41,770 nt of DNA from IMG/VR virus record IMGVR_UViG_3300044712_000190, positions 1 through 41,770 of that record, one strand, 5' to 3'. The DNA is from a virus. The translations under genes and the position numbers were made by a program. Positions 1 through 41,770 of this stretch are shown here, piece after piece (within the stretch, counting starts at the first letter, position 1; every line of letters begins with the position of its first letter). Under the pieces are notes generated by a model. It made no database searches and was not told where the DNA came from. It saw only the letters and a program-made list of their open reading frames with translations.

Positions 1-127
1 TAGTCCGCTAAGTGCTTTCGGATGAGGTGCAGAGATGACAGACGCGAAAACGTGGAAAACATTGGATCGTAACGACATGCTTACCTTGTTTGCTGAAAAA
101 CCCGCTACGGCGATAGCTGCGATGTTT
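1..127. repeat. Left copy of the 127-bp terminal direct repeat
   Basis: Bases 1..127 are identical to 41644..41770. The repeat covers part of a group I intron and the first 31 codons of its HNH endonuclease gene, and it has no features of its own. An exact odd-sized overlap like this is typical of an assembler closing a circular or circularly permuted genome (the size equals a common k-mer), so it is probably not a biological terminal repeat. The unique genome is then 41,643 bp. Confidence 0.95.
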
Positions 128-742
128 GGGGTAACACCCGGCGCGGTCTATCATCGCTTGAAGGTTTTTGGCATTGGCGCATCTCAAGTTGGGAAGCATT
201 CTCCCGGCCCGAAGAAGTCGTTCAATCCTCCGAAGGAAGAGTTGGATGCGCTGTACGCCACCAAGTCTATGGCTCAAATTGCTGCTTTCTATGGTGTTGG
301 CGAGACTGTTGTATTTACTCGCTTGAAAGCGCATGGGATTGGGGGTATTTCCCGGTCGGCCAGAATGATTGGTGTTCGTAAGAGCGCAGAGCATGTTGCA
401 AAACTGCGCGAACGCCGTCTTGTCCAAGTAGGGGATAAAAACCCGAATTGGAAGGGCGGAATTTCGACAGAAGGAAAACTTGCTCGCTCCCGCCGTGACT
501 ATCGTGACTGGAAACTGGCCGTGCTTCAGAAGGCTGAGTTTAAGTGCGAGCGTTGCGGAGTTGAGCAGGGATCGGTTTGTGAGTGTTGTGGCGCAAGAAC
601 TTCGCTCCATGCACACCACAAGGTTCCGTTCTCTGTGAATCACGACCTTCGATATGTTGTTGAAAACGGGATCGCGTTGTGTGGTCGCTGCCATCATCAG
701 GAGCATTTTGGAAAATCGGGTGAATTGCTGGAAACTCCTTAG
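35..742 (+). CDS. HNH homing endonuclease inside the intron
   Basis: A 235-residue protein that probably cuts intron-less capsid genes to spread the intron. Two similar helix-turn-helix-like segments lie at about residues 14-47 and 66-102 (each has an IAA-x-FGV/YGV core followed by a tyrosine or phenylalanine and RLK), and probably bind DNA. A short NPNWKGG motif (136-142), common in phage HNH enzymes, follows. The C-terminal HNH domain has Cys171/Cys174, AHHKVPF (His194/His195), an Asn-containing VENGIAL segment and CGRCHHQEH (216-224), so zinc ligands and catalytic histidine are present. The start ATG at 35 follows GAGGTG. The gene sits between the P1 guide and the catalytic core, a usual place for an intron-borne gene. 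The reading frame looks intact and its base composition is less GC-rich than the flanking capsid exons. Confidence 0.9.
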   Translation: MTDAKTWKTLDRNDMLTLFAEKPATAIAAMFGVTPGAVYHRLKVFGIGASQVGKHSPGPKKSFNPPKEELDALYATKSMAQIAAFYGVGETVVFTRLKAHGIGGISRSARMIGVRKSAEHVAKLRERRLVQVGDKNPNWKGGISTEGKLARSRRDYRDWKLAVLQKAEFKCERCGVEQGSVCECCGARTSLHAHHKVPFSVNHDLRYVVENGIALCGRCHHQEHFGKSGELLETP

Positions 743-967
743 AGCCTTGCGTACCTGAGAAGGTGACAATCGCAAGGATTGGACAATCAGCAGCCAAGCC
801 GTATATGTAAGGCGAAAGCCCTAGGGATACGGAAGGTTCAACGACTAGGCGGTGAGGAAACGATACTCCGCCCACGAGCGCCCGACACCGAAAGGTGATG
901 ATATAGTCTGAACATTACGGAAACGTAGTGAAGTCGAGGATAAAGAGCCTCGGCGGTAACAAAGTTG

Positions 968-1852
968 GTGATTTATAACATTTCGCCCGCCGACACCCCG
1001 TTCATGTCCGCGATTGGCCGCACCAAGGCGTCCAACACGTTCCATGAGTGGCAGACCGACTCGCTGGCCGCGACCGACACCGCCAACGCTCAGTTGGAAG
1101 GCGATGCCTTCGGGAACGCGACCTCGGCCCCGACCACCCGCACCGGCAACTACTGCCAGATTTCCCGCAAGGAAGTCGTCGTTTCGGGCACCCAACGCGC
1201 CATGAACCCTGCAGGTCGCAAGGACGAACTGGCCTACCAACTCGCCAAGAAGTCCAAGGAACTGAAGCGCGACATGGAAGCCATCCTGACCGGCCCGCAA
1301 GGCCAGACGGCGGGCGACTCGACCACGGCTCGCAAGACCCGTGGCCTGGAATCGTGGCTTACCACCAACGACTCCCGTGGTACGGGCGGTGCCGACGCGA
1401 CTGCGGCCACTGCGGCTCCGACCGATGCGACGACCACCAACCAGCGTGCCTTCACCGAAACCATCCTGAAGTCGGTCATCCAGAAGGTCTACACCGCTGG
1501 CGGTCAGCCGTCGATCCTGATGGTCGGCCCGTTCAACAAGCAAGCGGTTTCGGCCTTCACTGGCCGCACCTCGGCTCGCCAGAACGTCAGCGAAGCCACC
1601 ATCCTTGGTGCCGCCTCGCTGTACGCCTCGGACTTTGGCGACCTGAAGGTGGTCCCGAACCGCTTCCAGCGCGAGCGTTCGGCCTTCGTTCTGGACCCGG
1701 AATACGCAGCCGTTTCGTACCTGCGGAACTTCACGACCGACGAAATCGCCAAGATTGGCGACTCGGAGCGCCGTTCGCTGGTGGTGGAATACTGCCTCGA
1801 AATGCGCAACGAGGCGGCACACGGCGTTGCGGCGGACCTGACGACCGCCTAA
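968..1852 (+). CDS. Major capsid protein, exon 2
   Basis: Supplies residues 23-316 of the major capsid protein, which builds the icosahedral head. The segment beginning VIYNISPADTPFMSAIG and HEWQTDSLA is characteristic of the phage SU10-type major capsid family (HK97-like fold). It is open from the 3' splice site (G967/G968) to the stop at 1850-1852. A TTG at 965 could start it, but no ribosome-binding site precedes it, so expression must depend on splicing. A strong terminator follows (1869..1900), as is common after a highly expressed capsid gene. Scaffold lies just upstream and small head genes downstream. Confidence 0.93.
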   Translation: MIYNISPADTPFMSAIGRTKASNTFHEWQTDSLAATDTANAQLEGDAFGNATSAPTTRTGNYCQISRKEVVVSGTQRAMNPAGRKDELAYQLAKKSKELKRDMEAILTGPQGQTAGDSTTARKTRGLESWLTTNDSRGTGGADATAATAAPTDATTTNQRAFTETILKSVIQKVYTAGGQPSILMVGPFNKQAVSAFTGRTSARQNVSEATILGAASLYASDFGDLKVVPNRFQRERSAFVLDPEYAAVSYLRNFTTDEIAKIGDSERRSLVVEYCLEMRNEAAHGVAADLTTA

Positions 1853-1868
1853 TGGTGGTGTAGTATGA

Positions 1869-1900
1869 GGGGGCGGCTAATCACCGCCCCCTTTTTCTTT
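1869..1900 (+). terminator. Rho-independent terminator after the capsid gene
   Basis: GGGGGCGG (1869..1876) pairs with CCGCCCCC (1884..1891) over a 7-base loop, followed by TTTTTCTTTT. This 8-bp all-GC stem lies 16 bp after the capsid stop codon. It probably lowers transcription into the downstream head genes relative to capsid. Confidence 0.93.
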
Positions 1901-1911
1901 TGGAGAACGTG

Positions 1912-2094
1912 ATGCGAGTCAAAGTGATTTGGCCTCAACCGATCTGGTTGAACGAGGAAGAGGTCAAGAACTGGCAAGAAACGGACGTTGATGAAGCGAC
2001 GGCCAGGATGCTGGAAGCCAAGAAGATGGTGGTCATCATGGACACCCCCGCACCCGCGAAGGGTCGGCCTCGCAAGGAGTCGGCAGATGCCTGA
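1912..2094 (+). CDS. Small conserved-looking head-module protein
   Basis: A 60-residue charged protein of unknown function starting MRVKVIWPQPIWL. ATG 1912 is chosen because GGAGA (1902..1906) is well spaced before it; a TTG at 1900 is an unlikely alternative because it overlaps the T-tract of the terminator. The C-terminus is Pro/Ala/Arg-rich. It is the first gene after the capsid terminator and overlaps the next start, so it probably acts in head completion or virion assembly. No motif was recognised. Confidence 0.7.
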   Translation: MRVKVIWPQPIWLNEEEVKNWQETDVDEATARMLEAKKMVVIMDTPAPAKGRPRKESADA

Positions 2095-2395
2095 ACTCAT
2101 TGGGGGAGGTCAGGGGTCGGCCACCTTGATGCACAAGGTCGATGAAGACAAGTACGTGATTCAGAACGTCCATGACGACTCTGGCGCACAAGCCTTGGTC
2201 AAGGCGCTGAATCAGGATGGTCTGAGCGGCAAAAACGACGGGATGCGCCTTGAAAGGGTCATCCCGCAGCATGTCCTTGATCGGTCCTTTGCGGAGGGGT
2301 GGTTCAACGACAATGCCGCATGGAAGCGTTGGGCGAACTCGCCCGAAGGTCGTCTTTATGGTGTCGAATACAACGGAAAGGTGAAAACACTGTGA
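2087..2395 (+). CDS. Hypothetical head-module protein
   Basis: A 102-residue protein (MPELIGGGQG...) without a recognised domain. The start ATG 2087 lies inside the end of the previous gene and follows AAGGAG (2073..2078). Its stop overlaps the GTG of the glycosyltransferase (GTGA at 2392..2395), so the two are translationally coupled. Position between the capsid and the head-tail adaptor suggests a structural or assembly role, which is inference only. Confidence 0.7.
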   Translation: MPELIGGGQGSATLMHKVDEDKYVIQNVHDDSGAQALVKALNQDGLSGKNDGMRLERVIPQHVLDRSFAEGWFNDNAAWKRWANSPEGRLYGVEYNGKVKTL

Positions 2396-3126
2396 GCAAA
2401 AAAGCCGCAGCAAAGAAGGGTTGGGACTTGCGAATCGCCGTTTGCGTACCGGGTTCAAGGGGGCATTCAGGCTTCACACAATGCTTGTCGAACATGCTGA
2501 TCCACTTCTGCCTGTCGCCCTACAACGGCGGCACCCGCGAAGTCGAGATGTTCAGCGTTTCAGGCAGCATCCTGCCGGATATTCGCCATGTGTGCGTGGC
2601 CGAAGCCGTGAAATGGGACGCAACGCACATGCTGTTCCTCGATGATGACATGCACTTCCCCCGCGACACGCTGCACCGGATGCTCAAGCACAACCTGCCG
2701 GTGGTGGGGGTGAATTACGTCCGTCGCACGTTCCCGTGCATCCCGACTGCCTACGCAAAGGATCGCAGCGGGCCGGTTTATACGCACATCAGTTCGGGCG
2801 GTCTGGAAGAAGTCAGCCACGCAGGGACGGGCTGCATGCTCATCGACATGCGGGTGTTCGACACCATCGACCTGCCGTACTTTGAGCTTCGCCCTGAACC
2901 GGGCAAAATCAAGCCGATGGGGGAGGATGTATTCTTCTGCCGCAAGCTGGAAGAAGCCAAGATTCCAGTGTTCATCGACCACGATCTGTCAAAGGAAATC
3001 GGCCATTACGGCGAGATGTGCTACATCCATGCGCTTGCCGGGGTTCCGTTTGAAACCGTGATTGAGGCGGGTTTAACTTACCAAATGACGGAAAAAGAAG
3101 TAAAATCAGAGCAGAAAGCGGCGTAA
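2392..3126 (+). CDS. Glycosyltransferase, GT-A fold, family 2-like
   Basis: A 244-residue enzyme that likely transfers a sugar from a nucleotide-sugar donor. The start is GTG 2392, overlapping the previous stop and preceded by GGAAAGG. An N-terminal Rossmann-like strand (LRIAVCVPGSRG) is followed by a metal-binding FLDDDMHFP motif (Asp84-86), a central ISSGG/AGTGCMLIDM region typical of this fold, and GEDVFFC near 180. There is no membrane segment. Its place in the late head operon, directly before the adaptor gene, hints that it may modify a virion protein, but the acceptor could equally be host surface sugars or DNA. Confidence 0.82.
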   Translation: MSKKAAAKKGWDLRIAVCVPGSRGHSGFTQCLSNMLIHFCLSPYNGGTREVEMFSVSGSILPDIRHVCVAEAVKWDATHMLFLDDDMHFPRDTLHRMLKHNLPVVGVNYVRRTFPCIPTAYAKDRSGPVYTHISSGGLEEVSHAGTGCMLIDMRVFDTIDLPYFELRPEPGKIKPMGEDVFFCRKLEEAKIPVFIDHDLSKEIGHYGEMCYIHALAGVPFETVIEAGLTYQMTEKEVKSEQKAA

Positions 3127-3135
3127 GGAGACAAG

Positions 3136-3759
3136 ATGGTGCTGGCAAACTACACCAACCTGCAATCGGCGGTCGCGGACTTCTTGAACCGCGACGATTT
3201 GACCAACGTCATCCCCGACTTCATCGCCCTCGCGGAAGCCCGTCTGAACCGTAACATCCGCGTTCGGCAGATGATTACGACGGCTTCCTTGACCATCAAC
3301 GCACGGGAAGAAGCCCTTCCGACCGACTTCTTGGAAGCCAAGCTGTTGGTCATCGAAGACACCGTGCCTTACGTTTGCGAGCCGGTGTCTGTCAAGCATG
3401 GTGCCGATGTCAATTTCTACCGTTCGGCCACAGCGGGCAAGCCGCTCTACTATAGCATCGTTGGCAGCAACATCCAGTTCTCGCCAACACCGGGTGCCAC
3501 CTACACCGGGACGCTGACCTACTACCAGAAGATTCCCGATCTGGCGACCAACAGCACCAACTGGCTGCTGACGAGTCATCCCGACCTGTACCTCTACACC
3601 ACGCTCATGCAGTCGGCCCCGTACCTTAAGGATGACGAGCGGATTGCGGTCTGGTCGAGCCTTGCCAAGACGGCCCTGGACGAACTTCAGTTGCAGGACG
3701 AAAAGGCGCAGTACAACGCTTCGCCATTGATGATGCGCCCTCGCAGGGCTTACGGCTAG
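3136..3759 (+). CDS. Head-tail adaptor (connector) protein
   Basis: A 207-residue protein resembling phage adaptor proteins that dock under the portal ring and carry the tail: it begins with a helical segment (YTNLQSAVADFLNRDDL..IPDFIALAEARLNRNIR), followed by LPTDFLEAKLLVIE and a C-terminal helical part (SHPDLYLYTTLMQSAPYLKDDERI). That order is typical of adaptors in SU10-like and related podoviruses. The start ATG 3136 follows AAGGAG (3125..3130). It lies between the head genes and the first fibre cluster. Confidence 0.8.
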   Translation: MVLANYTNLQSAVADFLNRDDLTNVIPDFIALAEARLNRNIRVRQMITTASLTINAREEALPTDFLEAKLLVIEDTVPYVCEPVSVKHGADVNFYRSATAGKPLYYSIVGSNIQFSPTPGATYTGTLTYYQKIPDLATNSTNWLLTSHPDLYLYTTLMQSAPYLKDDERIAVWSSLAKTALDELQLQDEKAQYNASPLMMRPRRAYG

Positions 3760-3768
3760 GAGTAGCAC

Positions 3769-4494
3769 ATGGCAGATACCACCACAACCAACCTTGGGCT
3801 GACCAAGCCAGAAGTCGGGGCTTCGTCGGACACATGGGGTACGAAGCTCAACACTGACCTAGACACGCTGGATGCGATCTTCAAGGCTGATGGAACGGGT
3901 ACTTCTGTTGGCTTGAAGGTTGGCAGCGGGAAGGTGCTTGACCTCAGTAGCGGCACCCTGAAGAACACCGGAACGCTGACACTCCCGACTGCCACGACTA
4001 CCCTGGTCGGGCGCGACACGACCGACACGCTGACCAACAAGACGCTGACCAATCCGCTCATCTCGGCAACCGGCCCCGATGCAGACAGCCAGCACACCAT
4101 CCCCAACGTCGCTTCGGACACCGTGGCGCTGCTTGCTGCGGCTCAGACGCTGACCAACAAGACCATCGGGGATGAACTCCTCAACACCTCCACTGGCGCT
4201 CTCCAGATCGCAGCCGGAACCACCGGGCAACGCCCCGCTGGCGCAGTCGGCAAGATCAGGTGGAACTCCACCCTCAACCAGTACGAGGGGTACAACAACT
4301 CCGCAACGTGGGACAAGTTGGGTGGTGGGGCAACAGGGGCAGCAGGGAACCCTGTGTTCCATGAGAACGATGCAACGGTGACGGGGGACTACACCATTAC
4401 AACCAACAAAAACGCCATGAGCGCCGGTCCAATTTCCATCAATTCCGGGGTCACTGTGACCGTGCCTTCGGGTAGCGTTTGGTCGATTGTTTAA
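3769..4494 (+). CDS. Fibre-like virion protein with TLTNKTL repeats
   Basis: A 241-residue protein with an N-terminus ([19 protein letters not shown] followed by a [13 protein letters not shown] helix) and repeated [19 protein letters not shown] segments at about residues 88 and 128, typical of phage tail fibre or tail-associated proteins. The C-terminal segment [16 protein letters not shown] resembles the end domains of many trimeric fibres. It is probably part of the host-binding apparatus. The start ATG 3769 follows AGGAG (3758..3762). Confidence 0.75.
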
Positions 4495-4503
4495 GGAAAA
4501 GAT

Positions 4504-4995
4504 ATGGCATCAACTATTCGTGGTGGTGACAACTGGAGCAGTCAAGGTGTCATGGTACAAGCGGTGCATTCGCAGACGGGTGCAGTTGCGACTGGAACAA
4601 CGGCCACCCCACTTGACGACACGATCCCGCAGAGTGGCGAGGGAACACAGTTTATGACTCTGGCAATCACACCAAAAAGCGCGGCCAATAAGTTGGTTAT
4701 TGAGGTCGTTTGGTGTGGTGCGTCTTCATCAAATTCTTATTTAGTAGTAGCACTGTTCCAAGACTCTACCGCAAACGCTTTAGCCACTGTTTGCGAGGCG
4801 AATGGTGGCGCGGGGAATATGGTGGCAATTCCGTTGACACATGAGATGACCGCTGGAACAACATCCGCGACTACTTTCAAGGTTAGAGTTGGTGCCAACG
4901 ACGGCGGAACAATCACGTTTAACGGATGGGGGTCAAACAGAATGTTCGGTGGCGTAGCTGCCTCCTCAATCCGCATCACGGAGATTTCGGTATGA
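4504..4995 (+). CDS. Putative tail fibre / receptor-binding accessory protein
   Basis: A 163-residue, Ser/Thr/Gly-rich protein predicted to be mostly beta-strand, of the kind often found in distal fibre modules. The start ATG 4504 follows AAGGA (4495..4499). Its codons are more AT-rich than those of the neighbouring head and tail genes, suggesting recent exchange. Its end overlaps the next start (ATGA at 4992..4995). No specific domain was recognised; the fibre role is inferred from composition and location. Confidence 0.6.
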   Translation: MASTIRGGDNWSSQGVMVQAVHSQTGAVATGTTATPLDDTIPQSGEGTQFMTLAITPKSAANKLVIEVVWCGASSSNSYLVVALFQDSTANALATVCEANGGAGNMVAIPLTHEMTAGTTSATTFKVRVGANDGGTITFNGWGSNRMFGGVAASSIRITEISV

Positions 4996-5582
4996 CCATC
5001 AAACTACAACCGGGTTCTACGTTCGACGGAACCCTTACCGAAACAAACACGGCTTCTCGCACCTACTACCTCCCCAATCAGGATTCGGGGTTGGGGTTGG
5101 TGTTGGACACTCCGCAAGCAACGACAACCGGAACTTTCAAGGACTTCACGATCCCGCCGTGGGCGAAGCGCATTACGGTAATGCTGTCCGGTGTAAGCAC
5201 AAACTCAACCACTCGCAGAGTATTGCGCCTTGGCACGTCGGGGGGGATTCAAACCAGTACCTACACTGGAAAAACTGTAGGTGGTCAGACATCGTTTAGC
5301 ACCACATACGACTGGTCTGATGGAGTTGAGCTTCGTCACGCAGGGACAGACGACGCCACACTAACTCTTTTTGGCGCAGTCACTTTTACACTGCTTAGTT
5401 CAGCGAGCAATATCTGGTCTGTTACCGGAGCGCTTAACCGATCTGCAGGAACGTCAGAGTCCAGTGTGCTTGGCGGTTCGATCACCCTTTCCGGCGCGGT
5501 CACTACTCTTCGATTCACAACTGGCACCGGAACTGGAAGTGACACATTCGACGCCGGAACAGTTAACGTCCTTTGCGAGTAA
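4992..5582 (+). CDS. Putative tail fibre protein
   Basis: A 196-residue beta-rich, Thr/Ser/Gly-rich protein starting MTIKLQPGSTFDGTLTETN. The start ATG 4992 overlaps the preceding stop and is preceded by GGAG (4980..4983); a longer in-frame start upstream would overlap the previous gene by 70 bases. It has weak resemblance in style to phage fibre and decoration domains. Together with its neighbours (3769..6391) it forms a fibre cassette that looks variable in base composition. Confidence 0.6.
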   Translation: MTIKLQPGSTFDGTLTETNTASRTYYLPNQDSGLGLVLDTPQATTTGTFKDFTIPPWAKRITVMLSGVSTNSTTRRVLRLGTSGGIQTSTYTGKTVGGQTSFSTTYDWSDGVELRHAGTDDATLTLFGAVTFTLLSSASNIWSVTGALNRSAGTSESSVLGGSITLSGAVTTLRFTTGTGTGSDTFDAGTVNVLCE

Positions 5583-5587
5583 CCAAC

Positions 5588-6016
5588 ATGTCCAACATCC
5601 GAATTGTTTTTGAACGTCCTGACGGTGGTGTGTCTGTTGTCGTACCCGCACAAGGTGCCACGATGGAACAACTGCTCGCCACCATACCTGCTGACGCACT
5701 GAACATCAAGCAGGTCACCACTGACGACCTCCCGACCGACCGCATCTTCCGCAACGCATGGGCCTTCGATGCCGATGTGGGGTGCAAAGAAGACCATGCC
5801 AAGTGCCTCCTGATCGCGCATGAGAAACGGCGTTCCAAACGCGCAGAAGAGTTTGCACCTCACGACGAGATCATTGCCAAACAAATCCCCGGCAAGAGTC
5901 AGCAGGATGCAGAGACTGCCCGTGCTGCGATCCGCACGAAGTACGACGGCATCCAGACCGCGATGGATGCAACGACCACGCCTTCGGAACTGAAGACGAT
6001 TTTGGAGGGTATGTAA
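5588..6016 (+). CDS. Hypothetical protein in the fibre cassette
   Basis: A 142-residue soluble protein starting MSNIRIVFERPDGGVSVVVPA. It contains an acidic N-terminal half and a C-terminal helical region (residues about 100-140) ending in LKTILEGM. Its position among fibre genes suggests an assembly factor or chaperone for fibres, but I do not recognise the family. ATG 5588 is preferred over an upstream TTG (5573), which overlaps the previous gene; neither has a strong ribosome-binding site, so coupling to the upstream gene is likely. Confidence 0.6.
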   Translation: MSNIRIVFERPDGGVSVVVPAQGATMEQLLATIPADALNIKQVTTDDLPTDRIFRNAWAFDADVGCKEDHAKCLLIAHEKRRSKRAEEFAPHDEIIAKQIPGKSQQDAETARAAIRTKYDGIQTAMDATTTPSELKTILEGM

Positions 6017-6391
6017 ATGGCCGGTACGCTTGTAGTTGATACCCTCAAGTCGGGTACTTCTTCACCCCCTGCGTTTCAGAATACGAGTGGGACTGAGATT
6101 GGTACGTTGTGCCGGGCGTGGGTGAATTTTGATGGGACTGGTACGCCAGCAATACGCGCATCGTTCAATGTCTCGTCGATCACAGATAACGGCACTGGTG
6201 ACTATGCTGCAAATATCACGAACGCGCTGCCTAATGCAAATTATTGTCCAGTAGCTAGTGGCAAGGTGAGTGGTGGGCCAGTAGTAGTAGCGGCAGCTAA
6301 CACGGCATCAATCTGTATTGTTCGTTGCTTCACTAGCACCACTGGCGCGTTTGTTGATGCTGACCAGTGTACCGTCGCCATCTTCCGCTAG
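6017..6391 (+). CDS. Short phage tail-fibre-type protein
   Basis: A 124-residue protein with an N-terminal MAGTLVVDTLKSGTSSPP segment and a FQNTSGTEIGTLCRAWVNFDG stretch split between strand-like regions. This arrangement is common in small fibre or virion-decorating proteins of tailed phages. It starts at ATG 6017 immediately after the previous stop, with GGAGG at 6004..6008. Base composition is again more AT-rich than the surroundings. Confidence 0.7.
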   Translation: MAGTLVVDTLKSGTSSPPAFQNTSGTEIGTLCRAWVNFDGTGTPAIRASFNVSSITDNGTGDYAANITNALPNANYCPVASGKVSGGPVVVAAANTASICIVRCFTSTTGAFVDADQCTVAIFR

Positions 6392-6400
6392 GGATCAAAC

Positions 6401-6655
6401 ATGGCCGAACATGCGAATGAAATCCTGACCCTCATGGGCCTCATCTTCGGCCTGTTGATTGCGGTCTTGGCCTGGATCGGCAACCGGGTGCATACCCGTC
6501 TGGATGCCCTGACTGAAACCGTCGATAAGAAGTTTGAGCAGATTCACACCGTCCTGAGTTCAATCGAACGCGACTTGCGCGGAGACTTGGTTGATCTTGA
6601 CCGGCGCATTGCGAAGTTGGAAACTCGGTGTAACTTTGAGCATGGCGTGAGATGA
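6401..6655 (+). CDS. Small membrane-anchored coiled-coil protein
   Basis: An 84-residue protein with one membrane helix at about residues 8-27 (ILTLMGLIFGLLIAVLAWIG) followed by a charged heptad-like coiled coil to residue 75. It is directly upstream of the lysis genes, so it may act as a holin-like, antiholin or spanin-like factor, but the topology alone does not decide. The stop overlaps the next start (ATGA, 6652..6655). Confidence 0.65.
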   Translation: MAEHANEILTLMGLIFGLLIAVLAWIGNRVHTRLDALTETVDKKFEQIHTVLSSIERDLRGDLVDLDRRIAKLETRCNFEHGVR

Positions 6656-6828
6656 AAGACTGCCGCGAATGTCGCCACAGCAAGCCGTCCTATGGGCGGC
6701 TTTTGTGCATGGTGCTGAACACACCGCGCCCGGTGGAGTTCATGCGGCACCCACGTTCGGAGTGCGGAAATGAGGCTGTACTGTTTGAGCAGAAGGGCCA
6801 GAAATACGCGGAGTATGACGATGCTTGA
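6652..6828 (+). CDS. 58-residue putative zinc-binding protein
   Basis: A very small gene that begins in the ATGA overlap with the previous gene. The protein begins MKDCRECRHSKP and has four cysteines in the pattern C-x2-C...C...C (residues 4, 7, 19 and 38), as in a small zinc ribbon. Its end overlaps the next start. No function is known. It is supported by coupling on both sides and the cysteine pattern. Confidence 0.6.
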   Translation: MKDCRECRHSKPSYGRLLCMVLNTPRPVEFMRHPRSECGNEAVLFEQKGQKYAEYDDA

Positions 6829-6904
6829 AATCCTCGGTTACATCGCTCTAGCACTCGTTGTTGGGTTTGTCATGACCATTTTGTTTGGACGCGGAGACTT
6901 CTGA
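6821..6904 (+). CDS. 27-residue single-pass membrane peptide
   Basis: Begins MLEILGYIALALVVGF and continues as a hydrophobic helix ending in a short basic tail (FGRGDF). The start lies within the previous gene and the stop (6902..6904) overlaps the endolysin start at 6904, so the frame fills the gap between two coupled genes exactly. A role in lysis (a small holin or antiholin) is plausible from its position, but unproven. Confidence 0.5.
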   Translation: MLEILGYIALALVVGFVMTILFGRGDF

Positions 6905-7341
6905 TGTACCTCTCGCCCAACTTCACGGTGGCAGAGATGACGGTTTCTCAGGAAGCTGTCCGCAGGGGCATCCTAAACAACCCGACTCAGGAACACATCT
7001 CCAACCTCCAGAAGTTGTGTAACGATATTTTGGAGCCTCTGCGGGCAAGGATCGGTCGGCCTATCGTCGTGACCTCCGGGTTTCGCTCGCCTGCCGTGAA
7101 TCAGTTTGTCGGTGGTTCTAAGACATCGGACCACATGAAGGGCTGTGCAGCGGACATCCTCGTTCCTGGTGTCAGGCCGATGGAAGTCTGCCAGATCATT
7201 GCGACCATGAACCTGCCGTTCAAGCAGTGCATCAACGAGTTCCACACATGGACGCACGTTTCCATTGGTGAGCCGAAGCGGGAAATCCTGACGGCAACCA
7301 AGGTGGGTGGGAAGACTATTTACACGAAAGGATTGACATAA
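6904..7341 (+). CDS. Endolysin, peptidase M15 family
   Basis: A 145-residue enzyme that cleaves peptide bridges of the host cell wall at lysis (L,D-carboxypeptidase/endopeptidase-like, peptidase M15_3). Zinc ligands are visible: SDHMKGCAAD gives His77 and Asp84, and FHTWTHVSI gives His114/His118. The region before, IVVTSGFRSPAVN, is also characteristic. There is no signal peptide, so release needs a holin; the next gene is a holin candidate with which it overlaps by one base. Confidence 0.92.
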   Translation: MYLSPNFTVAEMTVSQEAVRRGILNNPTQEHISNLQKLCNDILEPLRARIGRPIVVTSGFRSPAVNQFVGGSKTSDHMKGCAADILVPGVRPMEVCQIIATMNLPFKQCINEFHTWTHVSIGEPKREILTATKVGGKTIYTKGLT

Positions 7342-7775
7342 TGGGCATCGGATCGTGGTTGTTTGGTGGCGCTGCGGAGTCTGCTGCGAAGCCCGTTGAA
7401 GCGGTCGGGAACGCACTCGACAAACTCTTTACGAGCGACGACGAACGGGCGCAAGCCGCCATCGTCATGGAGCGCCTGCGTCAACAACCTGAACTTCTTC
7501 AGGCCGAGATTACCAAACTGGAAGCGCAACACCCTAGTGTGTTTGTGGCGGGCTGGCGACCCGCACTAGGGTGGGTTTGCGTCGTCAGCATCGGGGTCTA
7601 CTACATCCCGCGCTTTGCCCTTGCTTCGTACCTTTGGGCATCTCAGGTCATTACAACTGGCGTCTGGATGGCCCCGCCTGAAGTCGGTATTGCGGACATT
7701 CTTGGTTTGGTCGGAACCGTTCTTGGCTCTTCTGCGCTCCGTTCATGGGAGAAGAAGAACGAGGTTGCACGGTGA
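7341..7775 (+). CDS. Holin, three-transmembrane type
   Basis: A 144-residue protein that resembles the GTA/phage 3-TM holin family: an amphipathic N-terminal region (GSWLFGGAAESAAKPVEAVGNALDKLF split by charged residues), a charged helix rich in E/Q/R, then WRPALGWVCVVSIGVYY and two further hydrophobic helices, with a VGTVLGSSALRSWEK ending typical of the family. It would make the pores through which the endolysin passes. The start ATG 7341 overlaps the endolysin stop. Confidence 0.85.
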   Translation: MGIGSWLFGGAAESAAKPVEAVGNALDKLFTSDDERAQAAIVMERLRQQPELLQAEITKLEAQHPSVFVAGWRPALGWVCVVSIGVYYIPRFALASYLWASQVITTGVWMAPPEVGIADILGLVGTVLGSSALRSWEKKNEVAR

Positions 7776-7782
7776 TCCTCCA

Positions 7783-7828
7783 CCTTCGCTCTCTTGGTAT
7801 GATACGCACTAGCCGGTCGTGGCGAAGG
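7783..7828 (+). promoter_or_regulatory. Extended -10 promoter inside an RBS-masking inverted repeat
   Basis: TGG-TATGAT (7795..7803) matches an extended -10 promoter 33 bp before the start codon of the next gene. It is flanked by an inverted repeat, CCTTCGC (7783..7789) and GCGAAGG (7822..7828). The right arm contains the ribosome-binding site GAAGGA of the next gene. In a transcript that starts upstream, the site could be folded away; a transcript from this promoter would lack the left arm. No good -35 element is seen. Function is inferred. Confidence 0.35.
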
Positions 7829-7835
7829 AACTTTT

Positions 7836-9335
7836 ATGCCCCTCATTCCGCTTAACATCCCGCCAGGGATCGCCCGAAACGGCACCAAGTACCAAGTCAA
7901 GGGGCGTTGGTACGACGCCAACCTCATGCGCTGGTACGAGGGCGTCTTGCAGCCCATCGGCGGTTACGAGAAGGTCATCGCCACGCAGATGACGGGAACG
8001 CCTCGCGGGGCGATTTCGTGGCGCAACAATGGCGGCGCTCGCTTTGCAGCTTTCGGCACGAACCAGAAGCTCTACATCCTCACGGCCAACGCACTCGCGG
8101 ATGTGACCCCGGTAGGCTTTACCACAGGGGCAGCAGATAGCTCGTCAAGCCTCGGCTATGGGTCTGGGGCTTACGGCGTCGATTACTACGGCACGGCGCG
8201 GTCCCCTCTCGGCGCAGGGACGACGGAAGCCGCCACTTGGTCGTTCGACACATGGGGCAACGATCTCATCGCTTGCTGCACCTCGGACGGCACGATTTAC
8301 GAATGGACCCCACCGACTCCTGCGGCCCTGACGGCCATCACCAACGCGCCAACGCTTTGCACGGGAGTGTTCGTCACCGCTGAACGGCACCTTGTCGCCA
8401 TTGGCCCTGGCGGCGATCAGCGCAAGATTCAGTGGTGCGACCAAGAGAACAACACCGTCTGGACTTCGACGGCAACCAATACGGCGGGCGACCTGACCGT
8501 GGAAACTGCCGGTCGCCTCTGCTGCGCCCGCAAGGTTCGCGGTCAATACCTGCTGCTGTCGGATGTTGACGCCTTCGTGATGTCCTACGTTGGTCGCCCA
8601 TTCATTTACGGCGTCGAGCGGGCGGGTACGGGATGCGGCGTGGTCGGACAGAACGCGGCCATCAGCACGGGCGATTTCTGCGTCTGGATGAGCAACCGGG
8701 GCTTCTGGATGTACGACGGCTATGTGAAGCCCCTGCCTAGCGAGATTGACGACTACGTGTTCAAGGACATTAATACGCAGCAGTTCGTCAAGGTCTGCAC
8801 CGAACACCGCGCAGAGTTTGGTGAGGTGTGGTGGTTCTACCCGTCCAACGCCTCCAGCGAGAACGACCGCTATGTGGTTTGGAACTACCGTGAGAACCAC
8901 TGGACGATCGGTTCCCTCGCTCGGACCTGCGGATTCGACCGTGGTATTTACGAGTACCCCATTTCGGCATCCCCGGACGGGTACATCTACTTCCATGAGT
9001 ATAACTGGTTGGCCGATGGTGCAACGCGGGTGGGTGATGTCTATGTGACCTCTGCACCCATCGAAATCGGCGTGGGCGACCAAGTGCTTGTGGCCCGCCA
9101 ACTACTCCCTGACGAGAAGACTGCCGGTTCAGCCGTAGAAGTCACGTTTGCCACGCAATTCACGCCGGAAGGTACGGAGCGGACGTATGGCCCCTACTCT
9201 TGCGCCTTCACGGATGGCTACACCGACGTTCGATTCACCGGGCGGCAGATCGCCATGACCCTGACCAATGTGGCTGATGAACACTTCCGCATCGGCACCT
9301 TCCGCGTTGATGCGGTGGCCGGGGGCCGTCGATGA
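7836..9335 (+). CDS. Tail nozzle-like virion protein
   Basis: A 499-residue protein that begins MPLIPLNIPPGIARNGTKY and continues with GRWYDANLMRWYEGVLQPIGG, a signature I associate with large tail proteins of short-tailed phages; the repeating beta-rich segments fit a propeller- or nozzle-like tail tube component. No membrane segment. Start ATG 7836 follows GAAGGA. Its stop overlaps the next start (ATGA 9332..9335). It follows the lysis genes rather than the adaptor, but all lie in the same late block. Confidence 0.65.
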   Translation: MPLIPLNIPPGIARNGTKYQVKGRWYDANLMRWYEGVLQPIGGYEKVIATQMTGTPRGAISWRNNGGARFAAFGTNQKLYILTANALADVTPVGFTTGAADSSSSLGYGSGAYGVDYYGTARSPLGAGTTEAATWSFDTWGNDLIACCTSDGTIYEWTPPTPAALTAITNAPTLCTGVFVTAERHLVAIGPGGDQRKIQWCDQENNTVWTSTATNTAGDLTVETAGRLCCARKVRGQYLLLSDVDAFVMSYVGRPFIYGVERAGTGCGVVGQNAAISTGDFCVWMSNRGFWMYDGYVKPLPSEIDDYVFKDINTQQFVKVCTEHRAEFGEVWWFYPSNASSENDRYVVWNYRENHWTIGSLARTCGFDRGIYEYPISASPDGYIYFHEYNWLADGATRVGDVYVTSAPIEIGVGDQVLVARQLLPDEKTAGSAVEVTFATQFTPEGTERTYGPYSCAFTDGYTDVRFTGRQIAMTLTNVADEHFRIGTFRVDAVAGGRR

Positions 9336-10336
9336 AACTCCCGGTTCCGGTTCCTTCTTACGGCCCCGACTGGCAAGCTCGGCAGAACGTTCTCATTGAG
9401 CGAGCCGACGAGGAGAACGTCAAGAAGAACCGCGACAACTACATGGGTGACGGGCGGGTGATCCTGACTGCGCCGGATGGTGGGCTGTGGGCGATTACCG
9501 TTGATGAATATGGCGAACTCAGCACCGTCAACGTGACAACTGGAGAAGCCGCCGTGCATAAATATGACCCGATCTACGACGCCCAAACGCTCGGCATCGT
9601 CAATGGCAAGACGGCCAATCAGATATATGTGCTTGGTCGTCGTGACAATGGATGGAACAGCACCACCACGTTTGGGGATGTTTGCCAGTATCTCGACACT
9701 TCGCAAGACTTGATGAACACCCCTACTACCGGGCAAACACTCTATGTTGTCAGCACCAGTGCCAACGATACTTCAGCCGGTACGGGGGTGCGAACAGTCA
9801 AGATCACTTACTTGGATGCTTCCGGCTTGCAGCAAACAACGACCGCGACGATGAACGGCACCACGGCGGTAGCCATCGGAACGGGGTACTCGTTTATCCA
9901 GTGGGCTGAATCAGTTACGGTTGGGTCGCTTGGGGTCGCTGCGGGGAACATATCAGTGACCAGCACCAATGGAGCTGCAACGGTGGCGACTACGTTTGAG
10001 TTTATCAAGTCTGGTGGCAACCGCAGCATGAGCGGGCGCTTCAAGGTGCCTTCCGACTGCACCGGATACGTTCACAGTGCGTACTACAGTGCGATCAGCA
10101 CTACGATGGACTTCCGGCTGCGGGCAGATGTGGATGCCACCACACGCGCAGTTACGCCGGGAGTGTTCCATTTCCAAGATACCGCGTATCTGAGCAGCGG
10201 GCAAAGCCTCGACAAAGCTGAGGATTGGCTTAAAATGCCCGCAGGGGCGGTCATCAAGATTTCAGCCGTACCGGGTTCCGCCCCGGCAGGAAACCGCGCA
10301 GATGCCAACTTCGACATTCTGTGCATCGCAGACTAG
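9332..10336 (+). CDS. Virion protein, probably tail-associated
   Basis: A 334-residue protein coupled to the preceding tail gene. Residues 1-90 include a charged helix (LIERADEENVKKNRDNYMG) followed by a small beta-sheet region (DGRVILTAPDGGLWAITVDEYG). The rest is Thr/Ser/Gly-rich and predicted to be beta-strand, similar to fibre or tail-spike shafts. A role as a tail accessory or appendage protein is inferred. Confidence 0.6.
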   Translation: MKLPVPVPSYGPDWQARQNVLIERADEENVKKNRDNYMGDGRVILTAPDGGLWAITVDEYGELSTVNVTTGEAAVHKYDPIYDAQTLGIVNGKTANQIYVLGRRDNGWNSTTTFGDVCQYLDTSQDLMNTPTTGQTLYVVSTSANDTSAGTGVRTVKITYLDASGLQQTTTATMNGTTAVAIGTGYSFIQWAESVTVGSLGVAAGNISVTSTNGAATVATTFEFIKSGGNRSMSGRFKVPSDCTGYVHSAYYSAISTTMDFRLRADVDATTRAVTPGVFHFQDTAYLSSGQSLDKAEDWLKMPAGAVIKISAVPGSAPAGNRADANFDILCIAD

Positions 10337-10345
10337 GAGCCGATC

Positions 10346-11047
10346 ATGGCAAACGATTTCGGACTGTTGAACGCAGCGCCACCTTCCGGTCTTCAAGGCT
10401 TCGGGAACGTCAACTATGGTCTTTTGGCCCCGGAGACTGTGGCTCAACTTCAGCAACCGCGCAACTTCCCTGGCGGCACTTACGGTCAGGCGTTGCCCGC
10501 TGACTTTGCGCGTTCCGCCCCGAAGCCGGGCGACTACTACGACCCCTACTACAACCTGCGGAACATCCCCGGTCTGCTCGACAACCCGAACTTCTCTTGG
10601 CTGAAGCAACTGGATACCGGGCCGATGAACATTGCGCTTCCGGCGCAGGTTGTGCCGGGTACGGAAACGGGCAAGTCGAAAGGTGGTCTTGGTGGCTTGA
10701 CTGAGGGGTGGAAAGAAAAGGCCGACCGCATCAAAGACCTGTTCGACTTGTCGGCCAACGTTCAGCAAGCCCCCATTTCCCTTGCAGGGGTTGCCAACCA
10801 GTTTGACTTGAGCGACCCGAACACTTGGGTGGGCCAGTCGAGGGGCAAACTGAACGAGTGGGAGGACAACTTCCGTCAGACGTTCAGCATCAGCGACCCC
10901 AACGCACCGATTGGTGAAATCAAAGGCAAGATCAACGAGTGGGAAGACAATCTGCGTCAAGGGTTGAACATCAACAAGGTCGGCAACGTCAACACATACA
11001 CCAAGCCGGTGAGCAACGTTGTCAAGAAAATCAAGTCTTGGTTCTGA
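10346..11047 (+). CDS. Hypothetical virion protein with internal repeats
   Basis: A 233-residue, Pro/Asn/Gly-rich protein. The C-terminal third contains two similar units of about 28-34 residues: each has a D-(L/I)-SDPN segment followed by G-x-(S/K)-G-K-(L/I)-NEWEDN-(F/L)-RQ. ATG 10346 follows TAGGAG. Its place between tail and ejection-protein genes suggests a minor virion or internal protein. No known domain was recognised. Confidence 0.6.
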   Translation: MANDFGLLNAAPPSGLQGFGNVNYGLLAPETVAQLQQPRNFPGGTYGQALPADFARSAPKPGDYYDPYYNLRNIPGLLDNPNFSWLKQLDTGPMNIALPAQVVPGTETGKSKGGLGGLTEGWKEKADRIKDLFDLSANVQQAPISLAGVANQFDLSDPNTWVGQSRGKLNEWEDNFRQTFSISDPNAPIGEIKGKINEWEDNLRQGLNINKVGNVNTYTKPVSNVVKKIKSWF

Positions 11048-11412
11048 TGTGGCTCACCCATTTCATCAGACTCGCCCCGCTGATCCAGAAGGCACTGGAT
11101 AGGGGCAATGGAACTCACACCCTTGAAGACATCCAACAAGGGCTGGAAGAAGGCCGGTATCAAATCTGGCCCGCTGAAGATGGTGTTGCGATCACCGAAG
11201 TTTTGCAGTATCCAAGGAAGAAAGTGCTTTTTTTCTTCCTGATGGCAGGTAAAATGGAGCATGTACTGGCAAATGCCGGTAAAGCCGAACAAGTCGCAAA
11301 AGACCTCGGTTGCTCGTCGTTAATGTTCAACGGGCGACATGGCTGGCTAAAGTCGCCCCTCATGGCACAAGGCTATAAGCCGCTATGGGTAGCCTTTGAG
11401 AAAGAGGTCTGA
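11047..11412 (+). CDS. GNAT-like phage virion-module protein
   Basis: A 121-residue protein that starts MWLTHFIRLAPLIQKAL. The pattern LEDIQQGLEEGRYQIWP..AITEVLQYPRKKVLFFFL...AKDLGCSSLMFNGRHGW (spread over residues 25-105) looks like a truncated acetyltransferase fold frequently found in podovirus morphogenesis regions. Catalytic residues cannot be assigned. The start overlaps the previous stop (TGATG). A role in virion assembly or modification is inferred from context. Confidence 0.6.
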   Translation: MWLTHFIRLAPLIQKALDRGNGTHTLEDIQQGLEEGRYQIWPAEDGVAITEVLQYPRKKVLFFFLMAGKMEHVLANAGKAEQVAKDLGCSSLMFNGRHGWLKSPLMAQGYKPLWVAFEKEV

Positions 11413-11413
11413 T

Positions 11414-12223
11414 ATGGGTGGAAGCTCACAACCTACGGGCGGCGGCAGCACGATTGATCCGGCGATCCGCGATGCGGTCATCTCCAACTACAACTTTGGA
11501 TCGGGCCTCGCCGCGCAGCCGTATCAGCCCTACACCGGGCAGACGATTGCCAACCAGAACGCGACCCAACAGGCTGCACGGCAAGCTGGTATCGGTATGT
11601 TCAACACCGGGCAACAGGTGCTCGGTACGACACTCTCCAACTTGGGCCAGTTCCAGTCGGGGATGATGAATCCCTACGAGAACCAAGTCATCCAGAACTC
11701 CATTGGCGACATGAACACGGCTCGCATGATGAGCCTCGGCCAGAACGCAGACGCAGCAACCAAGGCCCGTGCCTTCGGTGGTTCGCGGCATGGTGTGGCG
11801 GATTCGCTGACCAACCAAGGCTTCATCCAGAACGTCGGCAACATGGCAAGCCAAGCCCGTCAGCAGGGTTGGGAGCAGAACATGGGCCGTGCGCTGCAAG
11901 CCGCCCAGATGACCCCAGGCATGGTTCAGTCGATGTACGGCAACGTCGAACAGCTTGGCAACATCGGCGCGCAGCAGAATGCCATCGAACAGGCGCAACT
12001 GGATCAGGCGTATCAGCAGTTCCAAGAGGCACGGGCCTTCCCGCAACAGCAGTTGGCCTTGCGCTCCAGTGCGTTGATGGGCGGGTTCGGCGGGACGTAT
12101 CAACCGCCGCAGACGGTTCATCGAAATCAGTTTGGGCAGATGATCGGCGGGGCGGCAGCGGGGGCAAGTATCGGTGGCCCATGGGGTGCTGCGGCGGGCG
12201 GCTTGCTTGGCGCGATAATGTAA
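11414..12223 (+). CDS. Putative internal virion / DNA ejection protein 1
   Basis: A 269-residue Gln/Gly/Ala/Met-rich, mostly helical protein, with a C-terminal glycine-zipper-like membrane segment (GGAAAGASIGGPWGAAAGG, about residues 247-265). Such composition is usual for proteins carried inside podovirus heads that help DNA cross the cell envelope. It starts at ATG 11414 just after the previous stop. It is the first of three consecutive genes of this type. Confidence 0.65.
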   Translation: MGGSSQPTGGGSTIDPAIRDAVISNYNFGSGLAAQPYQPYTGQTIANQNATQQAARQAGIGMFNTGQQVLGTTLSNLGQFQSGMMNPYENQVIQNSIGDMNTARMMSLGQNADAATKARAFGGSRHGVADSLTNQGFIQNVGNMASQARQQGWEQNMGRALQAAQMTPGMVQSMYGNVEQLGNIGAQQNAIEQAQLDQAYQQFQEARAFPQQQLALRSSALMGGFGGTYQPPQTVHRNQFGQMIGGAAAGASIGGPWGAAAGGLLGAIM

Positions 12224-12233
12224 AGGAGCCGTC

Positions 12234-13481
12234 ATGGCAAGTTTCTGGGAAGATGAAGACAAGATGGCGCAACTCGGAGCCTTGGGCTTCGGGTTGCTGC
12301 AAGGCTCCGGGTGGAGTACTGACCCGTCCAACCGCTCCTTCGGCGCAGCGTTGGGCAAGGGTGGCATGGCGATGCTGCAACAGGCCCAACAGCAGAAGGC
12401 TGACAAGCGGGCGAATCGGGCGCTTGCTCTGCAAGAAGAAGAACTGCTCGGCAAACAACACGAACTGCTCCGCAAGCAAGGCATGTTGGCACAGGCGGGC
12501 GGCTGGTGGAAAGACGCTGCCCCGAAGGGTGGTAGCCCGTCTGAGATGTCTGCGGCCTATCGGATGCTAGGCGACAAACTCGCAAGCGCCGGGAACATGG
12601 AGTTCGCCAAGCAAGCCTACGATCAGGCGAAGGCGTACCAAGAAAAGTTCAGCGCCCCGATTACCGCGATGGTCGATGGTAAGCCGGTACTCGCGCAGCC
12701 TAGCGATCTGTCGGCATCGCCTCGGATTCTGTCGGGCATGGCCCCGAAGCCTGAGTTCAAAGAAGCGCCGTTGGGCGACAAGATGCGCGTCTATAACGCG
12801 CTTGACCCGTCGAACGCATCGCAGTGGAATGACTGGCTGATGGGCGTGTCGCCTAGCACCAAGTATATGGCAGACAACCAGCCTAACGCGATCATACAAG
12901 TCGCGGGTGGCGGTTTTGCCGCCGTGCCTACCAGGGGTGCAAACCCAACGGCTACGCCAGTCATGCCGCGCCAAGGGATCGGCTCGTCGCCCCAAGATGT
13001 ACAGGTGCCGAAGGGTTCGCTCCCTGTGACGGCAAGCGGCGCTCTTGCGGCCCCTGAGTCCGTTCCTGCGGCAGTGACCGAGAAACTGGCGACCTCGGAA
13101 GTCTTTGTGAAGAACATCGACAAGACGCTCAAGGAACTTCAAAAGGCACCGGGAGCGGTCGGCTTGCAGAACGTCCTGCCGAACCTGCTGATGGACAAGT
13201 TTGACCCGAAAGGCGTACCGACCCGCGCCGGTATTGCAGACGTTGGCTCACTGAAGATTCTTGAGCGCAGCGGCGCAGCGGTGACGGTTGGTGAATCGGA
13301 GCGTACCAAGCCGTTCATCCCCAAGCCGACTGACGGCCCGGAAACCGTGAAATACAAGTTGGAGCGGCTTCGCGAGATTGCTCTTGAGGAAGCCGAAGCG
13401 TTCAGAAAGCAGTACCGGACGATCCCTGAGACTACGCAGCCGGTAGCCCCTTCGGGAGTTCAGTACCGGAGGGAATACTGA
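12234..13481 (+). CDS. Putative internal virion / DNA ejection protein 2
   Basis: A 415-residue protein. Residues 1-45 are Gly/Leu-rich; residues 45-90 form a long charged helix with many Gln, Lys and Glu (a coiled-coil candidate); the remainder is Ala/Pro-rich, with a helical C-terminus (YKLERLREIALEEAEAFRK). ATG 12234 follows AAAGGAG. Size and position match the middle internal virion protein of podoviruses, an assignment by analogy. Confidence 0.6.
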   Translation: MASFWEDEDKMAQLGALGFGLLQGSGWSTDPSNRSFGAALGKGGMAMLQQAQQQKADKRANRALALQEEELLGKQHELLRKQGMLAQAGGWWKDAAPKGGSPSEMSAAYRMLGDKLASAGNMEFAKQAYDQAKAYQEKFSAPITAMVDGKPVLAQPSDLSASPRILSGMAPKPEFKEAPLGDKMRVYNALDPSNASQWNDWLMGVSPSTKYMADNQPNAIIQVAGGGFAAVPTRGANPTATPVMPRQGIGSSPQDVQVPKGSLPVTASGALAAPESVPAAVTEKLATSEVFVKNIDKTLKELQKAPGAVGLQNVLPNLLMDKFDPKGVPTRAGIADVGSLKILERSGAAVTVGESERTKPFIPKPTDGPETVKYKLERLREIALEEAEAFRKQYRTIPETTQPVAPSGVQYRREY

Positions 13482-13482
13482 C

Positions 13483-15534
13483 ATGGCAACCCGCTTTGAA
13501 GAAACGCTCACTACGGTTCGCGCCCTTCAGGATTCGGGTGCTTCGCAAGAGATGGTCGATCAGGCCATCTCGGAAGGCGGCTACACCACGGACCGCTTCG
13601 ACAAAGCCTACGACCGCTTTGTGGTGAAAGGCGAGAAGCCGGTTGATGTGCAACTGTCACCGGGTGGCGAGAAGGCCCGTCGCGTGGTGCAGTCGGTCAC
13701 GCTCGGCCTGTCTCCGCATATCGAAGCGGCGGTTCGCCCTGGCCCGTATCGCCAGAACCTTGAGGCGCTGCGCGAGGAAGAGGACATTCAGCGCAGACAG
13801 AACCCTGTTGGGGCATTCACTTCTGACCTCGTTGGTGGGGCTGTTGGCGGCGCTCCGCTGGCGCTCCTGAAGGCTCCTGCAACCATCCCCCGACTGATCG
13901 GCCAACAGACTGCCATCGGCGGCACGATGGGCGGCGTACAAGGTGCGCTGGACGCTCGGACACCTGACCGTGAAAGCATGGCGAGCGGGTCGCTCACTGG
14001 GGCTACGGTGGGTGGCGTAATGTCGGCGGGTGCTGGTTTGGCGGTTCCTGTTTTTAGGGGTGGTGGTAAAGCCCTTTGGGGCGCAGTGAATGAAAAAGCA
14101 GCGATTGAGAACGCTGAAGGTATTGGCATCGACAAACTTACGGAAGCCTTGCAAAAGGACGGCTACGACAAGGCCGCAATCATTGCAGAATTGAACAAGT
14201 ACGAGAGCCCGTCGATGTTGTCGCTTCTCGACTTGGTGCATCCGCAGTCCAACACGGCGCAGTTGATCCGTGGTGCAGGGCTTGGCTCTCGCCCTAACCG
14301 TGTCGATACCGCCGCGATTCTTGAAGAACGTCCAATCAAGTCGATGCAAGAGCTGCCAGGTGAGGTCACGCAGCGCACAGGTATTCGCCCAATTGTTGGG
14401 TCGGAAGAACTTGATCGGCTAATCAAAAACCGGGGCAGCGAAGCGAACAGACTTTACACGCAAGCCTACAAGGCAGGAGAAAACAAGCCGCTGACCGATC
14501 CTGAGTCGCTGGCCTTCTTCAACAACCCCTACGTTCAGAAGGTGCTGATGCGGAAGGCACGTGATCTTTACGAGTCGAAGGGTTGGGCGATGCCGGGTAC
14601 TACAACACAGGTTCCGGCGTCTATCGACCCGATGACCGGGAAACCGCTGTCCTTCACGACGCAAACGACACCGTTCATGGACGTTCGCCTCTTTGACACG
14701 CTCAAGAAGGCTGACATGAAGACGCAGCAGATGTATCAGCGCGGTGTAGTCGAGCCTGGGACGGGCGACATCATCGACCGTGCCATCACGGCTGAGTTTG
14801 CCAAATCGACGCGGGAGCCTGCACTTGCTGCCGTTCGTAAGGCGATCCCCGAATACGACGCTGCCTTGTCCAAGTTCAAGGGTGATGTTGAGGTAGAAGA
14901 TGCGTTTGAACTTGGTCGCAAGTTATTCGACATCAAAGACCCCAAGGAATTGAGCGCGGCAGTTTCCAAGATGTCCGCGTCGGAGAAAGAAGCCTTTCGG
15001 TCGGCGGCAGTCAATGAATATCAAGTCAAGATGGCGAAGATAGCTGAAAACAGAGGGGGGCAAGCGACTATCGTGGCTGAAACCCCAGACATACGACAGC
15101 GCCTTCGTCTGCTGTTCGACAGCGACGACGACTTTGGGCGCTACATGACACACCTAAACAAGCAAGCCATCCTCGCCCGCACCAAGAACCTGATGACGGG
15201 TGGTAGCCCTACCACTCCATTGGCAATTTCAAGAGATATTGCTACATCACCTAACTCTGCTCTTGGAGCGGCAGTGCAAGGCAACCCTGCCCCTCTCATC
15301 ACAAACTTGCTTGGGCGTGGTCTGCGCGGTGGGTTACGAGCGCCACAGCAAGCAGTAGATGAGGCTACAACCAGACAAGGGTTGCAAAACCAAGGTTTGC
15401 TTGGCCTTGAAGATACTTTTGCAACCCTCAGAAAGCGCGAACTCGCAATCGCAAGAGAACAGGCAAAGCGCGGGTTGTATTCCAACTTGGTCGGCAGCGC
15501 AGCTAGAGCCGGTCTGCTCGGCCCGATTCAGTAG
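13483..15534 (+). CDS. Putative large internal virion / DNA ejection protein 3
   Basis: A 683-residue protein, the largest of the ejection group. Residues about 100-200 are rich in Gly/Ala with hydrophobic runs (for example GGAVGGAPLALLKAP and GATVGGVMSAGAGLAVPVF) that could insert in membranes; the rest is helical and charged. The start ATG 13483 is one base after the previous stop, with GGAGGG upstream. No lytic transglycosylase motif is visible. The assignment rests on size, composition and gene order. Confidence 0.65.
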   Translation: MATRFEETLTTVRALQDSGASQEMVDQAISEGGYTTDRFDKAYDRFVVKGEKPVDVQLSPGGEKARRVVQSVTLGLSPHIEAAVRPGPYRQNLEALREEEDIQRRQNPVGAFTSDLVGGAVGGAPLALLKAPATIPRLIGQQTAIGGTMGGVQGALDARTPDRESMASGSLTGATVGGVMSAGAGLAVPVFRGGGKALWGAVNEKAAIENAEGIGIDKLTEALQKDGYDKAAIIAELNKYESPSMLSLLDLVHPQSNTAQLIRGAGLGSRPNRVDTAAILEERPIKSMQELPGEVTQRTGIRPIVGSEELDRLIKNRGSEANRLYTQAYKAGENKPLTDPESLAFFNNPYVQKVLMRKARDLYESKGWAMPGTTTQVPASIDPMTGKPLSFTTQTTPFMDVRLFDTLKKADMKTQQMYQRGVVEPGTGDIIDRAITAEFAKSTREPALAAVRKAIPEYDAALSKFKGDVEVEDAFELGRKLFDIKDPKELSAAVSKMSASEKEAFRSAAVNEYQVKMAKIAENRGGQATIVAETPDIRQRLRLLFDSDDDFGRYMTHLNKQAILARTKNLMTGGSPTTPLAISRDIATSPNSALGAAVQGNPAPLITNLLGRGLRGGLRAPQQAVDEATTRQGLQNQGLLGLEDTFATLRKRELAIAREQAKRGLYSNLVGSAARAGLLGPIQ

Positions 15535-15542
15535 GAGCCTTC

Positions 15543-15938
15543 ATGCCCCCTCCCAAGAAAAAGCAACTGCCCCCTGGCCTTCTGTCCGATCCTCCCGCCA
15601 CTGAGCATCAGAAGATTCAACTGGAGCGACTGGAGAAGCAATACGGCAACGGTGGTGTCGGTACGGCCACACCGGAACCCGACATGTCTACGCCTGTCAG
15701 TGCCTTGCCATCTCTGGACCTGTCGCCCGACGAAGAGATCGCGCGGAGAAAGGCGTTGGAAGCCGCCATGAACGCGGCGGGCCTCTACCGTGGCGACTTG
15801 GCTAAATACGTAAACCGCTGGAAGGACTTGAGTGAAGTGGGCGTACCGCCTTGGGTTCTACACAAGACACTCTCGCCGCCGCCGCCTCTTTCGAGAGAAG
15901 TTCAAGGGCTGCTTGGTTTGCCCTATTCTCCACGATAA
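15543..15938 (+). CDS. Hypothetical protein at the end of the late block
   Basis: A 131-residue Pro-rich protein (MPPPKKKQLPPGLLSD...) with a helical middle part (DEEIARRKALEAAMNAAG). It is the last plus-strand gene of the late block. ATG 15543 follows AGGAG. Its final 137 bp overlap a convergent minus-strand gene (15802..15996), and no terminator is visible between them. Confidence 0.65.
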   Translation: MPPPKKKQLPPGLLSDPPATEHQKIQLERLEKQYGNGGVGTATPEPDMSTPVSALPSLDLSPDEEIARRKALEAAMNAAGLYRGDLAKYVNRWKDLSEVGVPPWVLHKTLSPPPPLSREVQGLLGLPYSPR

Positions 15939-15996
15939 CCACGGCGCACCAAACGAAGTTCGACACGACAAGAAAAACTGCAAGCAAGATTTTCAC
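15802..15996 (-). CDS. Small membrane or exported protein
   Basis: A 64-residue protein starting with GTG 15996, with an N-terminal hydrophobic segment (ILLAVFLVVSNFVWCAVVIV) and a short cytoplasmic or periplasmic tail. GAGGTG lies before the start, and the start overlaps the stop of the DUF3310 gene (GTGA), both signs of a real gene. It runs antisense through the end of the gene 15543..15938. It is the last gene of the minus-strand operon. Function unknown. Confidence 0.55.
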   Translation of the reverse strand: MKILLAVFLVVSNFVWCAVVIVENRANQAALELLSKEAAAARVSCVEPKAVRPLHSSPSSGLRI

Positions 15997-16211
15997 GATA
16001 GCACCTCAATCATTTTGTCCAGGTAGTGACGGGCTTTCTTGAGGTCTTCGACCCCGCCCTTGTCCTTGTACCTTGCAATGTACTTTATGACGTTTCCTTG
16101 CAGGTAGCAAGCAAAACCTTCTTGATCCATCCACGACTGCATCGCGTCCCAAGGCTGCACTGTCTTGCTGGTGTAGTGGTTTCCACCTACTTGGGTGTTG
16201 TTTGCACTCAT
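15993..16211 (-). CDS. DUF3310 family protein
   Basis: A 72-residue protein with the family pattern: GGNHYTSKTVQPWD, then a helix and GNVIKYIARYKDKGG followed by DLKKARHYLDKMIE. DUF3310 proteins are common in phages; T7 gp1.7, which has nucleotide kinase activity, contains a related segment. Here the protein consists of this domain only. It starts at ATG 16211, overlapping the previous stop (ATGA). Confidence 0.92.
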   Translation of the reverse strand: MSANNTQVGGNHYTSKTVQPWDAMQSWMDQEGFACYLQGNVIKYIARYKDKGGVEDLKKARHYLDKMIEVLS

Positions 16212-16492
16212 TTCCCCTGACTCCTTATCTGTTGATCGTACTCCTCACCCTCGCCACGGCGGTGGCACCCTTCGCACTTGGGGTCGGTCAGGCTCATATC
16301 GTAGCGGCATTCGGTGCTGCTAGAGTCATCAATCCACACCCAATTCGGGTGTGACCCTGACAACCCATCCATGCCTGAATGTTCCCACCCGTCTTGGACC
16401 CAGTACCCGGTAGTTCGCTTTTTTGTTCGGCAAGCGTCGTACCGCTCGCTGCCGATGGTGGTTTGGTGCGTTTCGTGGTCAAGGACTGGCAC
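16208..16492 (-). CDS. Hypothetical small protein
   Basis: A 94-residue polar protein with start GTG 16492 and AGGA upstream. It contains five-residue aromatic clusters (GYWVQDGWEH, HPNWVWIDD) and a C-terminal Cys/His segment (CEGCHRRGEGEEYD), a possible metal site. Start choice is uncertain, since the first internal Met is at residue 41. Overlaps the DUF3310 start. Confidence 0.55.
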   Translation of the reverse strand: MPVLDHETHQTTIGSERYDACRTKKRTTGYWVQDGWEHSGMDGLSGSHPNWVWIDDSSSTECRYDMSLTDPKCEGCHRRGEGEEYDQQIRSQGK

Positions 16493-16494
16493 GA

Positions 16495-16695
16495 TTAATC
16501 CTGGAACTGAACCATGCCGTCTTTCACGGCGAGGTCAAGCGACAACCGCTCCACAGTGTCGAGCAGCATATCGCGCTCCAGCTTCAGCCTGACGCATTCA
16601 GCTTCCATGACCCGGTAGCTTTCGCACATGATGTTGAGTTGCCGCCCAAGTCGGTCGGCCTCTTCGCGGAGTTCAGCGATTTGTAGTGGGCTCAT
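16495..16695 (-). CDS. Short coiled-coil protein
   Basis: A 66-residue protein that is almost wholly a predicted helix with heptads (LREEADRLGRQLNIM and RLKLERDMLLDTVERLSLD). Such proteins are common in accessory regions of phages. Its start (ATG 16695) overlaps the stop of the upstream gene. Function unknown. Confidence 0.6.
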   Translation of the reverse strand: MSPLQIAELREEADRLGRQLNIMCESYRVMEAECVRLKLERDMLLDTVERLSLDLAVKDGMVQFQD

Positions 16696-17033
16696 TTCAT
16701 TCTCCTTCCGATTTCAGCGGCGGCTCGGACGATTGCTCGGCGGGTGGCAGCATATGGGTCGTTGCTGTGAAGCACGCAACAGTTGCTGACTATTGTTCGC
16801 CCAAGTTCCATGCTGTCTCGCGGGTTAATTACCTCGATGCCAATACCCAACTTCACCGCCAGCCGCAGTGCATCGCCGTCGTCGGTAAGGGGGTTCCACC
16901 AATCTTTCCAGTGCCATATCCACAAGCCAAGATAATCCGAATAAACACGGTCCAGTTCGTCGCCTTCTTTCGTCGGGTCATAATTCAAGCCCTCCGCCTT
17001 CGCAGCGAGTTCAAGCAGCTCTTTGTCTGTCAC
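16692..17033 (-). CDS. Conserved phage hypothetical protein
   Basis: A 113-residue protein starting at GTG 17033 (VTDKELLELAAKAEGL), with AGAAGGA just upstream. A family common in phages of Burkholderia and relatives shows the same outline: N-terminal DKELLELAAKA, central WNPLTDDGDALRLAVKLGI and C-terminal AATRRAIVRAAAEIGR. Function is unknown. Longer starts upstream are rejected because they lack a ribosome-binding site and run through the previous gene. Confidence 0.75.
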   Translation of the reverse strand: MTDKELLELAAKAEGLNYDPTKEGDELDRVYSDYLGLWIWHWKDWWNPLTDDGDALRLAVKLGIGIEVINPRDSMELGRTIVSNCCVLHSNDPYAATRRAIVRAAAEIGRRMK

Positions 17034-17187
17034 GTTCCTTCTCCCTCTCAATGCACTTCGCACACACCCACACTTGGTGGTTCTCGTCGGTCTTCCGGTA
17101 CTCGCCACCCTTTACTGGTGCTTTGTCGTGGTGCTGTTCGCAGTAGCGTGGCGCATGATCCCATCGCTTACCTGTAAGGTAGGTCAT
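17011..17187 (-). CDS. Small putative zinc-binding protein
   Basis: A 58-residue protein with APRYCEQHHDK and VWVCAKCIERE; the Cys/His pattern suggests a small zinc ribbon. It starts at ATG 17187 in an ATGA overlap with the upstream gene and ends 23 bp inside the next. The C-terminus is a highly charged helix. Confidence 0.6.
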   Translation of the reverse strand: MTYLTGKRWDHAPRYCEQHHDKAPVKGGEYRKTDENHQVWVCAKCIEREKERDRQRAA

Positions 17188-17453
17188 TTCACCCACTCCC
17201 ACAAAACCTTCGACCGGCCAACGGAGCCGTCCCGATCAACCTTACCGCAGCGACGCACCAGCCCACGCTTTGCCATGCCACTCAGTACGCCACTGCAACC
17301 TTTCAGTGTGAGGCCAAGGGCTGCGCACAGTTCGTCTGCCGTCTTCGGCGTTTGCAACAGCTTGCGGTAGGCTTGCACCTTGTGTCTCGTCCTGGCCTTC
17401 GGAAGCTCAAGTGGCTTCGGGGTTCTACTCAGGAGGATTTGCCATTCGGTCAC
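17184..17453 (-). CDS. Winged-helix DNA-binding protein (putative)
   Basis: An 89-residue protein whose C-terminal two-thirds looks like a winged helix-turn-helix: KTADELCAALGLTLKGCSGVLSGMAKRGLVRRCG, written here as segments of a recognition helix plus wing, followed by a wing-like strand. It starts GTG 17453 within the 18-bp boundary repeat. It could be a transcription regulator of the phage, and is the best regulator candidate in this operon. Confidence 0.6.
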   Translation of the reverse strand: MTEWQILLSRTPKPLELPKARTRHKVQAYRKLLQTPKTADELCAALGLTLKGCSGVLSGMAKRGLVRRCGKVDRDGSVGRSKVLWEWVK

Positions 17454-17467
17454 GGCTTCTCCTTCAC
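17450..17467 (-). repeat. Gene-boundary repeat, copy 1
   Basis: An 18-bp unit, GTGAAGGAGAAGCCGTGA on the minus strand, also found at 17644..17661 and 17811..17828. It encodes the last residues VKEKP and the stop of one gene, and at the same time contains the ribosome-binding site AAGGAG and the GTG start of the next. Confidence 0.9.
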
Positions 17468-17647
17468 TGTTAATCCAAGTCTATTAGCGATTATATGAAC
17501 CAAGGTTTCCTGAAGCACTTCCGGCGATCCTGCGCCGAACCCGTGCCCATCGCTGAAAGTTATGGTGAAGCCTATCGGGTGTGCGTCGTTCGCAGAGAGA
17601 TACCGGAGGAACTTGTCACAGGCTGCTCCGCGTTCTTCTTTGGTCAC
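17450..17647 (-). CDS. Hypothetical protein ending in VKEKP
   Basis: A 65-residue soluble protein, start GTG 17647 (VTKEERGAACDKFLRY). Longer in-frame starts would run through the Cys-rich upstream gene. The last five residues, VKEKP, and the coding bases for them are shared with the two genes upstream, as part of a repeated boundary that also provides the next ribosome-binding site. No domain recognised. Confidence 0.6.
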   Translation of the reverse strand: MTKEERGAACDKFLRYLSANDAHPIGFTITFSDGHGFGAGSPEVLQETLVHIIANRLGLTVKEKP

Positions 17648-17661
17648 GGCTTCTCCTTCAC
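17644..17661 (-). repeat. Gene-boundary repeat, copy 2
   Basis: Exact copy of the 18-bp unit at 17450..17467. It couples the Cys-rich gene to the following gene. Confidence 0.9.
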
Positions 17662-17814
17662 GAATTCGCATTTCGGGTTGTTGCATTTTGATCCCCGCTC
17701 GTGCCTCCATCCGCAGTGGCACAAAACCCAACACCGGCATGTTCCGATGCCGACTGATCCGCATTTTGTGCAACGGGCGCTTGAATCGACTAGCCTCTCA
17801 ATCGGTGTCGTCAC
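17644..17814 (-). CDS. 56-residue Cys-rich protein, putative zinc ribbon
   Basis: Reads from GTG 17814 and has eight cysteines in the pattern CTKC...CRC...CHC...C...C, plus one His in the fourth position group, so it can bind one or two zinc ions. It is coupled by GTGA overlaps to the genes on both sides and ends in the shared VKEKP. Function unknown; it may be a small adaptor or host takeover protein. Confidence 0.6.
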   Translation of the reverse strand: MTTPIERLVDSSARCTKCGSVGIGTCRCWVLCHCGWRHERGSKCNNPKCEFVKEKP

Positions 17815-17828
17815 GGCTTCTCCTTCAC
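17811..17828 (-). repeat. Gene-boundary repeat, copy 3
   Basis: Exact copy of the same 18-bp unit, coupling the helical gene 17811..18050 to the Cys-rich gene. Confidence 0.9.
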
Positions 17829-18050
17829 TGCTGCGAGTGCTTCAAACGCGACCACTTCTGTCTGAATCTTTCCAATGTTTTTCAGGTCCGCGATGGTTCT
17901 AAGCGCCGCCACCAGCATCTCGTTCTGCTTGGTGAGGCGGGTGATTTCTTCCTTATCCTTCCGCATTGCCGCTTCAATCAGCACAGTTTCAGCCGCATCG
18001 AACATCCCGTGAATGGGGTTGCCGTTGTGATCGTAGGTAATATTCGACAT
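17811..18050 (-). CDS. Small helical hypothetical protein ending in VKEKP
   Basis: A 79-residue protein. The start ATG 18050 (AAAGGAG upstream) overlaps the stop of the upstream gene by one base; a GTG three bases earlier is also possible. Residues 20-55 form a charged helix (coiled-coil candidate: MRKDKEEITRLTKQNEMLVAALRTI split across it). It is the first of three consecutive genes that end in the same VKEKP boundary. Confidence 0.65.
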   Translation of the reverse strand: MSNITYDHNGNPIHGMFDAAETVLIEAAMRKDKEEITRLTKQNEMLVAALRTIADLKNIGKIQTEVVAFEALAAVKEKP

Positions 18051-19024
18051 CACCCCTCTCCTTTCATTGCGGCGTCGATGGCGGTGCTTGCCGCCGAATA
18101 GCTCATCACTGGCATGCGCCTAAGAATCTCATTCCGATGTTCTCGAACGTCGCGTTCGTCATGATCTTCACAAAGCCACCGATACCTCGCAGCATCCTTC
18201 GCATCCTCCGCGCTCGGAGGTGGGGCGGTGAAGAGTGGAACAACAGGCACCCCATTTTTCTTCGACAAGGCATCAAGTTCTGGTTTGCACATGGACGGAT
18301 TGCTGTGGATCACACCCATCCTTGTGTCGTTGTAAGCGAAACACCAAGCCACCGGCTCTTGAGCTTGCGCCACTGGCTGCGTGGTCAGGTACTTTCTCCA
18401 CCAGAACCGACTTTTCTCTGTCAGGTGTGGATCGCCAAACCAAACACCATCAAGCGGGGCTGCACCACGCAGGAAAGCGAGTACATCAGCGGTCAATGTA
18501 GGCTCTTGCGCCTTGAGTGCAGACTTTCCAACACCACCAAACTCGTAATCATTCGGTGCATCAACTGCTTGCGCCTTCGCGGCAACCTCCTTCATCGTTT
18601 CAATCTTGCGATTCGCCTCTGCCAACTCAGCCTTGAGGTTGGCTACGTCGTTACAGAACGAGGTCTGCATTTCTTCGTGAAAGACACGGGCACGATTTGC
18701 CTCTGCCAACTCCGCCCGTAGGTAGCTGTTGTGCGTAGCCTCTGCCTCAAGCGCGTAGCCGTTGTGTTTCAGTTCGTCTTTGAGCGCGGCAACTTGCTCG
18801 GTCAGTTCGCCAACATCAGCCCACGAAGGGCGTTCCGCCAACTCAGCCTTGAGTGCGGCGAGTTCTACCCAAGACGCATTGTTGTCCTCAAGGCGCAGTC
18901 TTTTCGCCTCTGCCAACTCCGCTTCCAACTGCTCGATGCGGTCGGCCAGCCTCTGCACAAAAGCATTGTCTTCGTGATGCACCCGTGCTTCGTCAATCAG
19001 GTCTTTCCATTCTTGGGTTGTCAT
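18050..19024 (-). CDS. Coiled-coil phage protein with ELAEA repeats
   Basis: A 324-residue protein. Residues 20-160 are a long coiled coil with repeated LKAELAE(A/R) units (at least five). The C-terminal half is a globular domain, with PVAWCFAY..., a Pro-rich linker and a final AARYRWLCEDHDER plus STAIDAAMKGEG, a pattern I recognise from many phage Ea-type or accessory proteins of unknown function. It is the largest unknown gene of this operon. The 3' end overlaps the next gene by one base. Confidence 0.7.
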   Translation of the reverse strand: MTTQEWKDLIDEARVHHEDNAFVQRLADRIEQLEAELAEAKRLRLEDNNASWVELAALKAELAERPSWADVGELTEQVAALKDELKHNGYALEAEATHNSYLRAELAEANRARVFHEEMQTSFCNDVANLKAELAEANRKIETMKEVAAKAQAVDAPNDYEFGGVGKSALKAQEPTLTADVLAFLRGAAPLDGVWFGDPHLTEKSRFWWRKYLTTQPVAQAQEPVAWCFAYNDTRMGVIHSNPSMCKPELDALSKKNGVPVVPLFTAPPPSAEDAKDAARYRWLCEDHDERDVREHRNEILRRMPVMSYSAASTAIDAAMKGEG

Positions 19025-19028
19025 TTCC

Positions 19029-19226
19029 TCACACCTCCAGATTGCGGATTGCTTCGGCGCAACGTCCGCCTGATCCTAGCCAACCATCAGCCACCTCCGC
19101 GCACTGCTCCCGCATGTCCTCGCGGGCGAGGCGGCAGAGCTTGTCGAGTGAGCCAAGTGAAGGACCGATGTACATGGTCTTGCCCCAAACCTCTTCAGCC
19201 CATGCTTGCAGTTGTTTTTCAGTCAT
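19029..19226 (-). CDS. Small hypothetical protein
   Basis: A 65-residue protein, start ATG 19226 in an ATGA overlap with the upstream gene. Sequence is mixed helical, with two cysteines (REQCAEVADGW, GRCAEAIRNL). Function unknown. Confidence 0.6.
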   Translation of the reverse strand: MTEKQLQAWAEEVWGKTMYIGPSLGSLDKLCRLAREDMREQCAEVADGWLGSGGRCAEAIRNLEV

Positions 19227-19594
19227 TTCGCTCCCCTCAAACAAAACCAAGTGGTCCCGTCACTGAGCTGAATCTGCTCGCCGTTCAGGCACCGGGCGAA
19301 GGCTTCTTCCATGTTGGCTGCGCTCACCAAACGGTCCTTGTTCTCCATGTTCGCTGCCGTGCTTGATGCGTAGAGGACTATCATCCCGGTCGTACATGCG
19401 ACGATCAGCGTCCAAGCGAACCGGCGAAGGAAACGATCCACCGGGATGATGGGGTGCCAACCGCTCATGTTCGCAGCATCTACCTCGTCCAGACCCTTGG
19501 CGATCAGGGCTTGGTAGTGAAGTTGCTCCGGGTTCTTCTTGCTGCGAATCAGCTTCTGGCGTGTCCAGAAGGCGTGGTCTTGTAGTGGGGTCAT
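19223..19594 (-). CDS. Membrane-anchored hypothetical protein
   Basis: A 123-residue protein with one central membrane helix (FAWTLIVACTTGMIVLYAS, about residues 58-77) and soluble parts on both sides. It starts at ATG 19594 with GGGAGG upstream. The C-terminal part could lie outside the membrane. It may act in superinfection exclusion or envelope remodelling, but there is no specific evidence. Confidence 0.6.
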   Translation of the reverse strand: MTPLQDHAFWTRQKLIRSKKNPEQLHYQALIAKGLDEVDAANMSGWHPIIPVDRFLRRFAWTLIVACTTGMIVLYASSTAANMENKDRLVSAANMEEAFARCLNGEQIQLSDGTTWFCLRGAK

Positions 19595-19612
19595 GCTCAC
19601 CTCCCTATGGTT

Positions 19613-19825
19613 TTAGAACAGCCCGCTGCCGCCCAACAGTTCCGCCCGCTCACGATTGACACGGAGCTTGTTGAACCGCTGGTGAAGCCGCAGGATGATG
19701 TCAGGCCGTTTGCCGTTTGCCGTTTCGTGGTCGAGCAGTTCCTTGACCTGATCCTCGCGCAGTTCGGCAATCGCCTGATTGAGTTTGCCCCAAGAGACCA
19801 GGGCTTGATTCAGTTTCGATTCCAT
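19613..19825 (-). CDS. Small helical protein
   Basis: A 70-residue protein, start ATG 19825 with AAAGGAG at good spacing. It is nearly all helical (SWGKLNQAIAELREDQVKELLDHE). A longer frame to 19876 would overlap the helicase gene and has no ribosome-binding site. Function unknown. Confidence 0.65.
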   Translation of the reverse strand: MESKLNQALVSWGKLNQAIAELREDQVKELLDHETANGKRPDIILRLHQRFNKLRVNRERAELLGGSGLF

Positions 19826-19847
19826 GTTGTTGCTCCTTTCAAATTGC

Positions 19848-19876
19848 AGGTTAGAGTAAAACAAACTATGAGTCAA
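19848..19876 (-). promoter_or_regulatory. Possible internal promoter after the helicase gene
   Basis: On the minus strand TTGACT (19876..19871) is followed after 17 bases by TAACCT (19853..19848). The -35 matches the consensus well and the -10 poorly. It covers the helicase stop codon and would serve the small genes downstream. Confidence 0.3.
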
Positions 19877-21219
19877 GAACTCTTTAGTGCCTCGATTGCA
19901 ATGTCGGATAAGTCTTTTTTATCCCTCAGCGCCGCCCAGATTTGCTCGTCAATGGTCTTGTTCGCCAACAGAAGATAGACGAAGACCTCTCTGGTCTGCC
20001 CGCTGCGGTGCAGCCGTCCGATGGCCTGTTCAAACAGTTCCAATGACCATGGCAGCGAGTAGAACACCATGCTGCTGCCTCCAAATTGTGCATTTATCCC
20101 GTGTCCTGCGCTCATGGGGTGGGCGAGCAGGAGCGGAATCTTTCCGGCGTTCCACCGCTCCAATGCCTTCGGGGCGTCGAGCGTTTCGGCCTCCGGGAAC
20201 CGCTCGCGGAGCATGTCCAGTTCTTCCTTGTACCAGTACCAGACGAGCGTGTTTTCATGCTGGTTCTCTTCCAACAGGTCTTCCAACAGGTCGAGCTTAT
20301 CCGTCCCGACCCGGTGGGGCGTCTGGGTCGTGATCCACTTGCCCGGTCGGTCGGGGTCGGGCTGCTTGTCAGATTGATAGACGAAGCCGCCCGCAAGCTG
20401 TTGCAGTTTGCTCGTCACCACACCGGAGTTGGCCGCGATCACTTTGGCGTCGGGGAACTCCAACGCCAGGTCGCGCTTCATCTTGATGTATGGCTGACGG
20501 TCGGCCAGATCAACGCGCTGCTCGACGTAGCGCAAGGACGGCAGCGAGGCGGTGTAGGTCTCGTTGTCCATCAGGTAGGTGATGGGTTTCAGCTTCTCCA
20601 TTACGCGGCCTAGCGCCCCTGGCCTTGGCACCCACTCTTGGAACTCCGGGTTCATCATGATGAAGTAGGTCTGCATGAAGGCACCTTTGCTGCGCCCCAA
20701 GATCGCCTGATCGACAATCCGCACCTGACCGAAGACATCCTCCAGCCCGTTGGATGTGAAGCTGCCGGTGAGGCCGACCCTGACCCTCATGGGTTCGATG
20801 ACTTCCAGCAGCGCCTTGTACCGTTCGCCAGAGGGGTTCTTGAGCCGCGTGAGTTCGTCAAACACAACCCCGTCGAAGTTGAGCGGCTGCTTGGCGAGCC
20901 ACTGGATGTTGTCATAGTTGCACACCACGACACTGGCGTAGGACTTCAGCGCCCGCTCACGTTCGGCAGGAGCGCCGACACAGACGGCGGGCGACATGGC
21001 CGTGAAGCCCCATTTGTCGGCCTCTTGGGGCCACACCTCAAGGCATACGCGCTTGGGTGCCAGCACCAGCCACCGCTTGACGATGCCATCCCGGTGCAGT
21101 GCGTCCATCGCTGTCAGGCATGTGGCCGTCTTGCCGCTGCCCACTTTGGCGAGGATCAACGACCTGTCATGTTCGTAGATGTGATCGGCTGCTAGTTCTT
21201 GGCTTTCACGGAGTTTCAT
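19873..21219 (-). CDS. SNF2/DEAD-like superfamily 2 helicase
   Basis: A 448-residue helicase or DNA translocase. Motif I AKVGSGKT is at residues 24-31, motif II is VVFDEL (Asp121-Glu122, so DEL- in place of DEAH), and motif VI QAIGRLHRSGQ is near residue 407. LTGSFTSNG is motif III-like. This set matches phage SNF2-type helicases commonly found next to DUF2800 and DNA polymerase genes. It probably helps replication, repair or recombination. The start ATG 21219 lies 14 bp inside the upstream methyltransferase gene. Confidence 0.88.
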   Translation of the reverse strand: MKLRESQELAADHIYEHDRSLILAKVGSGKTATCLTAMDALHRDGIVKRWLVLAPKRVCLEVWPQEADKWGFTAMSPAVCVGAPAERERALKSYASVVVCNYDNIQWLAKQPLNFDGVVFDELTRLKNPSGERYKALLEVIEPMRVRVGLTGSFTSNGLEDVFGQVRIVDQAILGRSKGAFMQTYFIMMNPEFQEWVPRPGALGRVMEKLKPITYLMDNETYTASLPSLRYVEQRVDLADRQPYIKMKRDLALEFPDAKVIAANSGVVTSKLQQLAGGFVYQSDKQPDPDRPGKWITTQTPHRVGTDKLDLLEDLLEENQHENTLVWYWYKEELDMLRERFPEAETLDAPKALERWNAGKIPLLLAHPMSAGHGINAQFGGSSMVFYSLPWSLELFEQAIGRLHRSGQTREVFVYLLLANKTIDEQIWAALRDKKDLSDIAIEALKSS

Positions 21220-21934
21220 TTAGGTATGCTCCGATGAACTGCGCCGCGACTTGCGGGACGATAGCATTGCGGGCGGCGTCTGTTGCGCCCACTGATCGGG
21301 GTAGCCCATCACCCACAACTCGAAAGCGGGACAATGCACTTTTCCAATCGGTGTCCCACGCCACGGGTTGCTTGAACCCCCCCACTCGTCCATCCTCCCC
21401 GCGACATGGTTCTTTCCGTGGTTGCTCGTCCCACTTGGCGTCGGCAACAAACCACAGTCGGGGTCTGTTGTGCGGAGCGCCGACGCCCGCAGCAGGTAGA
21501 CCAAACGCTGCGAAGGCGTAACCTTCGTTTTCCATGTCAGTTTGTACTTCGTCAAGCCACCCGTGACGAATTGCGCTTTCAACCTGCTCCCCAAAAACCG
21601 TTGTAGGCTTGCACTCCGCGATGAGGTTTCTCCAGACGGGCCAGAGGTGGCGATCATCTGCTTTGCCAAGTTGTTTTCCTGCCGCGCTGAACGGCTGGCA
21701 GGGGCAACTTCCTGTCCAAACAGGTCGGTCATCCGGCCATCCAGCAAGTCGCAACGCGAGGCTCCAACCGCCGATCCCGGCAAAGAAATGGTGTTGCACA
21801 TATCCCCGCAAGTCGTTTGGGTGGATGTCCTTGATGCTTCGTTCATCTACTTCTCCTGGCGCGATAAGGTTGGCTGAGATCAGGTTGCGTAGCCAATAGG
21901 CAGCGTAGGGTTCAATCTCGTTGTAATACACCAT
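21206..21934 (-). CDS. Cytosine-5 DNA methyltransferase
   Basis: A 242-residue enzyme that adds a methyl group to cytosine in DNA, probably protecting the phage from host restriction. Motifs seen: I (HFFAGIGGWSLAL, about 49-61), IV (GSCPCQPFSAAGK, with catalytic Cys), VI (VFGEQV in place of ENV), VIII (NRPRLWFVA) and X (ARNAIVPQVAAQFIG). The N-terminus EIEPYAAYWLRNLI is common in phage members of this family. It is short, with a small target-recognition region. Start ATG 21934 follows AAAGGAG; no partner restriction enzyme is present. Confidence 0.9.
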   Translation of the reverse strand: MVYYNEIEPYAAYWLRNLISANLIAPGEVDERSIKDIHPNDLRGYVQHHFFAGIGGWSLALRLAGWPDDRPVWTGSCPCQPFSAAGKQLGKADDRHLWPVWRNLIAECKPTTVFGEQVESAIRHGWLDEVQTDMENEGYAFAAFGLPAAGVGAPHNRPRLWFVADAKWDEQPRKEPCRGEDGRVGGFKQPVAWDTDWKSALSRFRVVGDGLPRSVGATDAARNAIVPQVAAQFIGAYLNETP

Positions 21935-22199
21935 CACCCCACTCCTTTACTTGTTGAATTGTCCAAAGCACTGCATAGTTTTGCCGCAGCAGCACCATCT
22001 TCTCTGCGAACTCTTTTTGATGTGGCGACACCCGCCCGCCTTTCGGGCGCTTGAGTTCAATGAACCACGTTTGCCCGTTGGGCAAGCACACCACCCGGTC
22101 GGCTACGCCCCGATTCGACGGGCTTTCAAACTTGAAAGCCTTGCCGCCCATCAGGTCAACGGTCCAGCACAGGTACTCTTCCACCTCTTTTTCAAGCAT
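21912..22199 (-). CDS. VRR-NUC domain nuclease
   Basis: A 95-residue single-domain nuclease of the PD-(D/E)XK superfamily. Visible core: E...GVADRVVCLPNGQTWFIELKRPKGG, read as the Asp of GVADRV plus ExK of FIELK, and then SPHQKEF. Stand-alone VRR-NUC proteins in phages cut branched or damaged DNA. It is the first gene of the minus-strand operon, starting at ATG 22199 with AAAGGAGG upstream, and overlaps the methyltransferase start by 23 bp. Confidence 0.9.
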   Translation of the reverse strand: MLEKEVEEYLCWTVDLMGGKAFKFESPSNRGVADRVVCLPNGQTWFIELKRPKGGRVSPHQKEFAEKMVLLRQNYAVLWTIQQVKEWGDGVLQRD

Positions 22200-22219
22200 C
22201 GTTTCCTCCTTTCAAAATA

Positions 22220-22248
22220 TTTTTACACAAAATCCTTGACGGAATCAA
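22220..22248 (-). promoter_or_regulatory. Promoter for the minus-strand nuclease-helicase operon
   Basis: On the minus strand, TTGATT (22248..22243) and TAAAAA (22225..22220) are spaced by 17 bases, ending 21 bp before the VRR-NUC start. The -35 element shares bases with the divergent plus-strand -35 within TTGACGGAATCAA (22236..22248). Confidence 0.5.
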
Positions 22249-22265
22249 GAACTGTTTGCTAAAGT
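22236..22265 (+). promoter_or_regulatory. Promoter for the replication operon
   Basis: TTGACG (22236..22241) and TAAAGT (22260..22265) are spaced by 18 bases and lie 45 bp before the first replication gene. It is back to back with the minus-strand promoter, with overlapping -35 elements, so RNA polymerase cannot occupy both at once. Confidence 0.55.
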
Positions 22266-22310
22266 CCGATTCAACAAGGGTTCAGTTCAATCAACGAGAA
22301 GGAGGTGGGT

Positions 22311-23426
22311 ATGGCGCACAGTGCTATTTGCGGTTCATCCAATGCGGATCGCCGCAAGGCTTGTACGAAGTCCTTGGAGATGGAGCGGCAGATGCCGCCC
22401 AAGGCAGAAAATCAGTTTATGGCTCGCGGCACCCTGCTGCATTCGGCCATCGAAGCAATCCTGAACGGCAAGCCGGATGTGATCGGCATGACCTACGGTG
22501 GTCAGGAACTCACCCGCGAACTGTTCGATGAGAAGATCGAAGTCGCGCTGTCCAAGTTGGACGAACTCGACCCCGACGAAGCGATGGAGTACGAAACCGA
22601 AGTGGAGGTCAGCTTCGGTGATGCGCTCCCTGGCGTCTTCGGAACCGGCGACTTCTTCGCCCGTTTGCCCGACCGGGCCATCGTGTTGGACTGGAAGTTT
22701 GGTGATGGTGTGGCCGTCAGCGCCGAGGGCAACGAGCAGTTGTACTTCAATGCTGCCGCCGCCATGCGGACGGAGCGGACCAAGTGGGTCTTTGAAGGCC
22801 ATGAGACTGTCGAGTTCGTGATCGTCCAGCCGCCGTCGATGACCCGTTGGACAACGACCGTGGCCGACATCAAGAAGTGGGAGGCCGAGTTCGTCGCAGC
22901 CGGTCGGCTGTGGGGTACGGACAAGGCCACGTTCGTTGCGGGCGATCACTGCGTCTGGTGCAGCGCCAAGGCCATCTGCCCCAAGATGACGGGCGCGATG
23001 GACCGGGCGCTCAGTACCCAACTCGACAACCTGCCCGCCGAGAAGATCAATGCGTACCTCAAGAATGCTGACTTGCTCGAAAAGTTCATCGCGGACCTGC
23101 GCGAACTGGCGCATACGATGCTGGAGAACGGCAAGCAGTTGCCCGACTGGAAGCTCGTCGCCAAGCGGGCCACGCGCAAGTGGGCAAACGAAACAGAGGC
23201 CAAAGCCGCCCTTGTGGGCTTGGGCCTTGCAGAATCCGAAGTGACGGAGACTTCCTTGCTCTCCCCCGCGCAAGTCGAGAAGGTGCTGAAGAAGCGCAAG
23301 ATCGCCCTGCCGGAAGATCAGATCGTCGCTGTCTCGTCGGGTACGACCTTGGCGCGGAGGGACGACCCCCGCCCCGAAGTCTTGGATGTTGGTCGTCAAA
23401 TGGCAAATGTTCTCAAACTTCAGTGA
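22311..23426 (+). CDS. DUF2800-type PD-(D/E)XK nuclease (RecB/Cas4-like)
   Basis: A 371-residue nuclease. Motifs: RGTLLHSAIE (residues 39-48), GTGDFF (Asp around 117), VLDWKFG (Asp-x-Lys) and an EQLYFNAAA segment (Gln/Tyr), which make the PD-(D/E)XK active site. Cysteines near the N-terminus (7, 18) and CVWCSAKAIC in the middle could bind an iron-sulfur cluster, as in AddB and Cas4. It likely processes DNA ends for recombination or degrades host DNA. It is the first gene of the replication operon, starting at ATG 22311 with AAGGAGG. Confidence 0.85.
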   Translation: MAHSAICGSSNADRRKACTKSLEMERQMPPKAENQFMARGTLLHSAIEAILNGKPDVIGMTYGGQELTRELFDEKIEVALSKLDELDPDEAMEYETEVEVSFGDALPGVFGTGDFFARLPDRAIVLDWKFGDGVAVSAEGNEQLYFNAAAAMRTERTKWVFEGHETVEFVIVQPPSMTRWTTTVADIKKWEAEFVAAGRLWGTDKATFVAGDHCVWCSAKAICPKMTGAMDRALSTQLDNLPAEKINAYLKNADLLEKFIADLRELAHTMLENGKQLPDWKLVAKRATRKWANETEAKAALVGLGLAESEVTETSLLSPAQVEKVLKKRKIALPEDQIVAVSSGTTLARRDDPRPEVLDVGRQMANVLKLQ

Positions 23427-23437
23427 AGGAAAATCAA

Positions 23438-24097
23438 ATGAGCAATATCGTAGCGTTCAGTGGTGCAAACCTGCCCTCCGTCAATACCCTCAAGGACACG
23501 CTCTCGCGCATCGCCGTTGAAGCTGGCCCCGCTGGCATGGTCATCATCAAGATGGACAAGTCGGGCCATTGGGTCTTCGGTGCCGACCAGACCGAAGTGG
23601 AAGATGACAGCTTGTGGGCCATCAACCCGTTCAGCTTCGTGCATGGCTTCATCGCCTGGGGCGACGGCACGGTGTTGGGCGAGAAGATGGGCAGCGTTGC
23701 CGAACCGCTGCCGGAACTGACCGACCCGCCGCAGGGTGCCAAGAAGGGGTGGGAACTCCAGATGGGCTTCTCGCTCAAGTGCGTCAGCGGCGAAGACAAC
23801 GGCATGGAGGCCCGTTTCACCACGACTTCGGTTGGCGGCAAGAAGGCAGTCCAGGCGCTCGCCGTGGAAATCGCGCAGCAAGTGGATAAGGACCAGACCA
23901 AGCCGGTGCCGGTTGTGCTGCTCAAGCGTGACCACTACCAACACAAGTCGTTTGGCCGCGTCTATACGCCCGTTTTCGAGGTGAAGCAGTGGGTCGGCAT
24001 CAACGGCGAGAAGGACACGCCGCCGCAAGCCGAAGAACCCGCCGCTGCCCCGGCACCGGAAGAAGGTGGCCGTCGCCGTCGCCGTTCGGCTGCTTGA
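23438..24097 (+). CDS. Putative single-stranded DNA-binding protein
   Basis: A 219-residue protein between the DUF2800 nuclease and DNA polymerase, the place where many phages encode their SSB-like protein. The core is a beta-rich region (GHWVFGAD...SLWAINPFSFVHGFIAWGDG, listed in parts) and the C-terminus is a Pro/Ala/Glu-rich linker followed by a basic RRRRRS tail rather than the acidic tail of bacterial SSB. I do not recognise the exact family, so function is by context. ATG 23438 follows AAGGA. Confidence 0.6.
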   Translation: MSNIVAFSGANLPSVNTLKDTLSRIAVEAGPAGMVIIKMDKSGHWVFGADQTEVEDDSLWAINPFSFVHGFIAWGDGTVLGEKMGSVAEPLPELTDPPQGAKKGWELQMGFSLKCVSGEDNGMEARFTTTSVGGKKAVQALAVEIAQQVDKDQTKPVPVVLLKRDHYQHKSFGRVYTPVFEVKQWVGINGEKDTPPQAEEPAAAPAPEEGGRRRRRSAA

Positions 24098-24155
24098 TGT
24101 AAGTTCTTCATGCCCGGTGACAGCGGGCATCTGGAAACTACAGCAAGGGGTGGTG

Positions 24156-26141
24156 ATGGCGGAAATTTGCGATATTGACCTGGAAACGCGCAGCCGTTGC
24201 GATTTGCCAGCGAGGGGCGCGTACTCATATGCCCGTGACTCAAGCACATCGGTACTCTGCATGGCGTGGTCGTTTAACGACGAGCCTGTGCAGCTATGGA
24301 CGCCAGCGCAGCCGTTCCCTGAGCGCATCATCAAGCACATCCAGTCAGGACAAAAACTCTACGCATGGAACGCGGCGTTTGAGCGCCTGATGTTCGACTA
24401 TGTGATCGCCAACGACTATGGCGTACCGGCACCGAAACTAGAGCAGTGGGTTTGCTTGGCGGCAACCGCCCGTGCCAACTGTCTGCCGGGAAATCTTGAC
24501 GGATGCGGGCGGGCGCTGGATAGCCGCATCAAGAAAGACCATCGCGGCGCTCAGTTGATCCGGGCGCTCTCCATCCCGCAGAAAGACGGCTCGTTCAACG
24601 ACGACCCTGCACTGATGCAAGAACTTTATGAGTATTGCATACGCGACGTAGAAACCCAACGTGTGATTCGTAGCGTTCTGCGCCCGCTATCCGAGCAGGA
24701 GTTGGCCGACTACCATGTGAGCGAGCGCATCAATGATCGCGGTGTCCTCTGTGACGTAGAACTCTGCCGTGCAGCCATGCGTTACGCGGGCGATGAGACT
24801 GCCGAGTTGCAGCAGGAGGTCTTGGAACTGACCGACGGCGAGATTACGACCGTCCGCTCGTCCAAGTTGCGCGAGTGGGTGCTGGCCCGCTTGGGGCCGG
24901 AAGCCTTGAAGATGACTGTTCGCTATGAGGATGGCCGCAAGCGCCATTCGATCGATAAATCCGTGCGGGCGAACCTGCTCGCCTTTGCTGAGGAGAATCC
25001 TGATGAAGTCCCGTCACTGGTGGCAGATGTCATCCAATGCACCGACGACCTGTGGGCGAGTTCGACTGCTAAGTTCAAGCGCCTGTCAGACATTGCTGAC
25101 GAGGAAGATCGAAGAGTTCGAGGCGCGTTTGTCTTTGCAGGAGGTGCAGCAACCGGACGGTCAAGCAGTTATGGCGTTCAAGTACACAATCTCCCCCGTA
25201 AGGCTCTCAAGAATGCCGAGACCGCTCGCGCTGCGCTGGTCCGAGGACATGCAATCGTCCCTGAGTTTGGTAAGCGAACTTCTGACGTTCTCCGGGGGAT
25301 GCTCCGCCCGTCACTGATCCCGAAGCCGGGCCATGTGTTCGTCGTTGCGGATTGGTCCGCGATTGAGGGGCGCGTCAATCCTTGGCTTGCCAAGAGCGAT
25401 GCGGGCGAGGACAAGCTGGACGTGTTCCGCGCCAAGAAAGACCCGTACATCGTCAATGCCGCCGCCACCTTCCGCGTGGATTACGCCGAGGTCACACCGG
25501 ACCAGCGCCAAGTGGGCAAGGTGCAGGAACTGGCGCTAGGTTTCTCCGGGGGCGTCGGTGCCTTCGCTTCGATGGGCCGCATCTACGGCATCGTCGTGGA
25601 AGACTCCGACGCGCAACGGATGGTCAATGCGTGGCGCAAGGCGAACCCGTGGTCCGAGGTCTGGTGGCGTCAGTTGGAGAACGCATACACCCGCGCCATG
25701 CGGAACAAGGGCAAAGAGTTCAGCGCAGGGCGCGTGACCTATCTCTACGACGGCCAGCACCTCTGGTATGCGCTGCCCTCTGGCCGCATCCTGTGCTACC
25801 CCTTCGCCCGCTTTGACGAGGATGGTAGCATCAGCTACCTCAAGGCGTCATGGAAGCCCGCAGCCGACGCGAAGGAATGGCCCCGTGGCCGACTCTGGCG
25901 CGGCTTGGCTTGTGAGAACATCACGCAAGCAGCCGCGAATGATTTGCTGCGCCATACGCTGCGGGTGTTCGATGATTGCGCCGTGCTGCATGTGCATGAT
26001 GAGGCAGTCTTAGAGGTGCCGGAAGCCGAAGCGCAAGCGATGGGCGCGGAGTTGGAACATGTGATGACCACGCCGCCCGCATGGGCCGAGGGCTTGCCTT
26101 TGGCCGTGGAGTGGAAGGTCTTGCAGCGGTACGGTAAATGA
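24156..26141 (+). CDS. Family A DNA polymerase with 3'-5' exonuclease
   Basis: A 661-residue replicative polymerase. Exonuclease motifs: DIDLETRS (Asp8/Glu10), AWNAAFERLMFDY and YCIRDVETQ. Polymerase motifs: A, VVADWSAIEGR (Asp399); B, RQVGKVQELALGFSGG (Lys455); C, LHVHDEAVLEV (His614-Asp615-Glu616). All key residues are present, so it should be active and proofreading. There is no 5'-3' exonuclease domain. ATG 24156 is preferred (AAGGGGTGG upstream); an in-frame earlier start at 24066 would overlap the preceding gene. The downstream primase-helicase is its likely partner. Confidence 0.95.
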   Translation: MAEICDIDLETRSRCDLPARGAYSYARDSSTSVLCMAWSFNDEPVQLWTPAQPFPERIIKHIQSGQKLYAWNAAFERLMFDYVIANDYGVPAPKLEQWVCLAATARANCLPGNLDGCGRALDSRIKKDHRGAQLIRALSIPQKDGSFNDDPALMQELYEYCIRDVETQRVIRSVLRPLSEQELADYHVSERINDRGVLCDVELCRAAMRYAGDETAELQQEVLELTDGEITTVRSSKLREWVLARLGPEALKMTVRYEDGRKRHSIDKSVRANLLAFAEENPDEVPSLVADVIQCTDDLWASSTAKFKRLSDIADEEDRRVRGAFVFAGGAATGRSSSYGVQVHNLPRKALKNAETARAALVRGHAIVPEFGKRTSDVLRGMLRPSLIPKPGHVFVVADWSAIEGRVNPWLAKSDAGEDKLDVFRAKKDPYIVNAAATFRVDYAEVTPDQRQVGKVQELALGFSGGVGAFASMGRIYGIVVEDSDAQRMVNAWRKANPWSEVWWRQLENAYTRAMRNKGKEFSAGRVTYLYDGQHLWYALPSGRILCYPFARFDEDGSISYLKASWKPAADAKEWPRGRLWRGLACENITQAAANDLLRHTLRVFDDCAVLHVHDEAVLEVPEAEAQAMGAELEHVMTTPPAWAEGLPLAVEWKVLQRYGK

Positions 26142-26154
26142 ACTAAAGTAACCC

Positions 26155-26218
26155 TGCACCCGGCCGGCGAAGCTGATCCCTTTGCCGTAAGGCGACACAC
26201 CTCCGCCTGCCGGGTGCA
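26155..26218 (+). ncRNA. Structured RNA element between polymerase and primase-helicase
   Basis: TGCACCCGGC (26155..26164) pairs perfectly with GCCGGGTGCA (26209..26218), then after one mismatch GGCG (26166..26169) pairs with CGCC (26204..26207). Inside, GCC-gtaa-GGC (26084+100 = 26184..26193) forms a stem with a GNRA-type loop, separated by a large asymmetric internal loop. There is no T-tract, so it is not a classical terminator. It could be an RNA processing site, an mRNA stabiliser or a regulatory element for the primase gene. I recognise no known riboswitch or ribozyme. Confidence 0.45.
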
Positions 26219-26250
26219 CCCGTCTACAGAGGTGACAAAAAGAAAGGGGT

Positions 26251-28524
26251 GTGTCCTTGTCTCCGTTCCTCGAATACCTAGTCGCCCTCGCACCTGAAGG
26301 CGAAACGCTCCTGCTCACCGAGCAGAAGCCCACCAAAACAGAAAACAAGTTCGTATGGCCTCCCTGCTTTCCAGACAAGTGGAAGGCGGGCAAGGCGATG
26401 TACGCCAACACCGGGTCGTTCATCCTCGACCGTATGCCTGACGGCAAACTGTCGGCATCTTCTGCGAACTGCGAGTATGTTCTGTTTCTTGTCTGCGACG
26501 ACATCGGCACCAAGAGCAAGACCCCGCCGCTTGCGCCGTCGTGGATCATGGAGACCAGCCCCAACAACTACCAATGGGGCTACGCCTTCAGCGAGCAGCC
26601 GACCAAGGCCGAATACTCTGCGGCCATCGAAGCGATTGCGGCTGCTGGCTTTACCGACCCTGGCGCGATCAACCCCGTTCGCAACGTCCGTCTGCCGGGG
26701 TCTGTCAATCTCAAGCCGGGGCGTAACGCCTTTGAGAGCGTCCTGACCGAGTGGCACCGCGAGCGGGAATACACCCTTGCCGAGATTTGCACCGCGTTTG
26801 GCGTCACACCCGCAGAGGCTTCGACCGCCAGCCAGATTGCCATACGCTTGGACGACAACGGCAACGACGATGTGTTGGCTTGGCTCAACGAGCAGGGCAT
26901 GGTCCTCGAACGGGCTAACTCTTCCGGGTGGGTCGGGATCATCTGCCCCAACCACAGTGAGCATACGGACGGTCAGATCGGCGGGCGGTACCACCCGGTC
27001 ACGCGATCGTACTGCTGTCTGCACTCGCATTGCCTCCACATCAAGAGCGAGCAGTTCCTTGAGTGGGTGGCCGAGCAAGGTGGTCCGGTCCATGAGGTCG
27101 GGCTGCGCGATGACCTGTTGGCCGAAACCATGCAGCGGGTGTATGAGAAGCTGGAGAAAGGCGACCTGTTTTCGCAGGCGTCTGACGCTGACGCCTTGAT
27201 TGCAGAGGTTGAGCGCAAGGAACTGGCGCGTGTGGCGAGGGACGAGTGGTTCAAGCGGTTCGCCTATGTGATGGACACCGACGACTATTTCGACATGGAT
27301 GCACGGGCTGAAGTTGGTCGCACTTCGTTCAATGCCTTGTTCGCCGGGATTGAGTGCAAGGTCGGCAACCGCCGCGTGACCGCCTCAGCGTGGTTTGACG
27401 CCCATCGGGAGTTGAACAAGGGTGTTGTGGTCAAGGGCTTTGCCTATGTCCCTGGCGAAGCCGCCGTGTGCATCTATGACGGCACCCTGTACGCAAACCG
27501 TTGGCGCGATGGCCGTGGGGCGGTCAGCAGCAGTGTCAGCGCCGAGCCTTGGCTGCGCCATGTCGAGCGCGTCGTGCCGAACCTGATTGAGCGCAACCAT
27601 CTGCTGGATGTGATGGCCTTCAAGCTGCAAAACCCTTCGGTCAAGATCAACCACGCTGTGCTGTTGGGCGGTACGCCGGGCTGCGGCAAGGACACCTTGT
27701 TCGCCCCGTTCATTCGCGCAATCTGTGGGCCGTATGAGCGCAACAAATCCACGCTCGACAAAGACTCGCTCGTATCGCAATTCACCTACCACTATGAGTC
27801 CGAGGTCGTCGTCGTCAATGAGCTACGCCCGGACGACTTCAAGGATCGGCGGCAAGTCGAGAACATCCTCAAGCCGGTCATCGCCGCCCCACCTGAGTAC
27901 CTGATGGTCAATCGCAAGGGGATGCATCCGTATAAGGCGATCAACCGCACCTTGGTCGTTGCCTTCTCCAACCACAAGGACGCGATTGCCCTGACCTCTG
28001 ATGACCGCCGCTGGTTCGTGCTGTGGTCGCCCGCCCCGCGCATGGAAGAGGCGCAAGCCAAGGCGCTTTGGTCTTGGCTCATGGATCGCGGGGGTTTTGG
28101 TGCCGTATCGGGCTGGCTGATGCAGCGCGATGTGTCGGCCTTCAACCCAGGGGCCATGCCGCCGGTTACTGAAGCCAAGCGCCTGATGATTGAGGATGCC
28201 CGTTCGCCCGCCGAGCAGTTCGTGATTGAGCAGTTGGAGTCGCGTGTCGGGCCGTTTGCCAAGGGGCTGGTCGGATCGCCGCTGTACAAAGTGATGGACG
28301 CGCTTTCGATGATGGCCCCTAACGGCGTCAAGATCACCAACACCGTCGTTCGCCACGCGCTAGAAGAATCCGATTGGGTGCCGCTTGGCGCGATCTACTC
28401 CAAAGAGTTGCCCACCAAGAAACAGGCTTGGTGCGCTCCCGGTATGCTCGACCTCTACTCCCGCTCCGAAATGCGCCGGATGCTGGATGAGCCAACAAGC
28501 AGCCCGATGGTCCGCGTCAAATAG
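26251..28524 (+). CDS. Primase-helicase, NrS-1 polymerase-like
   Basis: A 757-residue replication protein. The N-terminal part (residues about 60-170) resembles RepB/primase-polymerase domains: FLVCDDIGTKSKTPPL, then ETSPNNYQWGYAFS and NVRLPGSVNLK. A Cys/His region follows (CPNHSEHTD...YCCLHSHCLH, about 231-267), likely a zinc site. The C-terminal part is a P-loop helicase with GGTPGCGKDT (474-483), VVVNELRPDD and LVVAFSNHKDAIAL, as in the DUF5906 group. It probably both primes and unwinds DNA for the polymerase. The start GTG 26251 has AAAGGGG close upstream; TTG 26257 is an alternative. Confidence 0.85.
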   Translation: MSLSPFLEYLVALAPEGETLLLTEQKPTKTENKFVWPPCFPDKWKAGKAMYANTGSFILDRMPDGKLSASSANCEYVLFLVCDDIGTKSKTPPLAPSWIMETSPNNYQWGYAFSEQPTKAEYSAAIEAIAAAGFTDPGAINPVRNVRLPGSVNLKPGRNAFESVLTEWHREREYTLAEICTAFGVTPAEASTASQIAIRLDDNGNDDVLAWLNEQGMVLERANSSGWVGIICPNHSEHTDGQIGGRYHPVTRSYCCLHSHCLHIKSEQFLEWVAEQGGPVHEVGLRDDLLAETMQRVYEKLEKGDLFSQASDADALIAEVERKELARVARDEWFKRFAYVMDTDDYFDMDARAEVGRTSFNALFAGIECKVGNRRVTASAWFDAHRELNKGVVVKGFAYVPGEAAVCIYDGTLYANRWRDGRGAVSSSVSAEPWLRHVERVVPNLIERNHLLDVMAFKLQNPSVKINHAVLLGGTPGCGKDTLFAPFIRAICGPYERNKSTLDKDSLVSQFTYHYESEVVVVNELRPDDFKDRRQVENILKPVIAAPPEYLMVNRKGMHPYKAINRTLVVAFSNHKDAIALTSDDRRWFVLWSPAPRMEEAQAKALWSWLMDRGGFGAVSGWLMQRDVSAFNPGAMPPVTEAKRLMIEDARSPAEQFVIEQLESRVGPFAKGLVGSPLYKVMDALSMMAPNGVKITNTVVRHALEESDWVPLGAIYSKELPTKKQAWCAPGMLDLYSRSEMRRMLDEPTSSPMVRVK

Positions 28525-28611
28525 GGGGAGGGGGTCTGAAATTCTGCTAGATTTTCCAAGCCCTATATCCACCCATTCCGACATTTTTACTAGATTTCGC
28601 CGGGAGCCGTT

Positions 28612-29196
28612 TTGAAACATTTCTACCAAGACATCCAAGGCTGGAGCAATTTCCTCGACCTGACACGTCTGTTAGTGCTTACTCTGCCTGAGAAGGGCTT
28701 GTTTGTTGAGGTCGGCACATGGAAAGGCCGGTCGGCTGCGTTCGCTGGTGTGGAAATTCTGCGGCATAGGCCATCGGCGCGGTTGATCCTGATTGATACG
28801 TGGCAGGGGTCAGATGAGCCAGCGCACAAGGCAGATCCCATTATCCAGGCGGGGCGATTGTTCGAGCATTGCAAAGAGAATCTTGCCCCGTTGGGGCGCC
28901 TGCCCGAATACATCCGCGCAACGTCGGGCGATGCTGCCTTGACGTTCGCCAGCGAGTCGCTTGACGTAGTGTTTCTGGATGCAGCGCACGACTATGAGAA
29001 TGTGAAAGCGGACCTTGTGGCATGGGCCGGGAAGGTCAAGCCCGGCGGATACTTGGCCGGGGATGATATGGAGTGGCAAGGTGTGCGCGATGCGGTATTA
29101 GAATACTTTGAAGGCAAGGGCGACTGGTCCCTTTGCCTAAGCATTGGCCCGACGGGCTATCCAGCGTGGTACGCGAACAAAAAAGCCCGCGATTAG
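28612..29196 (+). CDS. Class I SAM-dependent methyltransferase
   Basis: A 194-residue methyltransferase of the Methyltransf_24 type: VEVGTWKGRSAAFAG (motif I), LILIDTWQG (acidic residue of motif II), LDVVFLDAAHDYENVKADL (motif IV region) and GYLAGDDM. The substrate is unknown; relatives act on small molecules, sugars or peptides. The start is TTG 28612 with GGGAG at good spacing. It ends the plus-strand replication block, and its last codons form half of a terminator for the opposite strand. Confidence 0.85.
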   Translation: MKHFYQDIQGWSNFLDLTRLLVLTLPEKGLFVEVGTWKGRSAAFAGVEILRHRPSARLILIDTWQGSDEPAHKADPIIQAGRLFEHCKENLAPLGRLPEYIRATSGDAALTFASESLDVVFLDAAHDYENVKADLVAWAGKVKPGGYLAGDDMEWQGVRDAVLEYFEGKGDWSLCLSIGPTGYPAWYANKKARD

Positions 29197-29203
29197 CGGG
29201 CTT
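29179..29203 (-). terminator. Terminator of the early minus-strand operon
   Basis: AGCCCGC (29184..29190) pairs with GCGGGCT (29196..29202) over a 5-base loop. Read on the minus strand, the stem is followed by TTTTTT (29184..29179), so it stops transcription from 29223..30886. On the plus strand only a weak T-run follows. It overlaps the end of the methyltransferase gene. Confidence 0.85.
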
Positions 29204-29222
29204 GTGTTGGGGCTGGCGGGCT

Positions 29223-29366
29223 TTAGAGCAGTAGCCAGATAGCGAGGAGCAGCAACCAAGGCCATAGGGGCTGGCGGGCGGCTTGCCGGTCAATGCGGGC
29301 CTGTAGTTGGGTTTCCACATTGCGGGCGCGGCATTGCGCCCAGGTTAGCTGGTGTGGGCGGGTCAT
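29223..29366 (-). CDS. Small membrane protein
   Basis: A 47-residue protein (MTRPHQLTWAQCRARN...) whose C-terminus is a membrane segment (PLWPWLLLLAIWLLL). It starts at ATG 29366, two bases after the upstream stop, and ends just before the terminator. A longer frame to 29444 would overlap the upstream gene. Function unknown; small membrane proteins at the end of early operons often affect host envelope functions. Confidence 0.55.
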   Translation of the reverse strand: MTRPHQLTWAQCRARNVETQLQARIDRQAARQPLWPWLLLLAIWLLL

Positions 29367-29367
29367 A

Positions 29368-29763
29368 TCAGCCCCCAAGATAGTAAAAGACTCGCCCATC
29401 ATCGGCGCGGAATAGTGCGCCTGATACCGTTCCGCGTTCAGCAAGCGCCGCGCATTCGGACCAGTCTCCGCCGCACAATTCGTTCAATTCTCGAATATCA
29501 CCACTGATCCACTGTATAAAAAGCGCGTTCAATTCGTCGTCAGACCATGCGCTTACCTCATCTTCATTCCATCCGCCGGATGCAAGGGCGAATTGCCGCA
29601 TGGCTTCCAGCTTTTCGGGCGTATCAAGAAGATGCATTTCTTTGGCGCGGTCCTTTGCGTTGTCCCAAGTAATCCGACCAGCATCCGGGCCTAGTTCAGC
29701 TTGTGACGCGGAGTAATGGCTAGGCGTTGATTCATTAACGAATCTTGTGATGTCGATTTCCAT
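29368..29763 (-). CDS. Conserved phage hypothetical protein (MEIDITRF family)
   Basis: A 131-residue protein starting MEIDITRFVNE, with YSASQAELGPDAGRITWDN, EDEVSAWSDDELNALFIQW and SGDIRELNE. I recognise this pattern from many phages of Gram-negative bacteria, always in accessory regions and without known function. The acidic composition is compatible with a DNA-mimic or anti-restriction role, but that is speculation. ATG 29763 lies two bases after the upstream stop. Confidence 0.75.
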   Translation of the reverse strand: MEIDITRFVNESTPSHYSASQAELGPDAGRITWDNAKDRAKEMHLLDTPEKLEAMRQFALASGGWNEDEVSAWSDDELNALFIQWISGDIRELNELCGGDWSECAALAERGTVSGALFRADDGRVFYYLGG

Positions 29764-29765
29764 GG

Positions 29766-30242
29766 TTAGGCCCTTTCCCCTTCTTCGGTGAATTCGTAGC
29801 CATTGGCGGTAATGGCTTCGTCTACGGCTTCGTCGGAATAGGCGCTTTCCCAGTCGTCGCGCCATTCTTTAAAGCCAGCATCGAGCGCGGAGTTAAACGC
29901 CGCCAGGGCGTCGCCTGTGCGCTTGAATTCCTTTTCAAACGTAACCCACAAGGCATAGTCGCCACAAAAGCCCGTAGGCGCTTGGTCGTGCGGCAGATCG
30001 CGGAGTTTCAGGCCGCGAAAGTGCGCATTCTCCGCGTCTGTCCGGTAATCAATGGGTGACCCAGGGCCGATATTCCAGTCCTTCAGTTCGACTCCGAAAT
30101 GCGCGCAAAACGTTTCAATGGAATGGCGGTATTCGTCAGACCATCCGTAGACGTCGCCCTGTTTGTACCACTCCCGCGCCTTTTCCTTGGCATCTTCGGA
30201 AAGCTCATGGAATTGATAAACCGTCGTTTCGATTGTTCTCAT
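29766..30242 (-). CDS. Conserved phage hypothetical protein (MRTIETTVY family)
   Basis: A 158-residue protein starting MRTIETTVYQFHELSEDAKEK, with AREWYKQGDVYGW following; the same N-terminus occurs in a common phage accessory family. The rest is acidic and rich in aromatic residues. Function unknown. It starts at ATG 30242 in an ATGA overlap with the tiny upstream gene. Together with the neighbour at 29368 it forms an accessory gene pair frequently seen together in phages. Confidence 0.75.
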   Translation of the reverse strand: MRTIETTVYQFHELSEDAKEKAREWYKQGDVYGWSDEYRHSIETFCAHFGVELKDWNIGPGSPIDYRTDAENAHFRGLKLRDLPHDQAPTGFCGDYALWVTFEKEFKRTGDALAAFNSALDAGFKEWRDDWESAYSDEAVDEAITANGYEFTEEGERA

Positions 30243-30322
30243 TGAAATACCCCCCAGACAAAAAGCGCGATCAGTGGAAGCCCGCCAAGCAGGCAATAAA
30301 AGAGGTTGCGGAGGTTATACAT
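30239..30322 (-). CDS. 27-residue membrane peptide
   Basis: Reads from ATG 30322, beginning MYNLRNLFYCLLGG and continuing as one hydrophobic helix to the stop at 30239. Its start lies within the end of the upstream gene and its stop overlaps the next start by ATGA, so it precisely bridges two genes. Function unknown. Confidence 0.5.
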   Translation of the reverse strand: MYNLRNLFYCLLGGLPLIALFVWGVFQ

Positions 30323-30698
30323 AGCCATACCGCTTCAGAATCGCCGCCCCAAATTCCCGCCGCATGGCCAGGCGCACATCATCGCCAGTTTCGCAGTCTT
30401 TCCGGTAGTAGTCCCACATGGCCGAAAGGCAAGCCCGAACTACTGCCGCCCGGTATTCGAGCGGATAGTATTGCCCGGCGCAATAGAAGACCTCGCCATT
30501 CTCAATGGACAAGCGATTCTCGATCACCGGCTCAATGCCGCGCCATTCACAGGCGCGAAGCATGGCTTCGGCGTCGGATAATTGGACGCCAGCCCTGCGA
30601 ACGTCGGCGCGGTACGACTTGGCGTCGCCGTAGTTGTGCCAATCGAAGCTAGGACGGGTTCGGACGAATACGCGGAGTTTGTTAATTAGTGCGGACAT
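30315..30698 (-). CDS. Hypothetical accessory protein
   Basis: A 127-residue protein starting MSALINKLRVFVRTRPSFDWHNYGDAKSYRAD in segments. It has helical, basic and acidic stretches with a central C-x-W and a C-terminal FGAAILKRYGYV. The start ATG 30698 follows GGAG. No family recognised. Second gene of the early operon. Confidence 0.6.
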   Translation of the reverse strand: MSALINKLRVFVRTRPSFDWHNYGDAKSYRADVRRAGVQLSDAEAMLRACEWRGIEPVIENRLSIENGEVFYCAGQYYPLEYRAAVVRACLSAMWDYYRKDCETGDDVRLAMRREFGAAILKRYGYV

Positions 30699-30715
30699 GG
30701 TATCAGGCTCCAAAG

Positions 30716-30886
30716 TTAAGCCGCTTCGCGGCGGGTTTGCTGTTGCGCTTGTTGGCGCAGGTTTGCCGCGTGTTGAAGCGTCCATAGTTCAATCTGCGCG
30801 CGGCTGATCTTGTTGAGGCTTGCCAAGATGCTGGCAAGCTCAAGATCGCGCTGGGCGCAGGTTTGGAAAAAGTCTTTGCGTGTCAT
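30716..30886 (-). CDS. First gene of the early minus-strand operon
   Basis: A 56-residue helical, basic protein starting MTRKDFFQTCAQRDLEL and ending in a Gln/Arg-rich tail. ATG 30886 is preferred because GGAG lies just before it; an ATG at 30898 is also in frame. It follows directly after the promoter at 30920..30948. Its small size, charge and first place suggest an early host-takeover or regulatory protein, without direct evidence. Confidence 0.6.
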   Translation of the reverse strand: MTRKDFFQTCAQRDLELASILASLNKISRAQIELWTLQHAANLRQQAQQQTRREAA

Positions 30887-30919
30887 GTTCGGCTCCATGT
30901 TTGTTTGACCACACTTGCA

Positions 30920-30948
30920 CTATACCAATCAAAGAATAGTTAATCAAG
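30920..30948 (-). promoter_or_regulatory. Strong promoter of the early minus-strand operon
   Basis: On the minus strand TTGATT (30948..30943) is followed after exactly 17 bases by TATAGT (30925..30920), five of six -10 bases matching the sigma-70 consensus. It lies 33 bp before the start of the first gene. The spacer contains a repeat unit shared with the array at 31597..31750, and the -35 lies in a palindrome, so regulation is likely. Confidence 0.7.
30930..30943 (+). repeat. Shared 14-bp control-region repeat, promoter copy
   Basis: TCAAAGAATAGTTA is found here between the -35 and -10 of the early promoter. The exact reverse complement is at 31660..31673, within the tandem array upstream of the terminase genes. 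The related shorter motif AATCAAAGA occurs at 30928, 31046 and 31410. Confidence 0.8.
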
Positions 30949-30964
30949 CTTTATTTGATTAACT
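30940..30964. promoter_or_regulatory. Palindrome over the early promoter (putative operator)
   Basis: GTTAATCAA (30940..30948) and TTGATTAAC (30956..30964) form a perfect 9-bp inverted repeat with a 7-base centre. It covers the -35 element of the early promoter, the usual position for a repressor or activator site. Which protein binds is unknown; the winged-helix protein at 17184..17453 is one candidate. Confidence 0.55.
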
Positions 30965-31270
30965 AATCATAGAGTGTTTGAATAGCATAGACGCATAGTT
31001 TTATGGTGCGATGCAACAGAAAAGAGGCGTGGGCGTAAGCGCACTAATCAAAGAGTTCCGTTAGGGTATTGTAGGCAGTCGGGTAGGTATTGATAGGCAT
31101 AGGGCTGACATGGGTGCGCGGGGCCATGCACGGCGCGGGATTAGGGTAAGTTAGCCTATGGTTGACTGATATAAAATAAAAAGATATTCAATTGTCACTG
31201 TAACGCCAATCCGGCGACAATTGCGCCGCGCAACGTTGGAAGTCGCGCAACTAAAACACCCCCAAAAAGA

Positions 31271-31316
31271 CTGCCTAACTGCCTACCGGACTGCCTACCT
31301 TTTTGCCCTCTGCCTA
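31271..31316. repeat. Four CTGCCTA repeats
   Basis: CTGCCTA occurs at 31271, 31279, 31291 and 31310, three times extended to CTGCCTACC. An inverted copy, TAGGCAG, is at 31072..31078, and a variant TAGGCAT at 31094. Spacing is 8, 12 and 19 bases, so they are clustered binding-site-like boxes rather than a strict tandem repeat. Confidence 0.7.
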
Positions 31317-31516
31317 CCCTCTTGTGCAGCGCAGCAAACAGCCGACCGCGCATGCTCCTGGCTGTGGAACACTGGCGCAAGGTGCAAGCACACACGCAAC
31401 ACGCAATAGAATCAAAGACTTGCGTATCAATGACGCGTAATCAGTATTATATAAACTACTGCGCTAGCCTGGGGCTGAATGGCTGAACGCCTGTAGCTGC
31501 AAGGCTTTCCGGCCTA

Positions 31517-31565
31517 GTGAGCGTTCGCTTACAACCCCCCACCCATCGATTATTTCGACCGGGTG
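31517..31565 (+). other. Two adjacent hairpins upstream of the terminase genes
   Basis: GTGAGC-gttc-GCTTAC (31517..31532) is a 6-bp stem with one G.T pair. CACCC (31540..31544) pairs with GGGTG (31561..31565), and TCGA (31546..31549) with TCGA (31555..31558) inside it. They could be part of a leader RNA or an attenuator. No T-tract follows. Confidence 0.4.
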
Positions 31566-31596
31566 TGTTTGTGCAAGCCCAAACTCACAGCCCCAA

Positions 31597-31750
31597 GCAA
31601 AAAGTTTCTGAGCAAAAAATTCCTTAGTCCGATAGTTTTTGGCTAAAAGACTCTTGGGCTAACTATTCTTTGACTAACTATTCTTTGGCTAAAAATTTTT
31701 CTGCTTAAAATTTTTCCTCGCTAACTTTTCTTTGCTTCAAGTTTTCTTTT
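31597..31750 (+). repeat. Array of about ten degenerate 15-bp repeats
   Basis: Units of 14-17 bp with the rough consensus GCTAAMTATTCTTTG run without gaps. Clear copies start at 31658 and 31673 (nearly identical), and weaker ones at 31597, 31612, 31627, 31642, 31688, 31703, 31720 and 31734. The array ends 50 bp before the small terminase start. Iterons of this kind bind replication initiators or regulators; a packaging site is also possible from the location. Confidence 0.75.
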
Positions 31751-31799
31751 ATTAAAACAAAGGCTTGCGCCCAACCAGATCGGGCGCTAAGATTCCGGC

Positions 31800-32372
31800 A
31801 TGACGAACCTCGCCATCGGCTTCCAGTCCTTCCCTTGGGGTGGGCCTAAACCGCTCCGCGCTACTGAGGCGCGATTGGAGCGCATATACCATGCTGCGTA
31901 TGCGGGCCTCAAAGGTGACTCGCTGGCGGTGGCGTCGGGCATGACGCCGACCGAGTACCGCAAGCTCCGCGACAACGACCCGCATGTGGAAATGGCCGAA
32001 GCCAAGGGGCGGGCGGATAGCGAACTTGAACATGCCATGAATCTGGCCGAGGCGTCACGGAACGGCGATGCCAAGGCGGCGCTTGAAATCCTCAAGCACG
32101 TTCATGGGTGGGTGGCGAAGCAGCAGGTGGATGTCAAGGTGCAGTCGGTGCATGTCTCGCATCTGGAAGCCATCCGGGCGCTGATGGAAGACGCGCCAGA
32201 CACCATCGACGTAACTCCTACAGTATTGATAGAGGACGACCGCGCAAATGAGCGACAACCCGTTTTTGCCGTTCCTGAAGAAGTACCGGAACGATCCGGT
32301 GGGGTTTGTACGGAACGTACTGAACCTGGAGCCGCAGGAGTGGCAGAAGCAGTTCCTCCAGCACGTAGCTGA
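31800..32372 (+). CDS. Putative terminase small subunit
   Basis: A 190-residue protein directly before and overlapping the large terminase. The N-terminal half is helical with an HTH-like segment (ARLERIYHAAYAGLKGDSLAVASGM and TPTEYRKLRDNDP), as expected for the DNA-recognising small subunit. The C-terminal 40 residues are encoded in the 125-bp overlap with the next gene and may be partly dispensable. No strong ribosome-binding site precedes ATG 31800. Assigned by context and general features. Confidence 0.7.
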   Translation: MTNLAIGFQSFPWGGPKPLRATEARLERIYHAAYAGLKGDSLAVASGMTPTEYRKLRDNDPHVEMAEAKGRADSELEHAMNLAEASRNGDAKAALEILKHVHGWVAKQQVDVKVQSVHVSHLEAIRALMEDAPDTIDVTPTVLIEDDRANERQPVFAVPEEVPERSGGVCTERTEPGAAGVAEAVPPARS

Positions 32373-33672
32373 TCCGGCCAAGCGGCAGGTTGCTGTCAAG
32401 GCGGGCCACGGGGTCGGGAAGTCGAGCGCGACGGCGTGGGCCTGTGCATGGCACATGGTCTGTCGCTACCCGCAGAAGGCGGTGATTACGGCCCCAACGT
32501 CGGCCCAACTGTTCGACGCGCTGTTTGCTGAACTGAAGGCCACCATCTTGCGGCTACCGCCCGCGCTGCAAGAGTTGTTTAACGTGACGAGCGACCGCAT
32601 CAGCCTCAAGGCCGCACCGGACGAGTCGTTCATATCAGCCCGTACCGCCCGCGCTGAGTCGCCGGAAGCCCTTCAGGGTGTCCACTCTAAACATGTGCTG
32701 CTGATCGCGGACGAGGCGTCGGGCGTACCGGAGGCGGTGTTTGAAGCCGGTCTGGGCAGCATGTCGGGCGAACACGCCACGACCATCCTTCTTGGCAACC
32801 CGACCCGAAGCGCAGGGTTCTTCTTCAACGCCTTCAATAGTGGCGACCCGCGCTGGACGCTGATGACTGTCTCCTGTATGGACAGCCCGTTGGTCAGCCC
32901 GGACTTCGTGGAGCAGATTCGCAGCACCTATGGGGACAACAGCAACGCCTTCCGGGTCCGCGTCTTGGGCCTCTTTCCCCGTGCGGACGACGACACGGTG
33001 ATTCCGCTGTATATGGTCGAAGACGCCCAAAAGCGGGATATTGAGGTTGCGCCCAACGAGCCGGAAGTGTGGGGCTTGGATGTGGCACGGTTTGGGGATG
33101 ACCGCTCCGTGCTGGTCAAGCGGAAGGGGAAGGTCGTGCCGACACCCCCAACGGTGTGGAAGAACAAGGATTTGATGCAACTATCCGGGCTGGTCAAGGC
33201 TGAATACGACACGGCGGCACAAAAGCCGGTGGAGATACTGATTGACTCCATTGGTCTTGGGAGCGGGGTGGTGGATCGACTGCGGGAGTTGAACCTCCCG
33301 GCGCGGGGCATCAATGTCAGCGAGTCGCCCGCGATGAAGAACGGCTACGTCAATCTGCGGGCGGAACTGTGGTTCAAGACCAAAGCGTGGTTTGAAAGCC
33401 TTCAGGTCAAAATCCCCAAGGAGTCGAACTATGGGGTGGGCGACTCGCTGACGGCTGACCTGTGCGCTGTCAAGTACGATGTGAAGGACAGCAACGGGCG
33501 CATCCAGATCGAAAGCAAGGCGGACATGAAGAAGCGACTGCGGCGGTCGAGTGACCTCGCGGATGCGCTGTGCCTGACCTTCGCCAGTGACGCTGCGACC
33601 GCAGCTTTTGGGGGCAGCTACAACAGCGGGTGGAATAAACCGCTGAAACGCAACATCCGTGGTATTATTTGA
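32248..33672 (+). CDS. terL: Terminase large subunit
   Basis: A 474-residue DNA packaging motor. ATPase: Walker A AGHGVGKSS (52-60) and Walker B LLIADEAS (151-158). Nuclease (RNase H-like): WGLDVARFGDDRSVL (Asp278), EILIDSIGLGSGVVDRL and DLADALCL, giving the three acidic positions. It cuts and pumps DNA into the prohead through the portal. ATG 32248 lies inside the small-subunit gene with no strong upstream site, so translation is probably coupled. Two hairpins follow the stop. Confidence 0.95.
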   Translation: MSDNPFLPFLKKYRNDPVGFVRNVLNLEPQEWQKQFLQHVADPAKRQVAVKAGHGVGKSSATAWACAWHMVCRYPQKAVITAPTSAQLFDALFAELKATILRLPPALQELFNVTSDRISLKAAPDESFISARTARAESPEALQGVHSKHVLLIADEASGVPEAVFEAGLGSMSGEHATTILLGNPTRSAGFFFNAFNSGDPRWTLMTVSCMDSPLVSPDFVEQIRSTYGDNSNAFRVRVLGLFPRADDDTVIPLYMVEDAQKRDIEVAPNEPEVWGLDVARFGDDRSVLVKRKGKVVPTPPTVWKNKDLMQLSGLVKAEYDTAAQKPVEILIDSIGLGSGVVDRLRELNLPARGINVSESPAMKNGYVNLRAELWFKTKAWFESLQVKIPKESNYGVGDSLTADLCAVKYDVKDSNGRIQIESKADMKKRLRRSSDLADALCLTFASDAATAAFGGSYNSGWNKPLKRNIRGII

Positions 33673-33684
33673 CCTCACCTCCCT

Positions 33685-33703
33685 GTCCGGTCCCCCACCG
33701 GAC
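33685..33703 (+). other. Hairpin after the terminase gene
   Basis: GTCCGGT (33685..33691) pairs with ACCGGAC (33697..33703) over a five-C loop. No T-tract follows, so it is likely a stabilising or processing hairpin upstream of the true terminator. Confidence 0.6.
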
Positions 33704-33707
33704 CTTG

Positions 33708-33739
33708 CCCTGCGTGACTACACCGCAGGGCTTCTTTTT
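33708..33739 (+). terminator. Rho-independent terminator after the terminase gene
   Basis: CCCTGCG (33708..33714) pairs with CGCAGGG (33724..33730) over a 9-base loop, followed by CTTCTTTTT. It separates the terminase genes from the portal gene, so the portal either relies on read-through or on its own promoter; no clear promoter is visible in 33740..33788. Confidence 0.88.
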
Positions 33740-33788
33740 GCCTGAAACGTGCTAAACTCAGCGAAACCCTTGACGGGAAGGCAAACGT

Positions 33789-36143
33789 ATGGATAAAAGC
33801 TACGATGAGGAAGCCGTGGAGCTTCTGACCCCCTATTCGGACGAGACTCCTGAAGAACTGGAGCCGAAGGAAGGGATGACCGACGAAGACCTCCAGGGTG
33901 CTGTCGCAGCCGAAATCAAGGATGCCGTCGATTTCAACGACGAGTACCTGCAAACCATGCGGGTCAAGGCCAGCCAATACTTCCACGGAGCGCCGTTTGG
34001 TGACGAGGAAGAAGGCCGCAGCCAAGTGGTCAGTCGGGATGTAGCCGATTCGATCAATGCCTACCTGCCCAACCTCATGCGGATATTCTTCTCGGCTGAG
34101 AAGGTGGTCGAGTACATCCCTGAGAACCCGGAGGATGTGGCTGGCGCGGAACAGGCGACGGACTACATCAACCACATCATCCAGAAAGAGAACAACGGCT
34201 TTACGGTGCTGTATTCGGCTTTCAAGGACGCGCTGATCCGCAAGACGGGCATCATCAAGTGGTGGTGGGACGAAAGCACCTGCGTCAAGACGGCTCGCTA
34301 CACCGGGCTGGACGACATGGCCTTCCAGTCCTTGATGACCGACCCGGAGGTGGAAATTAGGAACGTCGAGTCCATTGAGCAGATGACCATGATTCAAGAC
34401 CCGATGACGGGTCAGATGGTCGAACAGATCATGACCTACTACAACGTCGAGGCGGCGCACACCAAGACAATGGGGCGGGCGAGGATTGCGGCGGTTCCGC
34501 CCGAAGAGTTCCTTCTGGACCGCAAGGCGACCTGTCTGGACGACGCCACGTTCGTCGGCCACCGGAGCATGAAGACGGTTTCTGAGCTTGTGGCAATGGG
34601 CTACGAGAAGGAGGATGTCGAGGAATACGTCGAGAACGACATCTTCTGGGACAACGCGGAAGTCATTGAGCGCAACCAGTGGCAGAGCTTCCCGGACAGC
34701 GGCACGAACGATGTCAGCACCCGCCATGTGCTGTACGTCGAAGGCTTCATGAAGGTCGATTACGACGGCGACGGCATTGCCGAACTGCGTCGGATTTGCA
34801 CGATGGGGCCAGGGTACGAAATCGTGATGAACGAGCCTTGGGACGATGTGCAGTTCGCTGACTTCTGCCCAGACCCGGAGCCGCACACGGTCATTGGCAA
34901 CTCCATTGCAGATCGGGTGATGGACATTCAGGATGTCAAGAGCCATGTCATGCGTGGCGTACTCGACTCACTGGCACTGTCGATTCACCCGCGCATGGGT
35001 GTGGTCGAGGGGCAGGTCAATATGGAAGATGTGATGAACACCGAAATGGGTGCCATCATCCGTCAGCGCGCACCGGGCATGGTGCAACCCTACGATGTCC
35101 CGTTTGTCGGCCAACAGGCTTTTCCGGTCCTTCAGTATATGGACGAGATTCGGGAGAACCGCACGGGCATGAGCAAGGCGGCGATGGGCCTCAATGCGGA
35201 CGCCTTGCAGTCCAGCACCAAGGCAGCGGTGGCTGCGACCATCACGGCGGGGCAGCAGCAGATTGAACTCGTCGCCCGCATCTTTGCAGAAACCGGCGTC
35301 AAGCGGTTGTTCAAGGGCTTGCTCAAGCTGGTGTGCAAGAACCAAGACAAAGCCAAGATCGTCCGCTTGCGGAACCAGTTCGTGCCGATCGACCCACGGG
35401 CATGGAATGCCGATATGGATGTCACGGTCAATATCGCCTTGGGTGCTGCGAGCGACGAAGAGAAGTTGATGGCCTTGACCCAAGTGGCCGCGAAGCAAGA
35501 GCAGATCATGCAGTTGTTAGGGCCGCAGAACGTCCTGACCGATGTGAAGAAGTACCACTACACCCTGACCAAGATGACTGAGTTGGTCGGGTTCAAGGAT
35601 TCCAGCCAGTTCTGGAACGACCCGGCGACCACACCGGCCCCGCCGCCCGCACCGCCCAAACCGACACCGGAAGAGGTCATTGCGCAGGTCGAGCGTGAAA
35701 AGGCGCAACTGACCGCGCAGACCACGATGGCGAAGGCCCAAGCCGATCAGGTCATCTCGCAGCAGAAGGTCGAGATTGAGAAGTCCAAGCAGGAAGTCGA
35801 TACTGCCGTCAAGGTGCAGGAGATGGCGATTGAGCGCGAAAAGATGCAGCTTGAGCGCGAGCGCATGGAGTTCGAAAAGTATAAACTGGCGATGCAGTTG
35901 CAGATCGAAGAGATGAAGCTGCAAGGCATGGCGCAGAAGCAGATGATCGAAGCCCAGAAGGCGCAGGAGAAAGAAGATGGCATGCAAAGGGCGCGGCAAG
36001 AAGAAGAAATGAAGCACGAGCAAGGCGAAGGCCACATGGCCCAGGCGGTCACAATGCTTGGGCAGATGATGACCGCGCCTCGCAGGGTTGTCCGTGATCC
36101 GCAAGGCCGGGTTGCGGGGGTTGAAATTGGAGGGGTTGAGTAG
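33789..36143 (+). CDS. Portal protein
   Basis: A 784-residue protein that forms the ring at the DNA entry vertex. The acidic N-terminus is followed by the portal core (YLPNLMRIFFSAEKVVEYIP, then DFNDEYLQTMRVKAS earlier and IKWWWDESTCV later), of the kind found in phage SU10-like and P22-like portals. Residues from about 630 onward are a Pro-rich linker and a long Gln/Glu/Lys coiled coil, the barrel helix. The start ATG 33789 has GGGAAGG upstream. Its stop overlaps the next start (TAGTG). Confidence 0.92.
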   Translation: MDKSYDEEAVELLTPYSDETPEELEPKEGMTDEDLQGAVAAEIKDAVDFNDEYLQTMRVKASQYFHGAPFGDEEEGRSQVVSRDVADSINAYLPNLMRIFFSAEKVVEYIPENPEDVAGAEQATDYINHIIQKENNGFTVLYSAFKDALIRKTGIIKWWWDESTCVKTARYTGLDDMAFQSLMTDPEVEIRNVESIEQMTMIQDPMTGQMVEQIMTYYNVEAAHTKTMGRARIAAVPPEEFLLDRKATCLDDATFVGHRSMKTVSELVAMGYEKEDVEEYVENDIFWDNAEVIERNQWQSFPDSGTNDVSTRHVLYVEGFMKVDYDGDGIAELRRICTMGPGYEIVMNEPWDDVQFADFCPDPEPHTVIGNSIADRVMDIQDVKSHVMRGVLDSLALSIHPRMGVVEGQVNMEDVMNTEMGAIIRQRAPGMVQPYDVPFVGQQAFPVLQYMDEIRENRTGMSKAAMGLNADALQSSTKAAVAATITAGQQQIELVARIFAETGVKRLFKGLLKLVCKNQDKAKIVRLRNQFVPIDPRAWNADMDVTVNIALGAASDEEKLMALTQVAAKQEQIMQLLGPQNVLTDVKKYHYTLTKMTELVGFKDSSQFWNDPATTPAPPPAPPKPTPEEVIAQVEREKAQLTAQTTMAKAQADQVISQQKVEIEKSKQEVDTAVKVQEMAIEREKMQLERERMEFEKYKLAMQLQIEEMKLQGMAQKQMIEAQKAQEKEDGMQRARQEEEMKHEQGEGHMAQAVTMLGQMMTAPRRVVRDPQGRVAGVEIGGVE

Positions 36144-37162
36144 TGGCAACCAACTTTCCTAGTTCGCTCGACACGCTCACCAATCCAACGGCGACCGACA
36201 CGCTGGACAGCGTAACGGTCCCGCATGCGGACCAACACGCCAACGCCAACGATGCCATTGAGGCGTTGCAAACCAAGGTCGGCGCGGACGGCAGCGCAGT
36301 CACTACAAGCCACGACTACAAGATCGCGCAACTGGAAGCGCGCCCTGTTGTCACGGGCGGCGACTCGCACGACCACGCGGGCGGCGATGGCGCACTGATC
36401 CCAGCCGCCGGATTGGATACCGACAACAGCGCCGCCGACGGCGACCTGATGAGCTATTCCGCAGACAGCGGAAAGATGACATGGCTCAAGTCCGTGACCT
36501 ATCAGCCGAGCAGCGGAACGGCGGTGGTCGGCACCGTAACAGCGGGCACCTACGCCAATGCACAGGTGCGGGATGGATCGAGCTGGACGATTCAGGAAGT
36601 CGTCGGCGTGCCGGGTTACGACGTCCAGCTCACCTTTGCGGGCGTCGAGAACTTCAACGAAATCCGCGCCTACATGCGCTACCAGGGAGGCGGCTCGCAC
36701 CTCTGCGAAGTCGGCCTCAAGAATGGCGACCTCGCCAGCTTCACCACGCTCACCAGTTTCAACAGCCAGAACGGCCTGTCGGACGTGATCGTGCAGGTCG
36801 ACAACGGCCCGAGCTACATCGCCAGCGACGGCAGCGTCACCGTGCGCTTTTATCACCCGATCACCGGCAACGGCACGACGCACTTCCTGTACCTCGACCT
36901 GGTGAATCTGATCCTCGCCGTCACTGGCGGCGGCGGAGTCACCGACCACCGGGCCCTCTCCAACCGGCTCGATGCCGAGGCCCACCCGGCCAGCGCCATC
37001 ACCGTCTCCAGCGCGGCCGGTCTGGCCGCCACCGACCTGCAGGCCGCGCTGCTCGAACTCAACACCGAAAAGATCGAGGGCAGCGGTGTTGCCAAGATCA
37101 GCGTCGGCACATCAACCCCGGCAGCACCTGCGGTCGGCGACCTCTGGATTGACACGAACTAA
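36143..37162 (+). CDS. Fibre-like virion protein
   Basis: A 339-residue protein with an N-terminus typical of phage fibre proteins (FPSSLDTLTNPTATDTLD and then VPHADQHANANDAIEALQTKVG). The middle is beta-rich (GVPGYDVQLTFAGVENFNEIRAYMRYQGG in segments), and the C-terminal part again has a helical segment (DLQAALLELNTEK) and a final GTSTPAAPAVGDLWIDTN, a common fibre end motif. The start is GTG 36143 with GGAGGGG upstream. Finding it between portal and scaffold is unusual. Confidence 0.7.
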   Translation: MATNFPSSLDTLTNPTATDTLDSVTVPHADQHANANDAIEALQTKVGADGSAVTTSHDYKIAQLEARPVVTGGDSHDHAGGDGALIPAAGLDTDNSAADGDLMSYSADSGKMTWLKSVTYQPSSGTAVVGTVTAGTYANAQVRDGSSWTIQEVVGVPGYDVQLTFAGVENFNEIRAYMRYQGGGSHLCEVGLKNGDLASFTTLTSFNSQNGLSDVIVQVDNGPSYIASDGSVTVRFYHPITGNGTTHFLYLDLVNLILAVTGGGGVTDHRALSNRLDAEAHPASAITVSSAAGLAATDLQAALLELNTEKIEGSGVAKISVGTSTPAAPAVGDLWIDTN

Positions 37163-37171
37163 GGAGTTGTC

Positions 37172-37612
37172 ATGGCAACATTTACGCTTTTTCAAGACTT
37201 CAGCGAACAGGAAGCCAAAGGCGTCCATCAGTTCGGCACCCATACCTTCAAGTGGGCGCTGTCGAACGTCGCTCCTAATGCAGCAACCGGCGCTGCGCTC
37301 TCGGACATCACGCAGATCGCATCAGGCGGCGGCTACACGACCGGCGCTGGCGGCGGCTACACGGCAGACGGCGTGGCTGCATCCCAGTCCGGCGCAACGG
37401 TGACGGTTACTTGCACGGACGAGGTGATTACCGCATCCGGCGGAGCCATCCCTACCTTCCGATATATCGTCTTGTACAACGACACAGCGACATCCCCGGT
37501 TGATGCTCTTGTCGGTTTCCTTGACTACGGCAGCGCCGTCGATCTGGCCGACACCGAAACGCTCACGATTGACGTTGGAGCCTCCGGTCTATTCCAGAAG
37601 GTGATTGCTTAA
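37172..37612 (+). CDS. Hypothetical virion protein
   Basis: A 146-residue protein starting MATFTLFQDFSEQEAKGVHQFG, with HTFKWALSNVAPNAATG, Gly-rich spacers (GGGYTTGAGGGYTADG) and a beta-strand C-terminal half. Proteins with this look occur in phage structural clusters and are often found in virions. ATG 37172 follows AAGGAG. The function is inferred from context. Confidence 0.65.
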   Translation: MATFTLFQDFSEQEAKGVHQFGTHTFKWALSNVAPNAATGAALSDITQIASGGGYTTGAGGGYTADGVAASQSGATVTVTCTDEVITASGGAIPTFRYIVLYNDTATSPVDALVGFLDYGSAVDLADTETLTIDVGASGLFQKVIA

Positions 37613-37800
37613 TGGCACACATTTACCAACACACAGGGGAGACGACGACGGATGCCGTCTTCACCTGCTCGCGATGCGGGAACATACTTGGTTTCAACAA
37701 GCCGGGGATCGGTTCTCCGACTGCCACCCCGAATGGCGACGGAACCTACAGCCCGCCTGAGAACCCTGACCAATGGAGCAATGCACCATGCACAGAATGA
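37612..37800 (+). CDS. Small protein with a zinc-ribbon knuckle
   Basis: A 62-residue protein with FTCSRCGNILGF (Cys-x2-Cys) and a single C-terminal Cys, resembling half of a zinc ribbon. The start ATG 37612 overlaps the previous stop by one base. It is conserved in tightly packed gene order, but its role is unknown. Confidence 0.6.
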   Translation: MAHIYQHTGETTTDAVFTCSRCGNILGFNKPGIGSPTATPNGDGTYSPPENPDQWSNAPCTE

Positions 37801-39008
37801 GTCGAGGTCGGTCCACGCACTCCGATAAGTTGGAGCGTTGGCTCGGCAAGGAAAAGGTCGCGGAGATCAGCGCGTCGATGAAGGATTTCTATTGGCCCGT
37901 GGCGATCCACGGCGTGCCAGGGGCAGTCTATGCGATGCCGGGCGGCGACTTCGCAGGCGAGATCAAGGTCGGCAGCTACTTCACGGCAGCGGACAGCGCG
38001 GCCACGATGCTGAAGAAGATTCAGCAGTACGCCGAGAAGAAACTGAAGCACGAGAAGGCGCTGCATACGCTGCTGGAATTCTTCCGGGCGGGGCGGTTGA
38101 CGCATGCATCTGTCGGCGCGTTTGCCTCGGTGGATGCGGTGGTCGCTGCCTACACGGGCGGCAAGGGACAGCAGATTCTGTTCAGCAAGACAGGAACGGC
38201 ACCGACGGCTATTGGTGGTTCGATGAGCCTCTGGACGAAGGCAGGCTATCCGGCGGCGGGCGCTGCGGCTGCGGCTGCTCCGGGCGGTACGGTGCCGACA
38301 GCAACCACGACGGGGGCGCTCCCGCTCAAGAACTTGGGCACAGCGGGGACGATGCACTACCTCAACGCGACGGTCAGCGCGAGCGTCATCAACAATTCGC
38401 TGCTGATGTACGACCGCATCTTTGCTGTGGCCGCGGGTAACGCCCTGACGACGGGCGCTGAGATCGCCGTCACGGGTGTCCCGACGCGCTATCAGAACGG
38501 CACGGCAGGCAACGACGCCTACATCGGCGGGAACTTCTGCTTCCCCGTCAATAGCTCGCCAACCGTGGCGCTGGCGGCCACCGGCCACAATTGGGACGCT
38601 GGCGGCGGCGCGGGGGTCGGGATGACCTACCTTGACGAAGGCAGCGCGGCGAGCAACATGCCGGTGCTCACTGGCATCTCTGCTTGTGCCGGCGCGCAGA
38701 TCGACATTGCGGTGGGCGCGGGCAGTTGGTTCGCCCCGCTCGCTGCGGGTGATGTTGGCATCAAGGCATTAACGAACATGAGCGCCAGCGCAGCGGTCGC
38801 CACGGGTGCGATTGACTGGGTGATCGGCCACCCCATTGCCATCATGTCCTGCCCGGTGGCGTTGCTCGCCTGCGTGGATGACGGCCTTTACACGGCTTTG
38901 AACTTGACGCACATCGAAGACTCGGCGTGCCTTGAGTTCCTTGAGATGCCGAAGCCCGCCACGACCGCCACGACATACAGCGGGGTAGTCCGGGTCGTCG
39001 GGGAGTAA
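37788..39008 (+). CDS. Large virion structural protein
   Basis: A 406-residue protein: MHRMSRGRSTHSDKLERWLGKEKVAE, a helical N-terminal part, then a Gly/Ala-rich, beta-rich part (GYPAAGAAAAAAPGGT, LLMYDRIFAVA, VTGVPTRYQNG, SWFAPLAAGDVGIKAL). This outline is familiar from a group of phage virion proteins of unknown detail. The start is either ATG 37788 or ATG 37797, where ATGA overlaps the previous stop; both are kept open. It is probably an abundant virion component, but not assigned. Confidence 0.7.
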   Translation: MHRMSRGRSTHSDKLERWLGKEKVAEISASMKDFYWPVAIHGVPGAVYAMPGGDFAGEIKVGSYFTAADSAATMLKKIQQYAEKKLKHEKALHTLLEFFRAGRLTHASVGAFASVDAVVAAYTGGKGQQILFSKTGTAPTAIGGSMSLWTKAGYPAAGAAAAAAPGGTVPTATTTGALPLKNLGTAGTMHYLNATVSASVINNSLLMYDRIFAVAAGNALTTGAEIAVTGVPTRYQNGTAGNDAYIGGNFCFPVNSSPTVALAATGHNWDAGGGAGVGMTYLDEGSAASNMPVLTGISACAGAQIDIAVGAGSWFAPLAAGDVGIKALTNMSASAAVATGAIDWVIGHPIAIMSCPVALLACVDDGLYTALNLTHIEDSACLEFLEMPKPATTATTYSGVVRVVGE

Positions 39009-39011
39009 AGC

Positions 39012-39764
39012 GTGGCTTTCCGCCGCCCTGCTTGGTACTACCGGAGTGGAACGCGGCTCCGCGGAGCCACGCTGATTCTCGCGCCGAAGGGCAACTCGCT
39101 TGCCCCGGCGGTGCTGCCGCTCAAGCCACCGGCAGGCGGCGTCGAGAACCTGACCCTCACGGTCACGCCGCAGACCATCACCCTGACGGGGCAGGCCGTC
39201 GCCCTGCGGACTGCCGAGCAACTGGCTGTCACCCCGCAGACAATCACCCTCACCGGGCAAGCGGTCACGCTCCGCGAGGCGAAGCGCGTCGCCGTCACTC
39301 CGCAGACGATCACGCTCAACGGGCAGGCAGTCACGCTGCGCGAAGCCAAGCGCGTTAGCGTCGCGCCGCAGACGATCACGCTCACAGGGCAAACGGTCAC
39401 GCTGACTGAAGGTACGGCGGTAGAGAATCTGACGCTGCCGGTATCGGCTGGAATCGTCGCCCTCAATGGGCAGGTCGTCGGCTTGCGCCGGGCGCTAAAG
39501 GTGCCGGTCACTGCCGGGCAGATTGTGTTCAGCGGCTCGACCATCACGCTGCGGGAAGGCAAGCGGCTCGTCGTGACCGCAGGGCAGATCGGGTTCGCCG
39601 GTTCGACCGTGGGGGTAGATGTCCTCTACTACGGTGTCCTGAAGCGATGGGACGGGGCGGCTTGGCAGGAAACGTCGATCAAGAGTTACAACGGGTCAAG
39701 CTTTGTGCCGAGACTGCTGCGTCGGCATGATGGCACCGCCTGGCGGCGAGTGAGGCAAGTGTGA
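39012..39764 (+). CDS. Tandem-repeat virion protein
   Basis: A 250-residue protein with seven repeats of about 22 residues between residues 44 and 203, the best of which read VTPQTITLTGQAVTLREAKR with variants. Each unit predicts two beta-strands, so the region could form a stiff beta-structure. The C-terminal domain (VLKRWDGAAWQETSIKSYN and RRHDGTAWRRVRQV) contains two W-D-G-x-A-W-like units common at the ends of phage virion proteins. It starts at GTG 39012. A shaft or decoration function is likely. Confidence 0.7.
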   Translation: MAFRRPAWYYRSGTRLRGATLILAPKGNSLAPAVLPLKPPAGGVENLTLTVTPQTITLTGQAVALRTAEQLAVTPQTITLTGQAVTLREAKRVAVTPQTITLNGQAVTLREAKRVSVAPQTITLTGQTVTLTEGTAVENLTLPVSAGIVALNGQVVGLRRALKVPVTAGQIVFSGSTITLREGKRLVVTAGQIGFAGSTVGVDVLYYGVLKRWDGAAWQETSIKSYNGSSFVPRLLRRHDGTAWRRVRQV

Positions 39765-40309
39765 CGCAGTACAACGCGACGGTTATCTACGACGCATCCA
39801 AGCCTTACGTTGGGGATGTCATTGGCACCTGCGGGTACGACAACGGCAACACCTACAACGCGCCCATTGGCTACGATGCGCTTGTTTGCCCGGTAGAGGT
39901 AGAAGAAGGCGCAGGAACTATCGGCGGCGGCGACGAACGAAGCCCATACCGCAGAAAACGCGGCGAATTGGGCGTCACCCGTGGAATGCTCAAGCCGATC
40001 AGCGACCGGATTCTCGCTGTTCTGGAGCAGGACGACACCCCGAAAGAGGTCAAGAAGTCGGTCAAGAAAGCGGTCAAGGCTGTTGCTAAAATGCAACAGT
40101 CTGATGAGCTTTCCACCGTTGCCACCGAAGAAGCACGAGCGGCGGTCGAACAGGCTTGGTTTGCATTGCAGTCAGAAAAGTCTGCTTTGGAAGCAAACTA
40201 TGCTATTGTAAGCATCAACTGGATAGTTACTTTGCAGCAAGACCTTGCGGACTTGTACGCTTGGATTGATGATGAGGAGGCAGCAATCGTGCTGTTGATG
40301 ACCGTATGA
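39761..40309 (+). CDS. Hypothetical virion-module protein
   Basis: A 182-residue protein. Residues 1-50 are beta-rich, residues 60-115 basic and helical (LEQDDTPKEVKKSVKKAVKAV), residues 120-182 helical and hydrophobic (NYAIVSINWIVTLQQDLADLY). It is coupled on both sides: GTGA with the previous gene and ATGA with the next. Function unknown. Confidence 0.6.
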   Translation: MTQYNATVIYDASKPYVGDVIGTCGYDNGNTYNAPIGYDALVCPVEVEEGAGTIGGGDERSPYRRKRGELGVTRGMLKPISDRILAVLEQDDTPKEVKKSVKKAVKAVAKMQQSDELSTVATEEARAAVEQAWFALQSEKSALEANYAIVSINWIVTLQQDLADLYAWIDDEEAAIVLLMTV

Positions 40310-40554
40310 GCATCGAAAAAGACCTGCAAGACGGCGATGCCGCCAACCGGATTCTGTCCGACGAGTTCTTTGTCAGTCTGGTGTCAGGGTTGAAGCAGGA
40401 CTTGCTGAACCGCATTGCGCTCACGGACCCCTCTGCCGCAGAGGTGCGTGAATCCACCTATTTCGAGATTCGGGGTATTGATTCGATCTTGATGAAACTG
40501 AAAGCACTGGCCGATAACGGGTTGTACGCCCGCCGCCAGCGTGAAAAGGCTTGA
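40306..40554 (+). CDS. Small morphogenesis protein upstream of the scaffold
   Basis: An 82-residue helical protein (MSIEKDLQDGDAANRILSD...). Its C-terminal part, LMKLKALADNGLYARRQ, resembles short proteins often found directly before the scaffold gene in podoviruses. It begins in an ATGA overlap. The exact role is unknown. Confidence 0.65.
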   Translation: MSIEKDLQDGDAANRILSDEFFVSLVSGLKQDLLNRIALTDPSAAEVRESTYFEIRGIDSILMKLKALADNGLYARRQREKA

Positions 40555-40577
40555 CCAACTGAAGGAGTATCTTCAAA

Positions 40578-41537
40578 ATGAGTGAAACTGCCAACACCCC
40601 GGAAGGGCTTGGTATTGACGCAGCAGCAGCACAATTCGCCAACATCTTGTCCGGTGATGAACCGAAAAACGAGGAGTCTGGTGAGGCGCAACCCACCGAA
40701 GAGGTGGAATCGGAAGGCGAGGTAGAGCAAGAAGCCGCGCCGGATGATGTAGAGGAAGTCGAGGAAGGCACGGAGGAAGACGAACCGGCCCAACCGAAAA
40801 CCTTCAAGGTCAAAGTTGACGGTGAAGAGGTTGAGGTAACGGAAGACGATCTTCTCAACGGCTATTCCAGAACTGCCGACTACACCAAAAAGACACAAGC
40901 TCTGGCTGAACAGCGCAAGGCATTTGAGGCTGAACAGCAAGCCGTCTTGGAGGAAAGAGCCAAGTACGCACAGGTGTTATCCGCCCTGCAAGCTCAGTTG
41001 CAAACCGCAACCGCCCAGGAGCCGGATTGGGATGCTTTGTACGACCAAGACCCCATTGAAGCCTCCAAGCTGGAGCGGAAGTGGCGGGCGTACAAGGAGC
41101 AGCAAGCTGCGGTTCGCGCTGAACAAGAGCGGGTCGCGGAGCAGGAGAAGGGCGAGCAGATCAAACGGATGCGTTCGCACCTCCAGAACGAGATGGCAAA
41201 GGTTCTTGAAGCCATCCCTGAATGGAAGGATGAAGCGAAAGCGAAGGAAGGTCGAGCCGCCTTGGTACAGTACGGCAAGTCCATTGGCTTCAGCGACGAA
41301 GAGTTGAGCGCAGTTTACGACTCTCGGATGGTGAAGGTTCTGAAGGATGCCGCCGCTTACCGCGCCCTGCAAGAGAAGAAGACGACCCTTCAGCCCACCA
41401 AGGGGCAGGTCAAGACTTCAACTCCGTCTGCTGCCACATCCAAACCCGCACCGAGTGCCGTGACGAAGGCCAAACAGCGTCTTGCGAAGACTGGCCGCGT
41501 CGAAGACGCAGCCGCAATTTTCAAAGGTTTGATTTAA
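40578..41537 (+). CDS. Scaffolding protein
   Basis: A 319-residue protein that organises capsid subunits into a prohead and then leaves. Features: very acidic, disordered N-terminal third; KVKVDGEEVEVTEDDLLNGYSR (residues 75-96), which is typical of phage scaffolds; a long Gln/Glu/Lys coiled coil to about 240; and a basic Lys-rich C-terminal tail that would bind the capsid protein. ATG 40578 has AAGGAG. It is 11 bp from capsid exon 1. Confidence 0.9.
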   Translation: MSETANTPEGLGIDAAAAQFANILSGDEPKNEESGEAQPTEEVESEGEVEQEAAPDDVEEVEEGTEEDEPAQPKTFKVKVDGEEVEVTEDDLLNGYSRTADYTKKTQALAEQRKAFEAEQQAVLEERAKYAQVLSALQAQLQTATAQEPDWDALYDQDPIEASKLERKWRAYKEQQAAVRAEQERVAEQEKGEQIKRMRSHLQNEMAKVLEAIPEWKDEAKAKEGRAALVQYGKSIGFSDEELSAVYDSRMVKVLKDAAAYRALQEKKTTLQPTKGQVKTSTPSAATSKPAPSAVTKAKQRLAKTGRVEDAAAIFKGLI

Positions 41538-41548
41538 GGAGATTCATC

Positions 41549-41614
41549 ATGGCAATGATTACTGGAAGTTTCACCACTTACGATGCCAAAGGCAATCGGG
41601 AAGACCTCGCGGAT
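41549..41614 (+). CDS. Major capsid protein, exon 1
   Basis: Codes for the first 22 residues of the capsid protein and ends in NREDLAD before an in-frame TGA that belongs to the intron. Related capsid proteins read through as ...NREDL(S/A)D-VIYNISP..., and VIYNISP is exactly what starts at 968, so the two parts form one protein of 316 residues. The start ATG follows AAGGAG (41537..41542), 11 bp after the scaffold gene, as expected for a scaffold-capsid pair. The gene appears cut off only because the contig was opened inside the intron. Confidence 0.93.
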
Positions 41615-41640
41615 TGACAATTTGCTGTCATTGTTATAGC
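41614..41640 (+). promoter_or_regulatory. Possible promoter at the intron 5' end
   Basis: TTGACA (41614..41619) matches the sigma-70 -35 consensus exactly. The only -10-like string nearby, TATAGC (41635..41640), gives a short 15-base spacer. If active it would transcribe the HNH gene independently of the capsid transcript. The same bases also form the P1 loop hairpin, so the match may be chance. Confidence 0.25.
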
Positions 41641-41643
41641 ATC
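41615..41643 (+). ncRNA. Group I intron, 5' end before the contig break
   Basis: These 29 bases are the start of the same intron; after circularisation they run into base 1. They begin with TGA in frame with exon 1, so an unspliced transcript gives only a 22-residue peptide. They form the P1 loop and contain a small hairpin, TGACA-atttgc-TGTCA (41615..41630). Confidence 0.9.
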
Positions 41644-41770
41644 TAGTCCGCTAAGTGCTTTCGGATGAGGTGCAGAGATGACAGACGCGAAAACGTGGAA
41701 AACATTGGATCGTAACGACATGCTTACCTTGTTTGCTGAAAAACCCGCTACGGCGATAGCTGCGATGTTT
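41644..41770. repeat. Right copy of the 127-bp terminal direct repeat
   Basis: Exact copy of bases 1..127. It contains the guide sequence of the intron (equivalent to 3..8) and a truncated second copy of the HNH gene start (ATG at 41678). When the genome is circularised one copy should be removed, which joins capsid exon 1 (41549..41614) and the first 29 intron bases (41615..41643) to base 1. Confidence 0.95.

Follow-up and report, generated by a model that had tools for sequence, protein, structure and literature searches.

Endonuclease-bearing group I introns with a patchy distribution are found in bacteriophage genomes, in td, nrdB and nrdD of T4 and in the DNA polymerase genes of the SPO1 and Bastille type. 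These introns resemble the one described here in having an in-frame stop at or near the intron start; their targets are genes of nucleotide metabolism and replication, whereas the target in the window (the whole 41,770-nt stretch of viral DNA that we analysed) is a structural gene. A closer parallel is gp13 of mycobacteriophage LittleE (Cluster J), a major capsid gene with a group I intron that RT-PCR and protein sequencing showed to splice (PMC3706429). As in the window, the LittleE intron bears an HNH gene and lies in the major capsid gene; its 5' splice site follows a U and its last base is a G. The two differ in that LittleE is a temperate siphovirus with an HK97-type capsid, whereas the capsid of the window is SU10-type; the LittleE endonuclease gene runs leftward, against the capsid gene, whereas the HNH gene of the window lies on the same strand; and the LittleE intron was found in one of six relatives, whereas the site in the window is shared by 12 lineages. 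The same paper also cites a group I intron in a capsid subunit gene of the lactococcal phage Tuc2009, again a phage capsid intron but from a different host group; both LittleE and Tuc2009 are likened to the window by published description rather than by sequence comparison. The first-pass annotation, made from the sequence alone, had called introns in capsid genes uncommon, which is a fair statement although these two precedents exist.

A report on PhiPA3 describes an intron-encoded endonuclease that interferes with co-infecting phage (PMC11620839). PhiPA3 is a nucleus-forming jumbo phage, whereas the phage of the window is SU10-type; each has an intron-encoded homing endonuclease, and the PhiPA3 case indicates that cleavage of a competitor can matter. 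By analogy, a role in competition is conceivable for the endonuclease of the window. Our search of open-licence papers found no introns in SU10-type capsid genes. The kind of element is already known; to judge from these searches, what is new is the lineage, the choice of host gene and the density of states at a single site. The phage capsid introns that we found in the literature are single cases, and in the present family of capsids one site has been hit repeatedly across distant phages.

An intron-split SU10-type capsid gene

Comparison of the ends of the window revealed that bases 1–127 are exactly those of 41644–41770, and the contig therefore closes to a circle of 41,643 bp. The first copy of this terminal direct repeat (1–127) is intron sequence and the second (41644–41770) is the assembly overlap of the circular genome, so that the circle is cut at an arbitrary place, inside an intron that the break hides, as the first-pass annotation had inferred. 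All features of the window given by coordinates below lie on the plus strand. Exon 1 of the major capsid gene (41549–41614; MAMITGSFTTYDAKGNREDLAD) has 22 codons and is preceded by the ribosome-binding site AAGGAGA (41536–41542) and, directly upstream, by a head scaffold protein gene (40578–41537; phrog_3927), the usual neighbour of this capsid gene. Exon 2 (968–1852; 294 codons plus stop) on its own matches the SU10-type profile PF17236 (SU10_MCP) over its length (1.9e-101), and also phrog_1328. The genome has an SU10-type portal protein gene as well (33789–36143; PF23899), which assigns the phage to the virion family indicated by its capsid. The exon junction GAT/GTG gives the reading LAD/VIYNISP, the spliced sequence being CTCGCGGAT joined to GTGATTTAT, and removal of the intron restores an uninterrupted SU10_MCP protein whose reading matches that of uninterrupted relatives. 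Both the exon positions and the junction had been proposed from the letters alone, and comparison with intron-free relatives bears them out; it had also been predicted that routine annotation would call a missing or truncated capsid gene, and the ORF caller reports only a 295-aa ORF with a TTG start at 965. Truncation of intron-split capsid genes is to be expected from gene callers and from phage surveys based on the capsid.

Relatives overwhelmingly run through this junction, and the interruption is therefore not a matter of chance. In 79 of the best 80 IMG/VR capsid relatives the exon 1 residues are directly joined to exon 2, the exception (L047) being interrupted 24 nt further on by another group I intron; the nearest capsids among the matches listed, L002 (77%) and L001 (72%), are both intron-free, and the window has no close empty counterpart among them. 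Across the 337 capsid loci examined, automatic scoring found 297 uninterrupted and inspection by eye added 8 of the remaining 40 (five with RTDL/KTDL, two cut by contig ends and one with Ns), for a total of 305; the other loci of the 40 bear introns, some being duplicate fetches of one contig. Of 311 capsid N-termini from isolated phages, 298 span 80% or more of a 58-residue query crossing the junction, and none of the 60 listed is split there. A DNA pattern for the exact junction between intron and exon 2 matched only contigs already known. Judged by these relatives, the 22 residues of exon 1 are a normal, conserved portion of the capsid protein. Loci reached by capsid queries alone were interrupted within the first 30 codons in 11 of 320 cases, a rough figure of 3.4% given that each search comprised the best 80 matches; two of the 11 are contigs also reached by the endonuclease search.

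The intron comprises 41615–41643 and 1–967, a total of 996 nt. Its first 29 nt (41615–41643) begin with TGA, an in-frame stop right after exon 1, and form the apical hairpin of P1. The last six bases of exon 1, GCGGAT, are the 5' strand of P1, and the internal guide sequence GTCCGC (3–8, also 41646–41651) is its 3' strand; in the RNA, GCGGAU pairs with GUCCGC with a U·G wobble at the splice site. This pairing, which the first-pass annotation had proposed, appears unprompted in the predicted minimum-energy fold and is backed by the covariation described below. A search with the Rfam covariance model for group I introns, RF00028 (cut-off 50 bits), gave a match at 663–930 (83.8 bits, E 5e-20) in which the conserved catalytic core (P3–P8, P7) is present; this match and the capsid reading restored on removal agree with the original assignment of a group I intron. 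The clear core starts near 689, with the sequence GGGTGAATTGC from about 694, and is group IA-like, with an extra hairpin between P7 and the 3' strand of P3. A further P9-region hairpin (GAGGATAAAGAGCCTC) occupies the 3' end of the intron (931–967), which finishes with a terminal G at 967. The core had been said to follow the endonuclease gene: it is intact, but the 5' strands of P3 and P4 overlap the last ~17 codons of the endonuclease ORF, which ends at 742.

That gene (35–742) is open and encodes an HNH homing endonuclease of 235 aa, with an HNH motif matching PF01844 at 28.2 bits (cut-off 21.4) and phrog_8446 at 4e-20; an HTH_23 match in the same protein is below its cut-off. A search of bacterial and archaeal genomes found only four weak partial relatives. 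Full-length relatives (38–61%) among the IMG/VR matches listed all lie within introns at the site of the window. In the PDB the endonuclease profile best matched a short stretch of a phage HNH enzyme (5h0m, E 4e-4), too weak a match for a model of cleavage.

Inferred mobility of the intron

We interpret the locus as a capsid gene that carries a mobile group I intron with a homing endonuclease, and assign this reading a probability of roughly 0.94; splicing, cleavage and homing of this particular copy are what we infer from its anatomy and from the pattern of alleles in the population. The intron should splice itself out of the capsid RNA. After transcription it would fold so that the guide GUCCGC holds the exon 1 end GCGGAU at the catalytic core, guanosine would attack after the U at the end of exon 1, and the exons would be joined (GAT/GTG), allowing a normal capsid protein of 316 aa to be translated. 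In co-infecting phages whose capsid gene has no intron, the HNH protein presumably cuts or nicks that gene at or near the site, and repair of the gene would copy the intron in.

Group I introns at the exact codon boundary used in the window are carried by 17 contigs, which make up 11 lineages besides the window (L082–084, L085, L352/354, L122, L123/124, L125/126, L285/287, L268, L127, L251 and L306). These were gathered through endonuclease queries and from other capsid genes, and the set is enriched by the endonuclease-based searching, so that its size gives no survey frequency. Every one of the 11 lineages has an RF00028 match above the cut-off, and all of the introns open with a stop codon (TGA or TAA) in the reading frame of exon 1 and have G as their last base. 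Same-site introns occur at scattered points of the capsid tree: on a maximum-likelihood tree of 88 rows, built by a quick method and with some weak branches, the 12 same-site alleles need 10 state changes. Relatedness of the endonucleases does not follow that of the capsids. The window and L082 share 46.5% identity in the capsid and 61.4% in the endonuclease, whereas L125 and L306 share 78.8% and 38.2%, respectively, and over 45 pairs the rank correlation between the two identities is 0.20 (p 0.19). This pattern in the sequences, like the scatter over the tree, suggests that the endonuclease gene passes from allele to allele separately from the capsid gene around it.

A cycle of gain, decay and loss has been proposed for homing elements. 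Several states of the site coexist in one phage population, in which L125 has the intron with its endonuclease and L285/L287 have the L125 intron minus the endonuclease (339 of 342 aligned bases identical, with a 651-nt gap), the capsid gene of L285 being nearly identical to empty alleles. In L268, from the same population, the site is occupied by another intron that also lacks an endonuclease gene; the empty alleles L278, L279 and L283 encode capsid proteins that are 98–100% identical. This set of alleles fits such a cycle. Taken with the scatter over the tree and the identity mismatch, the full, endonuclease-deleted and empty alleles read as the signature of the homing cycle, and alleles of all three kinds in near-identical backgrounds offer a natural population in which gain, decay and loss can be measured.

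The same observations bear on whether the intron, instead of being a mobile parasite, might have been domesticated to regulate capsid expression. Such a role would suit a highly expressed late gene, and the in-frame stop at the junction would make expression depend on splicing. The scattered distribution, the loss of the endonuclease and the mismatch in relatedness between capsid and endonuclease are, however, traces of a selfish homing element, and near-identical phages have empty alleles; we therefore consider domestication very improbable.

The guide sequences vary with the exons that they meet, and the P1 pairing is maintained. P1 is GCGGAU:GUCCGC in the window, GAGGAU:GUCCUC in L082, GCGAAU:GUUCGC in L122, ACGGAU:GUCCGU in L125 and UCGGAU:GUCCGA in both L127 and L251, with the U·G at the splice site in all lineages. 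Over the 11 lineages 92.6% of cells are paired compared with 81.1% in shuffles, none of 500 shuffles reaching as high; three of the six pairs show compensatory change, with seven double-changed cells compared with 1.6 expected, and slid registers pair at 15–47%. Only four contiguous pairs form in 4 of the 11 tested lineages (L085, L352, L306 and L268), the guide sequence of L268 having been placed by eye. Because plain MAFFT aligned the P5–P8 region of the intron cores wrongly, its alignment was set aside and we restrict the covariation claim to P1.

Covariation of P1 with exon 1 across lineages requires selection for splicing, and so speaks against a locus in which splicing has been lost, exon 1 is a dead remnant and translation of a shorter capsid starts with the TTG codon at 965. 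The 295-aa ORF reported from that codon and the mere 22 codons of exon 1 would suit this explanation, but practically every relative has those 22 residues in conserved form, the group I core is intact, and exon 1 retains its own ribosome-binding site whereas none precedes 965; we regard it as very unlikely. An assembly artefact, in which two phages or a repeat were wrongly joined where the contig ends coincide with the interruption, can be dismissed almost entirely, since the 127-bp end repeat is exact and the order of scaffold gene, exon 1, HNH intron and exon 2 recurs within single contigs from many other samples (for example L082, L085, L122, L127 and L306).

Within the family of introns at this site we found two layouts. 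The window, L082 and L122 have the guide sequence 31 nt into the intron, ahead of the endonuclease gene, and L125, L127 and L251 have it behind that gene, which consequently lies within the P1 loop. Since the endonuclease proteins of both layouts are homologous over most of their length and the insertion site is identical, either the gene or the guide must have moved within one intron family. In addition, a 23-nt flank around the intron, GAAGATTTGACGGAT before it and GTTATTTA after it, is common to L085, L352 and L306, whose capsid genes are distant, and occurs in none of 297 empty alleles. The shared flank suggests co-conversion; constraint by splicing or recognition is an alternative, because the L306 endonuclease is of a different type (38–39%).

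Neighbouring introns and recoded alleles

Further introns lie close to this position. L112, L114, L115 and L116 carry a gene-free 293-nt intron 7 nt downstream, with P1 GUGAUCU:GGAUCAC, and L047, L117 and L156 have introns 21–24 nt downstream of the site of the window, those of L047 and L156 encoding another HNH protein. These downstream introns do not reach the Rfam cut-off (L047 scores 28.8 bits), and they were identified from conserved core motifs together with the interrupted gene. At least eleven other phage lineages have related introns at the same few codons as the window; homing elements have thus hit this site repeatedly, and the gene start is a natural hot spot for them.

Three empty alleles (L276, L277 and L289) have 21 silent changes in 67 nt, at capsid nucleotides 42–108. 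Nearly every codon of this tract is changed, with no amino-acid change there; the rest of the capsid gene is nearly identical to that of neighbours, and the intron site lies between nucleotides 66 and 67. No donor for the tract was found among the sampled alleles or isolated phages. The tract could be a recoded target that resists the endonuclease, or it could be a conversion tract. In 61 independent pairs of closely related empty alleles there is no general rise in divergence at the junction, and the recoded alleles are therefore a special case rather than part of a general hot spot of change. We entertain, as a speculation to which we give odds well below even, that phages and homing introns at four neighbouring positions are in an ongoing contest over the initial ~110 nt of SU10-type capsid genes, and that some phages escape by synonymous recoding; if true, a synonymously recoded target would no longer be recognized by the endonuclease.

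In L277 a free-standing HNH_3 endonuclease gene (about 984–1712) directly follows the capsid stop codon. The last capsid codons of this contig, which also has the recoded N-terminal tract, are silently changed as well. In L082 and L083 the capsid gene is interrupted once more towards its 3' end by a second group I intron (4596–4829; RF00028 73 bits), and both exons are required to complete the capsid protein. A search of IMG/VR with the 3'-end pattern GATAAAGAGCCNNGGNGGTAACA matched six contigs, all six of which carry the match in a capsid gene.
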